From the IMG/VR virus record IMGVR_UViG_3300000227_000003, positions 1 through 49,221 of that record: DNA of 49,221 nt; one strand, written 5' to 3'. The DNA comes from a virus. The notes beneath the pieces were generated by a model. It did not search any database and was not told the origin of the DNA. It saw only the letters and a program-made list of their open reading frames with translations. How positions within the stretch are numbered: position 1 is the stretch's first letter; every line of letters starts with the position of its first letter. Shown here in pieces: positions 1 to 49,221 of this stretch. Made by a program: the position numbers and the translations under genes.

Positions 1-540
1 TCATTTAGTATTTCATATAATCCTGAACTCACCAGTTTGGATTTAAGCATGTTTAGTAAATTGAGTGGGTATATTCAATTATTTTCCAATACTAAATTAG
101 GTAGTTTATTATTTCCTAGTGCCATAACAGCAACAAATGATATCACATATTTTTGGTGTTATAATAATCCTGAACTCACCAGTTTGGATTTAAGCATGTT
201 TAGTAAATTTAGAACAACAACATCTTATAGTGTTTTAATGCATAATAATGTTAATTTAACCGATATTTTATATCCAGAAGTAGAACCGTTATCAGGTAAG
301 CCGTGTATTGGTACATCAATAAATATAAGTAATTGTGCATTAAACGTACAAAGTGTTGATGGGTTATTTGCGGAATTGAAAAGGTATTATAGTATAATAA
401 CTCCATCGTATAACGTTTCAATTAACGTTAGTGGTGGAAATAATAGTGCACCGAGTTCACAGGGATTGGATGATATAAACACGTTATTGACGATATTTAG
501 TAACGCAGGTAAAACAATAACAATAACAAAAAATACTTAA
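1..540 (+). CDS. Leucine-rich-repeat-like tail/surface protein, C-terminal part (5' end outside window)
   Basis: The reading frame is open from base 1, so this is the last 179 codons of a longer gene. The protein carries two copies of a segment containing NPELTSLDLSMFSK, 49 residues apart, with the spaced leucines and asparagines of BspA-like or leucine-rich repeats. The corresponding DNA is a perfect 46-bp direct repeat. The C-terminal part has a stretch rich in N, S and G and ends in AGKTITITKNT. Such repeats usually mediate protein or glycan binding, and the position just upstream of fibre-like genes suggests an exposed virion protein, possibly an adhesin. That role is inferred from context. 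A TTG at 37 and an ATG at 49 are only internal codons. Confidence 0.7.
   Translation, partial: SFSISYNPELTSLDLSMFSKLSGYIQLFSNTKLGSLLFPSAITATNDITYFWCYNNPELTSLDLSMFSKFRTTTSYSVLMHNNVNLTDILYPEVEPLSGKPCIGTSINISNCALNVQSVDGLFAELKRYYSIITPSYNVSINVSGGNNSAPSSQGLDDINTLLTIFSNAGKTITITKNT
17..209 (+). repeat. 46-bp perfect direct repeat inside the LRR-like gene
   Basis: Bases 17-62 and 164-209 are identical over 46 bp, with an offset of 147 bp (49 codons, in frame). The sequence between the copies differs. Perfect DNA identity in otherwise diverged repeat units indicates recent duplication or gene conversion. Confidence 0.9.
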
Positions 541-554
541 AAAATAAATTGTTT

Positions 555-564
555 AGTATTTATA
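555..564 (+). promoter_or_regulatory. AGTATTTATA phage promoter-like motif
   Basis: Exact AGTATTTATA ending 13 bases before the ATG at 578. It is one of eleven gene-oriented copies in the window. Confidence 0.6.
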
Positions 565-577
565 TTAAAATAAAAAT

Positions 578-829
578 ATGGTAGATTATAAAAACAATAA
601 CAATAACAATAATCAATTAGATAATATTGACCCATATATATTAGTTGATGAGAAATCAAGTGATGAAATTTATGTTGGGGTGTCAATAACATTTAATGAT
701 AAAAGTAAAAATATTTGGAAGATAAAGAGGATAATAAAGTTAGGTAATATTTGGCATGTTCAATATCCCAATGGAAATCGTGATTATATATATTGTTGGA
801 ATGATAGATTATCATATATATATGATTAA
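578..829 (+). CDS. Hypothetical 83-residue protein with poly-Asn N-terminus
   Basis: I do not recognise a family. Residues 6-12 are a run of asparagines encoded by repeated AAT/AAC codons. The remainder is rich in W, Y and I and looks like a small beta-rich (SH3- or KOW-like) domain, with two GNIW/KNIW-type elements. The ATG at 578 is favoured because a promoter-like motif ends 13 bases upstream. A hairpin terminator follows the gene, so it is probably a single-gene transcription unit between two tail-fibre genes. Confidence 0.65.
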   Translation: MVDYKNNNNNNNQLDNIDPYILVDEKSSDEIYVGVSITFNDKSKNIWKIKRIIKLGNIWHVQYPNGNRDYIYCWNDRLSYIYD

Positions 830-853
830 AAAATGAAAAGTGATAAAAATATG

Positions 854-885
854 ATTGCGAGTAATTAAAATACCCGCAATTTTTA
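854..885 (+). terminator. Rho-independent terminator
   Basis: Bases 854-863 pair with 871-880 (10 bp with one A/C mismatch) around a 7-base A/T loop, followed by a T run. It ends the 578-829 unit, just before the next promoter-like motif. Confidence 0.7.
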
Positions 886-893
886 TATTAGTT

Positions 894-903
894 AGTATTT
901 ATA
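894..903 (+). promoter_or_regulatory. AGTATTTATA phage promoter-like motif
   Basis: Exact motif ending 15 bases before the GTG at 919. It heads the run of tail-fibre genes 919-5422. Confidence 0.65.
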
Positions 904-918
904 TATAAAAAAAATGTT

Positions 919-1851
919 GTGGCAAAATTTACAATAGATTTATTAAGAGGTGAGTTATATTTATTTAATACCGAAATTAGTGGGAGTACTGGAAGCAGTA
1001 ATGTTATATTATATTCAAATTCAAAACCTACTCCAAATACAATAGGGGGAATACCAGCAGGTACAATATTTGATAACAAGACCATGATTGAAATGTGGAA
1101 TATGTTATTATATCCAGTACAATATCCGACATTAACAATGCCTAATAATACATTTCAATTAATGGAATCTGGATTACATGTAGTTGGAGAAATAATACCG
1201 ACATTGAATTTTATATCATCATTTAGTAGGGGTGTAATAAATCCATCATATGGCACATCTGGATATAGGAGTGGATTACCCAACAATTATCATTATAGTG
1301 GAAGTGGATTACCTGCAAATGTGGTATCATCCATGTTATCAAATAATCAAACAATTAGTAATTATGTAGTTTTATTAGGAGTTCAAACATGGGATAATTT
1401 TGTTAGTTATGATATGGGAGAGCAACCTAAAGATAGTAATGGAAATGATTATGATGTACCATTACCAGCAGGAACTACGTCAATGAAGACAGTAAGTATA
1501 ACAGGGGTGTATCAATATTATGCAACTACGTCAAATATAACAACATTAACAATGCAGCCATTATCAATAATGGATGCTGAATATGTTGAAATTGATATGG
1601 TTGGTGAAAGCGGTGGGAATAAACAAAGATTTGAATTACCAATAATGTGGTCACCGATAACAGGAATTAAATTTTATAATACAATAAGTAATACGTGGGA
1701 TTGGATTGGTGGTAGTAAATCAAATAGTTTAGCAACATTTACAATAACTGATAACATTAGAAATATTAACGGTATTGATGTTTCATATAAATTATGGACA
1801 CATAATGGAAGTACAATTGGAAGTAGAAAATTAAGATTATATACAACATAA
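919..1851 (+). CDS. Tail-fibre-like structural protein
   Basis: 310 residues starting at GTG (GTGGCAAAA); the ATG at 914 is out of frame. From about residue 35 to the C-terminus the protein is clearly related to residues 105-373 of the next gene: both have GGI..GTIF, LLYP, ESGLH, YGTSGYRSGLPN, GEQPK, GNDYDV, W.WIGGSK and THNGS.IG.R. The repeated beta-strand pattern rich in G, N, T and S fits a trimeric fibre or receptor-binding domain. Its short N-terminus differs from its neighbour but matches the truncated copy at 5435. A structural role is inferred from family resemblance and position; no enzymatic motif is visible. Confidence 0.65.
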   Translation: MAKFTIDLLRGELYLFNTEISGSTGSSNVILYSNSKPTPNTIGGIPAGTIFDNKTMIEMWNMLLYPVQYPTLTMPNNTFQLMESGLHVVGEIIPTLNFISSFSRGVINPSYGTSGYRSGLPNNYHYSGSGLPANVVSSMLSNNQTISNYVVLLGVQTWDNFVSYDMGEQPKDSNGNDYDVPLPAGTTSMKTVSITGVYQYYATTSNITTLTMQPLSIMDAEYVEIDMVGESGGNKQRFELPIMWSPITGIKFYNTISNTWDWIGGSKSNSLATFTITDNIRNINGIDVSYKLWTHNGSTIGSRKLRLYTT

Positions 1852-1863
1852 GATTAAAATAAT

Positions 1864-2985
1864 ATGGGAAGAATAAGAGGTATTGCAAATTTTAATGCGA
1901 ATTTTGAACCACAAATTGCATCACCATTAGATGCAAGGTCAATTGTTGAGTATAAATCGGATTTGATTTTAGAAAGTACGTGGCAAGCAAACGATGGTAT
2001 TGTATATGCATATAAAGGGATGATAGTATCGGTAGTTGATGATACTACAGGTAATAATGGGTTGTATATATTAAATGATGACGATTATACAATTGAAAGT
2101 AATTGGAATAAAATTAGTGGTGGATATAGTGGTGCAACCAATACTAAAAAATATACAAATCTAACACCAACAGAAATTGAAATTGGTGGTATTAAAATTG
2201 GGACAATTTTTAGTGGATTAACAATTAATGAAGTTTTTGACATGTTGTTTTATCCGGAATTATATCCAGAATTAACAAATCCATATTCTACGTTTGTTTT
2301 GAATGAGAGTGGATTGCATGAAATTAATTCAATTATTACGTTAAATTTTACATTAACATTTAATAGGGGTAGTATAATTCCAGAATATGGAACATCTGGA
2401 TATAGAAGTGGATTGCCAAATTTGTATGAATATAATGGAACAGGTTTAATAGATACACCAAGCAATAGTTTAATCGATATTAAATCAATTCCGAATTATG
2501 TTGTATTATCTGGAACACAAACATGGGAAGGTAGGGTTAGATATGATGAGGGAGAACAACCAAAGACAAATAAAGGTAATGACTATGATGTTAAATTACC
2601 TTCTGGACATACTAATTGGATTTCTAATAGTATAATAGGTGTTTATCCATATTTTGGTACATCGGTGAATATTACAACACAAACTAAACAACCATTAGCA
2701 TTACATAATGCTAATTATTGGCAAATTGATATGGTTGCAGAAAGTGGAAGTAATAAACAAATAGCATGGTTTCCACAATCATTTAATGCGATAACTGGAA
2801 TTCAATTTTTTAATACTGTTAGTAATTCATGGGAATGGATAGGTGGTAGTAAATTAAATAGTTTATTATCATTTACAGTAACAACTACACAAATTAATAT
2901 AAATGGTTTGAATGTTGATTATAATATATATACACATAATGGTTCGTTAATTGGAGCAAGACAATTAAGATTTTATAGTGTTTAA
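1864..2985 (+). CDS. Tail-fibre-like structural protein with SPLDAR N-terminal domain
   Basis: 373 residues, starting 12 bases after the previous stop. Residues 1-90 form a module shared with the next gene (FNANFEP, ASPLDAR, YKGM.VSVVDD, NNGLYIL). In related phages this module starts structural proteins and probably attaches them to the tail. Residues 105-373 are homologous to the protein at 919, so this is an anchoring head plus a shared distal domain. The pattern looks like domain shuffling between paralogues. No chaperone or enzymatic motif is visible. Confidence 0.65.
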   Translation: MGRIRGIANFNANFEPQIASPLDARSIVEYKSDLILESTWQANDGIVYAYKGMIVSVVDDTTGNNGLYILNDDDYTIESNWNKISGGYSGATNTKKYTNLTPTEIEIGGIKIGTIFSGLTINEVFDMLFYPELYPELTNPYSTFVLNESGLHEINSIITLNFTLTFNRGSIIPEYGTSGYRSGLPNLYEYNGTGLIDTPSNSLIDIKSIPNYVVLSGTQTWEGRVRYDEGEQPKTNKGNDYDVKLPSGHTNWISNSIIGVYPYFGTSVNITTQTKQPLALHNANYWQIDMVAESGSNKQIAWFPQSFNAITGIQFFNTVSNSWEWIGGSKLNSLLSFTVTTTQININGLNVDYNIYTHNGSLIGARQLRFYSV

Positions 2986-2998
2986 ATAATATTTTAAT

Positions 2999-4690
2999 AT
3001 GGGAAGAGTATTTGGCAATGCTATATTTTCATCGAATTTTGAGCCTAGAATTGCAAGTCCATTAGATGCAAGAATGTTAGTAAATGAATATTCTGATTTA
3101 ATGAATATAAACACATGGAATTCTGGCGATGGTAATTCTTATGTATATGCGGGTATGTTGGTTGTTGTTGTTAATGATGCTGATGTTAATAAAAATGGAC
3201 TATATTTATTACTCAATTCCAATTATACCATACCATCAAATTGGATGAAATTAGGTTCTGGTGAAAATATCATTGGTGCTGTTGATAATATATATGATTT
3301 AATTAATATAAACGCAAATGAAGGTCAATTATATTGGGTGAAAAATGTGAATACCATATATAGGTATTATACTAATTATAGTGATTTATATTTTCAATCT
3401 GATGGATTATTAGTAATTGAATCAATAAATCCGAATGGATTGTGGATAGGTGTATCTGGCAAGTATTCATATTATCATAATAATATAAAACGTGTTGATT
3501 TAATGGAATTTAGATTTAGAAAATCACACGAATACCCAATAAATTTGTTAGGTAGTATATTATATGGTAAATACCCAGAAATTTTTTATGATAATAGCAC
3601 ATATATTGAATATGGGAAATTTTTATTTTGGGAATTTATTATTGAGGATGATATAACAAAAAATATTATAAAAAAATTTGAAAATTTGAGATTTTTTACA
3701 ATTACGGATATTGAAAATTTCATAAATAATAATGTTATTAGTAATGATGGTGGTCGCATTAGCAATAGTTTACAAATTAATGTATATTTAAGACAGATAA
3801 CAATTAAGGAATCTTTAAATAATTTAGTATCATATAATTCCTTTATATCAGAATTGAAGGGTAGACATAATTTACAATCAAGTGTTATTAAATATTTGGA
3901 TGGATCGATTAGAAATCCATATAATATAGTAAATTTTATATATACGAGGCATTTTAATGAAATACCACCTGCTAATGCTTCTAAAACAATATCATTTCCA
4001 ATAAATTATAAAAATTTTTATAATTTATTACCCATTAAATATGCTTTAGGAAAATTGTTAAAATTTAATAACAGTGTGACAGATAGATATATTTATGATA
4101 CTGTAAATAAAAATGTTATTTCATTGATTTCATTAGGTATTTCAAATTGGTATTTATATACATCTTTTGTTATATCGATTAATAAAAATAGAAATGGTTT
4201 ATTATATTACAATAATAATGAATTTAAATATAGTGATTATGTATATGCTAATTCATCAATTCGTATTTATGATTATGTTGATGATTTAAATAATCCAAGA
4301 TATCATTTTTTAATTGTTAAAGCAATAGGTGTTGATAGAATAATAATACCATATATAACAGAAATTAATAGTAATAATCCATTAAAATGTGGTTATATAT
4401 TTAATAATAACATGAAAGTATTGAAAATTGGTGCAAATATTAGTAATAATGAATCGAGTATTGAATATAATAGCAATAGAAGTTTTAGAATTAATGTTAT
4501 TGATATTATTCGAAAAATTTTTAGAACAAATAAATTAAATAAAAGACATAATGGTGTTTTGAGATTTTTTGTATATGATGATTTATCTGGATTGTGTTCG
4601 CAATTTAGTGAAACATTTATGGTTAAAATTAATGTTTCAGGAGCACCAATTATTGTGTTATCAAATAGATTGATAAGAAATGATAAATGA
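2999..4690 (+). CDS. Tail-fibre-like structural protein, long paralogue
   Basis: 563 residues. The N-terminal 90 residues repeat the SPLDAR module of the gene at 1864 (SSNFEPRIASPLDAR, AGMLVVVVND, NGLYLL). Residues 95-155 form a second module with LYWVKN, YRYY and a GLWIGVSGKYSYY motif that recurs in the gene at 4826. From about residue 160 the sequence is unlike its neighbours, very rich in N, I and Y, and I cannot assign it. The variable distal part on a conserved attachment head fits a receptor-binding protein. It ends with TGA and is followed by a structured spacer and terminator. Confidence 0.6.
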   Translation: MGRVFGNAIFSSNFEPRIASPLDARMLVNEYSDLMNINTWNSGDGNSYVYAGMLVVVVNDADVNKNGLYLLLNSNYTIPSNWMKLGSGENIIGAVDNIYDLININANEGQLYWVKNVNTIYRYYTNYSDLYFQSDGLLVIESINPNGLWIGVSGKYSYYHNNIKRVDLMEFRFRKSHEYPINLLGSILYGKYPEIFYDNSTYIEYGKFLFWEFIIEDDITKNIIKKFENLRFFTITDIENFINNNVISNDGGRISNSLQINVYLRQITIKESLNNLVSYNSFISELKGRHNLQSSVIKYLDGSIRNPYNIVNFIYTRHFNEIPPANASKTISFPINYKNFYNLLPIKYALGKLLKFNNSVTDRYIYDTVNKNVISLISLGISNWYLYTSFVISINKNRNGLLYYNNNEFKYSDYVYANSSIRIYDYVDDLNNPRYHFLIVKAIGVDRIIIPYITEINSNNPLKCGYIFNNNMKVLKIGANISNNESSIEYNSNRSFRINVIDIIRKIFRTNKLNKRHNGVLRFFVYDDLSGLCSQFSETFMVKINVSGAPIIVLSNRLIRNDK

Positions 4691-4711
4691 TATTAAAGGC
4701 CATATAATTGT

Positions 4712-4756
4712 AATCAATGGCTGCTTGATTGAATGAAAATTTTAATCACATTCAAT
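4712..4756 (+). other. Overlapping, mutually exclusive hairpins in the intergenic spacer
   Basis: Bases 4712-4717 can pair with 4725-4730 (AATCAA/TTGATT). Bases 4728-4735 can pair with 4749-4756 (ATTGAATG/CATTCAAT). The two stems share bases 4728-4730, so they compete. Together with the terminator that follows, the 135-base spacer is unusually structured for this genome. Confidence 0.4.
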
Positions 4757-4762
4757 GTTGGT

Positions 4763-4797
4763 GGGAGAATAATTGTAATAATCTCCTAATTTTTTTT
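4763..4797 (+). terminator. Rho-independent terminator
   Basis: A 6-bp stem (4763-4768 with 4782-4787, one G-T pair) is followed by a run of eight T. It lies after the fibre gene ending at 4690 and before the ATG at 4826. Confidence 0.55.
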
Positions 4798-4825
4798 AAA
4801 AATGTATATTTAAAAATATTTCGAT

Positions 4826-5422
4826 ATGGGTGATAAATATATTAATAAATATAATGCTATTAAAAGAATTGAAACACTATATGACTTAAATCAATATAGA
4901 GGTGTTTATGAGAATTCTTTAATTTATTTAGTTGAATTACAAACATTATATGTATATTATAATAATAGTGATGCCATTATTGATAATTTTACTGTATTAG
5001 AAACAGCAAATGGTGGTAATTCCAGATGGATAGGTATTTCTGGTCGTTATAATTATTATTCAAATCAATCAGAGTCAAGATTATCATATACACCGTCAAT
5101 TATTTCTAGTAATAATGTAAATACTGTTGTATTTGATAGTAATATATATTCTAGAGTTGGATATGTGGTTACAGTATATGGTGTAGTTACTGTAAAAACA
5201 ACAACATCTGGTTATGCAAGTATTCTAATTACATTACCAATAGTTGCAAATTTTAGTGTTTACACTGATTTAATTGGATATGGTGTTAGTGTTTCAAATA
5301 ATAAAAATAGTACGTTAACAATAAATGCAGATGTGATGAATATGTGTGCAAATTTTAATTTAATTGGTGATGGAACTAATAATTATCAATTTAATTATTC
5401 ATTTCAGTATTTATTAGAATAG
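4826..5422 (+). CDS. Small tail-fibre/receptor-binding-like protein
   Basis: 198 residues. Residues 15-80 repeat the second module of the 2999 gene: an IYLVELQTLYVYY-type segment, an SRWIGISGRYNYY motif, and a FTVLETANGG segment resembling its LLVIESINPNG. The C-terminal 110 residues are beta-rich with regular V, T, S and Y spacing, as in a compact fibre tip or jelly-roll domain. No promoter-like motif lies directly upstream; the spacer contains a terminator, so a promoter I cannot recognise or readthrough must be used. The structural role is inferred from the shared module. Confidence 0.55.
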   Translation: MGDKYINKYNAIKRIETLYDLNQYRGVYENSLIYLVELQTLYVYYNNSDAIIDNFTVLETANGGNSRWIGISGRYNYYSNQSESRLSYTPSIISSNNVNTVVFDSNIYSRVGYVVTVYGVVTVKTTTSGYASILITLPIVANFSVYTDLIGYGVSVSNNKNSTLTINADVMNMCANFNLIGDGTNNYQFNYSFQYLLE

Positions 5423-5434
5423 AAAATATTTAAT

Positions 5435-5578
5435 ATGGGTGTGTTTACAATTGTTTTATTAACAGGTGGTTTATATTTATTTAATAATGCTAATTTCACA
5501 TCTGGTGGTACTACAATTGTTAGTGGGTCAACATATCCACAAGTTGGCGGTAATTCTAAAATAACGTTGCTTCATTGA
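5435..5578 (+). pseudogene. Truncated tail-fibre gene, N-terminal 42 codons
   Basis: The ATG at 5435 opens a 47-codon frame whose start (FTIVLLTGGLYLFN) matches the start of the protein at 919 (FTIDLLRGELYLFN). At codon 43, base 5561, the sequence changes to an ATAACGTTGC palindromic element, and the frame stops five codons later. No continuation resembling residues 43-310 of the paralogue is found downstream. The simplest reading is a fibre gene broken by insertion or rearrangement at about 5560. Confidence 0.6.
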
Positions 5579-5752
5579 AAGGACTGCAAAACTGACGACA
5601 TTTTTAATTAAATTCGAGAGATGAATTTAAAGGATAAAAAGCTGTAAATTAAAGGTCTATGCTTTTAAAAACTTTGTGCTAAACGAACAAGTAAGTGTTA
5701 ATAATCCGCTAATACACATACACGCAAAATGTTATATGCAATGCTACGTTAT
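5561..5752. repeat. Imperfect inverted repeat, 192 bp overall
   Basis: The arms at 5561-5577 and 5739-5752 match as ATAACGT-n-GC-(TT)C/A-ATTG. The interior (about 160 bases) holds no credible ORF and looks less A+T-rich than its surroundings. Confidence 0.5.
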
Positions 5753-5785
5753 CGCTTCATATTAAGTTTCGTGGTTAATATCTTT

Positions 5786-6493
5786 TTATTTTATTACCCA
5801 ACTCCACTCTTTTCTTAAAAAAACAATAGCATCAACACTTGGCTTTTCAACGTAAATCTTCCACACATCATCAATATTCTTATAATAATCTATGTATTTT
5901 AATGCTTTGGATTTACCTGTTGTGCTAACTGTTGAAATATGACTATTATACAAATCGAAACTAATAATAGAATACTTGTTTGGTGAAATATCATCTAATG
6001 TTAATGAGTTATTATTTATAGCTTTTTGTAGTTGTTTTTTTACAGCATCATACTTAAAGTCATTTATTGTTCCTTTATTCATCTTGTTTTTGTTCCAAAA
6101 AACTTCACCGTCATCTGTTAAATTTTTACTTGGCTTTATTCTACCATAAACACTATCAAAATAATCATATATCGCTTTTGCTAAACCAACACCTTTTTTA
6201 CTGACAACCAATTTACTTGTCATCAATTGTGAATAAGTATCATCATTATTTTTCTCAAATTCTGACATAGCAACAGGATTTAAATTCCTTGAATCTGCTA
6301 ATCTAATTTCAATTTTTATAGGTCTGTTAGGTAAATTATTATCAATTAATTGATATTTCACATTATCTTTACCATAAAAAAATATTCTATCTTTATCATC
6401 TTTGAAAAATTTTGTATTAGAATTTTTTCATATTTGTTGTTGTTCATTTAAATATTCACGTATAGTTGTTGCTATAAATTTCTTTAGTTTCAT
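5786..6493 (-). pseudogene. Cassette gene with capsid-targeting-like leader and GNAT-like region, interrupted by TGA
   Basis: On the minus strand an ATG at 6493 opens MKLKKFIATTIREYLNEQQQ. A TGA follows at 6430-6428 (codon 22), and the same frame then stays open to 5786 (236 codons in all). A GTG at 6361 could start a shorter 191-residue product. TGA most easily replaces TGG (Trp); TGA serves as a normal stop elsewhere in the window, so recoding is unlikely. The middle (SKKGVGLAKAIYDYF...KPSKNLT.DG..FW) resembles GNAT-like acetyltransferase domains found in phage proteins. The leader contains IRE and LNE, which fit the (L/I)xE sites cut by T4-type prohead proteases. A GGAG lies shortly before the ATG, unlike the A-rich leaders of its neighbours. 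Function is not certain. Confidence 0.5.
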
Positions 6494-6611
6494 ATCTTTC
6501 TCCATATATTTTACTTTATATAAAAATATTAAAATTTTAAATTTCCTTTCACAAAAATAAAACAAAAAGGTTTAGTTCTTTGTATTAACATTTTTGCTAT
6601 AAATCCGCACA

Positions 6612-6731
6612 GCATATAACAAGGTGTATATGTAATGTGGGGTTTGTTTGTTTATTATACGTTATTTCTTTTAATTTTTTTCATTGGCTAAGTGAAAGTT
6701 GGTGCTTCAAATCTCACACTACATATACACC
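6612..6731. repeat. 17-bp inverted repeat with 75-base loop; surrounding gene-free stretch
   Basis: Bases 6623-6639 (GGTGTATATGTAATGTG) pair with 6715-6731 with one mismatch. This is the main content of the 340-base stretch 6494-6833, which has no credible gene. The rest of that stretch holds a partial host-type -7 element on the minus strand (6552-6559, TATTTTTG, without a matching -33 element) and the promoter-like motif at 6795. Confidence 0.55.
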
Positions 6732-6794
6732 CGACCAATAAAAAAGACGGTATGGGAAGATTTTATTTTTGATTTGAAAAAAATATTGGTTTAT

Positions 6795-6804
6795 AGTATT
6801 TATA
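6795..6804 (+). promoter_or_regulatory. AGTATTTATA phage promoter-like motif
   Basis: Exact motif ending 29 bases before the ATG at 6834. It heads the two-gene unit 6834-7651. Confidence 0.6.
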
Positions 6805-6833
6805 ATAAATATGATGATATTGATATAAAATAA

Positions 6834-7235
6834 ATGAATAATATGAATGATTTAATTAAAATAATATTTGGTGATTATAATTGGTTTGATTTATTTGGGT
6901 ATTTATGGTTTTTTTTTATTGGGTATTTAATTTACGGTTTGACTGAAGTAAAAACACGTGATGTTGCCAGTAAAAATACACCCGAAAAATTTTCGTGGAA
7001 ATTTTGGTTTTATGATAATTGGCGAAGATATTTAACAACAATACTTTGTACCTATGTTTTTTTTAGATTTTATACTGAAATAAATGGACGTGAATTTACT
7101 AATTTAGATGCTGTTTTATTAGGATTAGTTGGAGATGGTGTTGCTGCAAAAATTAAAGAAAATGTTAATTTTTTTGGTGCTAAACAAAGACAACAGTTAA
7201 CAGAGAAAATAAAAAAAGAATTGGGAGAGGAATGA
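6834..7235 (+). CDS. Small membrane protein (holin-like topology)
   Basis: 133 residues. A hydrophobic segment at about residues 15-36 (WFDLFGYLWFFFIGYLIYG) and a second at about 63-78 (around TTILCTYVFFRF) look like transmembrane helices. A weaker hydrophobic stretch lies near residues 90-103, and the C-terminus is charged and lysine-rich. The size and topology are compatible with a holin or another phage membrane protein, but no family motif settles it and no endolysin gene is adjacent. The stop overlaps the start of the next gene by four bases (ATGA), so the two are translationally coupled. Confidence 0.55.
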   Translation: MNNMNDLIKIIFGDYNWFDLFGYLWFFFIGYLIYGLTEVKTRDVASKNTPEKFSWKFWFYDNWRRYLTTILCTYVFFRFYTEINGREFTNLDAVLLGLVGDGVAAKIKENVNFFGAKQRQQLTEKIKKELGEE

Positions 7236-7651
7236 AAATGAATTATTCAATAAATAAAATTGATGAATTTTATATAAAAAAAGGCAGTACGCTTCCTGAA
7301 TTAAAATATCCATTATTTCAAAGAGTTTTGGAAAAATTTGGTATTACTGACGATATGCTTGATAATGTAGCGGTTACATTTTCAATGATTGATGCAGATA
7401 ATGGTGTATTTAGAATTGCAAATGTTCCTGCATATTTGTTAATTAATAATAATATTAGTGAAAATCCAAGTGTTGAAAAATATTGCTTAGTATATAGATT
7501 CACACAACATCAGACATCAAAAACTGGTAGATATTTAGGTGAATTTGTAATTGATTTTTTGGGTAGTAATTGTGGTAAATTAAAATTACCAGTAAATGAT
7601 TTTATTAATATTACAATAATAGATTCAATAACAAATACCACAATAGTTTAA
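7232..7651 (+). CDS. BppU-like baseplate/fibre-associated protein
   Basis: 139 residues, start overlapping the stop of the previous gene (ATGA). The order of elements resembles the N-terminal domain of siphophage BppU-type baseplate proteins: an early FYIKKGSTLPEL, then VAVTFSMIDADNG, then YRFTQHQTSKTGRYLGEF, and a final hydrophobic strand. These are small beta-sandwiches that attach fibres. The resemblance is by pattern only. A host-type promoter begins right at the end of this gene. Confidence 0.45.
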   Translation: MKMNYSINKIDEFYIKKGSTLPELKYPLFQRVLEKFGITDDMLDNVAVTFSMIDADNGVFRIANVPAYLLINNNISENPSVEKYCLVYRFTQHQTSKTGRYLGEFVIDFLGSNCGKLKLPVNDFINITIIDSITNTTIV

Positions 7652-7682
7652 TTGACAAATTAAATTATTTTTATTAGTTTTG
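7652..7682 (+). promoter_or_regulatory. Bacteroidota-type promoter for the helicase/polymerase operon
   Basis: TTG at 7652-7654, 20-base spacer, TAGTTTTG at 7675-7682. This fits the Bacteroidota primary sigma consensus (TTTG/TTG at -33, TAnnTTTG at -7). The -7 box ends 19 bases before the ATG at 7702. It drives 7702-14415. Confidence 0.7.
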
Positions 7683-7701
7683 CGTGATTAATATTCTTAT
7701 C

Positions 7702-10389
7702 ATGCAAAACAGTATTTTTATTGTTGAATGTGAAAAAATTCCAAGAAAATCTTCGTATTATATAAAATTCATTTATAATGAACAATTGATAAATAGAATT
7801 AAAGAATTACCAATTGATACTCGTAAATGGAATAATACTATAATGGCATGGGAAATTACTACCATGTCATTATATGAATTAATGAAAAAATATAAGGGTT
7901 CTAATAAAATATATTTTGATTTTGGCAATGAAAATAATCGTAAAATTTTTATTGATTTATTAAATAAAGAAATTTTAAATGAAAAAAATAAATTAAAATT
8001 AGTTGAAGAACTAAACAAAAATAAAGAACGTTGGGTAAAATATAAAGAATATTTAGAAAAAAATTACGTTCAATATTCTGAACGTTGTCATGCTGTATTA
8101 AATAATGATGTTAAGTTATATCCGCATCAAATTGTAGCAGCAATGTTTATGAATGAAACAAGAAATGCATTAATTTCACATGAAATGGGATTAGGAAAAT
8201 GTCAAGATTTGGATTCTAAAATATTGACACCTAATGGTTGGATTAGAATGGGTGATATTGATGTTGGTGATTATGTTATTGGAAGTGATGGTAAACCTAA
8301 ACGAGTTTTAGGTGTTTATCCACAAGGAATTAAAGATATTTACGAAATTAAATTTAGTGATAATACAACTGCTCGTTCGTGTGATGAACATCTTTGGAAT
8401 GTTAGAATGTTTGATGATAATTCTAATACTTATTTAACAAAAACACTTCGTAGTATTATAAATAGTGAAATAAATGATGAAAATGGTAATTATAAATGGT
8501 ATATACCAATAGTATCACCAATAGAATTTAATAGTGCAAATTTAAAAATTAATCCATATTTGTATGGTTTTATTATAGGTAATGATAATTTTATTGATGG
8601 CGATAGAATAAATATACAAAAAATAAAAAAAAGATTAGAATATTTAAAAAAATATGAATTAATTGATGATATAAATAGTATTTTTGAATTTAAATTTGAT
8701 TTAAATTTTAAATCAATTCCTGATATATATAAATTTTCATCAATACAACAACGATTAAATTTATTATTGGGTATTTTAGATGCTAATGTTAATACATGTA
8801 TTAATGGTGATATGATTATCAAATCATCATATAAATCGTTTATATATGATATTCAATTTATAGTTCAATCTTTGGGTGGTGTTGGTATTATTAATGATGA
8901 TATTGATGATTATAAATTAATGATTATATTACCAGAACAATATAGAAATAAAATTAATGGTTGTTATAATGCTAATGGTGATTTACCTAATAGAGCAATT
9001 ATTGATATTAGTTATTGGGGTAAAAAAGAATCACAATGTATTTTAGTAGATTCTGAAGACCATTTATATGTGACAGATAATTGTATATTAACTCATAATA
9101 CTTTGAGTTCAATATTATTTGTTGAAATGAATTCATTTGATAGAGTTATTGTTATTACACCAAATTCATTAAAATTTAATTATTATAATGAGGTGAAAAA
9201 ATTTACAAAAAGTGAAGCATTTATTGTAAATTGGAAAAAAAATACTTGTTTAATATCTGATGCTAAATATATTATAATTAATTATGATTTTTTTAATCCC
9301 AGCAATAGTGAAAAATTTTTAAAAAAGTGGAATAGTTTAAATATAGATAAAATAGATGTTGTAATTTGTGATGAATCACAAAAATTAAAAAATATGAATA
9401 CTAATATTTATAAAAATTTCAAAAAAATTTTTGGTGGTTCAAAAAAAAGCAACATAAGTAAAATATTTTTGTCTGGTACACCAGCACCTAATCGTGCATA
9501 TGAATTATATTCTGTACTACATGAGATATCACCAATTGATTTTCCAACTAAAAAACATTTTTATGAATATTATTGTGGCATGATGTATGATTTTAATAAT
9601 GGTTGGGGTTATGTTGTTAATACAATGGAACAAAAATTTGAAGAGTTATATTATAAAATTGCACCATATACGCATAGGAAAAGAAAATTTGAAGTGCTGA
9701 ATGATTTGCCTGATAAAATTTATCAAAAATTAATCTTTGAATTAAATGATAAAGAATTTAAGGAATATGATGATATTGAAAATAACGTTGCTAATGATTT
9801 AAATAGATACGATACGTCGAATCCATTAACAAAAATGATTAGATTAAGACAATATACTGCATCATTAAAAATTAATTATATTATAGATTTAATTTATGAT
9901 ATTTTAGATTGCGGTGAAAAAATTGTTGTTGTTGATGTGTTTAAAGATACTTTATATAAATTAAAAAATATATTAGGTGATATTTCAGCATTACATACTG
10001 GTGAACAATCAGTTGAAGAACGTGCTGATGTTGTTAATAAATTTCAAGACCCTAATAGTGATGTTAAGGTATTTTTGGGTTCAATACAAACATGTAATTA
10101 TGGTTTAACTTTAACTGCAGCAAGTAAATTATTTATTATAACATTACCTTATTCTGTTGGTGAATATGATCAAGTTAGTGACCGTTTACATAGAATTGGA
10201 CAAAAAAATGTTGTTAATATATATCCATTGATTTTTAAAAATACTATTGATGATTATGTGTTTACAGCAATTGAAAATAAAAGAAAAGAAATCGTAAAAG
10301 TTATGGATAATGAAGATTATAATTCAAATATTAATGAATCTGTTGTTAGTGAAATTATTGAAATAATAAAAAATAAGCATAAAAAATAA
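7702..10389 (+). CDS. SNF2-family DNA helicase interrupted by an intein
   Basis: 895 residues from the ATG at 7702. A GTG at 7684 is in frame, but it overlaps the end of the promoter -7 box. An N-terminal domain (about 1-110) precedes the ATPase core. Walker A reads GLGK then, after the intein, T. Motif II is DESQ near residue 557, motif III SGTP near 591, and motif VI DRLHRIGQ near 828. Without the 300-residue intein the protein is about 595 residues, normal for phage SNF2/UvsW-type helicases, which act in branch migration, fork remodelling and recombination-dependent replication. It is first in an operon with the unknown gene at 10395 and DNA polymerase at 10762. Confidence 0.85.
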   Translation: MQNSIFIVECEKIPRKSSYYIKFIYNEQLINRIKELPIDTRKWNNTIMAWEITTMSLYELMKKYKGSNKIYFDFGNENNRKIFIDLLNKEILNEKNKLKLVEELNKNKERWVKYKEYLEKNYVQYSERCHAVLNNDVKLYPHQIVAAMFMNETRNALISHEMGLGKCQDLDSKILTPNGWIRMGDIDVGDYVIGSDGKPKRVLGVYPQGIKDIYEIKFSDNTTARSCDEHLWNVRMFDDNSNTYLTKTLRSIINSEINDENGNYKWYIPIVSPIEFNSANLKINPYLYGFIIGNDNFIDGDRINIQKIKKRLEYLKKYELIDDINSIFEFKFDLNFKSIPDIYKFSSIQQRLNLLLGILDANVNTCINGDMIIKSSYKSFIYDIQFIVQSLGGVGIINDDIDDYKLMIILPEQYRNKINGCYNANGDLPNRAIIDISYWGKKESQCILVDSEDHLYVTDNCILTHNTLSSILFVEMNSFDRVIVITPNSLKFNYYNEVKKFTKSEAFIVNWKKNTCLISDAKYIIINYDFFNPSNSEKFLKKWNSLNIDKIDVVICDESQKLKNMNTNIYKNFKKIFGGSKKSNISKIFLSGTPAPNRAYELYSVLHEISPIDFPTKKHFYEYYCGMMYDFNNGWGYVVNTMEQKFEELYYKIAPYTHRKRKFEVLNDLPDKIYQKLIFELNDKEFKEYDDIENNVANDLNRYDTSNPLTKMIRLRQYTASLKINYIIDLIYDILDCGEKIVVVDVFKDTLYKLKNILGDISALHTGEQSVEERADVVNKFQDPNSDVKVFLGSIQTCNYGLTLTAASKLFIITLPYSVGEYDQVSDRLHRIGQKNVVNIYPLIFKNTIDDYVFTAIENKRKEIVKVMDNEDYNSNINESVVSEIIEIIKNKHKK
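8200..9099 (+). other. Intein with degenerate LAGLIDADG endonuclease, in helicase Walker A
   Basis: 300 residues, beginning with Cys1 (CQDLDSKILTPNGW, a classic block A) and ending CILTHN, followed by extein Thr. Splicing would rejoin GLGK and T, restoring the Walker A motif GLGKT. Block B is visible as the TARSCDEHLW segment. The middle shows two weak LAGLIDADG-like motifs, LYGFIIGNDNF and LNLLLGILDAN, so a dodecapeptide homing endonuclease is present but probably decayed. The helicase cannot bind ATP normally until the intein is removed. Confidence 0.88.
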
Positions 10390-10394
10390 AAATT

Positions 10395-10757
10395 ATGGGA
10401 AGTTTATATACTTATGGAATTAATCCGTTTTATGATATTTTAATGGTAATTTTGATTACTGATGGTAAAACCGCAAAAAAAATTAATAAAAATGAAATTA
10501 GAGATAGTTTTATTAGTATTTTAGAACAAATTTTAGAAAACTCTGATAATGTAAAATATTTAGATTTTGATATAGTTAAAAGAGGTTACAAATATAAAAT
10601 TGTTGGAAATAATATGATATCTGCGTTATGGATTTCTGGAATTTTTATAAGAAATGTTGATATTCCATATGTGTTAAAAAATAATAGTTGTACTATTAAT
10701 GATACATATTATGTTTTTGATCCTAAAAAAAAGAAGTTATTAATCAAAAAATTATAA
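10395..10757 (+). CDS. Hypothetical 120-residue protein of the replication operon
   Basis: I do not recognise it. It sits 5 bases after the helicase stop and 4 bases before the DNA polymerase start, so it is cotranscribed and probably coupled to both. The protein is mixed alpha/beta, with an N-terminal YGINPFYDILMVIL hydrophobic stretch, a charged middle and a lysine-rich C-terminal tail (DPKKKKLLIKKL) that could contact nucleic acid. No zinc site or catalytic motif is visible. A replication-accessory role is inferred only from operon position. Confidence 0.6.
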   Translation: MGSLYTYGINPFYDILMVILITDGKTAKKINKNEIRDSFISILEQILENSDNVKYLDFDIVKRGYKYKIVGNNMISALWISGIFIRNVDIPYVLKNNSCTINDTYYVFDPKKKKLLIKKL

Positions 10758-10761
10758 TAAT

Positions 10762-13700
10762 ATGAATAGTGATATTGAAATAATAAAAGAAATTAAATCT
10801 TTTTTAGAGGGGTATAATAGCGATTTAAAATATATGGTTAATGTTGAAACTGACCCCAATACAAATTATGCTGAATGTATAATACATGAACCAAATTCCC
10901 AACCAAGAATTGAAAAGATTAAATATGAGCCTTTTTTATACATGAAAGATTTATCAAAACATAATATTAAATTATATGATGGGTATTCGGAAGAATTAAT
11001 TGAAAGTAAAAAAATTAAATATGGTATAAATATTATTAAATTAAAAACTGGTAATCAAAAAAGATTGGTTGATGGATATTGTTATAAAATAACTAGTTAT
11101 AGGTCATATAATGATATTATAAATTATTTAAAAGATGGTGGTGTTAATCCATATGAAAAATTAACAGATGATGATGGTGCATATATTAAAGATAAAAATG
11201 GTGAATATATCTATAAATATAGAAATTTATTTTACGCACCTAAAACTACAGAACAATTTTTTATCTCAACAAAATCTAGATTATATAAAGGATTTGAACA
11301 ATATAATAATGTTCATAGATTAACATTCGATATTGAAACAACGGGTTTACGTTATCAAATACATAGAATTTTATTAATAGGAGTTAAAGACAATAGAGGA
11401 TTTGAAATTATATTAGAACCAGAAAAAATCGATGATGATGAATCTGAAATTAGATTGATACAAGATTTTTTTAACTTAATTAATTATATAAAACCTGCAA
11501 TTATTTGTGGTTATAATTCGGAAATGTTTGATTTTGATTTTATATTAGGTCGAGCAAAAATATTAAATATGGATTTGTCGGCATTGCCAACAACATTAAA
11601 ACGTGAAATATCATTAAAAAGAAAACCTAATACATCAGTTAAAATTGGTAGTACTACTGAAAACTATACAAGTACTTATATGTGGGGTTTTTCGGTTACT
11701 GACATTTTACATGCCGTGAAAAAAACTGCTGCAATAAATACTGAAATTAAAGAAACTGGATTAAAATATATATCAAAATTTGAAAATGTTGCAAAATCGA
11801 ATAGAACATATATTAAAGGTGAAGATAATATTATTGGTAAATATTATATTGAAAATAAATTTTTTTTGATTAATGATAATAATGAATATGTTCAGATACC
11901 TGATGAGTATTTTGAAATTGCAAAAAAAATATATAAATTACAGTTATATAAAAATAAAATATCGCAAGAAGAATATAAAAACTATTACATTAAATATATT
12001 AGTGAGAATCAGGAATTTGTTATATGGCTTAAAAATAAAAAAAGTGAAAAAAATTACAATAAATTAATTACTGGTCGAAATTTAGTAAAACAATATTTAT
12101 TAGACGACCTATATGAAACAGAAAAGATTGATGAGTTATACAATGAATCTTCTTTTATGTTATCTAAAATTGTACCAACAACATATCATAGAATATGTAC
12201 TATGGGTACTGCTAGTATTTGGAATTTATTGTTAATCGCATGGAGTTATGAAAATGATTTAGCAATACCCGAACCAGATAAACAAGAAAAATTTAGTGGT
12301 GGATTGGCAAGATGTTTTAAATCTGGTTATTCAAAAAAAATCGTAAAAATTGACTATGCATCACTATATCCTATGCTACAATTAACTTGGTCAATTTTTC
12401 CTGCTTTTGATATTACGGGTGTTATGAAAAAAATGCTATTATATTTAACAACAACTCGCAATATTTTTAAAAAAATAGGAAATGGTGATAAATTAAAGGA
12501 TAATGAAGTTTATTTATTATCTGAACTTGACAATGATATGTATATTAAATATATTAATAATATATTAAATGAATCGGATTTATTATTTTCTAAAATAAAA
12601 CAGTTACCAATTAAAATTTTGAACAATTCACTATTTGGTGCATTGGGGTCAAATATTTCATTTAATTGGTCTGATAATGTTTGTGCTGCAAGAATAACAT
12701 GTACAGGAAGAATTGAATTACGTCATGCAATTTATTGGTTTAATAAGTTTGGTTGTATACCATTGTTAGCAGTTACTGATGGTATTAATTTTCAAATTCC
12801 AGAAAAAACTAATATTCGTGTTGTTAATGGCGATGTTTATTATAATCAACCTGAAGATACTATTAATGTTATGTGGAATTATTATGGTGAAACTGGTATT
12901 CATGCATTAATTGATAAATATAATAATGAAGAAATGCGTCCACCGTATATGAAGGTAGATAATGATGGTGAAAATATTTCATGCTTAAATTTATCACGTA
13001 TTAATTACGCAACATTAACATTAAAAAAAGATAAGAAAACGGGAATTAATAAAGAAAAAATAAAACTTACTGGTAATACGATTAAATCAAAAGTAATGCC
13101 AGATTATATTGAAGAATTTATTGATAAAGGATTAGATTTAATATTACATGGTAAGGGTAAGGAATTTGTTGAATATTATTATAATTATGTGGATGATATT
13201 AGATATATGCGAATTCCTTTAGTGAAAATTGCAAGTAAAAGTAAAATTAAAACTACAATTAGTGCTTATTTGAAAAGAGGTAAAGATAAAAATGGTAGAG
13301 ATAAAGGCAAACAAGCACATATGGAATTATTGATTGAAAAACGCAATAAAACAATTAACGAATTATTTGAAAAGCATTTAGAATCGTTTAATATTCCAAT
13401 AAATAAAAATTTAACAATTGAGGAAAAATATAAATATGTTATTAACTATATGCCAAAAGAACCAGAATTGGATAGCGTTGTTTATTATGTTAATTGTGGA
13501 TACAAAAAATCACACGGAGATACATGTAGATTGATTGATAAAATAACAGGTGAAGAAAGATTTGCTGCTGTATTGATTGATTTAAATAATCCCGAAAATA
13601 ATCCGAAGTTGTATAATTATGAAAAATATATTGATGCTTTTAATAAAAGGGTTAGTACTTTATTGGTTGGTTTTAAACCAGAAGTAGCAAAAAAAATATT

Positions 13701-14415
13701 GGTTAAATTGGATAAAAATGGTAATTTAATTAAATCTGATTTTAATCCGTTGTATAATGAACTTGAATTGGTAAATTTTGATTTAGATACTATTGAAGAT
13801 TCTATGTATTTGGAAGAACCAGAAGTTGATTTTTGGAATAAAACTGGATATGACCCAAGAAAAATATGGAACGGTTTTAAAATGAGAAATGATTATAAAG
13901 TACATTATGATATATACGAAAATGCTTTAAATTATTTAAATGAGAAAATGATTAAAGCAAATAAGCCATTAATAAAATCAATAAATGTTGAATATAGTTC
14001 TGGTGATTTGGTATTAATAAAGGAAGATAAACATTATCATGTTGCATTATATAACGGCATGTATTTACAAATTGTTAGAGAAAATGTTGATATACCTAAA
14101 AGTAGTATTGAAATTGAAATTGATAAAAGAATTGAAGAAAATCAAAATAAAATTTATGAATTAAAAACAAGTGAATTGTTAGTTAAAACTGATAAAGATT
14201 ATGAAATTGAAGCAAATATTAAAAAAAGAATGGAATATTTTATTCAATTTAAACAGAAATATAAAATTCCATTAACTGCAACAATGGAACAAGTTTTTTC
14301 TGAAATTGAAAATGCACAAGATGCGTTTGAGGATTTTATTTATGAAATTGAAAATGAGACAGAAAAAAATGTAAATGAATATTTAGATATTGATGATATT
14401 GATTATGAATATTAA
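10762..14415 (+). CDS. polB: Family B DNA polymerase with 3'-5' exonuclease domain
   Basis: 1217 residues, longer than T4 gp43 (about 900) because of a long C-terminal extension. Exo I is FDIETTG (D190, E192). Exo II is near residues 248-260 (ICGYNSEMFDFDFI). Motif A is DYASLYP (D531). Motif B is KILNNSLFG (K618-G626). Motif C reads VTDG (V671-T672-D673) where the family normally has DTD, which is a one-base GAT to GTT difference; the essential second aspartate is kept. The C-terminal 300 residues are charged, contain coiled-coil-like stretches and end in an acidic tail. This is the replicative polymerase, last gene of the helicase operon. Confidence 0.9.
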   Translation: MNSDIEIIKEIKSFLEGYNSDLKYMVNVETDPNTNYAECIIHEPNSQPRIEKIKYEPFLYMKDLSKHNIKLYDGYSEELIESKKIKYGINIIKLKTGNQKRLVDGYCYKITSYRSYNDIINYLKDGGVNPYEKLTDDDGAYIKDKNGEYIYKYRNLFYAPKTTEQFFISTKSRLYKGFEQYNNVHRLTFDIETTGLRYQIHRILLIGVKDNRGFEIILEPEKIDDDESEIRLIQDFFNLINYIKPAIICGYNSEMFDFDFILGRAKILNMDLSALPTTLKREISLKRKPNTSVKIGSTTENYTSTYMWGFSVTDILHAVKKTAAINTEIKETGLKYISKFENVAKSNRTYIKGEDNIIGKYYIENKFFLINDNNEYVQIPDEYFEIAKKIYKLQLYKNKISQEEYKNYYIKYISENQEFVIWLKNKKSEKNYNKLITGRNLVKQYLLDDLYETEKIDELYNESSFMLSKIVPTTYHRICTMGTASIWNLLLIAWSYENDLAIPEPDKQEKFSGGLARCFKSGYSKKIVKIDYASLYPMLQLTWSIFPAFDITGVMKKMLLYLTTTRNIFKKIGNGDKLKDNEVYLLSELDNDMYIKYINNILNESDLLFSKIKQLPIKILNNSLFGALGSNISFNWSDNVCAARITCTGRIELRHAIYWFNKFGCIPLLAVTDGINFQIPEKTNIRVVNGDVYYNQPEDTINVMWNYYGETGIHALIDKYNNEEMRPPYMKVDNDGENISCLNLSRINYATLTLKKDKKTGINKEKIKLTGNTIKSKVMPDYIEEFIDKGLDLILHGKGKEFVEYYYNYVDDIRYMRIPLVKIASKSKIKTTISAYLKRGKDKNGRDKGKQAHMELLIEKRNKTINELFEKHLESFNIPINKNLTIEEKYKYVINYMPKEPELDSVVYYVNCGYKKSHGDTCRLIDKITGEERFAAVLIDLNNPENNPKLYNYEKYIDAFNKRVSTLLVGFKPEVAKKILVKLDKNGNLIKSDFNPLYNELELVNFDLDTIEDSMYLEEPEVDFWNKTGYDPRKIWNGFKMRNDYKVHYDIYENALNYLNEKMIKANKPLIKSINVEYSSGDLVLIKEDKHYHVALYNGMYLQIVRENVDIPKSSIEIEIDKRIEENQNKIYELKTSELLVKTDKDYEIEANIKKRMEYFIQFKQKYKIPLTATMEQVFSEIENAQDAFEDFIYEIENETEKNVNEYLDIDDIDYEY

Positions 14416-14424
14416 TTATTGTAA

Positions 14425-14434
14425 AGTATTTATA
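14425..14434 (+). promoter_or_regulatory. AGTATTTATA phage promoter-like motif
   Basis: Exact motif ending 14 bases before the ATG at 14449. It marks the switch from the replication operon to the head-associated genes. Confidence 0.65.
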
Positions 14435-14448
14435 TAAAATATGTTGTT

Positions 14449-15081
14449 ATGAAAATAAAAAAGATAGAATTGAGTGAAATTATTGATAGTAATGGAGAAT
14501 TAATTGGTAATGAAAACATTCCCAAAACAGGTAGTAATTTAAATACTGCTGCTAATAATACAACTGATTATAATGCTCAAATTGGTACACAACCGTATAG
14601 ATATGATATGTTAGGTAGATTTGGTTTTTCTTTAATGCCTTTTTTAGAAGGAAAAAATGAAACGAATGAGCAATTATTAATGCTAAATGATATTGCTAAT
14701 ATACTATATGATAAATATAAAGAAAATTTAGGGGTATTTTATAAAAATCCTAATGATTTAAAAATTAAATATAGAATATTTTTGAAATACAATTTTGATG
14801 ATTTACCAGAAAAATATAAAAAAGAATTTTTAGATTTTGCAAGAAATATAATTTTTTCAATAAAACCACATATTGAAAAATCATTTGAAAAATTTGAAGA
14901 AATTGTAGAAAATAAAATTGTTGAGGATTGGATTAGTAATACTAAGAATGAAATTGAATTAAGTAAACATTCTAATGATTTGGATATTAAAGATATTAAA
15001 TTAAAAAATATTGCAGGATTAATAAACAAATTAAACATTAATGATAGAAAAAAATTAATCAATTTAATTGAAATTAAATAA
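14449..15081 (+). CDS. Hypothetical phage protein, possibly head-associated
   Basis: 210 residues. The N-terminal 60 residues are polar and probably disordered (SNLNTAANNTTDYNAQ). Then come a conserved-looking QPYRYDMLGRFGFSLMPFLEG and an alpha-helical, lysine- and glutamate-rich remainder. There is no enzymatic motif. It heads a tight cluster: its stop overlaps the next start by one base (TAATG). The upstream motif and neighbours suggest late expression, but the role is not known. Confidence 0.6.
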   Translation: MKIKKIELSEIIDSNGELIGNENIPKTGSNLNTAANNTTDYNAQIGTQPYRYDMLGRFGFSLMPFLEGKNETNEQLLMLNDIANILYDKYKENLGVFYKNPNDLKIKYRIFLKYNFDDLPEKYKKEFLDFARNIIFSIKPHIEKSFEKFEEIVENKIVEDWISNTKNEIELSKHSNDLDIKDIKLKNIAGLINKLNINDRKKLINLIEIK

Positions 15082-15866
15082 TGAATTCTAAATTATATAA
15101 TAAAAGGTATAAAATACCTGATAATATAATAATATATATTAGAAAATTTTTAATACTATATCCTAATAGTATTGGTATTAAAAGAGCAAAATTCATTGTT
15201 AATAATGGATATATAACATATCAAGAATTAAAAAGATTAAAAAATTTTTTTGATAATTATAACACACAAGAAAAAGGTAATATTCAATATAATTTAGCAG
15301 GTGGTGATTTAATGCGTAATTTTGTTGAAAAAACATTAACTAGTGAAAGAAATGCAATTAAAAGAGATAATGCTGTTAAACAAGATATTCATGCAAATCC
15401 AAATTCTGAATTAAAACCTTATAAATCAATAAGATTGGATAATATTAATGAAGAATTTAATGATAATAATATAAAAAAAAATGCGGTTGCTGTTATAGTA
15501 AATAAATATAATCAAATTTTATTATTAAAAAGGTCTAATAATCCAAATCAATGGATGTCTAATAAATGGTCTTTAGTAGGTGGTGGTATTGAAGATAATG
15601 AAACACCTGAAGAAGCAATTAAAAGAGAAATTAAAGAAGAAACAAATTTAAATATTTTTGATTTTGTTAATCCATTAGTTATTCAATGGTTTAATGATAG
15701 CATTGAATATTTATTTGCTTGTCGTTATTGGGGTAATTCTAATGATGTCATATTAAATGATGAGAATGTAAATTTTGGTTGGTTTGATTTAAATGAAATT
15801 TATTTTTTGAATACAGTACCACATTTAATGGAATATATTATATTAACATTTAAAAAATATGAATAA
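15081..15866 (+). CDS. Nudix hydrolase fused to a phage-specific N-terminal domain
   Basis: 261 residues. The C-terminal half carries a Nudix box at about 168-190, GGIEDNE...REIKEETNL, matching GX5EX7REUXEEXGU except that Asn replaces the last Gly. Nudix enzymes hydrolyse nucleoside diphosphates linked to another moiety, such as oxidised nucleotides, NAD, ADP-ribose or RNA caps. Residues 1-120 are a separate helical domain with RAKFIVNNGYITYQELKRLK and NLAGGDLMRNFVE, which I associate with large-phage proteins of unknown role. The catalytic Glu and Arg residues are present, so activity is plausible; the substrate cannot be read from sequence. Confidence 0.8.
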   Translation: MNSKLYNKRYKIPDNIIIYIRKFLILYPNSIGIKRAKFIVNNGYITYQELKRLKNFFDNYNTQEKGNIQYNLAGGDLMRNFVEKTLTSERNAIKRDNAVKQDIHANPNSELKPYKSIRLDNINEEFNDNNIKKNAVAVIVNKYNQILLLKRSNNPNQWMSNKWSLVGGGIEDNETPEEAIKREIKEETNLNIFDFVNPLVIQWFNDSIEYLFACRYWGNSNDVILNDENVNFGWFDLNEIYFLNTVPHLMEYIILTFKKYE

Positions 15867-15896
15867 ATAATTTGTATATATTAATTTAATTGTGTT

Positions 15897-16457
15897 ATGA
15901 GTGAAGAATATACTAGCAAACTATCAATAATCAGTGAATCTTTTCGAAATGATAATATCATCAGAAATTCTGATAGATATATGAATAATTGTCAATATAG
16001 TATTAATCATCCTAATGCGCTTTCTGATGGTGATGAAATTGGTAGAGAACCAATTGATAATGGCTATTCTGTTGGTACTTGTGTCGATATTGAAAGAAGA
16101 AATGCATTGTTAGGTATTAATAAATATAAAAATAATTGTCCATATAATACTAATCATCCTGATGCATTATCAGATGGTGATAATTTGGGTAGAAATCCCA
16201 TTAATGATGATTCATCTATTGGTACATCTTTAGATATCGAAAGAAGAAACGCATTGTTAGGTATTAATAGATATAACAATAATACTCCGTATAGTATCAA
16301 CCATCCCGACGCATTGTCAGATGGCGACAATTTAGGTAGAGAACCAATTGGAGATAATACATCAGTTGGTACTAATATTGACATTGAAAAAAGAACTTTT
16401 TTATTAAATAAAAATCAATATAATTTTTCAAATAATTACGGCATTAATTCATGGTAA
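15897..16457 (+). CDS. Triple-repeat protein (three 49-residue repeats)
   Basis: 186 residues. Three tandem repeats of exactly 49 residues follow a 30-residue leader. Each contains Y..NHP(D/N)ALSDGD..GR.PI....S.GT..DIE.R...L..N.Y. The DNA period is 147 bp (CCT/CCC codons of the NHP motif at 16011, 16158 and 16305), but the copies have diverged at synonymous sites, so the array is old. I know of no function. The glycine- and aspartate-rich, regularly spaced repeat suggests a structural or scaffolding protein, consistent with its place between head-like genes. Confidence 0.7.
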   Translation: MSEEYTSKLSIISESFRNDNIIRNSDRYMNNCQYSINHPNALSDGDEIGREPIDNGYSVGTCVDIERRNALLGINKYKNNCPYNTNHPDALSDGDNLGRNPINDDSSIGTSLDIERRNALLGINRYNNNTPYSINHPDALSDGDNLGREPIGDNTSVGTNIDIEKRTFLLNKNQYNFSNNYGINSW

Positions 16458-16461
16458 AATT

Positions 16462-17406
16462 ATGTCAAATGAATTCGAATTAATATTTGAAAATATTAAA
16501 CATTTTCGACGATTATTAACAGAAGGTGCTGTTGAAAATTCTATTACAGATGCAATTAATAATCATGAGTGGATTTATTTATATTATAATGGTGATAATA
16601 ATACAGCAAAAGGATATCGTACTGTAAGACCATATGTTTTGGGTGTTGATAAAAGAACAGGTAAAAAAGTATTAAGAGCATGGCAAGATAATCCTATGAA
16701 TAGTTGGCATTTTGATAATAAACCAACACGTAATGATAGCATTAATCATGATTATTGGATTGATAATGAAGGACAAAAACCGGGTTGGAGATTGTTTCGT
16801 ATTGATAAAATTGTTAGAGTATTACCAATTGGTAAAAAATTCGTAGACTCCAATGGATTGGTTATGATTCCAGCAGGTTATCATGAAGGCGGTGATGATG
16901 ATATGAGTAGTATTTCTGTTTATGTATCAACAAAAAACGAACCAGATTTTGACTATAAGTATAGTAAGGATTTTATTGATACATCGTCAAAAAAACAATC
17001 TGATATTGAAAATGATAAATGGAATAGCATTCGAATGGGAAATAAATATCGTAAACAAATTACCGCTAATGATGTGGCAACATTAAATAATCTTGTTAAT
17101 AGATTTTATAATAAAAATAAAAACGATTTTTTTGTTGTTATTGATGATAAAAATAATTACCATCTTGTAACACAAAAAGAAATTGATTATGCAAAAAATA
17201 AATATGGCATTTACATTCCAGACCATGCTATTGTTGGTAAATTTTCAGACTTGTATAATAAATATATAAAAAATGTTGAATCAAATAATAATGTGTTTTT
17301 TAATATTGAAAAAAATAAAATTATAAGCGGTTTAAATAAAAATAGTATTGTTAAAGAAAATTTACCATCAATACCTTTTGAAAAAAAGACTTTTTTCAAA
17401 AAATAA
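16462..17406 (+). CDS. WYL-domain-like phage protein with cleavable-leader-like N-terminus
   Basis: 314 residues, 4 bases after the previous stop. Residues 30-125 look like a WYL-type domain: INNHEWIYLYYNGDN, YRTVRPYVLGVDKRTGKKVLRAW, then PGWRLFRIDKIVRV. WYL domains bind ligands or nucleic acid in bacterial regulators and defence loci. There is no helix-turn-helix here, and the rest (150-314) is unfamiliar and charged. The N-terminus ENIKHFRRLLTEGA is a basic amphipathic helix with LTE, a possible (L/I)xE prohead-protease site, so the protein might be packaged. That last point is inference. Confidence 0.6.
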   Translation: MSNEFELIFENIKHFRRLLTEGAVENSITDAINNHEWIYLYYNGDNNTAKGYRTVRPYVLGVDKRTGKKVLRAWQDNPMNSWHFDNKPTRNDSINHDYWIDNEGQKPGWRLFRIDKIVRVLPIGKKFVDSNGLVMIPAGYHEGGDDDMSSISVYVSTKNEPDFDYKYSKDFIDTSSKKQSDIENDKWNSIRMGNKYRKQITANDVATLNNLVNRFYNKNKNDFFVVIDDKNNYHLVTQKEIDYAKNKYGIYIPDHAIVGKFSDLYNKYIKNVESNNNVFFNIEKNKIISGLNKNSIVKENLPSIPFEKKTFFKK

Positions 17407-17416
17407 AGTATTTATA
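17407..17416 (+). promoter_or_regulatory. AGTATTTATA phage promoter-like motif
   Basis: Exact motif overlapping the very end of the preceding region, 32 bases before the ATG at 17449. Confidence 0.55.
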
Positions 17417-17448
17417 AAAAATAATAAAAATTTATAAAGTTTTGTAAA

Positions 17449-18069
17449 ATGTCAAGTATGATTGATTTAAATAAATTAAAAGATGAATTGAATAGCATAA
17501 AAAATGATAAAAAAAATGCTGTTAATATTAATGGTGTAACACCACGTGATGCTTTTTTAAATGGTTTATTAGAATCTTTGCAAACAGGTAGGCATAGTCA
17601 ATCTATAGAGTTGTTGAAAGCGGTTAATAATGCGGTATCTAGTTCTGAAAATAATGGAAAAATGAATAGTGTTAATAGTAATATTAATGTAAATATTAAA
17701 CCACAATTAAATTTAATGAATGATATTGATAGAGAAAATTTATTATATAATGAATTTGAAAATAAAAGACAGTCATTTATTGATAAAAGAGAAAAAGTTA
17801 AAAATATTAAATATGATAATATAAATAATATTAATGAAAATGTGGGTAATAATTTATTGGTTGAACAAGTTAAAAAAATAGTTGATAATTATATTACTGA
17901 AAATTTTACAAATGTTATTGAAGAATCAATACGTAGTGCAATTATTGAAATGTATGCTGTTGAACGGATAAAATCAGTATTGGTTGAAAATAAAGAAATT
18001 GTACAAAAAATTGTGTATGATACAATAAAAGAGCTACAAGTAAAAGCAAAACAAAAAAGGGTGCAATAA
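17449..18069 (+). CDS. Hypothetical coiled-coil protein
   Basis: 206 residues with no recognised domain. Residues 1-30 and 90-206 are strongly helical, rich in K, E, N, I and V with heptad-like spacing; a polar, asparagine-rich linker lies near 60-90. An ATG at 17458 could also be the start. The gene forms its own unit, with a promoter-like motif upstream and a strong terminator that includes its stop codon. A scaffold- or head-core-like role would fit the composition, but nothing confirms it. Confidence 0.6.
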   Translation: MSSMIDLNKLKDELNSIKNDKKNAVNINGVTPRDAFLNGLLESLQTGRHSQSIELLKAVNNAVSSSENNGKMNSVNSNINVNIKPQLNLMNDIDRENLLYNEFENKRQSFIDKREKVKNIKYDNINNINENVGNNLLVEQVKKIVDNYITENFTNVIEESIRSAIIEMYAVERIKSVLVENKEIVQKIVYDTIKELQVKAKQKRVQ

Positions 18070-18087
18070 AAATAACACCCTTTTTTG
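18052..18087 (+). terminator. Strong rho-independent terminator overlapping the stop codon
   Basis: Bases 18052-18063 (CAAAAAAGGGTG) pair perfectly with 18076-18087 (CACCCTTTTTTG) around a 12-base loop that contains the TAA stop of the upstream gene. The descending arm supplies the T run. Confidence 0.88.
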
Positions 18088-18098
18088 TTTAAATATTA

Positions 18099-18108
18099 AG
18101 TATTTATT
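18099..18108 (+). promoter_or_regulatory. AGTATTTATT phage promoter-like motif (variant)
   Basis: AGTATTTATT, one base off, ending 20 bases before the ATG at 18129 and directly after the terminator. Confidence 0.55.
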
Positions 18109-18128
18109 ATTATATTATATTATATTAT

Positions 18129-21100
18129 ATGATAAATAATGATTTATTAAAAAAATTAAATGAATTAGATAAATTTAATTCATTTACAAAGAAAGTGGAA
18201 TTTGCTAATAATAATTTCAATAAAATAGGTGCTGGCAGTGGTAGAATTGTATATCAAATTAATGACGATAAAATATTGAAATTAGCAAAAAATTCTAAAG
18301 GTATTGCTCAAAATGAAACAGAGTGCAATATTGGATATAATAATTATATTCAAAATATTGTAACAAAAATATATGACAATGCAAATGATTATAGTTGGAT
18401 TGTTGCCGAAAAAGTAAAAAAAATTAGTGAAAAAAGAATAAAACAATTAACTGGAATACCTGGTTTAAATGATTTATATGGATATTTAATAAATCATGTG
18501 AAAAATTATAATTATCATATTGATGTTAATGTTGAAAAAACATTGAATGATAACGAATTTGTTTCTGAATTGTTAGATTTAATATATAATTATAATGTTT
18601 CATATGGTGATTTAGGTAGAGTAAGTAGTTATGGTGAGGTTATTCGTAATGGTATACCAGCAGTTGTTGTTGTTGATTATGGGTTAAATGATATTGTTTA
18701 TAATAACTATTACAATCCCGATAGAAAAAGAAAACATGTTTTATATGAATTGTTTGATTGTGGGGATGGTAATGATGATATTTTAATTGATGCCGATAAT
18801 AATCATGATATTAGAAAATCTATGTGGGCATTAATACCTTATGATATTAATGTAAAAGAACAAAAAATTAATGAAAATTTTATTAATTTTGTTTTAAAGC
18901 ATAATAAATTTCCAAATAAGCCTATAAATAGAATGCCTGAATTAGCAGACTATTTTTATGATTGTATATATGGTATTAATAATGTTTTGAATATTATATC
19001 TAATCGAAAGAAATTTTATGATAATTTATTAGCATTGCAAGATTATTTAGTAAAAAATTTGTATTATGATAAAGATTTATTACTTAAAGAGGAAATTGAT
19101 TTAAACAATCCTTTTGATTTTTTAAATAAGAATGAAGCGTTTGAAATGGCAAGTGCTGTTGCAGAAAAATTAAATCTTGGTGGATTTTCATATTTGGGTG
19201 GTGAAGGCAATGGATTTGCATTTAAATTAAATAATGGTAAAGTATTAAAGTTGACAACTGATTTGTGTGAAGTTGATGCGGGCATTAAAATTAGACAGGT
19301 TTATAATGTTTTAAAAAGAATTGGTGCTGTGTATGCTGTTTATAAAATAATTGATACAGAAAAAAATAAAGTAGTATATGCATTGATTGAAGAGTTTATT
19401 CAAGATCAAATGCCAACTTATTTTCATGAATTATATCGTATTCCCGAACAAATTCGTAGCGGATTATCTCATGAATTGATGTATCTTTTGTTAAAAAATA
19501 AAACAACCAAAGAATGTCCAATTCAAGGAGATTTAAATGTATATCCACAATTAGCTCGTGAAATTTTGGATGGTAATCCAAATGCACCTGTTAGTAAGAA
19601 TGATAGAGAAAATGCATATAAATTTATGATGGATTTATATGAAATAAAAAAAGAATTGTTGGCATTAAAAATAAAATCAAATGATTTTAATAATTTTAAT
19701 AATTTAGGTTATAAAAATGGCGTTTTAAAGTATTTTGATGTTGGTGGATGTAGAGAGTCTGAACCAAATTTCCAAAAAAAAGATATTATATATTTACTCG
19801 AAAATGATGATAAATCAACAAATAATATAAATCGTGATACTTTTGACAATATTGCCTTTCAGGTTGCAAAAAAATTAAATTTAAACACACCTAAATATTT
19901 AGGTTCTGGTTATTGGGGTATTGCATATGATATTGGTAATAATTTGGTACTAAAATTAACTACAGATAGAAGTGAAGCAGCAGAAAATTTAATGTTAATT
20001 AATAAAAAATTAAAAAATATTGCTCAACCCTATAAAGTTTTAATGATTACATCTGAAAATTCAAAATATCCAGAAATTTATGCAATTGTTTTGGAAAAAT
20101 TAAGAACGTCATCCGAAATTGAACGTTTGTATAAGAGAATAAATTTTGTTTTTAAGAAATTATTAAACGTTGATTTATCTGATGTTGTGGAACATTATTT
20201 AGGTTATTGGTATAATGATGAAATTGATGAAAATAAAATTGATAACTATTTGAAAAACAATCCACAAGATAATAAATTTTTTCAGGATTTATTGAAAATT
20301 GCCAAAGAAGCAAAAGAGTTGGGTGTTGAAAGCATGGATTATCTTAATAGTAAAAATTTGGGTTATAAAAAAAATGGTGAATTAGGTTTTTTTGATGTGG
20401 GATTTGGATATTATTTAACAAATCCTCTAAATAATTTAGATAAAATTGATGTTTATGAAGATAGTACATCATTATATTCTAAATTAAATTCAATTGGTAA
20501 TGATGATTTTCCAAAATACAATAATAATAATACAGAATCTCCAATTGATAATGATTTAGATGCAAATTCTGCAATATATAATGAAAGTAAAAAATCTTAT
20601 ATGCCTAATGCTAAAACTGTATCTATAAAAAAAAAATGTAGATTAGGTGGATTAGGTAATACAAGTATCGCATGCAATCAAGGTGATATTAATAATCTAA
20701 TTTTTGGTTCAATCATTGAGGGTTCTATTCCATATAATAGAACTTTCTGGGGATGGGTATCTCCTGATAATAAATTTATCGAAGTTCCAAAATTTCGACA
20801 TCAAGAATATATTATGCGACAATATAAAAATAATGATTTTAATTGGGATTATGATAGAATTTTTAATCAAGCACTAAACGATGGTTGGATTTGTGTTGTT
20901 TTCGAATATAATTCAGATAAATCTATTGGTAGTTTATCGCTTAATGGTGGTGATATGACAAGAATTAAATCAGTTTTCAAAAACATGTTTTTAGATTTAA
21001 TTAAATATGGACATGTTGTGTATTTAGATGCTGAAAATTCACATGAAAGTAAAACATTTTTTACTAAAACTGATGATGAAAAAACAAAATTAGTCAATTT

Positions 21101-22793
21101 TATTTCCGAAAATTTTAATGAAGTTATTGATGCTTGTGAAGCATATGATGATAAAAAATCTTTGCAGACAATATTAAATGATAAACGAAATATAGCATTA
21201 ATTAGTTTATCAAATCCTAAAATTAAAGAATTGGTAAAAAAAATGGGTTTAAATATTATAAAAATTAAACAAACATATCATCCCGATTCGATTGAAATGT
21301 CAATTGTTTATCGTAATGGATATGATAAACAGGCAAATCGTTTACGTGATATTATGAAATCACATGGTGGTTATGTTAATGACCAATCACCAAGAGAAGC
21401 ATATGAAATTGGTAAATTATTAGAATATTCTGATGAGTCTATATTAAAATATATCAATAGAAAATATGTTAAATTACCGAATGGCCAATATAGATTTAGA
21501 ACAAATATTGAATTACAACAATATGATAATAACTATATCAAACAAATTCCATTTGAAGAAGAGGAATATAAAAAATATATGAATATTGATGAAACTTTGA
21601 ATAACAACACAAATATGACGAAAATAATGTCATTAGAAAATTTGCCTTTTAAGGATGATATAATTAAATTGGGTGGTAATATCTATAGTGTTGGTGGTGC
21701 TGTTCGTGATGAATTTTTAGATAAAGAATCTAAAGATTTAGATATTCTTATTTCGGGTATTCCAATGGATAAATTAGAAGATATTCTTTCTAAATATGGC
21801 CGTGTTGATGCTGTTGATAAATTATTTGGTATTTTGAAATTCAAACCAAATGGCTCTATTGAAGATATTGATATTGCAATTCTAAGAACCGAAAAATCAA
21901 CTGGAGTTGGGGGTCATAAAGGATTTGAGGTTAAATCTAATCATGAACTTTCAATTGAAAAAGATTTAGAGCGTAGAGATTTTACAATAAATGCCATTGC
22001 TAAAGATATTAATGGTAATATCATAGACCCATATGGCGGTAAGAAAGATCTTGAAAATAAAATAATTCGTATTGTTAATTCTGAAGCGTTTTGCGATGAC
22101 CCATTACGTATGCTACGTGCAGTTCAATTTGCAAGTCGTTTTGGATTTGAGATAGAACCCAAAACAATGAAAATGATTCAAAATAATTCAAGTAGGATTA
22201 AAGAAATACCTGCCGAAAGAATATTGACTGAATTTGATAAAATTGTCAAAAAGGGTGATATATTTGGAGGTGCTTTATTATTAAAACAAACAGGATTGCT
22301 ATCGCAAATTTTTGGTAGAGATGCTGATATTTTAATGGGAAAAAATGTGTGGAATAATATTAAAACAATGGGAGAGTTTATTTATCTATTATCTCATAAT
22401 CTTGTTGATAATCCTGCAGAATTTTATAAAAATAAATTAAGGGGTGATATTAATACTTATAAGGAAATTAAAGCAATACAATTAGCATTTGAAAATGGTA
22501 ATATTAATAATATTACAATAGCATGTATAATAGCACATAATATGTATGTTATTTCACCACAATCATTGCAAAGTAAAATATTACCTAATATTATCAAAAT
22601 TGCAGCACACGAACTACTTACTGGTAAATTTCCAAAAACAATTAGTGAACTTGCAATAAATGGTAATGATTTATTATCATTGGGTTTACACGACAAACAA
22701 ATTGGTGATTCGCTTAAATTCATGTTAATTAATGTATATTCAGGTAAAGTGAAAAATAATAAAAATGATTTGTTGTCATTAATATTAAAATAA
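18129..22793 (+). CDS. Giant fusion: three kinase-like domains plus CCA-adding-type tRNA nucleotidyltransferase
   Basis: 1554 residues, no internal stop. Domain 1 (about 25-210) has GAGSGR, KILKLAK, YGDLG and VVDYG; domain 2 (about 345-560) GGEGNG, KVLKLTTD and YFDVGG; domain 3 (about 580-780) GSGYWG, LVLKLTTD and FFDVG. These follow the glycine loop, lysine strand and DFG-like order of protein-kinase-like folds, but HRD-type catalytic loops are weak or missing, so they may be pseudokinases. Residues about 830-1150 are unassigned. Residues 1170-1554 are a class II CCA-adding/poly(A) polymerase domain: GGAVRD (from 1189), DLDI, RRDFTINAIA, DPYGGKKDL, DPLRMLRAVQFASRFGF, IPAERI. It would add CCA or A residues to RNA 3' ends. 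Why kinase-like folds are fused to it is not known; a polyprotein cut by a phage protease is an alternative. Confidence 0.85.
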   Translation: MINNDLLKKLNELDKFNSFTKKVEFANNNFNKIGAGSGRIVYQINDDKILKLAKNSKGIAQNETECNIGYNNYIQNIVTKIYDNANDYSWIVAEKVKKISEKRIKQLTGIPGLNDLYGYLINHVKNYNYHIDVNVEKTLNDNEFVSELLDLIYNYNVSYGDLGRVSSYGEVIRNGIPAVVVVDYGLNDIVYNNYYNPDRKRKHVLYELFDCGDGNDDILIDADNNHDIRKSMWALIPYDINVKEQKINENFINFVLKHNKFPNKPINRMPELADYFYDCIYGINNVLNIISNRKKFYDNLLALQDYLVKNLYYDKDLLLKEEIDLNNPFDFLNKNEAFEMASAVAEKLNLGGFSYLGGEGNGFAFKLNNGKVLKLTTDLCEVDAGIKIRQVYNVLKRIGAVYAVYKIIDTEKNKVVYALIEEFIQDQMPTYFHELYRIPEQIRSGLSHELMYLLLKNKTTKECPIQGDLNVYPQLAREILDGNPNAPVSKNDRENAYKFMMDLYEIKKELLALKIKSNDFNNFNNLGYKNGVLKYFDVGGCRESEPNFQKKDIIYLLENDDKSTNNINRDTFDNIAFQVAKKLNLNTPKYLGSGYWGIAYDIGNNLVLKLTTDRSEAAENLMLINKKLKNIAQPYKVLMITSENSKYPEIYAIVLEKLRTSSEIERLYKRINFVFKKLLNVDLSDVVEHYLGYWYNDEIDENKIDNYLKNNPQDNKFFQDLLKIAKEAKELGVESMDYLNSKNLGYKKNGELGFFDVGFGYYLTNPLNNLDKIDVYEDSTSLYSKLNSIGNDDFPKYNNNNTESPIDNDLDANSAIYNESKKSYMPNAKTVSIKKKCRLGGLGNTSIACNQGDINNLIFGSIIEGSIPYNRTFWGWVSPDNKFIEVPKFRHQEYIMRQYKNNDFNWDYDRIFNQALNDGWICVVFEYNSDKSIGSLSLNGGDMTRIKSVFKNMFLDLIKYGHVVYLDAENSHESKTFFTKTDDEKTKLVNFISENFNEVIDACEAYDDKKSLQTILNDKRNIALISLSNPKIKELVKKMGLNIIKIKQTYHPDSIEMSIVYRNGYDKQANRLRDIMKSHGGYVNDQSPREAYEIGKLLEYSDESILKYINRKYVKLPNGQYRFRTNIELQQYDNNYIKQIPFEEEEYKKYMNIDETLNNNTNMTKIMSLENLPFKDDIIKLGGNIYSVGGAVRDEFLDKESKDLDILISGIPMDKLEDILSKYGRVDAVDKLFGILKFKPNGSIEDIDIAILRTEKSTGVGGHKGFEVKSNHELSIEKDLERRDFTINAIAKDINGNIIDPYGGKKDLENKIIRIVNSEAFCDDPLRMLRAVQFASRFGFEIEPKTMKMIQNNSSRIKEIPAERILTEFDKIVKKGDIFGGALLLKQTGLLSQIFGRDADILMGKNVWNNIKTMGEFIYLLSHNLVDNPAEFYKNKLRGDINTYKEIKAIQLAFENGNINNITIACIIAHNMYVISPQSLQSKILPNIIKIAAHELLTGKFPKTISELAINGNDLLSLGLHDKQIGDSLKFMLINVYSGKVKNNKNDLLSLILK

Positions 22794-22925
22794 TAATTAA
22801 ATTATGTATTCTATGATAATAATGATGATAATTATATTTATTTTTTAATAAAATAAATAATAGAATGGTAATTATTTGAAATATATTTGTTATATTAACA
22901 ATTTTCTGTATATTAGTATATATCC

Positions 22926-22961
22926 GCAGGCAAAACAATAACAATAACAAAAAATGTGTAA
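22926..22961 (+). pseudogene. Relic C-terminus of the LRR-like gene
   Basis: Codons from 22926 read AGKTITITKNV then TAA, matching the end of the gene at 540 (AGKTITITKNT then TAA). The underlying DNA is identical over about 23 bp (AAAACAATAACAATAACAAAAAAT class). Upstream of it the frame meets a stop within a few codons, so only the tail is left. The remainder of the 180-base spacer 22794-22972 shows nothing recognisable. Confidence 0.55.
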
Positions 22962-22972
22962 TAAATAGTAAT

Positions 22973-23356
22973 ATGAGTAAAATTGCATATAGCGCAGTAG
23001 TATTAGATGATAAATCTAGAAATAAATTAATTAAGATGTTTGAATCGTTAATACCTAAAGATTGGGAAATAATTGCACATCATATGACAATAAATATGGG
23101 GAAAATTGATTCTGAATATGAAAAATATTTAGGTTTTCCAATACGATTAAAAGTTGAAGATTGGGCAATTGATGATAGAGTATTGGCGGTTGGTGTTAGT
23201 GGTTTTGGTAGTAAAAATGCAAAACCTTATATAATAATAGCAGTAAATAGAAAAGAAGGGGGAAAACCATATATGTTAAATATGTTAAAAAATTGGAAAA
23301 TTGTAAAAAAACCTTTATATTTGACAGGTAAAATTACGGAAGTTCCATTTAAATGA
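22973..23356 (+). CDS. 2H-phosphoesterase-like protein (RNA-repair type)
   Basis: 127 residues. YSAVVLDDKSRNKL begins a fold of the 2H/LigT type, and HHMTINMG supplies the first HxT motif. At the place of the second HxT the sequence reads KPYIIIAVN, so that histidine and threonine are missing and activity may be lost. 2H enzymes act on cyclic or terminal phosphates in RNA; relatives in phages accompany RNA ligase or HAD domains of the Swiss Army Knife RNA repair type. The next genes include a decayed HAD phosphatase, and the CCA-type enzyme is immediately upstream, which supports an RNA-end-repair theme. Family assignment is by pattern only. Confidence 0.5.
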   Translation: MSKIAYSAVVLDDKSRNKLIKMFESLIPKDWEIIAHHMTINMGKIDSEYEKYLGFPIRLKVEDWAIDDRVLAVGVSGFGSKNAKPYIIIAVNRKEGGKPYMLNMLKNWKIVKKPLYLTGKITEVPFK

Positions 23357-23364
23357 TATGAAAT

Positions 23365-23887
23365 ATGAATAATAAATTAAAGGATATAATAAAAAATGAT
23401 TTAATAAAAGGAAATGATAGTGAATTATTGTTTAAGCAATTAATGGAAAAAATGAATATTTATGTAAATTAGCAACAAAGGAACAAAATTGTTTGGAACA
23501 TTGGGATATTATGGTATATAAGAATAATATATATGAAAGAATTGATGTAAAAGATATTAAAGAATCGGTTAAAGACAATAAAATATGGATAGAATTGAGA
23601 AACGTTAGAGGTGAAAATGGATGGTTATATGCACCAAATTTAGATAGTATTGCGTTTGAGTTGTAAGATTCGTTTGTTTTGATAAAAAGAATAGAAATAA
23701 TAGATGTTATTGAAAAAGAATTAAAAAAAGTGATGTTGAAGATGGTGGATTTACAATATATTATAATAAAAATGATTTAAAAGATTATCGTAGATATTGT
23801 CGAAAAAATTGGGGGCGTGATGATTGGGTTGTTAGAATACCATTTAATGGTATAAAATGTTTAATATATAAAGTTATTATAAAATAA
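23365..23887 (+). pseudogene. Disrupted gene, possible PD-(D/E)XK nuclease-like protein
   Basis: The ATG at 23365 opens a frame that stops at TAG 23470. A shift at about 23450-23465 restores a protein reading EYLCKLATKEQNCLEHWDIM...IDVKDIK...IWIELRNVRG.NGWLYAPN. That frame meets TAA at 23664, and after a further shift near an A run at about 23720-23730 it ends at 23887 with YRRYCRKNWGRDDWVVRIP. The D-V-K motif with a following E-L strand resembles a PD-(D/E)XK fold. At least one in-frame stop and two frameshifts mean it cannot make a full product. Function is tentative. Confidence 0.55.
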
Positions 23888-23892
23888 ATATT

Positions 23893-24467
23893 ATGGAAAG
23901 AAATGATAATATATTAAGAATATGTGTATTTGATTTTGATGGTACACTTATTAATTCTCCAGAACCAGAAACAGGAAAATTATAATGGTCAAAAAAAACT
24001 GGAAAACCATATCCACATATTGGTTGGTGGGGTAAACCAGAAAGTTTGGATGTGTCAATATTTGATATAAAACCATTTAATAGTGTTTTAAATCAATTAA
24101 AAAAGGAACAATCAAAACCCAATACATATTTGATAATAATGACATCAAGAATAAAAAAAAAATAAAACCATATATTGAAAGAGTATTAGAGATTAATAAT
24201 ATAAGGGTTGATTATATTGATACTAAAGATAATGGAGATGATAAAGGAACAAGAATATTAAAATATTTGGATATATTTCCTAATGTTAATGAAATAAGTG
24301 TGTATGATGATAGTGATATTGAATCATACTTAAAAATAAAAAACAAGTTACCGTTAAATATTACGTTCAATATATATAAAGTAGATAATGATAGAATTAT
24401 GATTATAGAAGAAACTAAAAATAAAATAATTAGGATTATTAATGAAGAAATAAAAAAAAATTTTTGA
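23893..24467 (+). pseudogene. Disrupted HAD-superfamily phosphatase (Swiss Army Knife RNA-repair type)
   Basis: The ATG at 23893 opens VFDFDGTLINSP, the HAD motif I (DxD), followed by a PHIGWWGKPESLD segment typical of HAD domains in Swiss Army Knife RNA repair proteins. A TAA at 23983-23985 interrupts it before a conserved Trp. A one-base deletion in an A run at about 24153-24163 then shifts the frame; the shifted frame continues KPYIERVLEINNIRVDYIDTKD...SVYDDSD to 24467. MTSR near the shift fits motif II. Nonsense and frameshift lesions together suggest real decay rather than a single sequencing error. Confidence 0.65.
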
Positions 24468-24477
24468 AGTATTTATA
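24468..24477 (+). promoter_or_regulatory. AGTATTTATA phage promoter-like motif
   Basis: Exact motif starting immediately after the stop of the HAD pseudogene, ending 20 bases before the ATG at 24498. Confidence 0.6.
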
Positions 24478-24497
24478 AATAAAATATTTTGAATATA

Positions 24498-25304
24498 ATG
24501 GTAAATATGAGATATAAACCACAATTTTTACCACAAATAAGCGCACCATTTTCAATTGTATTAAACAAATTGAAAGAATATAATGTCGATTATGAATCAG
24601 TTAAAATAAATCCAAATGAATTAGAACCGATGCAAAGTATTACATTTAATAATGAAGTAATGAATGCGGTTTTGGATAATATAAATCCAATTTGGATTAG
24701 TAATAATAATAATATATTAGATGGACATCATCGTATGGTAAAAGCACTTATTTTGGGAGTACCAATAAGTGCAATTAGAATAAAATTAAATGATATGGAT
24801 GCTTGTAGAATATTAAATAAAATACAAGATATTTATGAATATGAGCAATCAATATCAATTGAAGAGGTAGAACAACAAGATGTTATTAATTATTATCAAG
24901 ATAATGAATATGATTTTATAAAAGAATTAGAAGAAAATATATCATCAGTAAATGAAAAAAATAAGCAAATAGTTATTGGATATAGAAAAGGTCCTATAAA
25001 AGAAAAATCAACAATTGGTAATTTTTTTGTGTTATCGCCAATAGAAGGATTTGATAAATATGAAATAGTATTTGATAATTTATTAGATACGAATGCAATA
25101 GGCATAACATGTTTTATTAATGGACAAGAACCGATAGACGTATTAGCAAAAAATTGGTTTCCACATATTAAATTTGAAGAAATATCAAAAATATATAATA
25201 TTGAACCTATATTATTGAAAAATAAGGCAATAGTAGAAAAAGCAAAAAAAATGGGTTATGACGGGATTAAATATGGTGATAAAATAATACAAGGATTAAA
25301 ATAA
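24498..25304 (+). CDS. ParB/sulfiredoxin-like domain protein with unknown C-terminal domain
   Basis: 268 residues from the ATG at 24498; an ATG at 24507 (MRYKPQF) is equally possible, while a TTG at 24489 is unlikely. Residues 35-120 read PNELEPMQSITF, INPIWISNNNNILDGHHRMVKALILG, which is the ParB-like nuclease/Srx fold with the DGHHR motif. ParB folds bind or hydrolyse nucleotides, often CTP. The C-terminal half (about 150-268) includes VIGYRKGPI and ends AKKMGYDGIKYGDKIIQGLK. A GYDGI.Y ending is seen in several phage effector-like domains, including ADP-ribosyltransferase-like ones, but the assignment is weak. It is first of a unit with the gene at 25313. Confidence 0.6.
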   Translation: MVNMRYKPQFLPQISAPFSIVLNKLKEYNVDYESVKINPNELEPMQSITFNNEVMNAVLDNINPIWISNNNNILDGHHRMVKALILGVPISAIRIKLNDMDACRILNKIQDIYEYEQSISIEEVEQQDVINYYQDNEYDFIKELEENISSVNEKNKQIVIGYRKGPIKEKSTIGNFFVLSPIEGFDKYEIVFDNLLDTNAIGITCFINGQEPIDVLAKNWFPHIKFEEISKIYNIEPILLKNKAIVEKAKKMGYDGIKYGDKIIQGLK

Positions 25305-25312
25305 TAATAAAA

Positions 25313-25672
25313 ATGAATACATATAAAATTATAAACATTACACATTTATTGGGAAAGCGTGAACAACATTATAATAGTGATGTTGTGTTTGATTATATTG
25401 ATGATTTTGTAAAAAAATCAATAACAATAAAACCAAAAGAATTTATATATTTGGTATCATCAAAAATACCCATATCATTACAGAGATTAAGAATAAAAAA
25501 TCATGTTGCAATAATTGATGTTTCAGGAAATGAATTGGAATTAATTAAATCAAATAATAATTCAGTATTAATTGAAAACTTAGAAAATACTAAGAATGAT
25601 GAAAGTTTAAATAAAACAAAAAATAAAACAAGAAAAAATGAAAAAAAAAATGACGATTCTGAAATAAATTAA
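25313..25672 (+). CDS. Hypothetical phage protein, small beta domain with charged tail
   Basis: 119 residues, 8 bases after the previous stop. Residues 1-85 form a compact, probably beta-rich domain (NITHLLGKREQHYNS, EFIYLVSSKIPISLQRLRIK, VAIIDVSGNELE), of a kind seen near structural genes of large phages. The last 30 residues are almost all K, N, E, T and D, hence disordered. A strong terminator follows. I cannot assign a role; a small virion or assembly component is the contextual guess. Confidence 0.6.
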   Translation: MNTYKIINITHLLGKREQHYNSDVVFDYIDDFVKKSITIKPKEFIYLVSSKIPISLQRLRIKNHVAIIDVSGNELELIKSNNNSVLIENLENTKNDESLNKTKNKTRKNEKKNDDSEIN

Positions 25673-25694
25673 AGTAATTTATGATTTAATAATG

Positions 25695-25725
25695 AAAAAG
25701 TCAATCAAATGATTGGCTTTTTTTT
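25695..25725 (+). terminator. Rho-independent terminator
   Basis: Bases 25695-25706 (AAAAAGTCAATC) pair with 25711-25722 (GATTGGCTTTTT, one G-T pair) around a 4-base loop and end in a T run. Confidence 0.85.
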
Positions 25726-25816
25726 ATAAAAAAATGAACAGGATTCAAGATTTACTAAAAAAATTCGTATTTAATAATAAAATTATTTTATAAATTTTTA
25801 TAAAAAAATAAAAAAT

Positions 25817-27184
25817 ATGAATGATAAAATTAAAATATTGTTTTATAATATTGATGGTGCAGGAGTTAATTATTATAGGACATTAACACCTGCAATGGAA
25901 ATTGATAGAAATTATAGTGATGATTTTTATGTAGAAATAAATCCAGATTTAGATTTCACAAATCCTGATACTATTAATTATTTAAAAAATTTTAATATAA
26001 TTCATTATCATCGTCAATTAGTTAGTGATATTAATAAAATGAAGGAAATTGCTCAAGAGTTAAAAAGAGAAGGTGTGTTATTGGTTTGTGATATTGATGA
26101 TTATTGGTTCTTGCATAAGAAACATCCATTATATGAATTAAACGTTCAATATAATTTACATATACCAATAATAGAAAATTTAAAAATTGCAGATTATGTA
26201 ACAACAACAACTGATTTATTTGCTTCAGAAATTCGTAAAGTAACTGGAAAAAATAATGTTATAGTATTATATAATTCAGTCGACCCAACATGGATGAAGC
26301 AATTTCAAAATAATTGGAAACCAGACCCAAATGGATTGGTTAGAATAACATATATGGCTGGTTCATCACATAAAGCAGATTTAGAACAATTATATGGTGT
26401 AGTTAATGTATTATCAAATAATTCTGAATTAAAAGGTAAATTTAAAATAATACTTGCAGGATGGGATACTGAAGGAACAACAACAGATGCAGTATTTAAT
26501 GAAGAATTTGGTGCTGAATTACAAAAACGTGGTTTATGGACACAAGAAATGGTAAAGAATATTGTTAAATCAAGGGGTAATATAGATATTATACCAAATT
26601 TACCTGATGATTTAAAGTTTAAATATAAAAATAATGTATTTAATGTAAAACAAAGAAAAATTAATTCAGAAGAAAGTGTTTATTTATATTATGAAAAAAT
26701 ATTAACAAATAATCATAATTTGATAGAAAATGAAGATTATAAAAAATGGTTGATGAATTTTGAAAGAAATGTAACATATCCCAATGAAGGTAATTATGCA
26801 AGACGATGGACACAAAAAGCAAACGCATATGCTTTTGTTTTAGATGAAACAGATATTGTGATTGCACCACTTGAAGATAATCAATTTAATAGGATGAAAT
26901 CAAATTTAAAGCAAGTTGAATGTTGGTCTAGAAAATTACCTATTGTTTGTTCTGATATACCACCTTATAATGTTGATGGTAGACATATGGAAAATTGTAT
27001 ATTAATTCCATCTGAAAAGAATGCTTATAAATATTGGGTAAAATATTTAAAAAAATTGATATTAGATGCTGATTTAAGAAAAAAATTGGGTGAACAATTA
27101 TATGAGGATTTTAAAGAAAAGTATCATTTGGCTAATGTAACTAAAACACGAGTTAACTTTTATAAATCAATTGTAAATAAATAG
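25817..27184 (+). CDS. GT-B-fold glycosyltransferase
   Basis: 455 residues. The architecture fits family 4-like glycosyltransferases: an N-terminal Rossmann half (IKILFYNIDGAGVNYYR, HYHRQLV, CDIDDYW, ADYVTTTT, VIVLYNSVD), then a second half starting at about residue 170 (ITYMAGSSHKADL, IILAGWD). The donor-sugar region is NRMKSNLKQVECWSRKLPIVCSDIPPY, with the acidic residue and the P(I/V)V.S element. It probably glycosylates phage DNA, a virion protein or a host surface glycan; nothing here identifies the acceptor. A degenerate promoter-like motif (CGTATTTAATA, 25766) lies about 40 bases upstream. The stop overlaps a GTG of the next frame. Confidence 0.75.
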   Translation: MNDKIKILFYNIDGAGVNYYRTLTPAMEIDRNYSDDFYVEINPDLDFTNPDTINYLKNFNIIHYHRQLVSDINKMKEIAQELKREGVLLVCDIDDYWFLHKKHPLYELNVQYNLHIPIIENLKIADYVTTTTDLFASEIRKVTGKNNVIVLYNSVDPTWMKQFQNNWKPDPNGLVRITYMAGSSHKADLEQLYGVVNVLSNNSELKGKFKIILAGWDTEGTTTDAVFNEEFGAELQKRGLWTQEMVKNIVKSRGNIDIIPNLPDDLKFKYKNNVFNVKQRKINSEESVYLYYEKILTNNHNLIENEDYKKWLMNFERNVTYPNEGNYARRWTQKANAYAFVLDETDIVIAPLEDNQFNRMKSNLKQVECWSRKLPIVCSDIPPYNVDGRHMENCILIPSEKNAYKYWVKYLKKLILDADLRKKLGEQLYEDFKEKYHLANVTKTRVNFYKSIVNK

Positions 27185-27195
27185 TGCTGCAATAT

Positions 27196-28128
27196 ATGAA
27201 AAGAATTAAGAATTTTATAAAAAAAATAATATTGGGTTTGTATGAAAAAATACAAATTATATTAATAAGGATTAGCATTGCTTTATATAATACTGAAGTT
27301 GATATTTTAAAAGCAGACCCAAATGATTTAAAAGAAAAAGATAAAAAAATTCAGAGAAAATTACATCGTAATCAGATATTAGAAAAATTTTATGCTGGTC
27401 AACGTGATGAAAAATATGTGCAAGATTATTATGAAATACTAAAAAAAGCCGATTCATTTCTTAAAAATTCAACGTCACATAAAATTGCATCTACTGCTGA
27501 TAAATATTTACGATTGGATGGTAATATTGTTTTAAATAATCAAGTATATGAAAATAAGGATGAGTTTGGTAGAAGATACTCACATTTTGGATTTTTTGAT
27601 TCTAAACATAAACATGCTGGTAAGACATTGGGAGAAGTATTAAATATAGAAATAAAAGAAAGAAGAACAACTGACGATGATTATGAATTATTATATATTT
27701 TTAATAATAAGCCAATTGAATTGGGATTGAATGATTTATTTGATATTGTGGTTGAAAAAAATGAATATTATGAATTGCAAGATAGTTTAAATATTGCGAA
27801 AAAGTTTAAATTTCCAATTAAAGTTTATCGTAATAATGATAATGTTATAAATAAAATTGAAGAAATTACGGAATATTTGCATGTGAAAAAAATTGGGTTT
27901 GAATATAGACAATTAGAATTTTTTATACCGTTGCATTATAAAATTAATGAAGTTGCAGATAATTCTGATATTTATAACGAATTGATAAGTATAAATCAAG
28001 TATTTGTGAAAAATCAATATGGTGAAATGATGGGATTTACAATTAATAATTTTATAAAAAGAATTACATATAACAATACACATGAAGTTTGGAAATTTTA
28101 TGGTATTGAAATGACAAATGTGCCGTAA
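27196..28128 (+). CDS. Hypothetical phage protein linked to the glycosyltransferase
   Basis: 310 residues from the ATG at 27196; a GTG at 27184 is in frame but overlaps the upstream stop. The N-terminal 30 residues are basic and hydrophobic (KRIKNFIKKIILGLYEKIQIILIRI) and might form a membrane-associated helix. A helical segment follows with RKLHRNQILEKFYAGQRDEKYVQDYYEILKKAD (shown here as two joined motifs: RNQILEKFYAGQRDEKY and QDYYEILKKAD). The rest is mixed alpha/beta with no catalytic motif I recognise. Similar proteins seem to recur in large phages. Tight linkage to the glycosyltransferase suggests a shared late function. Confidence 0.6.
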   Translation: MKRIKNFIKKIILGLYEKIQIILIRISIALYNTEVDILKADPNDLKEKDKKIQRKLHRNQILEKFYAGQRDEKYVQDYYEILKKADSFLKNSTSHKIASTADKYLRLDGNIVLNNQVYENKDEFGRRYSHFGFFDSKHKHAGKTLGEVLNIEIKERRTTDDDYELLYIFNNKPIELGLNDLFDIVVEKNEYYELQDSLNIAKKFKFPIKVYRNNDNVINKIEEITEYLHVKKIGFEYRQLEFFIPLHYKINEVADNSDIYNELISINQVFVKNQYGEMMGFTINNFIKRITYNNTHEVWKFYGIEMTNVP

Positions 28129-28154
28129 TTTAAACAAAATTTTAATTATATTTT

Positions 28155-28601
28155 ATGAATAATTCAGAATTTTTAAAAAATTTGAACGATGTATTAAATT
28201 CTGGTGAATTTAATTCTGAAATTGCAAAAAAATTTTACGATATTAGTAATGCTGCTTATGAAATTGATACCAATAAAAAAAGAGATGAGAATGTTAGTGG
28301 ATTGAAATTTGTTGATGATGAAGAATTATCATTATTTAATGATGATTTCAATAAAATTATCGATAATATAGAAATAAATGATGATGCTATAATACAATAT
28401 CAATCATTGTGTGATATGAATAATACTATAATTAATAGTATTAATGATATCATTAACAATATTATTTTATTAGATAAAAAATATAATGATGAAATTGTAA
28501 ATGAAAATTCTAATGAGGTGTTGAATAAACTAAAAAATAAAATAAATGAGTTGTATAATAAATATACTATAATTATTAATGTTTTAAATGATAAAACATA
28601 A
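28155..28601 (+). CDS. Hypothetical helical, acidic protein
   Basis: 148 residues, acidic in the middle, with long I/N/D/E-rich helices that look coiled-coil forming (IINSINDIINNIILLDKKY). No family is recognised. It ends in a terminator hairpin that includes its stop codon, and closes the plus-strand unit 25817-28601 against the convergent minus-strand genes. Confidence 0.6.
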   Translation: MNNSEFLKNLNDVLNSGEFNSEIAKKFYDISNAAYEIDTNKKRDENVSGLKFVDDEELSLFNDDFNKIIDNIEINDDAIIQYQSLCDMNNTIINSINDIINNIILLDKKYNDEIVNENSNEVLNKLKNKINELYNKYTIIINVLNDKT

Positions 28602-28628
28602 TAAAGTTTGCATCTAATTATGTTTTTT
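28593..28628 (+). terminator. Rho-independent terminator between convergent genes
   Basis: Bases 28593-28602 (AAAACATAAT) pair perfectly with 28617-28626 (ATTATGTTTT), followed by T. The left arm includes the stop codon of the plus-strand gene. An A-rich left side makes it potentially active in both directions. Confidence 0.75.
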
Positions 28629-28685
28629 ATTGTTTAAATGTCAATTGGATTCCAATTTGTTATTGACCATTCAATTTGAAGTTTC

Positions 28686-28844
28686 TTACGAATTTTTTTC
28701 TTTTTTTTTACGTAGATAATTTATACTATTTTTCCATTCAGCAATAATTTCTTTTTTATACGCTTTCTGCTTTTCTTTAAATTCTAGAAATTCTTGCATA
28801 AATGACGCTGCAATGGCCATATATAAATTTGTTTGTTTTTTCAT
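28686..28844 (-). CDS. Small hypothetical protein, 52 residues
   Basis: Minus-strand ATG at 28844, 13 bases after the stop of the gene at 28858, so probably cotranscribed with it. The product (MKKQTNLYMAIAASF... with FKEKQKAYKKEIIAEW) is a charged helix after a short hydrophobic start. The frame ends right after runs of nine and seven A. Shifting frame there would extend it to about 69 residues with a tail reading KLQIEWSITNWNPIDI, so a homopolymer indel may have shortened it. Confidence 0.4.
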   Translation of the reverse strand: MKKQTNLYMAIAASFMQEFLEFKEKQKAYKKEIIAEWKNSINYLRKKKEKNS

Positions 28845-28857
28845 TGTGATTTTATTG

Positions 28858-29379
28858 TTAAATGGTTATTGCATTTTTATCAAAAATTTTTACTTTTCTT
28901 TCAATAACAATATACTCACCGTAATATCTTGGATAGTAATTTGGATTATCAGGTTCAACTTCTTTAATAGCAGCAACATATAGTTTATATCTTCGTGGGT
29001 CGGATGGATGTATTTTAACTGCATTTGGTTTATATTTTTCAAGAAAATCTTTGAAAATTTTAGTTATTGTTGACATAATATTACCTACCTTAAATTCGTT
29101 AGTCATTGTATTGGGAGTACCATCCGAAACACCAAATTGAAATGACCATATTCTTTTTATTCTATCTTCTAAATCAAAATATGCAATATAATCATTATTT
29201 TCGGTATCAAATTCGTATTCCACGTAATTATAACTTAAATCATTACGTTTAAATTTATATGGTTCTTTTGTGGTGATGTCATATTCATCAATATTATGTA
29301 ATCTTTCACCAAATTCTGGAAAATTAGCACCATGTAGGCTTTCAATTTCTTCTATAATAATTTGCATTATTTTATTCAT
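28858..29379 (-). CDS. Hypothetical phage protein (conserved type)
   Basis: 173 residues from the ATG at 29379. An ATG at 29391 is in frame but would lie only 4 bases from the promoter-like motif, whereas 29379 has the 16-base spacing seen at other genes. The protein is mixed alpha/beta, with EYEFDTENNDYIAYFDLEDR, then IMSTITKIFKDFLEKYKPNAVKIHPSDPRRYKLY, here two adjoining stretches (IMSTITKIFKDFLEKY and KIHPSDPRRYKLY). I associate this pattern with small phage proteins of unknown function. It is one of very few minus-strand genes and starts divergently from the baseplate block. Confidence 0.6.
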   Translation of the reverse strand: MNKIMQIIIEEIESLHGANFPEFGERLHNIDEYDITTKEPYKFKRNDLSYNYVEYEFDTENNDYIAYFDLEDRIKRIWSFQFGVSDGTPNTMTNEFKVGNIMSTITKIFKDFLEKYKPNAVKIHPSDPRRYKLYVAAIKEVEPDNPNYYPRYYGEYIVIERKVKIFDKNAITI

Positions 29380-29395
29380 GTGATAAAACATTTAT

Positions 29396-29405
29396 TATAA
29401 ATACT
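29396..29405 (-). promoter_or_regulatory. AGTATTTATA phage promoter-like motif, minus strand
   Basis: The plus-strand text is TATAAATACT, so the minus strand reads AGTATTTATA, ending 16 bases before the minus-strand ATG at 29379. This copy shows that the motif follows gene orientation. The 250 bases between it and the divergent plus-strand motif at 29656 hold no gene I can support. Confidence 0.7.
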
Positions 29406-29655
29406 TTATTTATGTAAAAATAAATAAATATTTAATGTAATGTTTTAAATAATAAAGCAGTTTAGTTTATTTATTTATTTTACGTGTTTGTATATTAATT
29501 GTTTATAATATGATTATTATCATTAAATGCTTACTTTTAAATTGATGAATTATTGTAAATAATAAAAATCTTTTTGTGTTTTTTGATAAATAAATAAAAA
29601 TATTTATTATTTGAATAAATTTATAAATTTAATAAAATTGGATTTTTTTTGTATT

Positions 29656-29665
29656 AGTATTTATA
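29656..29665 (+). promoter_or_regulatory. AGTATTTATA phage promoter-like motif for the baseplate operon
   Basis: Exact motif ending 17 bases before the ATG at 29683. It heads a run of five closely spaced baseplate genes to 33502. Confidence 0.7.
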
Positions 29666-29682
29666 GTAAATATATTTATATT

Positions 29683-30084
29683 ATGGAAATATCATCTATA
29701 AACATTAATTTTCCAATTAATGATGATGTAGAAAAACACAGATTCTTATCAATGAATAGATTAACAAAAGATAAGTATTATTCTGATTTATTGTTACTTT
29801 TACTTACTGAGAAGGGGAGTAGATATTATAATCCTGAATATGGTACTAATTTATATAAATACATTTTTGAACCCAATGACAATATAACTGAAAATATTAT
29901 TGTTGATGATATAAAAAATACAGTATCATCATATATGCCTGAAATTAGTATAAAAAATGTGAAATTTAATTGGATTGATGAAAGTAATAATCAAATATCA
30001 GATAATCAATTAAACATTCATATAGATTTTATTTATGGTGAAGGCGGATTAAATGAAATGGGTAATATTGATATTAATTTTTAA
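29683..30084 (+). CDS. 25: Baseplate wedge protein, gp25-like
   Basis: 133 residues from the ATG at 29683; a TTG at 29611 is in frame but lies upstream of the promoter motif. The sequence follows the gp25/W-like family: a short N-terminal strand, then LLLLLLTEKGSRYYNPEYGTN (the conserved turn is KGSR.YNPEYG), LYKYIFEP, and VSSYMPEISIKNVKF. In T4, gp25 sits at the inner baseplate and contacts gp6 and the sheath/wedge core. It lies directly upstream of the gp6-like gene, which is the usual order in myophages. Confidence 0.85.
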   Translation: MEISSININFPINDDVEKHRFLSMNRLTKDKYYSDLLLLLLTEKGSRYYNPEYGTNLYKYIFEPNDNITENIIVDDIKNTVSSYMPEISIKNVKFNWIDESNNQISDNQLNIHIDFIYGEGGLNEMGNIDINF

Positions 30085-30096
30085 AAATAAATAAAT

Positions 30097-31923
30097 ATGG
30101 CTGATAATATAATTAGATTTGGAAGTAGAACATTTAGCGAAATTAAAGAAGATATTATTGCATATATAAAGCAAGCGTATCCTGAAATAATTAATGATTT
30201 TAGCGATTCTAGTGTTGGTTCAATATTAATTGATATAAATGCTGGTGTTGCAAATAATTTAGCAATTACTACCGATAGATTATTTCAAGAAACACAATTA
30301 GAATATGCACAACAAAAATCGTCATTGTTAAATATTGCAAAAAATTTAGGATTAAATATACCATCCAAAAGACCATCAATAACATTAGTTGATATTACAG
30401 TTACAATTCCTGTTTTAGGAAATAAACCAGATGAAAGTTACTATCCTGTTCTTCAAACTGGTGCTCAAATAATTGGTGGTGGGCAAATATTTGAAACAAT
30501 ATATAATGTTGATTGGAGTTCACCATATAGTGGACTTGGAAATCCAAATCGTAAAATAGTTCCTGTTACAAATTCAAATGGTGCTATTGTTAATTATTTG
30601 GTTACCAAACGTGAATTAGTTATTAATGGTAAAACTAATATATATCGTAGAGCAATATTGGCAAGTGATGTTGTACCATTTTTTTCAATAATACTACCAG
30701 ATGAAAATGTTATTGGAATTGAAAGTGTTTTATTGTTGGAAAATAATTCTGATTATCCAGAAATTAATCAATTTTATGGTAATGAAAATAGATATTATGA
30801 AGTTGAATATTTAGCGCAACAAAGAATTTTTGTTGAAGATAATAAAAGTTTACAAAATTCATCTAAAGACATAAAAGTTGGTAGATGGATGGATGTGACA
30901 AAAAAATTTATTAAAGAGTATACTCCAAATGGATATTGTAAATTAATTTTTGGTGCTGGTGATACTGATAATAATTTGTTTAGTAACGGTTCGTTTATAA
31001 ATGGCGTTGATAATGGTGCTTTTTTAAAAAATTTTTTAAACAATATGGCACTTGGTGAAAAATTAAAAGCAAACCATACGCTATTTGTTAGATATAGAAC
31101 TGGTGGTGGTGCTAATTCTAATATGGGTGTTAATAGTTTAACCAATTTTGGTGTGTATAATTTAATTGTTAATGGTGCTCGTAGTGATATTAATAATGCC
31201 GTTAAAAGAAGTATCACAGTAACTAATCCAATTCCCGCTATTGGGGGTAATGATGGGATGAGCATCGAGCAAATAAGAAATTATATTAAATATAATTTTT
31301 CAAGTCAGAATCGTGTTGTTACATTAAATGATTATTTGGTACAAATATTTAAAATGCCAGGTAGATTTGGGTCACCATTTCGAGCAAATGCTTATAAATT
31401 AAATAATAAAGTGGTTATTTCAATTTTAGGATTAGATGAATTTGGTAAATTATCTAATACTAGTAATTCAATATTAAAAGAAAATATTGCCGAATATCTT
31501 AGTCAATATAGAATGATTAATGATTATATTGAAATTAAAGATGGTAAAATTTTTAATTTGGCTTTAGATGTTGAAGTTTATGTTAATAATGTTTCAAATA
31601 ACACAACAATAATTAATAATATTGTTAATACAATTATAAAATTTTTTGATATTTATACTCATGGTATGAATGAAGATATTTTTATGGGACAATTACAAAC
31701 AGAAATATTAAAAATTAATGGTGTTAATAATATATTAAAAATTGTAGCATACAATAAGGTTGGTGGTAAATATTCTTTAAATGCTATTGCACAACCAATT
31801 GTTAATACAAATACTGGTGAAATTGCTCTTATAAACAATACGATATATTCTGAACCAGATTCAATGTTTGAAATTAAATATCCTGATTCTGATATTAAAG
31901 TAGTGTTAAGAAAGAAAGTTTAG
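30097..31923 (+). CDS. 6: Baseplate wedge protein, gp6-like (baseplate J family)
   Basis: 608 residues, close to T4 gp6 (660). The N-terminus FSEIKEDIIAYIKQAYPE...SDSSVGSILIDINAGVANNL is the classic start of baseplate J/gp6 proteins. The C-terminal half contains GGNDGMSIEQIRNYIKYNFSSQNRVVTLNDY (conserved core: IGGNDG, EQIRN, QNRVVT..DY) and MPGRFGSPFRA. It forms the iris-like inner ring of the baseplate with gp25 and gp53-type partners. The gene starts 12 bases after the gp25-like stop. Confidence 0.88.
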   Translation: MADNIIRFGSRTFSEIKEDIIAYIKQAYPEIINDFSDSSVGSILIDINAGVANNLAITTDRLFQETQLEYAQQKSSLLNIAKNLGLNIPSKRPSITLVDITVTIPVLGNKPDESYYPVLQTGAQIIGGGQIFETIYNVDWSSPYSGLGNPNRKIVPVTNSNGAIVNYLVTKRELVINGKTNIYRRAILASDVVPFFSIILPDENVIGIESVLLLENNSDYPEINQFYGNENRYYEVEYLAQQRIFVEDNKSLQNSSKDIKVGRWMDVTKKFIKEYTPNGYCKLIFGAGDTDNNLFSNGSFINGVDNGAFLKNFLNNMALGEKLKANHTLFVRYRTGGGANSNMGVNSLTNFGVYNLIVNGARSDINNAVKRSITVTNPIPAIGGNDGMSIEQIRNYIKYNFSSQNRVVTLNDYLVQIFKMPGRFGSPFRANAYKLNNKVVISILGLDEFGKLSNTSNSILKENIAEYLSQYRMINDYIEIKDGKIFNLALDVEVYVNNVSNNTTIINNIVNTIIKFFDIYTHGMNEDIFMGQLQTEILKINGVNNILKIVAYNKVGGKYSLNAIAQPIVNTNTGEIALINNTIYSEPDSMFEIKYPDSDIKVVLRKKV

Positions 31924-31928
31924 TTGTG

Positions 31929-32126
31929 ATGAGTGTGATAAAAAAAGAAATTAAAATTGCATTATGTAAAGAATTTGTTAGTGGTGGTACTCACTATATT
32001 TTAGTTCCTGATTTGACTAAATTTTATAATATTAAAATTGGGTTGTATCAGGATACTAAAGATTTGGGATATTTTAGTGTTTTTGAAGTATCATCTAATG
32101 AAGATAATAATACGGAAATTAATTAA
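31929..32126 (+). CDS. Small baseplate-region protein, unknown
   Basis: 65 residues from the ATG at 31929 (GTG at 31926 in frame). It begins 5 bases after the gp6-like stop. The content is beta-rich (IKIALCKEFVSGGTHYILVPDLTKF split by turns), ending in an acidic, asparagine-rich tail. No family is recognised; its position between baseplate genes suggests a minor structural or assembly component. Confidence 0.5.
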   Translation: MSVIKKEIKIALCKEFVSGGTHYILVPDLTKFYNIKIGLYQDTKDLGYFSVFEVSSNEDNNTEIN

Positions 32127-32154
32127 TATTTACAATAATAAATATGATTAGTGA

Positions 32155-32586
32155 ATGATAAGTGGAGTAACAGAAAATAGTAGATTAATTGAATTAAGAA
32201 AATATAAAATTACTAATATATTTACTGAAAAATATATTGGTAATGGCAATTATGATAATAATGGAGTTGATTTTAATAGTTCTAACGAAAACACTAATAT
32301 TGTTTATTATATTAATGGTATTAAATATGTTGATAATGTTACGGGGAAAACTACAATATTTTATTACAACCCAGAATCAACAATTAATTTTATATCAGAA
32401 ATATATTATAAAAACCCATCGTTTGAAAATTTAATTTTTGAACCAAAAATAAATAACGACGTATTTATTGAAAGACAAAAAACATCAGCGTTTGATGATA
32501 ATTATAAATTAAAATATATTTGTAATTTAGGTGATTTATATTCATATGCTGGTGGTAAATATTTTAATATTATAAAAAATATATAA
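32155..32586 (+). CDS. Baseplate-region protein, unknown
   Basis: 143 residues; ATG at 32155, 28 bases after the previous stop and 1 base before the next gene. The sequence is beta-rich with an early RLIELRKYKITNIFTEKY and later YNPESTINFISEIYYK and FIERQKTSAF. I do not recognise the family, but the tight operon position and composition point to a baseplate or tail component. No catalytic motif is visible. Confidence 0.55.
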   Translation: MISGVTENSRLIELRKYKITNIFTEKYIGNGNYDNNGVDFNSSNENTNIVYYINGIKYVDNVTGKTTIFYYNPESTINFISEIYYKNPSFENLIFEPKINNDVFIERQKTSAFDDNYKLKYICNLGDLYSYAGGKYFNIIKNI

Positions 32587-32587
32587 T

Positions 32588-33502
32588 ATGGCAATTGGAA
32601 CATATGGTACAATAAGACCCGCAGATGTAAATATTGGTGATATTGATATTTATTATAATTATACTCCTAATAGGGAAACACGTAATGATGATATGTTTAA
32701 ATTAAACACCAATGATGTGTTATCTGATATTAAATTACCGTCATCAGAACAAGATATACCGCAATCATATAGTGAAAAATTATTAGAGGGTTTATATAAT
32801 TTAAAACTACCATCATCAATTTTTAATAAGTTAGGAATATATACCATATATATTGTTCCTAAAAAATTTTATATTACAATTACTGATTGTGGTGTATTAT
32901 CATCATTACCTAATATTAGGGGGCTTGTTGTGAATTTAAATAGTTTACCTAGCGGATTAAGGGCAAATAATGCATTACAGGGTTATCGAATTGAATATAT
33001 TGACGTTAATAATGGTAATAAAATTAGAAATATGGTACGATATATCGTAACATCTAATAGAGTAGTACCTGTTAATGATAATGTTGGTGGCACAACACAA
33101 AAAGCAACACGTTATAAATTTGATGATACTGGGACATTAATGTTTTTACAAATTACACCAAGTAGTTCATCTAATATTAAGCCTAATATGTCACCATCAA
33201 TTGGTGTGGCTAATCAAACAATTATAATATCAAATACATTTTTTACACCAATAACACTTGAAGTTGAAATGGTATCAAATACAATTGATACTTTATCTGA
33301 TTTAATTGGTGGTGAACAAATTAAAGATGTAGATAATGGTATTTTAACTTATTATGATTCGAATAGACAAATCACCAGACAATTTGATATTTATCAAATT
33401 AAAGATGATGTAAATAATGTGCCATTATTTGAAGTGAAGGAAAGAAGAACTGTGATTGACGAAACACAAGATTTTAATTCTGTTACTGATGGTGTTTTAT
33501 AG
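32588..33502 (+). CDS. Baseplate/tail structural protein, unknown
   Basis: 304 residues. The N-terminus MAIGTYGTIRPADVNIGDIDIYY.YTPNR is typical in style of large-phage baseplate proteins, followed by a beta-rich body (IYTIYIVPKKFYITITDCGVL) and a C-terminal segment with LIGGEQIKDVDNGILTYYD. No enzyme signature. It is the last gene of the gp25-gp6 operon, closed by a strong hairpin terminator. Confidence 0.6.
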   Translation: MAIGTYGTIRPADVNIGDIDIYYNYTPNRETRNDDMFKLNTNDVLSDIKLPSSEQDIPQSYSEKLLEGLYNLKLPSSIFNKLGIYTIYIVPKKFYITITDCGVLSSLPNIRGLVVNLNSLPSGLRANNALQGYRIEYIDVNNGNKIRNMVRYIVTSNRVVPVNDNVGGTTQKATRYKFDDTGTLMFLQITPSSSSNIKPNMSPSIGVANQTIIISNTFFTPITLEVEMVSNTIDTLSDLIGGEQIKDVDNGILTYYDSNRQITRQFDIYQIKDDVNNVPLFEVKERRTVIDETQDFNSVTDGVL

Positions 33503-33525
33503 TAAAAAAAAATATAAATTTTTAT

Positions 33526-33556
33526 AATCCCAATATAAAAAATATTGGGATTTTTT
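33526..33556 (+). terminator. Rho-independent terminator after the gp25-gp6 operon
   Basis: Bases 33526-33536 (AATCCCAATAT) pair perfectly with 33542-33552 (ATATTGGGATT) around a short A loop, followed by T. Confidence 0.88.
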
Positions 33557-33564
33557 ATTATCAA

Positions 33565-33574
33565 CGTATTTATT
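33565..33574 (+). promoter_or_regulatory. CGTATTTATT phage promoter-like motif (variant)
   Basis: Two bases off AGTATTTATA, ending 16 bases before the GTG at 33591 and just after the terminator, matching the usual arrangement. Confidence 0.45.
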
Positions 33575-33590
33575 ATAAAATATAATAAAA

Positions 33591-36500
33591 GTGGCTAAGA
33601 TTAAAGTAATAAAAAATAATTTAAATTCAAATTTAAATGGTGAAAGTTTTACTGATATTCCGTCAAATACTATATTTTCATTTGGTTCTTTTACAATAAC
33701 GTCAAATTTTGAAAATAAATCTAATTATAACTATAACAATATTTTAAGTTCATTTTCTGATACGGTAACCCTAAAAGATTTGGGTATTGATTATGAATTA
33801 TCAGAATTATTATATAATAATTCTCAAAATATTGTATTAAATTTAAATAATTCTGATTTAAATACATTTATTAGATTTGGTTCTGCTTATGAGTTTTTGA
33901 GAGTATCAGTTGAAAATATAATATTATCATATCCCGCTAGTTTATTTGTTAATAAAAATAATTTGGGTAATGAAAATTTAATTCCAACATTTAGCGGTTT
34001 GACCTTTGATTGGGCAACAAATGTTTGTACTTATTACATACCAATTGAAAGCATTCAAAATAAATTTGAATTAATATTTACTTCTAATAACAATACTGCT
34101 CCCGATAATAACGAATTAAAAAATTTAAATTTATCGTATTTTAATTATGTTATTTCAACCGAAGAAAATTATGATGTTACGTATCCTATTATTGGTTTTA
34201 CTGGTTATAGTAATAATAATATAAATACTTTATTTAGTAATTTTATCAAATTAAAAATTTTAGGAAATCCATTTAAAAATGCCACTGGAATTACTAATCC
34301 TAATTTTGGATTTTTAAATTTTCATATAAAACCCAATAATTTTCAATTTGAAAAGTTTAGAACAAAATTAAAACCGTTTGAGAAATATATAATGTCTAAT
34401 CGTGATGGCGATAATGGATTTAATGTTGTTATTAAAAGTCCAATGCTATATGATAGTGATATTATTTATTCAAATTATAATTTAGTTTGGTATACTACTG
34501 ATGGATATAATATTGATATTGATAGTATTAGATATAAACAGTTTCTTGAATCATTATTAAATATTGGTTTGAGATATGATACTATTAAAACTGATTTAAT
34601 TGCAAGATTTTTAACGCCAATGTCGTTAAAAGCATATGATTTAACAGAACACGGCAAAATTACTAAATTATTAAGAATATATGGTCGAGAATTTGACCAA
34701 ATTAGACAATTTATTGATTCTTTAGTTTATATTAATAAAATTACATATGATAAAATTAATAATATTCCAGACCAGTTGATAAAAAATTTAGCAAAAACAT
34801 TGGGTTGGGAATATTTTAATTTAATTAGTGAAAAAGATTTGGTAAATAGTATTCTAACTATTGATGATTCTGAAAGAAATTTATTTGATGATTTATTACC
34901 CGCTGAAATAGATATTGAACTTTGGAGAAGAATATTAATAAATACTAATTATTTATGGAAATCAAAAGGTACTAGAGAAGCAATTAAATCAATATTTTTA
35001 TTAATTGGTATTCCAGAACAATTTATTAATATTACTGAATATGTATATACTGTAGAGGGTAAAATTAATCCAAATACTGTAGAATTAACTGAAATGGATT
35101 TTCCATCACATTCTTTACCATTTGATGCTGATGGATATCCAATAGCACCATTAGAAACAAATTCATTTTATTTTCAAATTTCAGGTGATACTGATAGTGG
35201 ACAAGCATATTTAGATGTTTTTAGATTGGCAGGTTTTACCTTAAATCCTGTTGTTGATAATAAAAAATCTTGGGTGCAAACAGGTGCTACAATAAGACAA
35301 CATTATAGCACACCACAATATTATCAAGAAGACAGTAGATTGATTATTAACACAAAAGAAATTGATATATCACTTGATATTGCTAATGGTATTGAAAATG
35401 ATGTGTATGATTATATAATAAATACTGATTATCCATCTAATAATAGCGGATATACTTTACCGTATACATACGTTAATATTTCATTAAATTATGATAATAT
35501 TCAAAATGAATTTACTTTACCATTAATATATGAAGATAGTGAGGGAGATTTAGAAGTTAGATATAATGGCATTTTATTAAATGCGCCGAAAACTGGTAAT
35601 ACTACTGGTATTACACATAATGCTGATTATATTATTAATAATAATAAAATCGTATTATTAAATAGCAATTATGCTATAAATAACAACAATAGACGTGATG
35701 TTATTCAAGCAACATTTATTTATAGAGATAAAACAAAACCTATTAGTGGAATTTCAGTTCAATATATCGTAACCAGAGTTAATGCTAATTATAGCGGTAC
35801 TGAAATATTGTTGCCAAGTTATCCTAATGGTGATGTACAAGTTACCATAAATGGTATTGCATTAACCAAAGGAACTTCACAATATACTGCGGACTATATT
35901 GTCGATGTAACTAATAGCGGTAGTAGTAAAATTATTATACAAAATCAAGATATTATTACCTATTTGGGTGAAAATCCAGAAATTCAATTATCATATGTTA
36001 ATGTTATTGGAAATAATGAAATTAATTTAAAAAACGAAATTTATAGAATTGATAGTTTTAGTTCTAATAAATTATATTTTAGTTTAAGTGCAAATAAATA
36101 TGTGTTTAAATTAAATTATAAAGTTAATGATGCATCGAATATTAAAGTACTTGTTGATGGAATTGCATTAGAACCATATAAGGATTATAATATTAATATG
36201 TTAAATCCATATGAAATATTATTACCAAATGGTCTTCGTTATGGCAGTGTTATTAGTGTTTATTATCTAGTAGGTCTTGACGTGTTATTTAATCCAATAA
36301 TTTCAGATAGTTTTGGATTAGGTGATATTAGCAACATGTCTTTTTTAGAATTTTTAGAATTGATACAAAGAAAGTTAATTAATGCTAAAAATAGAAAAAC
36401 AATATCAGATTTTAAGGGTGGTTGGTATCCATCAGTATTAAAAATATATAATTTATATTTGAAAAGAAGTTTATTGTCTTCAAATAATCCATTAAAATCA

Positions 36501-37973
36501 AATGGATATGCGTTTCAAAATTTATATCAATTTTTAAATAAATATAATGCATTTTTTGATAGATTTATAACACAATTATTATCAGCAACTATAATATTAA
36601 GAAAAAAAGGCATTCTTATTAGAAATAGTAATTTTAATAAACAAAAATTCACATATAAAAGGGGTGTTAATGTTAATGTTGAACATGTTAATTATTGTGA
36701 GGATGGTCAAATTATTAATGGAAATTTTAATAAATTTTTATGTCGAACACAATTACAATATTTGGGTGATGACGGTAGTGTTTTTATGATACCGCAAAAA
36801 TATGATATTGCAGAACCTATTACATTATCAGTCACTAGTAAATTAGGAACTGCTGGAATTGGTAAATTAATTAATATTGGTGGATATGATATCTCTAATT
36901 ATGAGATGGTAACTAATTATGGTGTTCAATTTAGAAAATATAATCAAAATGATGATTGGCATAGTGATATTTATCAAAGTAATTTAACATCTGATTCATT
37001 TACTATAACTCTTGATGAATTAGAATTGAATACAACATATGAATATCGTGCTGTTATTTGGGGTAATAATTTAAGTGCTACTGGTGATACTTTAATGTTA
37101 ACCACATTAGATGCTCCAATTATAATTAAACCATCTGTTAAAACAAAGCAACACGAATCTACAACAATAAATAGCATTATTAATATTGGTGGTTATGATA
37201 TTCAAAGATATGGTGATGTTCAATATTATGGAATGCAATATTGTGCATTTGATACTGCTAATAAATTTAGTGTTAATCCATTAGAAATTAATAATATTCC
37301 TGCAACAGGTGGTACTTATAGTATTATCATAAAAGGTGATGTTAATAATACTTTTAGTGTTAATTCTAGTGATACTTGGATTGAATATCAAGTACCACCT
37401 CAATATCCAATACCATCTGGTGTAATGCATAAAATTTCTATTAAAAATAATTCAAATACTAGTGATAGAAATGGTTTGATAACATACACACCATCAATTG
37501 GTAATCCCATTAATGTAACAACACATCAATTGGGTGCATTACAGCAACAAATAGTTAACCTTGTTTATTTTAATGATCCAAGGTTCTATAATTTGATTGA
37601 TAATGTATATACAGGTGGGTGTTTATCTCCAATGCCTATAAATAATGATTGTTATCAAATAGGGGTTTGCTGGGATTTAATAAGTAGAAAGGATTCATTA
37701 AGAACACTTGCTACGGCTTCAGCATGTGTTGTTTGTAACAATAACACTATTTTTGAATGTGAAGTTACACAAATTAAGAATTTTGTTTGTAATGGTAGTA
37801 TTCCAAATATGATAATTAGGCCAAATGATGATATTAAATTTTATGTGTGTGCAAAATCACCAGTTGAACAACATTCATATACTCATGCAATAATAACAAT
37901 ACGTTCATTATCTAATATTTGTGGTTCATATGTTCTTGGTGTTAATAGTATAATAGCAAGTACAGGTTCTTGA
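33591..37973 (+). CDS. Giant baseplate/tail protein with tail-P2-I-like core, Fn3-like and BACON-like domains
   Basis: 1460 residues, GTG start. Around 390-470 the order IPDQLIKNLAKTLGWEYF, then LWRRILINTNYLWKSKGTREA and FLLIGIPEQFI resembles tail protein I/gp7-type wedge proteins, in which many contractile-tail phages build the baseplate periphery. About 640-880 repeats a beta unit with VQVTINGIAL and LEVRYNGILL. About 1080-1235 contains two Fn3-like units (LNTTYEYRAVIWGNN). About 1225-1315 resembles a BACON domain (PATGGTYS, SSDTWIEY, RNGLITYT, THQLGA). A Cys-rich end follows. The stop TGA is followed in frame by GGGGFQ, TAA and then the next gene, so the two may once have been one. Confidence 0.7.
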   Translation: MAKIKVIKNNLNSNLNGESFTDIPSNTIFSFGSFTITSNFENKSNYNYNNILSSFSDTVTLKDLGIDYELSELLYNNSQNIVLNLNNSDLNTFIRFGSAYEFLRVSVENIILSYPASLFVNKNNLGNENLIPTFSGLTFDWATNVCTYYIPIESIQNKFELIFTSNNNTAPDNNELKNLNLSYFNYVISTEENYDVTYPIIGFTGYSNNNINTLFSNFIKLKILGNPFKNATGITNPNFGFLNFHIKPNNFQFEKFRTKLKPFEKYIMSNRDGDNGFNVVIKSPMLYDSDIIYSNYNLVWYTTDGYNIDIDSIRYKQFLESLLNIGLRYDTIKTDLIARFLTPMSLKAYDLTEHGKITKLLRIYGREFDQIRQFIDSLVYINKITYDKINNIPDQLIKNLAKTLGWEYFNLISEKDLVNSILTIDDSERNLFDDLLPAEIDIELWRRILINTNYLWKSKGTREAIKSIFLLIGIPEQFINITEYVYTVEGKINPNTVELTEMDFPSHSLPFDADGYPIAPLETNSFYFQISGDTDSGQAYLDVFRLAGFTLNPVVDNKKSWVQTGATIRQHYSTPQYYQEDSRLIINTKEIDISLDIANGIENDVYDYIINTDYPSNNSGYTLPYTYVNISLNYDNIQNEFTLPLIYEDSEGDLEVRYNGILLNAPKTGNTTGITHNADYIINNNKIVLLNSNYAINNNNRRDVIQATFIYRDKTKPISGISVQYIVTRVNANYSGTEILLPSYPNGDVQVTINGIALTKGTSQYTADYIVDVTNSGSSKIIIQNQDIITYLGENPEIQLSYVNVIGNNEINLKNEIYRIDSFSSNKLYFSLSANKYVFKLNYKVNDASNIKVLVDGIALEPYKDYNINMLNPYEILLPNGLRYGSVISVYYLVGLDVLFNPIISDSFGLGDISNMSFLEFLELIQRKLINAKNRKTISDFKGGWYPSVLKIYNLYLKRSLLSSNNPLKSNGYAFQNLYQFLNKYNAFFDRFITQLLSATIILRKKGILIRNSNFNKQKFTYKRGVNVNVEHVNYCEDGQIINGNFNKFLCRTQLQYLGDDGSVFMIPQKYDIAEPITLSVTSKLGTAGIGKLINIGGYDISNYEMVTNYGVQFRKYNQNDDWHSDIYQSNLTSDSFTITLDELELNTTYEYRAVIWGNNLSATGDTLMLTTLDAPIIIKPSVKTKQHESTTINSIINIGGYDIQRYGDVQYYGMQYCAFDTANKFSVNPLEINNIPATGGTYSIIIKGDVNNTFSVNSSDTWIEYQVPPQYPIPSGVMHKISIKNNSNTSDRNGLITYTPSIGNPINVTTHQLGALQQQIVNLVYFNDPRFYNLIDNVYTGGCLSPMPINNDCYQIGVCWDLISRKDSLRTLATASACVVCNNNTIFECEVTQIKNFVCNGSIPNMIIRPNDDIKFYVCAKSPVEQHSYTHAIITIRSLSNICGSYVLGVNSIIASTGS

Positions 37974-38018
37974 GGTGGTGGTGGTTTTCAATAAATTGAT
38001 TATCAATATTATTATATT

Positions 38019-38915
38019 ATGACTTGGATAGATACTAATAGAAAAACAGGACCGTTAACAACGAATAGTTATACAATGAGTATTACTGGATTGTCACCAA
38101 GTACTCTATATTGTTATAGAGCGGTTATTATTGTTGATGGTCAAGAATATTATGGTGATATTAAAACGGGTGTTACTTCAGATATTACGTATTACGCACC
38201 ATCGGTTAGAACTGGAACTGCATATTTAGATGATGCATGTCCAACTAATAAAATACGTATTGATAATAATGAAATTATTAATAATGGTGGATTACCTATT
38301 ATTGAATATGGTGTTTTATATACATCATTTTCTGCATATGGTACAAACTGCAATTTGATTTTAGATAATTATTCAACACATGTTCAAAAAAAAGCAATTA
38401 ATGATAATGGGCAAACAAATCCATTTTTTAATTATCCCAATAATGATATATCAGATTTAAATGATAATACCACATATTATTATCGTGCATATGCTTGTAA
38501 TGTAGTTGGTGCTGGATATGGTGATGTGAAAGAGATAATAACCCAAACCCAATTAAATAATATTAATATTACAATATATTGGAATGGTGATTGTACTGAT
38601 GCTTATTCCGGTTTTGGTGGTTATTTGAGGTTATATTGTTGTGATAATAATCAAATCAAAGAATTTTGTATTAATAATTATAGCAAAATTTATAAAAATA
38701 GCTATAATGTTAATTTAGGTTGTTATTATTTTAGATTTGATGATATTATTGCCAGATGTAATAGTAATAATGTTGAAACTACGTATACATATGAAATAAA
38801 TCAAGTAACTGAAACTGATGCTATTTGTACTGATTATTTTAAAGTTGATAATGATTCAATAATTCATTTTAGTTTAGGAGTAAGTGGATATTGTACTGAT
38901 TTACCCCCACGTTAA
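38019..38915 (+). CDS. Fn3-like tail protein, apparent continuation of the upstream giant gene
   Basis: 298 residues, same frame as the gene ending at 37973 with only 15 codons between. It begins in the middle of an Fn3-like unit (LSPSTLYCYRAVIIVDGQEYYGD) and contains a second one (LNDNTTYYYRAYACNVVGAGYGD). The C-terminal half is unusually rich in cysteine for this genome (CTDAYS, YCCDNNQ, CINNY, GCYYF, CTD). The missing first half of the Fn3 unit argues that it was split from the upstream protein, or is made by readthrough. It has no promoter-like motif of its own. It ends DLPPR in a C-rich DNA stretch. Confidence 0.55.
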   Translation: MTWIDTNRKTGPLTTNSYTMSITGLSPSTLYCYRAVIIVDGQEYYGDIKTGVTSDITYYAPSVRTGTAYLDDACPTNKIRIDNNEIINNGGLPIIEYGVLYTSFSAYGTNCNLILDNYSTHVQKKAINDNGQTNPFFNYPNNDISDLNDNTTYYYRAYACNVVGAGYGDVKEIITQTQLNNINITIYWNGDCTDAYSGFGGYLRLYCCDNNQIKEFCINNYSKIYKNSYNVNLGCYYFRFDDIIARCNSNNVETTYTYEINQVTETDAICTDYFKVDNDSIIHFSLGVSGYCTDLPPR

Positions 38916-38989
38916 CCCCCAGAGTAATTATTATAAAAGATATGTATATATATAATAATAAATAATTTTTAAATATAAAATAAAAAAAA

Positions 38990-40285
38990 ATGGCATTTAT
39001 AGATAAAAAAGACCCTGTTGTTCTAAATATAAAAATAACATCAAAGGGTAGGGAATTATTATCAGAAGGTAAATTGAATTTTAAATATTTTGCTATTGGT
39101 GATAGTGAAATTGACTATAATTTTATGGAAAAAATTAAATTAAATTCAAATGTATCTGGATTTACTGCATTTGATTCATTAATATTAAGACCTTTTGATA
39201 AAAATCCAAATATAATATCATTTATACCACGTAATTTATCTGGTGACCCATATAATGAGATGACATCAATACCAATATCATATTATGTTGTACACAATAC
39301 AGTTAATAGTATTGGTTTTTTTAACAATGATGGCACTAAATTTTTAACTGATAGTAATCATATTAAGCAACCAGATATTATGATTAAAGTTAGTGATGTT
39401 GTGGGTGGAACTCAATTGAAGTTAATGAAATCACCTACATATGGTACTAGTGTACAACAACCAGAAGAAGGTGATTTGTTATTGATTAAATGGACGTATA
39501 AGAATAGTACAACAGGTAATAGCGTAAATAGTTCATATCCAACACCATATTTAATATATAGAATTGAAGGAATTGTATCGGGTTCATTGTATAATAATAA
39601 TTTAATGGTTTTGGTTGATAGAGAATTACCCAACTTTAGTACGCTTCCAGTATCACCAAACGCATATGCAGGTGCTATGATATTGTATAATCAATTAACA
39701 TATAGTGGTGATTCAATATTAAACATGTCACCAGTTGATTATATTGATGAGAGTGTAATTTCATTTTTACAAAATAGTCAATGTCCAACAATAGTATTTC
39801 CATTTTGGAATTTATCAATAATACATACACAAGAAATTGCTGGCGTTCAAAATTATCATTTAAAACATGTAGACTTTAAAAATAAATTGATGGGTGGTTT
39901 TGTATCGTATATTCAAAATCAAGCACCTAAATATAAAACATTAGGGGTAATACATTATACCAATTCATCACCAGCAAATGTGTATGCAGAAGGATTTTTA
40001 TTAAACACACCCAAAATAAAAATTCCAACAATTATGTGGCATAAATCAAACACAAGAAAATTGGGTATTGAATTGGTTGCAAGTGGCAGTACTAAAATAT
40101 TAACAGGTGAAACAAAATCACTAAATATAACATATTATGATTTATGTGATAATAGTGGATTTGTTGTTGGCAAAGTATTTCCTGATTTAAAAATATTTAT
40201 TATTGAAGACCAAGAATTGTTATATGCATTATCATATAAATCAAATAGATCATGGACTTTACCAGATTTTAATGTTTCAATATAA
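38990..40285 (+). CDS. Tail/baseplate structural protein
   Basis: 431 residues. The N-terminus DPVVLNIKITSKGRELLSEG, then LNFKYFAIGDSEIDY, is a pattern I associate with tail proteins of large phages in which an SKGR..L..G helix precedes FA.GD.E. The body is beta-rich with no enzymatic motif. It lies 74 bases after the previous stop and is followed by another structural gene at 40320. A baseplate-periphery or fibre-attachment role is likely from context. Confidence 0.6.
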   Translation: MAFIDKKDPVVLNIKITSKGRELLSEGKLNFKYFAIGDSEIDYNFMEKIKLNSNVSGFTAFDSLILRPFDKNPNIISFIPRNLSGDPYNEMTSIPISYYVVHNTVNSIGFFNNDGTKFLTDSNHIKQPDIMIKVSDVVGGTQLKLMKSPTYGTSVQQPEEGDLLLIKWTYKNSTTGNSVNSSYPTPYLIYRIEGIVSGSLYNNNLMVLVDRELPNFSTLPVSPNAYAGAMILYNQLTYSGDSILNMSPVDYIDESVISFLQNSQCPTIVFPFWNLSIIHTQEIAGVQNYHLKHVDFKNKLMGGFVSYIQNQAPKYKTLGVIHYTNSSPANVYAEGFLLNTPKIKIPTIMWHKSNTRKLGIELVASGSTKILTGETKSLNITYYDLCDNSGFVVGKVFPDLKIFIIEDQELLYALSYKSNRSWTLPDFNVSI

Positions 40286-40319
40286 AAAATAAATAAATTT
40301 TATTAATAATATATAAAAT

Positions 40320-41051
40320 ATGAATACATATACAATATTTACAACATATGCGTTAGTTACTACGGGTTCAACTTTTGGATTAACATATACTAGAGGAATA
40401 CATTGTAATTATATAAAAAAAACACAAATAACAACAAGCGATATTTCAATACATGAAATAAATTTTAATTTTCCTAATTTAAATGATTTTAAATTTTTAA
40501 ATGATGATATTAACGATGGCACTGGTTTTTTTGCGCATAAAATTTATATATTACTTCAAGTTGTAAATAGTGGTGATACTGAGATTTCTTTGGTAGAACC
40601 CATACCATCAGAATGGCGATATTTAGATGTAACAAATCAAATACAAAACAATGCAGGTCAATATTTAAATGGTAATAAATTAGTATCACAAGTATTTAAA
40701 ATACCCTTGAATAATTATTATAATTATAATATTTATGATATTAATTATTTAACATATCCGTCGCTTAATGCAACTAATGCATTTAGTTTTGGTGATGAAA
40801 CATATTTATTGGGTAATGTAGACACAGAAATTAAAGCAGATGTTTATACTACAGATTTAACAATAAATTTGCCATTAAATGAATTTAATAGTAGTAATAA
40901 TTTAACGTGGGATGGAACATCATCGGTTTATATTAGTGAAATAGGTATATTTGACGAAAATAAAAATTTGGTGGCAATTGGTAAATTGAATAATCCAATA
41001 TCTAAAGATTCAACAATAAGTCGAACAATCTTATTTTCAATGGATTTTTAA
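40320..41051 (+). CDS. Tail structural protein
   Basis: 243 residues, beta-rich. The C-terminus SVYISEIGIFDENKNLVAIG, then KLNNPISKD and FSMDF, is typical of phage tail-fibre-attachment or collar proteins, where (S/T)EIGIFD..G.LVAI occurs. It ends the structural block; after it the gene content changes to nucleic-acid enzymes. Confidence 0.6.
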   Translation: MNTYTIFTTYALVTTGSTFGLTYTRGIHCNYIKKTQITTSDISIHEINFNFPNLNDFKFLNDDINDGTGFFAHKIYILLQVVNSGDTEISLVEPIPSEWRYLDVTNQIQNNAGQYLNGNKLVSQVFKIPLNNYYNYNIYDINYLTYPSLNATNAFSFGDETYLLGNVDTEIKADVYTTDLTINLPLNEFNSSNNLTWDGTSSVYISEIGIFDENKNLVAIGKLNNPISKDSTISRTILFSMDF

Positions 41052-41092
41052 AAAAAAAAATCAATTGTATATATAAAATTTTATATTTTCTT

Positions 41093-41102
41093 AGTATTTA
41101 TT
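41093..41102 (+). promoter_or_regulatory. AGTATTTATT phage promoter-like motif (variant)
   Basis: AGTATTTATT ending 31 bases before the ATG at 41134. Confidence 0.5.
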
Positions 41103-41133
41103 ATAAATAACAATAAATAAAATTTATATAACT

Positions 41134-41319
41134 ATGATAGAAAATGATAATAAATTTAAATCAGTAATAATTGATGGTGGATTGCATTATAAATTTAAAA
41201 TGTTATGCAAGGGCAAAAGTTTAAAAATGGGTGGATTAATTGAAGATTTAATCAGATTATATATAAGTAATCCCAAAGTAGTTCAAAAAATGATAGATGA
41301 TATTAAAGAAAAATTATAA
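41134..41319 (+). CDS. Ribbon-helix-helix-like DNA-binding protein
   Basis: 61 residues. A short strand (FKSVIIDGGLHYKFKMLCK) is followed by two helices (MGGLIEDLIRLYI and KVVQKMIDDIKEKL), the size and layout of Arc/CopG-type ribbon-helix-helix repressors, which bind DNA as dimers. It heads the unit with the RuvC-like and GIY-YIG genes and may be an autoregulator. The match is by pattern and size only. Confidence 0.5.
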   Translation: MIENDNKFKSVIIDGGLHYKFKMLCKGKSLKMGGLIEDLIRLYISNPKVVQKMIDDIKEKL

Positions 41320-41334
41320 AAAATGTAATATAAT

Positions 41335-41943
41335 ATGGAAAAATATATATGGTCACTTGATATTAGTACCACTAATATCGGAAGTGCATTATGGAATTCT
41401 AATGGTAAATTAATCGAATTAAAGCATTTAGAATTAAAAATACCAAAAGATATTTTAGTTGAAAATAGAGATTTATATAAAGGTGATATTTTTTATAAAT
41501 ATGTTGCAGAATATAAAGAAAAAATTCAAAATGAATTAAATGGCGAAATTGAACATATTATTGTTGAAGAGCCATTGGGTGGAAGTAATAATGCAAACAC
41601 GGTATCATTATTATTGGGGTTTAATGGTATTTGTAGATATATACTATATCAAATATTTCAAAAATATCCAATGAAAATTAGTGTATATGAATCGAGGAAA
41701 CTATTTTGTCCTGAATTAGTTAAAACAAAAATAGTTAAGAATGAAAAAAAAGAGATATTATCATTTCCTGATAAATATAAAGACAATAAAAAGTTGTATA
41801 TTTGGGAAAAAGTATCTAAATTAGAACCGCAAATTCAATGGTTTTATAAAAAGAATTCCAACGAACTTAAAGATATATGTTTTGATATGTCAGATAGTTA
41901 TGCTGTTGGTTATGCAGGATTAAAAAAAATAGGAATTATATAA
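41335..41943 (+). CDS. RuvC-like Holliday junction resolvase
   Basis: 202 residues. The RNase H-like catalytic layout is present: SLDISTTNIG (D8 region) at the start, IIVEEPLGG (first Glu, about 82-83) on the central strand, and DICFDMSDSYAVGYAG near the C-terminus with the last acidic residues. RuvC-family and poxvirus A22-type enzymes cut four-way junctions; in phages they clear branched DNA before packaging. It starts 15 bases after the RHH gene and is followed after 7 bases by a GIY-YIG gene. Confidence 0.75.
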   Translation: MEKYIWSLDISTTNIGSALWNSNGKLIELKHLELKIPKDILVENRDLYKGDIFYKYVAEYKEKIQNELNGEIEHIIVEEPLGGSNNANTVSLLLGFNGICRYILYQIFQKYPMKISVYESRKLFCPELVKTKIVKNEKKEILSFPDKYKDNKKLYIWEKVSKLEPQIQWFYKKNSNELKDICFDMSDSYAVGYAGLKKIGII

Positions 41944-41950
41944 TTATATT

Positions 41951-42259
41951 ATGGAATATGTTTATTTAATAAAATCATTAGAAAATGGTTATTATAAAAT
42001 AGGAATGTCAAAAAATCCAATTAAAAGAATAAAGCAATTACAAACTGGTAATTCTTCAAAATTGAAATTAATTGAAACGTATCAAACGGAATATGCAAGT
42101 CATATTGAAAAAACACTACATAGAAGATATTCATATTTAAGAAAAGAGGGGGAATGGTTTGATTTTTCAATTGAAATTGAAATTTCATTTATGAATGAAT
42201 GCAAGCAAATTGAAAAAAATATTACTATTTTAAAAGAAAATGGTAATGTTTATATATAA
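41951..42259 (+). CDS. GIY-YIG-type nuclease domain protein (T5orf172/MUG113 type)
   Basis: 102 residues. VYLIKS..NGYYKIGMSKNP..RIKQLQTGNSSKL is the GIY-YIG core as found in the T5orf172 group: Y, then YKIG, Arg, and QTGN (written here with gaps). E and H of the IEKTLHRRY segment and GEWFD follow in the expected order. Members cut DNA, as homing or repair nucleases. It is compact, one domain only. A host-type promoter begins directly after the stop. Confidence 0.75.
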   Translation: MEYVYLIKSLENGYYKIGMSKNPIKRIKQLQTGNSSKLKLIETYQTEYASHIEKTLHRRYSYLRKEGEWFDFSIEIEISFMNECKQIEKNITILKENGNVYI

Positions 42260-42265
42260 AAATTC

Positions 42266-42296
42266 TTGCAAATTTTTTATAAAATATCTACTTTTG
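42266..42296 (+). promoter_or_regulatory. Bacteroidota-type promoter
   Basis: TTG at 42266-42268, 20-base spacer, TACTTTTG at 42289-42296. The -7 box ends 19 bases before the ATG at 42316. Confidence 0.65.
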
Positions 42297-42315
42297 ACAA
42301 AAATTTAAAAGTATT

Positions 42316-43788
42316 ATGAATATCAAAAGAATTGAAAATGCAGTTAATATTATTAATTATGCAATTAGTAATAATATTTCAGTATCAGAAGCATCAGTTA
42401 AATTTGGTTATTATAAAACATATGTGAAAAATATTAAATTAGAAATTTTTGATTTATATAATAAAGATTTAATTGATTATGAAATATTTGCTTTATTTAA
42501 TAATACATATGAAAAATATTTAAACAATAAAAAATTTATAAATATTAATAATGATAGTATAAAAAACAAAATAAAAAATAAAAATTTACAGGATGATGGT
42601 ACATATGAATCAACATTAATAGATTCAAATAATAATATAATAATATCACAAATAACACAAATTGATAATAATTCGTCTTCTAATAGTAATTCAATAAAAC
42701 ACATAAAAACATTAGATGAGTTGTTAGAAGCAGCAAATATTGATTTAAATGTTTGGAAAGTTGATTCATATACAATTAATAAGTGGGATGTTACTAGTTG
42801 GAAAAATAACAAACCTGAAACAATTCAAAATTGGCAAGTAAAAGCAAAATTAATAAAAGACATTAAAGTTTTTAGAGAAGAACAAATTGGTGATATTTTT
42901 ATTAATATGATTAAGGATTACACACCACCTGTATATGTACCATCAAAAAATAAAAGTAACAGTAATTTAAATGATGAAAACAATTTATTGGAAATATCAA
43001 TATTTGATTTGCATTTGGGTAAATTAGCATGGGCTGGTGAAACTTTTGAAAATTATGATATCAAAATTGCTAGAAAAAGATTTTTATCATCAATTGAGAC
43101 CTTAATGAATAGAGCAATTGGTTTTAATATAAACAGAATTTTATTTCCAATTGGTAGTGATTTTTTTAATAGTGATACTATATATAATACAACCACTAAA
43201 GGAACACAACAAGATGAAGATTCACGTTGGCAAAAAACATTTGATGTGGGATGTAGATTGATTATTGATGGTATTAATTTGTTAAAAAATTTGGAAGTAC
43301 CAATTGATGTTATAACAATACCCGGAAACCATGATTTTGAAAGGAATTATTATTTAGGTAAGTTTATCAGTGCTTGGTATAATAGTGACCCACAAGTAAA
43401 TATAAATACACATGCATCACCCAGAAAATACTATAGATTTGGCCAAATTTTATTAGGATTAACACATGGTAGTGAAGAAAAAGAAGATAGTTTACCGCTT
43501 TTAATGGCTACTGATATTCAATCAAAACCAATGTGGAGTGAAACCAAATTTCATGAATGGCATTTAGGTCATATACATCGTAAAAAAAATGTTAATTATA
43601 ATATAAAAACAAAAACATTGAGTGAAGAATTAGGTGTTACAATCAGATATTTATCTAGTTTAACTGGAACTGAAGAATGGCATCATAAAAAAGGATTTGT
43701 TGGTAATATTAAAGCAGCGGATGCGTTTATATGGAATAGCGAAAATGGTCTTATTGCACATCTAAATTCAAACATAAAAATCGAATAA
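42316..43788 (+). CDS. Calcineurin-like metallophosphoesterase with N-terminal helical domain
   Basis: 490 residues. From about 225 the metallophosphoesterase motifs appear in order: FDLHLGK (DxH), PIGSDFFNSD (GD), PGNHDFER (GNHD, about 337), THGSEE (H) and LGHIHRK (GHxH). The N-terminal 70 residues (SVSEASVKFGYYKTYVKNI) look like a helix-turn-helix, followed by a polar linker and a W-rich stretch (VWKVDSYTINKWDVTSW). Phosphoesterases of this type in phages include DNA exonucleases and protein phosphatases; the substrate is not evident. The gene is followed after 2 bases by 43791. Confidence 0.8.
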   Translation: MNIKRIENAVNIINYAISNNISVSEASVKFGYYKTYVKNIKLEIFDLYNKDLIDYEIFALFNNTYEKYLNNKKFININNDSIKNKIKNKNLQDDGTYESTLIDSNNNIIISQITQIDNNSSSNSNSIKHIKTLDELLEAANIDLNVWKVDSYTINKWDVTSWKNNKPETIQNWQVKAKLIKDIKVFREEQIGDIFINMIKDYTPPVYVPSKNKSNSNLNDENNLLEISIFDLHLGKLAWAGETFENYDIKIARKRFLSSIETLMNRAIGFNINRILFPIGSDFFNSDTIYNTTTKGTQQDEDSRWQKTFDVGCRLIIDGINLLKNLEVPIDVITIPGNHDFERNYYLGKFISAWYNSDPQVNINTHASPRKYYRFGQILLGLTHGSEEKEDSLPLLMATDIQSKPMWSETKFHEWHLGHIHRKKNVNYNIKTKTLSEELGVTIRYLSSLTGTEEWHHKKGFVGNIKAADAFIWNSENGLIAHLNSNIKIE

Positions 43789-43790
43789 TT

Positions 43791-44282
43791 ATGGCAAAAA
43801 ATCCATTAAAATTAGCAAAAAATAATTCAACAACGGGTACTTCGAAAAATAAATCAACTGAAAAAAATTACTTGGAAAAGAAGGCACAAGAAAAAGTTGA
43901 TGAAGTATTAAGAGAAATTGATAGTATTACTGAAAAAAAAACAGAATCGTATGTTAATAACAGTAATAAAATTTCAGAAAATAAAATTTCGGAAAATAAA
44001 ATTGATGGCATAGAATGGTTACAGGAACAAATTGAATTGCTATCTAATGAGAACGAACAATTAAAAAATCAAATAGATATTTTGATTAATAAACAAAATT
44101 TACCATTGTTGAATAATAGTATTGATGATAGTTCATTACTTAAAGAAAATATTATAAAATTATTTAATGAATTACAATCACATCATTTAAGATTGGGTGA
44201 AAATTTTATAATATATCCTATTGGATTTATGAAAAGATTAATTAAATTTTTCCCATTTCTTGAAGAATATAGAAAATTTTGA
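43791..44282 (+). CDS. Hypothetical coiled-coil protein
   Basis: 163 residues. A basic, serine/threonine-rich N-terminus is followed by a helix, a short internal repeat (NKISENKISENKI, in DNA two copies of a 15-base unit) and a leucine-zipper-like coiled coil (IELLSNENEQLKNQIDILI). The C-terminal part LGENFIIYPIGFMKRLIKFF, then PFLEEYRKF, is compact and hydrophobic. Tight linkage to the phosphoesterase suggests a partner protein. I cannot name a family. Confidence 0.55.
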   Translation: MAKNPLKLAKNNSTTGTSKNKSTEKNYLEKKAQEKVDEVLREIDSITEKKTESYVNNSNKISENKISENKIDGIEWLQEQIELLSNENEQLKNQIDILINKQNLPLLNNSIDDSSLLKENIIKLFNELQSHHLRLGENFIIYPIGFMKRLIKFFPFLEEYRKF

Positions 44283-44291
44283 TTATTTTTG
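44260..44291 (+). promoter_or_regulatory. Bacteroidota-type promoter for primase/sigma operon
   Basis: TTG at 44260-44262, 21-base spacer, TATTTTTG at 44284-44291, 28 bases before the ATG at 44320. It overlaps the end of the previous gene. Confidence 0.6.
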
Positions 44292-44319
44292 TTTTTTTGA
44301 AAACTAAAATTGTTGTAAT

Positions 44320-45372
44320 ATGTCTATAATACGTGGATTAGAATATCATTCAATTATAAAAAATATATTTGGAGATGTTAAAGGATTACAACAATCAGAG
44401 CAATTACAAGTTTGTTGTCCACGTTGCCAAGAAAGAGAAGGTCTTTCACATCCTGATGGTAAATATAATTTAGAAATTAATACAGCAAAACGAGTTTTTA
44501 AATGTTGGAAATGTGATGAACCACAATTTAGTGGTTCGTTAGGTAGATTAATTAAATTATATGGTAGTAAATTTGATTATGAATTATATAAATCATTTGG
44601 TGGTAACAGTGATTATGTTAAATATGATAATAATGATGATAATGAACAAGTAATTGTTAATTTACCGTCTGAAATGATATTATTTTCAGATTTAGATATA
44701 TATAATTCAGAACATTTAGAAGCATATAATTATTTAGTTTTGGATAGAAAAATTGATAGAGAAATAATATTTAAATATAATTTAGGTTTTTGTTTAAACG
44801 GTGCTTATGCTAAAAGAATTATAATACCATCATATGATATTAATGGTAATTTAAATTATTTTGTTGGCAGAAGTTATAATCCTAATGAGAAAAAAATGAA
44901 ATATAAGAATCCACCAATTAATAAAAACAATATTATTTTTAATGAGGGATTGGTGAATTGGGATTCTACAGTATATTTGGTTGAAGGTGTTTTTGATATG
45001 TTAAGTTTTCCAGTAAATACAATACCTTTATTGGGAAAAACAATATCAAATGTGTTATTTAATAAATTAAAGGAAATTAAACCATATTTAGTTATTTTAT
45101 TAGACCTAGATGCTTATAAAAGAGCAATTGAAATTTATTATTTATTGAATGCTATTTATGTGGGTTGTGAAGATAAAGTAAGAATTGTCAAATTACCAAC
45201 AAATGATGATATTGATAAATTAAGAGAAAAATATGGTTATGATGAGATAATTAATGTAATATATAATGCAAGAGGTATAACAACGGAAGATTACTTTATT
45301 AGTAAAATAAATAATCCATATGATAGAAGAAAACGATATTCAGACAATTCAAGATATTTTGAATGGAAATAA
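44320..45372 (+). CDS. DNA primase (zinc-binding plus TOPRIM)
   Basis: 350 residues. An N-terminal zinc ribbon is seen as CCPRCQE (about 32-37) and FKCWKCDE (about 61-66). The TOPRIM domain shows VYLVEGVFDMLSF (catalytic Glu) and VILLDLDAY (DxD). The size matches T4 gp61-type primases. It would make RNA primers for lagging-strand synthesis with the replicative helicase, which is not in this window. The last 53 bases overlap the sigma gene in another frame, so the two are coupled. Confidence 0.85.
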   Translation: MSIIRGLEYHSIIKNIFGDVKGLQQSEQLQVCCPRCQEREGLSHPDGKYNLEINTAKRVFKCWKCDEPQFSGSLGRLIKLYGSKFDYELYKSFGGNSDYVKYDNNDDNEQVIVNLPSEMILFSDLDIYNSEHLEAYNYLVLDRKIDREIIFKYNLGFCLNGAYAKRIIIPSYDINGNLNYFVGRSYNPNEKKMKYKNPPINKNNIIFNEGLVNWDSTVYLVEGVFDMLSFPVNTIPLLGKTISNVLFNKLKEIKPYLVILLDLDAYKRAIEIYYLLNAIYVGCEDKVRIVKLPTNDDIDKLREKYGYDEIINVIYNARGITTEDYFISKINNPYDRRKRYSDNSRYFEWK

Positions 45373-45907
45373 AATCGCAGAAAATAAATTATATAACAAA
45401 TATTATAATATTGTTAAAAATTATATAAAAATTAACTATCCATCTAATATTAATATTGATGATGATGTCTCTGAAATAATGATTAAAATATTCACAAATT
45501 TAAATAAATTTGATAAAAATAAATCAAAATTTATATCTTGGGTATATAAAATAGCAAAAAATCACATGATTGATAAGTGGCGATTAGCATCATTATCACC
45601 AGTTAAAACTATTACTATTGATAATAGTAATTCATATTTTAGTTGTTATTATGATTGTAATAATTCAACAATTAGCAATTATGATTATAATATAACAAGA
45701 ATTGATTGTAGTGTTGATAAAATTTTGTATTATATTAGTACTCAATTAACATCAGTAGATTATGAAATGTTTTATATGAAATATGTTGATGGTTGTAGTT
45801 ATAATGAAATTGCTTGCCAATATCAATTAACAAGTAGTACTGTTAGTAATAAAATTAATTATATGAAAACAAAATTAAAAAAATCGATGCTGTGCTGTTA
45901 TATATAA
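45320..45907 (+). CDS. Sigma-70-family (ECF-like) RNA polymerase sigma factor
   Basis: 195 residues. Region 2 is DDDVSEIMIKIFTNLNKF, then FISWVYKIAKNHMIDKWR, with the -10-binding and core-binding features of sigma-70 proteins. Region 4 is LTSVDYEMFYMKYVDGCSYNEIA, split by its turn, with a helix-turn-helix ending in SSTVSNKINYMKTKLKK. Only regions 2 and 4 are present, as in ECF factors and T4 gp55-like late sigmas. It overlaps the primase gene by 53 bases. It is a candidate reader of the AGTATTTATA motif, which is inference. A bidirectional terminator follows. Confidence 0.8.
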   Translation: MIEENDIQTIQDILNGNKIAENKLYNKYYNIVKNYIKINYPSNINIDDDVSEIMIKIFTNLNKFDKNKSKFISWVYKIAKNHMIDKWRLASLSPVKTITIDNSNSYFSCYYDCNNSTISNYDYNITRIDCSVDKILYYISTQLTSVDYEMFYMKYVDGCSYNEIACQYQLTSSTVSNKINYMKTKLKKSMLCCYI

Positions 45908-45915
45908 AAAAAATT

Positions 45916-45942
45916 GGGAGTGTTTATTAAACACTCCTTTTA
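45916..45942. terminator. Bidirectional terminator between convergent genes
   Basis: Bases 45917-45925 (GGAGTGTTT) pair perfectly with 45929-45937 (AAACACTCC) around a 3-base loop. T follows on the plus strand and an A run precedes it, giving a T run on the minus strand. It serves both the sigma gene and the Hsp20 gene. Confidence 0.85.
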
Positions 45943-45945
45943 TTA

Positions 45946-46347
45946 TTATTCTATTTTTATTATTTTTTTGGTGTTTTCTAATTTTGGTATTTTTATTGAT
46001 AATATACCATCTTCCATGGATGCTGAAATATCATCAACATTAATATTTTTTGGTAATTTTATTTTTTTTTGATATTTACCATAATAAATTTCATTTAATA
46101 TGTAATTCAAATCTTTATTTATTTTTCTTTCGGCACTAACTATTAATGTATTATTTTCAACATTAATATTAATATCATCTTTTTTAATACCAGTCATTTG
46201 TAGATGAACTTCAAAATCATTATCATTTTCAATCACATCGATTAATGGTATATTATAATCATAATATTTTACATTATTTGAAATAAAATCATCAAAGATT
46301 TTTTCAAATAAATTTACCGGTTGATAATTATATTTTACTAGTGTCAT
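45946..46347 (-). CDS. hsp20: Small heat-shock protein (Hsp20/alpha-crystallin)
   Basis: 133 residues. The alpha-crystallin domain covers about 35-125: PLIDVIENDNDFEVHLQMTG, KKDDININVENNTLIVSAER, YGKYQKKIKLPKNIN and MEDGILSIKIPK, the last being the conserved GIL.I.IPK. The short N-terminus LFEKIFDDFI is typical. It holds unfolded proteins in a refoldable state. Hsp20 genes are common in T4-like and cyanophage-like genomes. It is alone on the minus strand, with its own promoter-like sequence. Confidence 0.9.
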   Translation of the reverse strand: MTLVKYNYQPVNLFEKIFDDFISNNVKYYDYNIPLIDVIENDNDFEVHLQMTGIKKDDININVENNTLIVSAERKINKDLNYILNEIYYGKYQKKIKLPKNINVDDISASMEDGILSIKIPKLENTKKIIKIE

Positions 46348-46366
46348 AATTGTGAATTTTTTTTTA

Positions 46367-46397
46367 TAAAGTTATTTTTTATTCAATGAAATAACAA
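46367..46397 (-). promoter_or_regulatory. Possible Bacteroidota-type promoter for hsp20
   Basis: On the minus strand TTG (46397-46395), a 20-base spacer and TAACTTTA (46374-46367), one base off TAnnTTTG. The box ends 19 bases before the ATG at 46347, the same distance as in the helicase promoter. Confidence 0.45.
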
Positions 46398-46526
46398 TTA
46401 ACATACCAATATAATATTATTGACAAAATAACATATTATATAGAGAATAATGTGCTAAATTGTCAGAAATTAAATTTATTATTTCATATTATTAATATTA
46501 AATTTAATATATTGAGAAAAAAATGT

Positions 46527-46557
46527 TGGCGTGTAATGAAAATATATATACATTTGT
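46527..46557 (+). promoter_or_regulatory. Bacteroidota-type promoter for the SbcDC fusion
   Basis: TTG at 46527-46529, 20-base spacer, TACATTTG at 46550-46557, 23 bases before the ATG at 46581. The rest of the 233-base gap 46348-46580 holds no gene. Confidence 0.65.
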
Positions 46558-46580
46558 GTGCAATTAAAAATTAAATTTTT

Positions 46581-49221
46581 ATGGGAGTAAAAGTGATTTG
46601 TCATTTAGCCGATATTCATATTAGAAAATCACCAATTCGTAATGAAGAATATAAAAATGTATTTGATAATTTGATTAATTCATTAAATGAAAAAAAACCA
46701 GATAGAATTGTTATTGTTGGAGATTTAGTGCATGATTATTTAGATTTACAAGGTGAACAATTAATATTAGCAACTGATTTTTTAAAATCATTAAGTAATA
46801 TTGCTCCTGTTCGTATTGTTAGAGGTAATCACGATTGTAGAGTAAAAAATATTAAACGTGTTGATACAATATATGCTATCGTAAAAACATTAAACGATAA
46901 AAATATTATTTATTACGATGCTACTAATATGTATTTAGATGATAATATTGTATGGGCAGTTTGGCATCATGGTGAACCGAAAAACAATCCATGGAAATTA
47001 AAAGGGATTAAAGAATTTATTGATAAACATAAAGATTGCGTGTTTATTGATTTATTTCATGACCCTATATATGGTTGTAAATCAACCACTGGTTTTGATA
47101 TGAATAGTAAAACATATTATAAAATAAGTGATTTTCATGGTGATATATCAATGTTTGGTGATATTCACAAAATGCAATTTATGAATAATGAAAAGAATAA
47201 AGCGTATTGTGGTTCATTAATTGCTCAAGATATTACTGAAGGTGATGATGAATTTCATGGTTATTTATTGTGGAATGTTGAAACAAAATCTGCTGAATTA
47301 ATTCCAATATATAACGAACACTCATATAAAAATATTAGAATAAGTCAATTTACAGATTTTGATGATTTGGAATTTGAAATAAAGAATCCGACAAAAAATA
47401 TGACAGTGAGATTCATATGGGGGACATTACCACAAATTAGAACTAAAGATAATGAAAGAAAATTAAAAGATTATATTATAAATAAATATTTTAATAGTGA
47501 TATTAAAATAATACATAAAAATGATTTTATTGAAAATGAAAATATTGAAATAATTGATAATGTTACATTAGAAAATATTAATGATAAAGCAGTACAACAT
47601 GAAATATTTAGAGAATATTTAACTAAAATTGGTTGTGAAGAAAAACTTATAAATGATGTAATTGCACTTGATGATGATGTTTTAAATGAAATTAATATAC
47701 AAAATACATCAGGTATTGAATGGGATATTATTAAATTTGGTGGCGTTAATTTTATGTCGTATGAACGATTAGATATTGATTGGAGAGACTTAGAGGGATT
47801 GTTTCAAATTACAGGAATGAACACTGCTGGTAAAACAACTATATTAAAATTAATATCATATGTTTTATATAATAAAACGTTAGAAACAGAAGTACGAATG
47901 AAATGGGGTGATATGCGTTATGTTAATAATAGAAATAATGCAACATTTTGCGAGGGGTATATTGTAATTTGTGCAAATAGTGAATATTATGGTATTAAAA
48001 GAAGAACCGAAATTAAAAAGAATAAATCGGGTGATGTTATAGATGTTAATACTACATTAAATTATTATATATTAAATACACCTGATGATGAGATGACAAA
48101 TAATAATACAATCAATAATTTAAGTGATGATAAAAAAAATGCAACACAAAATAAAATAACTGATATTATTGGTGATTATGATAATTTTATGCGTATTGTT
48201 ATGACAACTTCCGATACTTTAAATCGAATATTATCAAATGATATGGCAGTTTTTATTGATTCATTATTATTTGATAGTGGTTTAGATATTTTTGATAAAA
48301 AAATGGAAGGTTGGAAAGTGTTAAATAAAAGAATAAATGATAAATCAAGGATTTCATGTAATGTTGATGCAGTATTACAACAAAATAAAATAATGCAAGA
48401 TGAAATAATAAACCACACAAATGAAATTAATAATATTGAAAATGAGTTAATTCCAAATATTCAAAATAGAATATTAGTGGGTAGAAATTTCATTGAAGAA
48501 AATACAAAGAAATTATACAAAATTGATAATGATATTTATAATTTAAATATTAATGAAATAAATAATAATATTAATGAATGTAAAAAAAATATTGATGAAT
48601 TAAAGTTACGTGAATCAACATTAAAAACAAATATTACATCATTGAAAGAAACGTATGATGCTGAAAAATTAGAAATTTTATTAAAAAAGAAAGAAGAACA
48701 TAAAAATGCTGAATTTAATATTAAGTTAGAAATTAAAAATCTTGAACAAAACATTCGAAATGAAGAACATAATATTGAAATTATCAATGGTTATGTATAT
48801 AAATTAAATAGTGATAAAATAAGAATTACTAATGAAATTAAGGCAATTAAAGATAGTAAGGTTTGTAAATATTGTGGTCAAGAAATAAATAAAAAAGAAC
48901 ATATTGAACATATTAATAATACAGTAAAATTAAAAGAAGATGAAATTGCTGAAATTGATAAAATAATAGCAATAAAAAGCGGTGAAGAAATTAATAAACA
49001 TTTGTTAATAATAAATCAAAATAAAAACGATATTATTGAATTAAAAAAGAAAATTGAATTAATTACACTAGAAATGGATAGTGTGTTAAATGAAATTGGT
49101 GTTATCATAAACGATAAAAATGATGTGGAGAAACGTAAACAAATTGGAAATGAATTAAACAATATTCCAATAAAAATACAAAATGAAGAATTGAAAATTA
49201 ACATTTTTAATCAAAAAATTA
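46581..49221 (+). CDS. SbcD-SbcC (Mre11-Rad50, gp47-gp46) fusion nuclease, 3' end outside window
   Basis: An ATG at 46581 opens 880 codons without a stop to the window edge. Residues 1 to about 330 carry the SbcD/gp47 phosphoesterase motifs: LADIHIRK (D11, H13), VGDLVHD (D48), RGNHDC (N83-H84-D85), WHHGE and FGDIHKM. From about 383 an SbcC/gp46 ATPase follows: FGGVNFMSYE, then Walker A GMNTAGKTT (412-420). A coiled coil begins after about 580, with the zinc hook VCKYCGQ at 761-767 and the returning coil up to the edge. In T4 and bacteria these are two genes; here they are one frame. The complex resects DNA ends for recombination and degrades DNA. Walker B and signature motifs lie beyond the window. 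Confidence 0.88.
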   Translation, partial: MGVKVICHLADIHIRKSPIRNEEYKNVFDNLINSLNEKKPDRIVIVGDLVHDYLDLQGEQLILATDFLKSLSNIAPVRIVRGNHDCRVKNIKRVDTIYAIVKTLNDKNIIYYDATNMYLDDNIVWAVWHHGEPKNNPWKLKGIKEFIDKHKDCVFIDLFHDPIYGCKSTTGFDMNSKTYYKISDFHGDISMFGDIHKMQFMNNEKNKAYCGSLIAQDITEGDDEFHGYLLWNVETKSAELIPIYNEHSYKNIRISQFTDFDDLEFEIKNPTKNMTVRFIWGTLPQIRTKDNERKLKDYIINKYFNSDIKIIHKNDFIENENIEIIDNVTLENINDKAVQHEIFREYLTKIGCEEKLINDVIALDDDVLNEINIQNTSGIEWDIIKFGGVNFMSYERLDIDWRDLEGLFQITGMNTAGKTTILKLISYVLYNKTLETEVRMKWGDMRYVNNRNNATFCEGYIVICANSEYYGIKRRTEIKKNKSGDVIDVNTTLNYYILNTPDDEMTNNNTINNLSDDKKNATQNKITDIIGDYDNFMRIVMTTSDTLNRILSNDMAVFIDSLLFDSGLDIFDKKMEGWKVLNKRINDKSRISCNVDAVLQQNKIMQDEIINHTNEINNIENELIPNIQNRILVGRNFIEENTKKLYKIDNDIYNLNINEINNNINECKKNIDELKLRESTLKTNITSLKETYDAEKLEILLKKKEEHKNAEFNIKLEIKNLEQNIRNEEHNIEIINGYVYKLNSDKIRITNEIKAIKDSKVCKYCGQEINKKEHIEHINNTVKLKEDEIAEIDKIIAIKSGEEINKHLLIINQNKNDIIELKKKIELITLEMDSVLNEIGVIINDKNDVEKRKQIGNELNNIPIKIQNEELKINIFNQKI

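What the first reader, a model, noticed from the sequence alone, without database searches (positions are those of the whole stretch)
18129..22793. Three kinase-like folds fused to a CCA-adding-type nucleotidyltransferase
One 1554-codon frame holds three diverged kinase-like modules (glycine loop, KVLKLTTD-type lysine strand, DYG/DVG), an unassigned 300-residue region, and a full set of class II CCA-adding/poly(A) polymerase motifs. I know of no described protein with this architecture. It could be a tRNA-repair enzyme with sensing domains, a virion-packaged effector, or a polyprotein cut by the phage protease. Location next to 2H- and HAD-type RNA-repair-like genes favours RNA biology.
Basis: partly seen in the sequence, partly recalled or inferred. 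Interest (0 to 1): 0.78.

Follow-up and report, generated by a model that had tools for sequence, protein, structure and literature searches.

The report
Phage polyprotein: kinases plus tRNA-end builder
A giant phage protein that joins three kinase-like units, a methyltransferase-like unit and a tRNA-end-building enzyme is real and recurs in dozens of environmental T4-like phages; it looks like a string of effectors that the phage's own capsid protease would cut apart and that may enter the host with the DNA.

Summary
The 1554-codon frame is real and intact, and it is not an assembly artefact. About 30 other IMG/VR contigs and one Bacteroidota MAG contig encode the same modular order in single frames of about 690-3110 aa. 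All three N-terminal modules are predicted kinase folds (K2 and K3 are a tandem duplication). The C-terminus is a full-length class II CCA-adding-type nucleotidyltransferase. The 'unassigned' middle is a 45-aa near-invariant linker (KKCRLGGLGNTSxACNQGDINNL), a ~125-aa unknown module, and a module related to the NleE cysteine methyltransferase. Relatives swap in GNAT, ADP-ribosyltransferase, ParB-like and 2H modules. This makes a new variant of the 'polyvalent proteins' of Iyer et al. 2017. Module junctions carry [LIM]xE (typically LNE/INE/MNE), the L/I-x-E specificity of the T4 gp21 prohead protease. Relatives encode gp21 and gp23, and their capsid-protein propeptide region carries a conserved MINE site. 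Best reading: a virion-packaged effector polyprotein matured by the capsid protease. The nucleotidyltransferase is syntenic with, or fused to, a 2H phosphodiesterase and a HAD phosphatase (one relative fuses all three), which suggests an RNA 3'-end repair set. Packaging, cleavage, host targets and CCA activity are inferred, not shown. In this record the partner 2H and HAD genes look damaged.

The parts
18129..22793 (+). Giant multi-module protein, 1554 aa
   Evidence: about 30 relatives
18129..18749 (+). K1, kinase-like module (aa 1-207); related to phrog_4301 and ~200-aa standalone jumbo-phage proteins
18774..19103 (+). Conserved helical region after K1 (aa 216-325), function unknown
   Evidence: HMM 'K1C' in 28 ORFs
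19131..19808 (+). K2, kinase-like module (aa 335-560)
19824..20453 (+). K3, kinase-like module (aa 566-775), tandem duplicate of K2
20583..20726 (+). 45-aa near-invariant linker KKCRLGGLGNTSIACNQGDINNL (aa 819-866), flanked in relatives by [ILM]xE
20727..21122 (+). MID0, ~125-aa module of unknown function, also in L017, L022 (twice) and L050
21123..21503 (+). MID, NleE-like (cysteine methyltransferase fold) module (aa 999-1125)
21621..22790 (+). Class II CCA-adding-type nucleotidyltransferase (aa 1165-1554): GGAVRD/DLDI, RRD, DDPLR, ERI
18156..18164 (+). LNE-12, candidate N-terminal prohead-protease site
19083..19091 (+). LKE-321, candidate cleavage site before K2
19794..19802 (+). LLE-558, candidate cleavage site between K2 and K3
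20712..20720 (+). IIE-864, candidate cleavage site after the linker
21102..21110 (+). ISE-994, candidate cleavage site between MID0 and MID
21585..21593 (+). IDE-1155, candidate cleavage site before the NTase
22973..23356 (+). 2H / tRNA-ligase-CPD-like gene; a fused C-terminal module in about 12 relatives. This copy lost the second HxT (PHITIA to PYIIIA)
23893..24480 (+). HAD phosphatase gene, here interrupted (in-frame stop and frameshift); intact in most relatives at the same place
24489..25304 (+). ParB-like gene, conserved fourth gene of the neighbourhood

Best explanation
It is an effector polyprotein of T4-like large phages, of the 'polyvalent' kind. It is translated as one chain during assembly and directed into the prohead. 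The prohead protease (gp21 type) then cuts it after [L/I/M]-x-E at the module junctions, leaving kinases, an NleE-like cysteine methyltransferase, the linker element and a CCA-adding nucleotidyltransferase as separate proteins. These are ejected with the DNA. The kinases and the methyltransferase (in relatives GNAT, ART and ParB-like modules) modify host proteins at time zero. The nucleotidyltransferase, with the neighbouring or fused 2H phosphodiesterase and HAD phosphatase, opens and removes terminal phosphates and rebuilds 3' CCA ends of tRNAs damaged by host RNases; it may also complete phage tRNAs, whose genes lack CCA. Shown here: the architecture, the predicted folds, conservation of catalytic residues, the junction motif, and presence of the protease in relatives. 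Inferred: packaging, cleavage, ejection, and every substrate.
For: Same module order in about 30 independent contigs plus a Bacteroidota MAG contig, with module exchange. Kinase and CCA folds. NleE relationship from three routes: Foldseek E 8.6e-3 prob 1.0, profile against PDB E 4e-4, Pfam NleE in 5 of 18 members, best 1.7e-4. [ILM]xE just upstream of modules: NT 28/31 (shuffled mean 8.8, max 17), MID 13/18 (3.2), 2H 8/8 (2.5), linker 5' side 23/31 (5.6), 3' side 26/32 (5.4); P2 mostly N, P1' mostly A/E/S. gp21 (S77) and gp23 in the same 6 of 14 records, in nearly all of the largest ones; MINE|S in the propeptide region of the capsid protein of all six. T4 gp21 cuts after L/I-X-E, and short N-terminal capsid-targeting propeptides end in such sites (PMC9026906). 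Seven of nine standalone K1-type proteins begin with a CTS-like stretch, e.g. MKFADFLNE|AP. Order NT-2H-HAD-ParB in most relatives; 2H-NT-HAD_SAK fused in L046; the 2H module matches tRNA_lig_CPD in 18 of 20. Relatives carry up to 53 tRNA genes, 181 of 188 scored without encoded CCA, plus RNA ligases. dN/dS of the NTase about 0.2.
Against: No virion proteomics exists for any member. The window protein alone has 22 [ILM]xE sites, only six at junctions, and YNE instead of [ILM]xE before the linker, so the cleavage argument rests on the family. The shuffle test ignores relatedness. The 87.9-kb record itself lacks gp21 and gp23, probably because it is a fragment. N-termini of the giant proteins are only loosely CTS-like. 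Two of nine standalone K1 proteins (121Q, Hallingskeid) lack the tag, and the RaK2 homologue (ORF356) is annotated hypothetical and not named among structural proteins in the text of its proteomics paper. The 2H and HAD partners look damaged in this record. The NTase occurs in phage records with very few tRNAs (G008, G009).
Confidence: 0.55

Rival explanations
1. It is an uncut multifunctional protein made inside the infected cell (not packaged); junction [LIM]xE sequences are just a conserved linker style, and the modules act as one tethered host-takeover machine.
For: No proteomic evidence of packaging; domain fusions with E-rich linkers are common; the RaK2 K1 homologue lies among small hypothetical genes and is not named as structural.
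Against: [ILM]xE is specifically placed next to modules, whereas reversed and most other control motifs are not enriched in linkers overall. The linker sequence otherwise varies freely. The capsid-protein propeptide region carries the same INE type. CTS-like N-termini occur on standalone relatives. The polyvalent theme is linked to delivery with DNA (PMC5512222).
Confidence: 0.22
2. The CCA-type module is mainly a tRNA-maturation enzyme that completes the phage's own tRNAs; the fusion is incidental.
For: Relatives encode up to 53 tRNA genes; 181 of 188 scored genes lack encoded CCA.
Against: G008 (299 kb) has 6 and G009 (266 kb) has 1 detected tRNA yet both keep the NTase. A maturation enzyme does not need 2H and HAD partners, but these are syntenic or fused.
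Confidence: 0.15
3. The nucleotidyltransferase is a weapon or protein modifier (for example inactivating host tRNAs by wrong additions, or NMP transfer to proteins) rather than a repair enzyme.
For: Its companions are effector-like; small Pol-beta NTases in polyvalent proteins were proposed to modify proteins (PMC5512222).
Against: Full-length CCA-enzyme fold including the tail domain, conserved class II motifs under purifying selection, and partnership with RNA-end-healing enzymes.
Confidence: 0.06
4. Assembly or annotation artefact joining neighbouring genes.
For: A few relatives have the NTase as a separate next gene (L045), and the neighbouring HAD gene in this record is frameshifted.
Against: The fusion recurs in about 30 contigs from different metagenomes with conserved junctions; the NTase tree clusters fused members (3 label changes against 14.8 in shuffles).
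Confidence: 0.02

Closest known systems
Polyvalent proteins of phages and conjugative elements (Iyer et al. 2017, PMC5512222)
   Same: Many unrelated enzyme modules in one phage polypeptide; shared domain kinds: kinase, GNAT, ART-PolyVal, ParB-like, 2H.
   Different: A CCA-adding-type NTase and an NleE-like module are not mentioned there (its Pol-beta NTases are minimal, NTox45-like and from conjugative elements). No metallopeptidase was found in the members scanned; instead [LIM]xE junctions fit the prohead protease.
Class II CCA-adding enzymes (1miv, 6ibp; phage relatives phrog_2244)
   Same: Full-length fold and motifs.
   Different: Sits at or near the C-terminal end of a kinase/methyltransferase polyprotein; partnered with 2H and HAD.
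T4 Alt and internal proteins with capsid-targeting sequences
   Same: Predicted head entry and gp21-type cleavage after L/I-x-E.
   Different: Here a whole series of effectors in one chain with sites at its junctions.
NleE/OspZ cysteine methyltransferase effectors (PF20798)
   Same: Profile and fold similarity; R107 position is R in 13 of 18 members and K in 5.
   Different: Phage-encoded, shorter, remote; activity and target unknown; Glu191 lies in an unaligned insert.
SteC-type and phage minimal kinases (phrog_4301)
   Same: Small kinase fold with Gly loop, Lys, DxG.
   Different: Three in series; K1 lacks the Asn of the catalytic loop.
Swiss-Army-Knife and Trl1 RNA-repair enzymes
   Same: 2H/CPD and HAD_SAK partners.
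   Different: NTase instead of a ligase in the same gene set.

Membership tests
Polyvalent proteins | Two or more enzymatic domains of unrelated activity in one polypeptide of a phage or mobile element | tested here: met
   Kinase, NleE-like and CCA modules in P0001; GNAT, ART, 2H and ParB in relatives
Polyvalent proteins | Delivered into the host with the DNA | not testable with these tools
   No virion data; indirect only
Polyvalent proteins | Kinases of the monophyletic group lacking the C-terminal subdomain | tested here: inconclusive
   Modules are ~200 aa and keep a short helical C-lobe in the model; the published alignment was not at hand
Polyvalent proteins | Processing by an encoded zincin-like metallopeptidase (common theme, not universal) | tested here: not met
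   No peptidase in Pfam scans of P0001 and ten relatives
Class II CCA-adding enzymes | Motif A GGxxRD...DxD, RRD, (E/D)DxxR, C-terminal helical body | tested here: met
Class II CCA-adding enzymes | CCA addition to tRNA | not testable with these tools
   Needs an in vitro assay
Substrates of the T4 gp21-type prohead protease | L/I-x-E at processing points | tested here: met
   Enriched next to modules across the family; window sites
Substrates of the T4 gp21-type prohead protease | Protease in the same genome | tested here: inconclusive
   Found in 6 of 14 records of relatives, not in the 87.9-kb fragment
Substrates of the T4 gp21-type prohead protease | N-terminal capsid-targeting sequence | tested here: inconclusive
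   Clear in 7 of 9 standalone K1 relatives, loose in the giant proteins
NleE cysteine methyltransferase family | NleE fold and sequence profile | tested here: met
   remote, and the window member itself has no Pfam hit
NleE cysteine methyltransferase family | SAM-binding Arg107, Glu191, Tyr212 | tested here: inconclusive
   Arg and Tyr positions align, Arg replaced by Lys in 5 of 18; Glu191 lies in an unaligned insert
2H phosphoesterases (gene 22973-23356) | Two HxT motifs | tested here: not met
   38 of 39 family copies have both; the window copy lost the second

The most novel reading that the evidence does not exclude
A phage uses its capsid maturation protease to cut a virion-packaged effector polyprotein into a kit (kinases, cysteine methyltransferase, acetyltransferase, ADP-ribosyltransferase, 2H phosphodiesterase, CCA-adding enzyme) that reaches the host with the DNA, so that tRNA 3'-end repair and protein modification start before any phage gene is expressed.
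Probability: 0.45. Interest if true: 0.87.

Novelty: new variant of a known kind. Interest (0 to 1): 0.72.

Why it matters
It extends polyvalent proteins to T4-like large phages, adds two catalytic kinds not mentioned in the 2017 survey (CCA-adding type, NleE-like), and points to a concrete, testable delivery logic: effectors strung on one chain with capsid-protease sites between them. The conserved NTase-2H-HAD set also points to a tRNA 3'-end repair pathway against host RNases. The 45-aa linker KKCRLGGLGNTSxACNQGDINNL is a strong marker with which to find and study the whole family.

Tried and rejected
Assembly artefact: rejected. Poly(A) polymerase rather than CCA-type: not favoured, because the best structural matches are CCA enzymes and the conserved VGKxFGV stretch does not resemble the PAP signature (judged by eye, from memory). 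Penicillin-binding protein 2x hits of the kinase profile: judged chance, because they align only the middle and not the active site. Similarity of MID0 to repeats next to the NTase in LR756504, noticed by eye: not supported by phmmer. GNAT (NatC) fold match, probably to MID0, E 0.04, prob 0.57: too weak to use. Single-sequence and two-sequence searches of IMG/VR for the whole protein or K2/K3 found nothing; the NTase pair alignment succeeded. tblastn of K2/K3 and of the middle region in named phages: no match. PADLOC: nothing for P0001. XacN1 proteomics: its K1 homologue ORF170 is not named in the main text.
Full report
Observation. The frame 18129-22793 is open for 1554 codons and occurs once in the 87.9-kb virus record that holds the window. 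The record has T4-like genes: DNA polymerase, primase, helicase, gp46/47-type nucleases, sigma factor, baseplate wedge.

Kinase modules. K2 and K3 are a tandem duplication (30% identity over 246 aa); K1 is a more distant relative, found alone as ~200-aa proteins in jumbo phages such as 121Q, RaK2 and XacN1. Family alignments keep Gly loop, Lys, Asp, Asn and DxG in K2/K3; in K1 the catalytic Asn is replaced. AlphaFold2 with 19 homologues gives well-predicted modules. Foldseek finds APH(2'') and JNK3 in the PDB (prob near 1, E about 1e-3) and phage kinase-like proteins in the viral library. TM-scores are low because the query holds three domains.

Nucleotidyltransferase. Pfam, PHROGs, PDB sequence search and Foldseek agree on a full-length class II CCA-adding-type enzyme. 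The huge phage LR756504 has the same enzyme as a separate gene, 41% identical.

The middle. A 45-aa element KKCRLGGLGNTSxACNQGDINNL is nearly invariant in more than 30 relatives. It starts the protein in L030 and L032 and is doubled in L041. Next come MID0 (unknown) and MID. MID is NleE-like by three routes: Foldseek prob 1.0, profile E 4e-4 and Pfam in 5 of 18 members. The Arg essential for SAM binding in NleE (PMC4239114) aligns with R or K in MID.

Relatives. An IMG/VR scan with the NTase pair gave 65 loci; about 30 distinct ones are fused proteins of about 690-3110 aa with the order K1-K2/K3-linker-variable modules-NTase-(2H). Exchangeable modules include GNAT, ART-PolyVal, ParB-like, 2H/Acb1-like and DUF3990. 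L075 joins K1 to a SAM lyase. A contig in a Bacteroidota MAG has a 1641-aa version. Members occur split as well (L045). On the NTase tree, fused members cluster.

Junctions. [ILM]xE stands directly before modules far more often than in shuffled linkers, typically LNE, INE or MNE followed by A, E or S. T4 gp21 cuts after L/I-X-E (PMC9026906). Peptidase S77 and Gp23 were found in 6 of 14 records of relatives, and the capsid protein of all six has MINE|S in its propeptide region. Seven of nine standalone K1 proteins start with a CTS-like peptide. The test does not correct for relatedness, and the window protein alone would not make the case.

RNA-end set. The gene after P0001 is a 2H/tRNA-ligase-CPD relative (18 of 20 members), fused to the NTase protein in about 12 relatives. 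Next come a HAD phosphatase and a ParB-like gene, in the same order in most relatives. L046 fuses 2H, NTase and HAD_SAK. Relatives have up to 53 tRNA genes, 181 of 188 scored without encoded CCA, and RNA ligases. In this record the 2H copy lost its second HxT and the HAD frame is interrupted, while the NTase remains under purifying selection (dN 0.16, dS 0.74 against L010).

Literature. Iyer et al. 2017 define polyvalent proteins with kinases, GNATs, ARTs, ParB and 2H domains, thought to be injected with the DNA. CCA-adding enzymes and NleE are not mentioned in its main text. Iyer et al. 2021 list CCA enzymes, 2H and HAD as separate RNA-repair genes of jumbo phages.

Verdict. A real, widespread family; a new variant of polyvalent proteins, most likely a capsid-protease-matured effector polyprotein. 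Packaging, cleavage and activities remain to be shown.

Noticed in passing
window 23893-24480 (+): HAD phosphatase gene interrupted by an in-frame TAA and a frameshift at a poly-A run; intact at the same place in most relatives. True decay or sequencing error.
   Followed up: partly
window 22973-23356 (+): The only one of 39 2H copies that lost the second HxT motif (HIT to YII).
   Followed up: yes
window 28858-29391 (-): 177-aa gene homologous to a module (X28) inserted in the giant protein of L012 (aa 1221-1400); parts move between gene and polyprotein.
   Followed up: partly
L046:6283-8433: 717-aa protein fusing 2H, CCA-type NTase and HAD_SAK: a complete RNA 3'-end repair set in one chain.
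   Followed up: partly
L087 (G008) and L088 (G006): The gp21-type protease frame is 614-639 aa with the profile match split in two and an insert starting CVNASESMICTKNGWKWF: looks like an intein in the prohead protease.
   Followed up: no
L075:7920-11021: K1 kinase module fused in one frame to a SAM lyase (PF23780, E 2e-16), a counter-restriction enzyme.
   Followed up: no
L181-L188: Phage tRNA genes of relatives nearly all end in a single C after the discriminator and then A/T, not CCA.
   Followed up: partly
window 15897-16457 (+): 186-aa protein made of three ~43-aa repeats (NHPDALSDGDNLGRxPI...SIGTSLDIERRNALLG).
   Followed up: no
window 24489-25304 (+): ParB-like protein with a C-terminal AKKMGYDGIKYGD stretch that resembles ART-PolyVal domains (by eye).
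   Followed up: no
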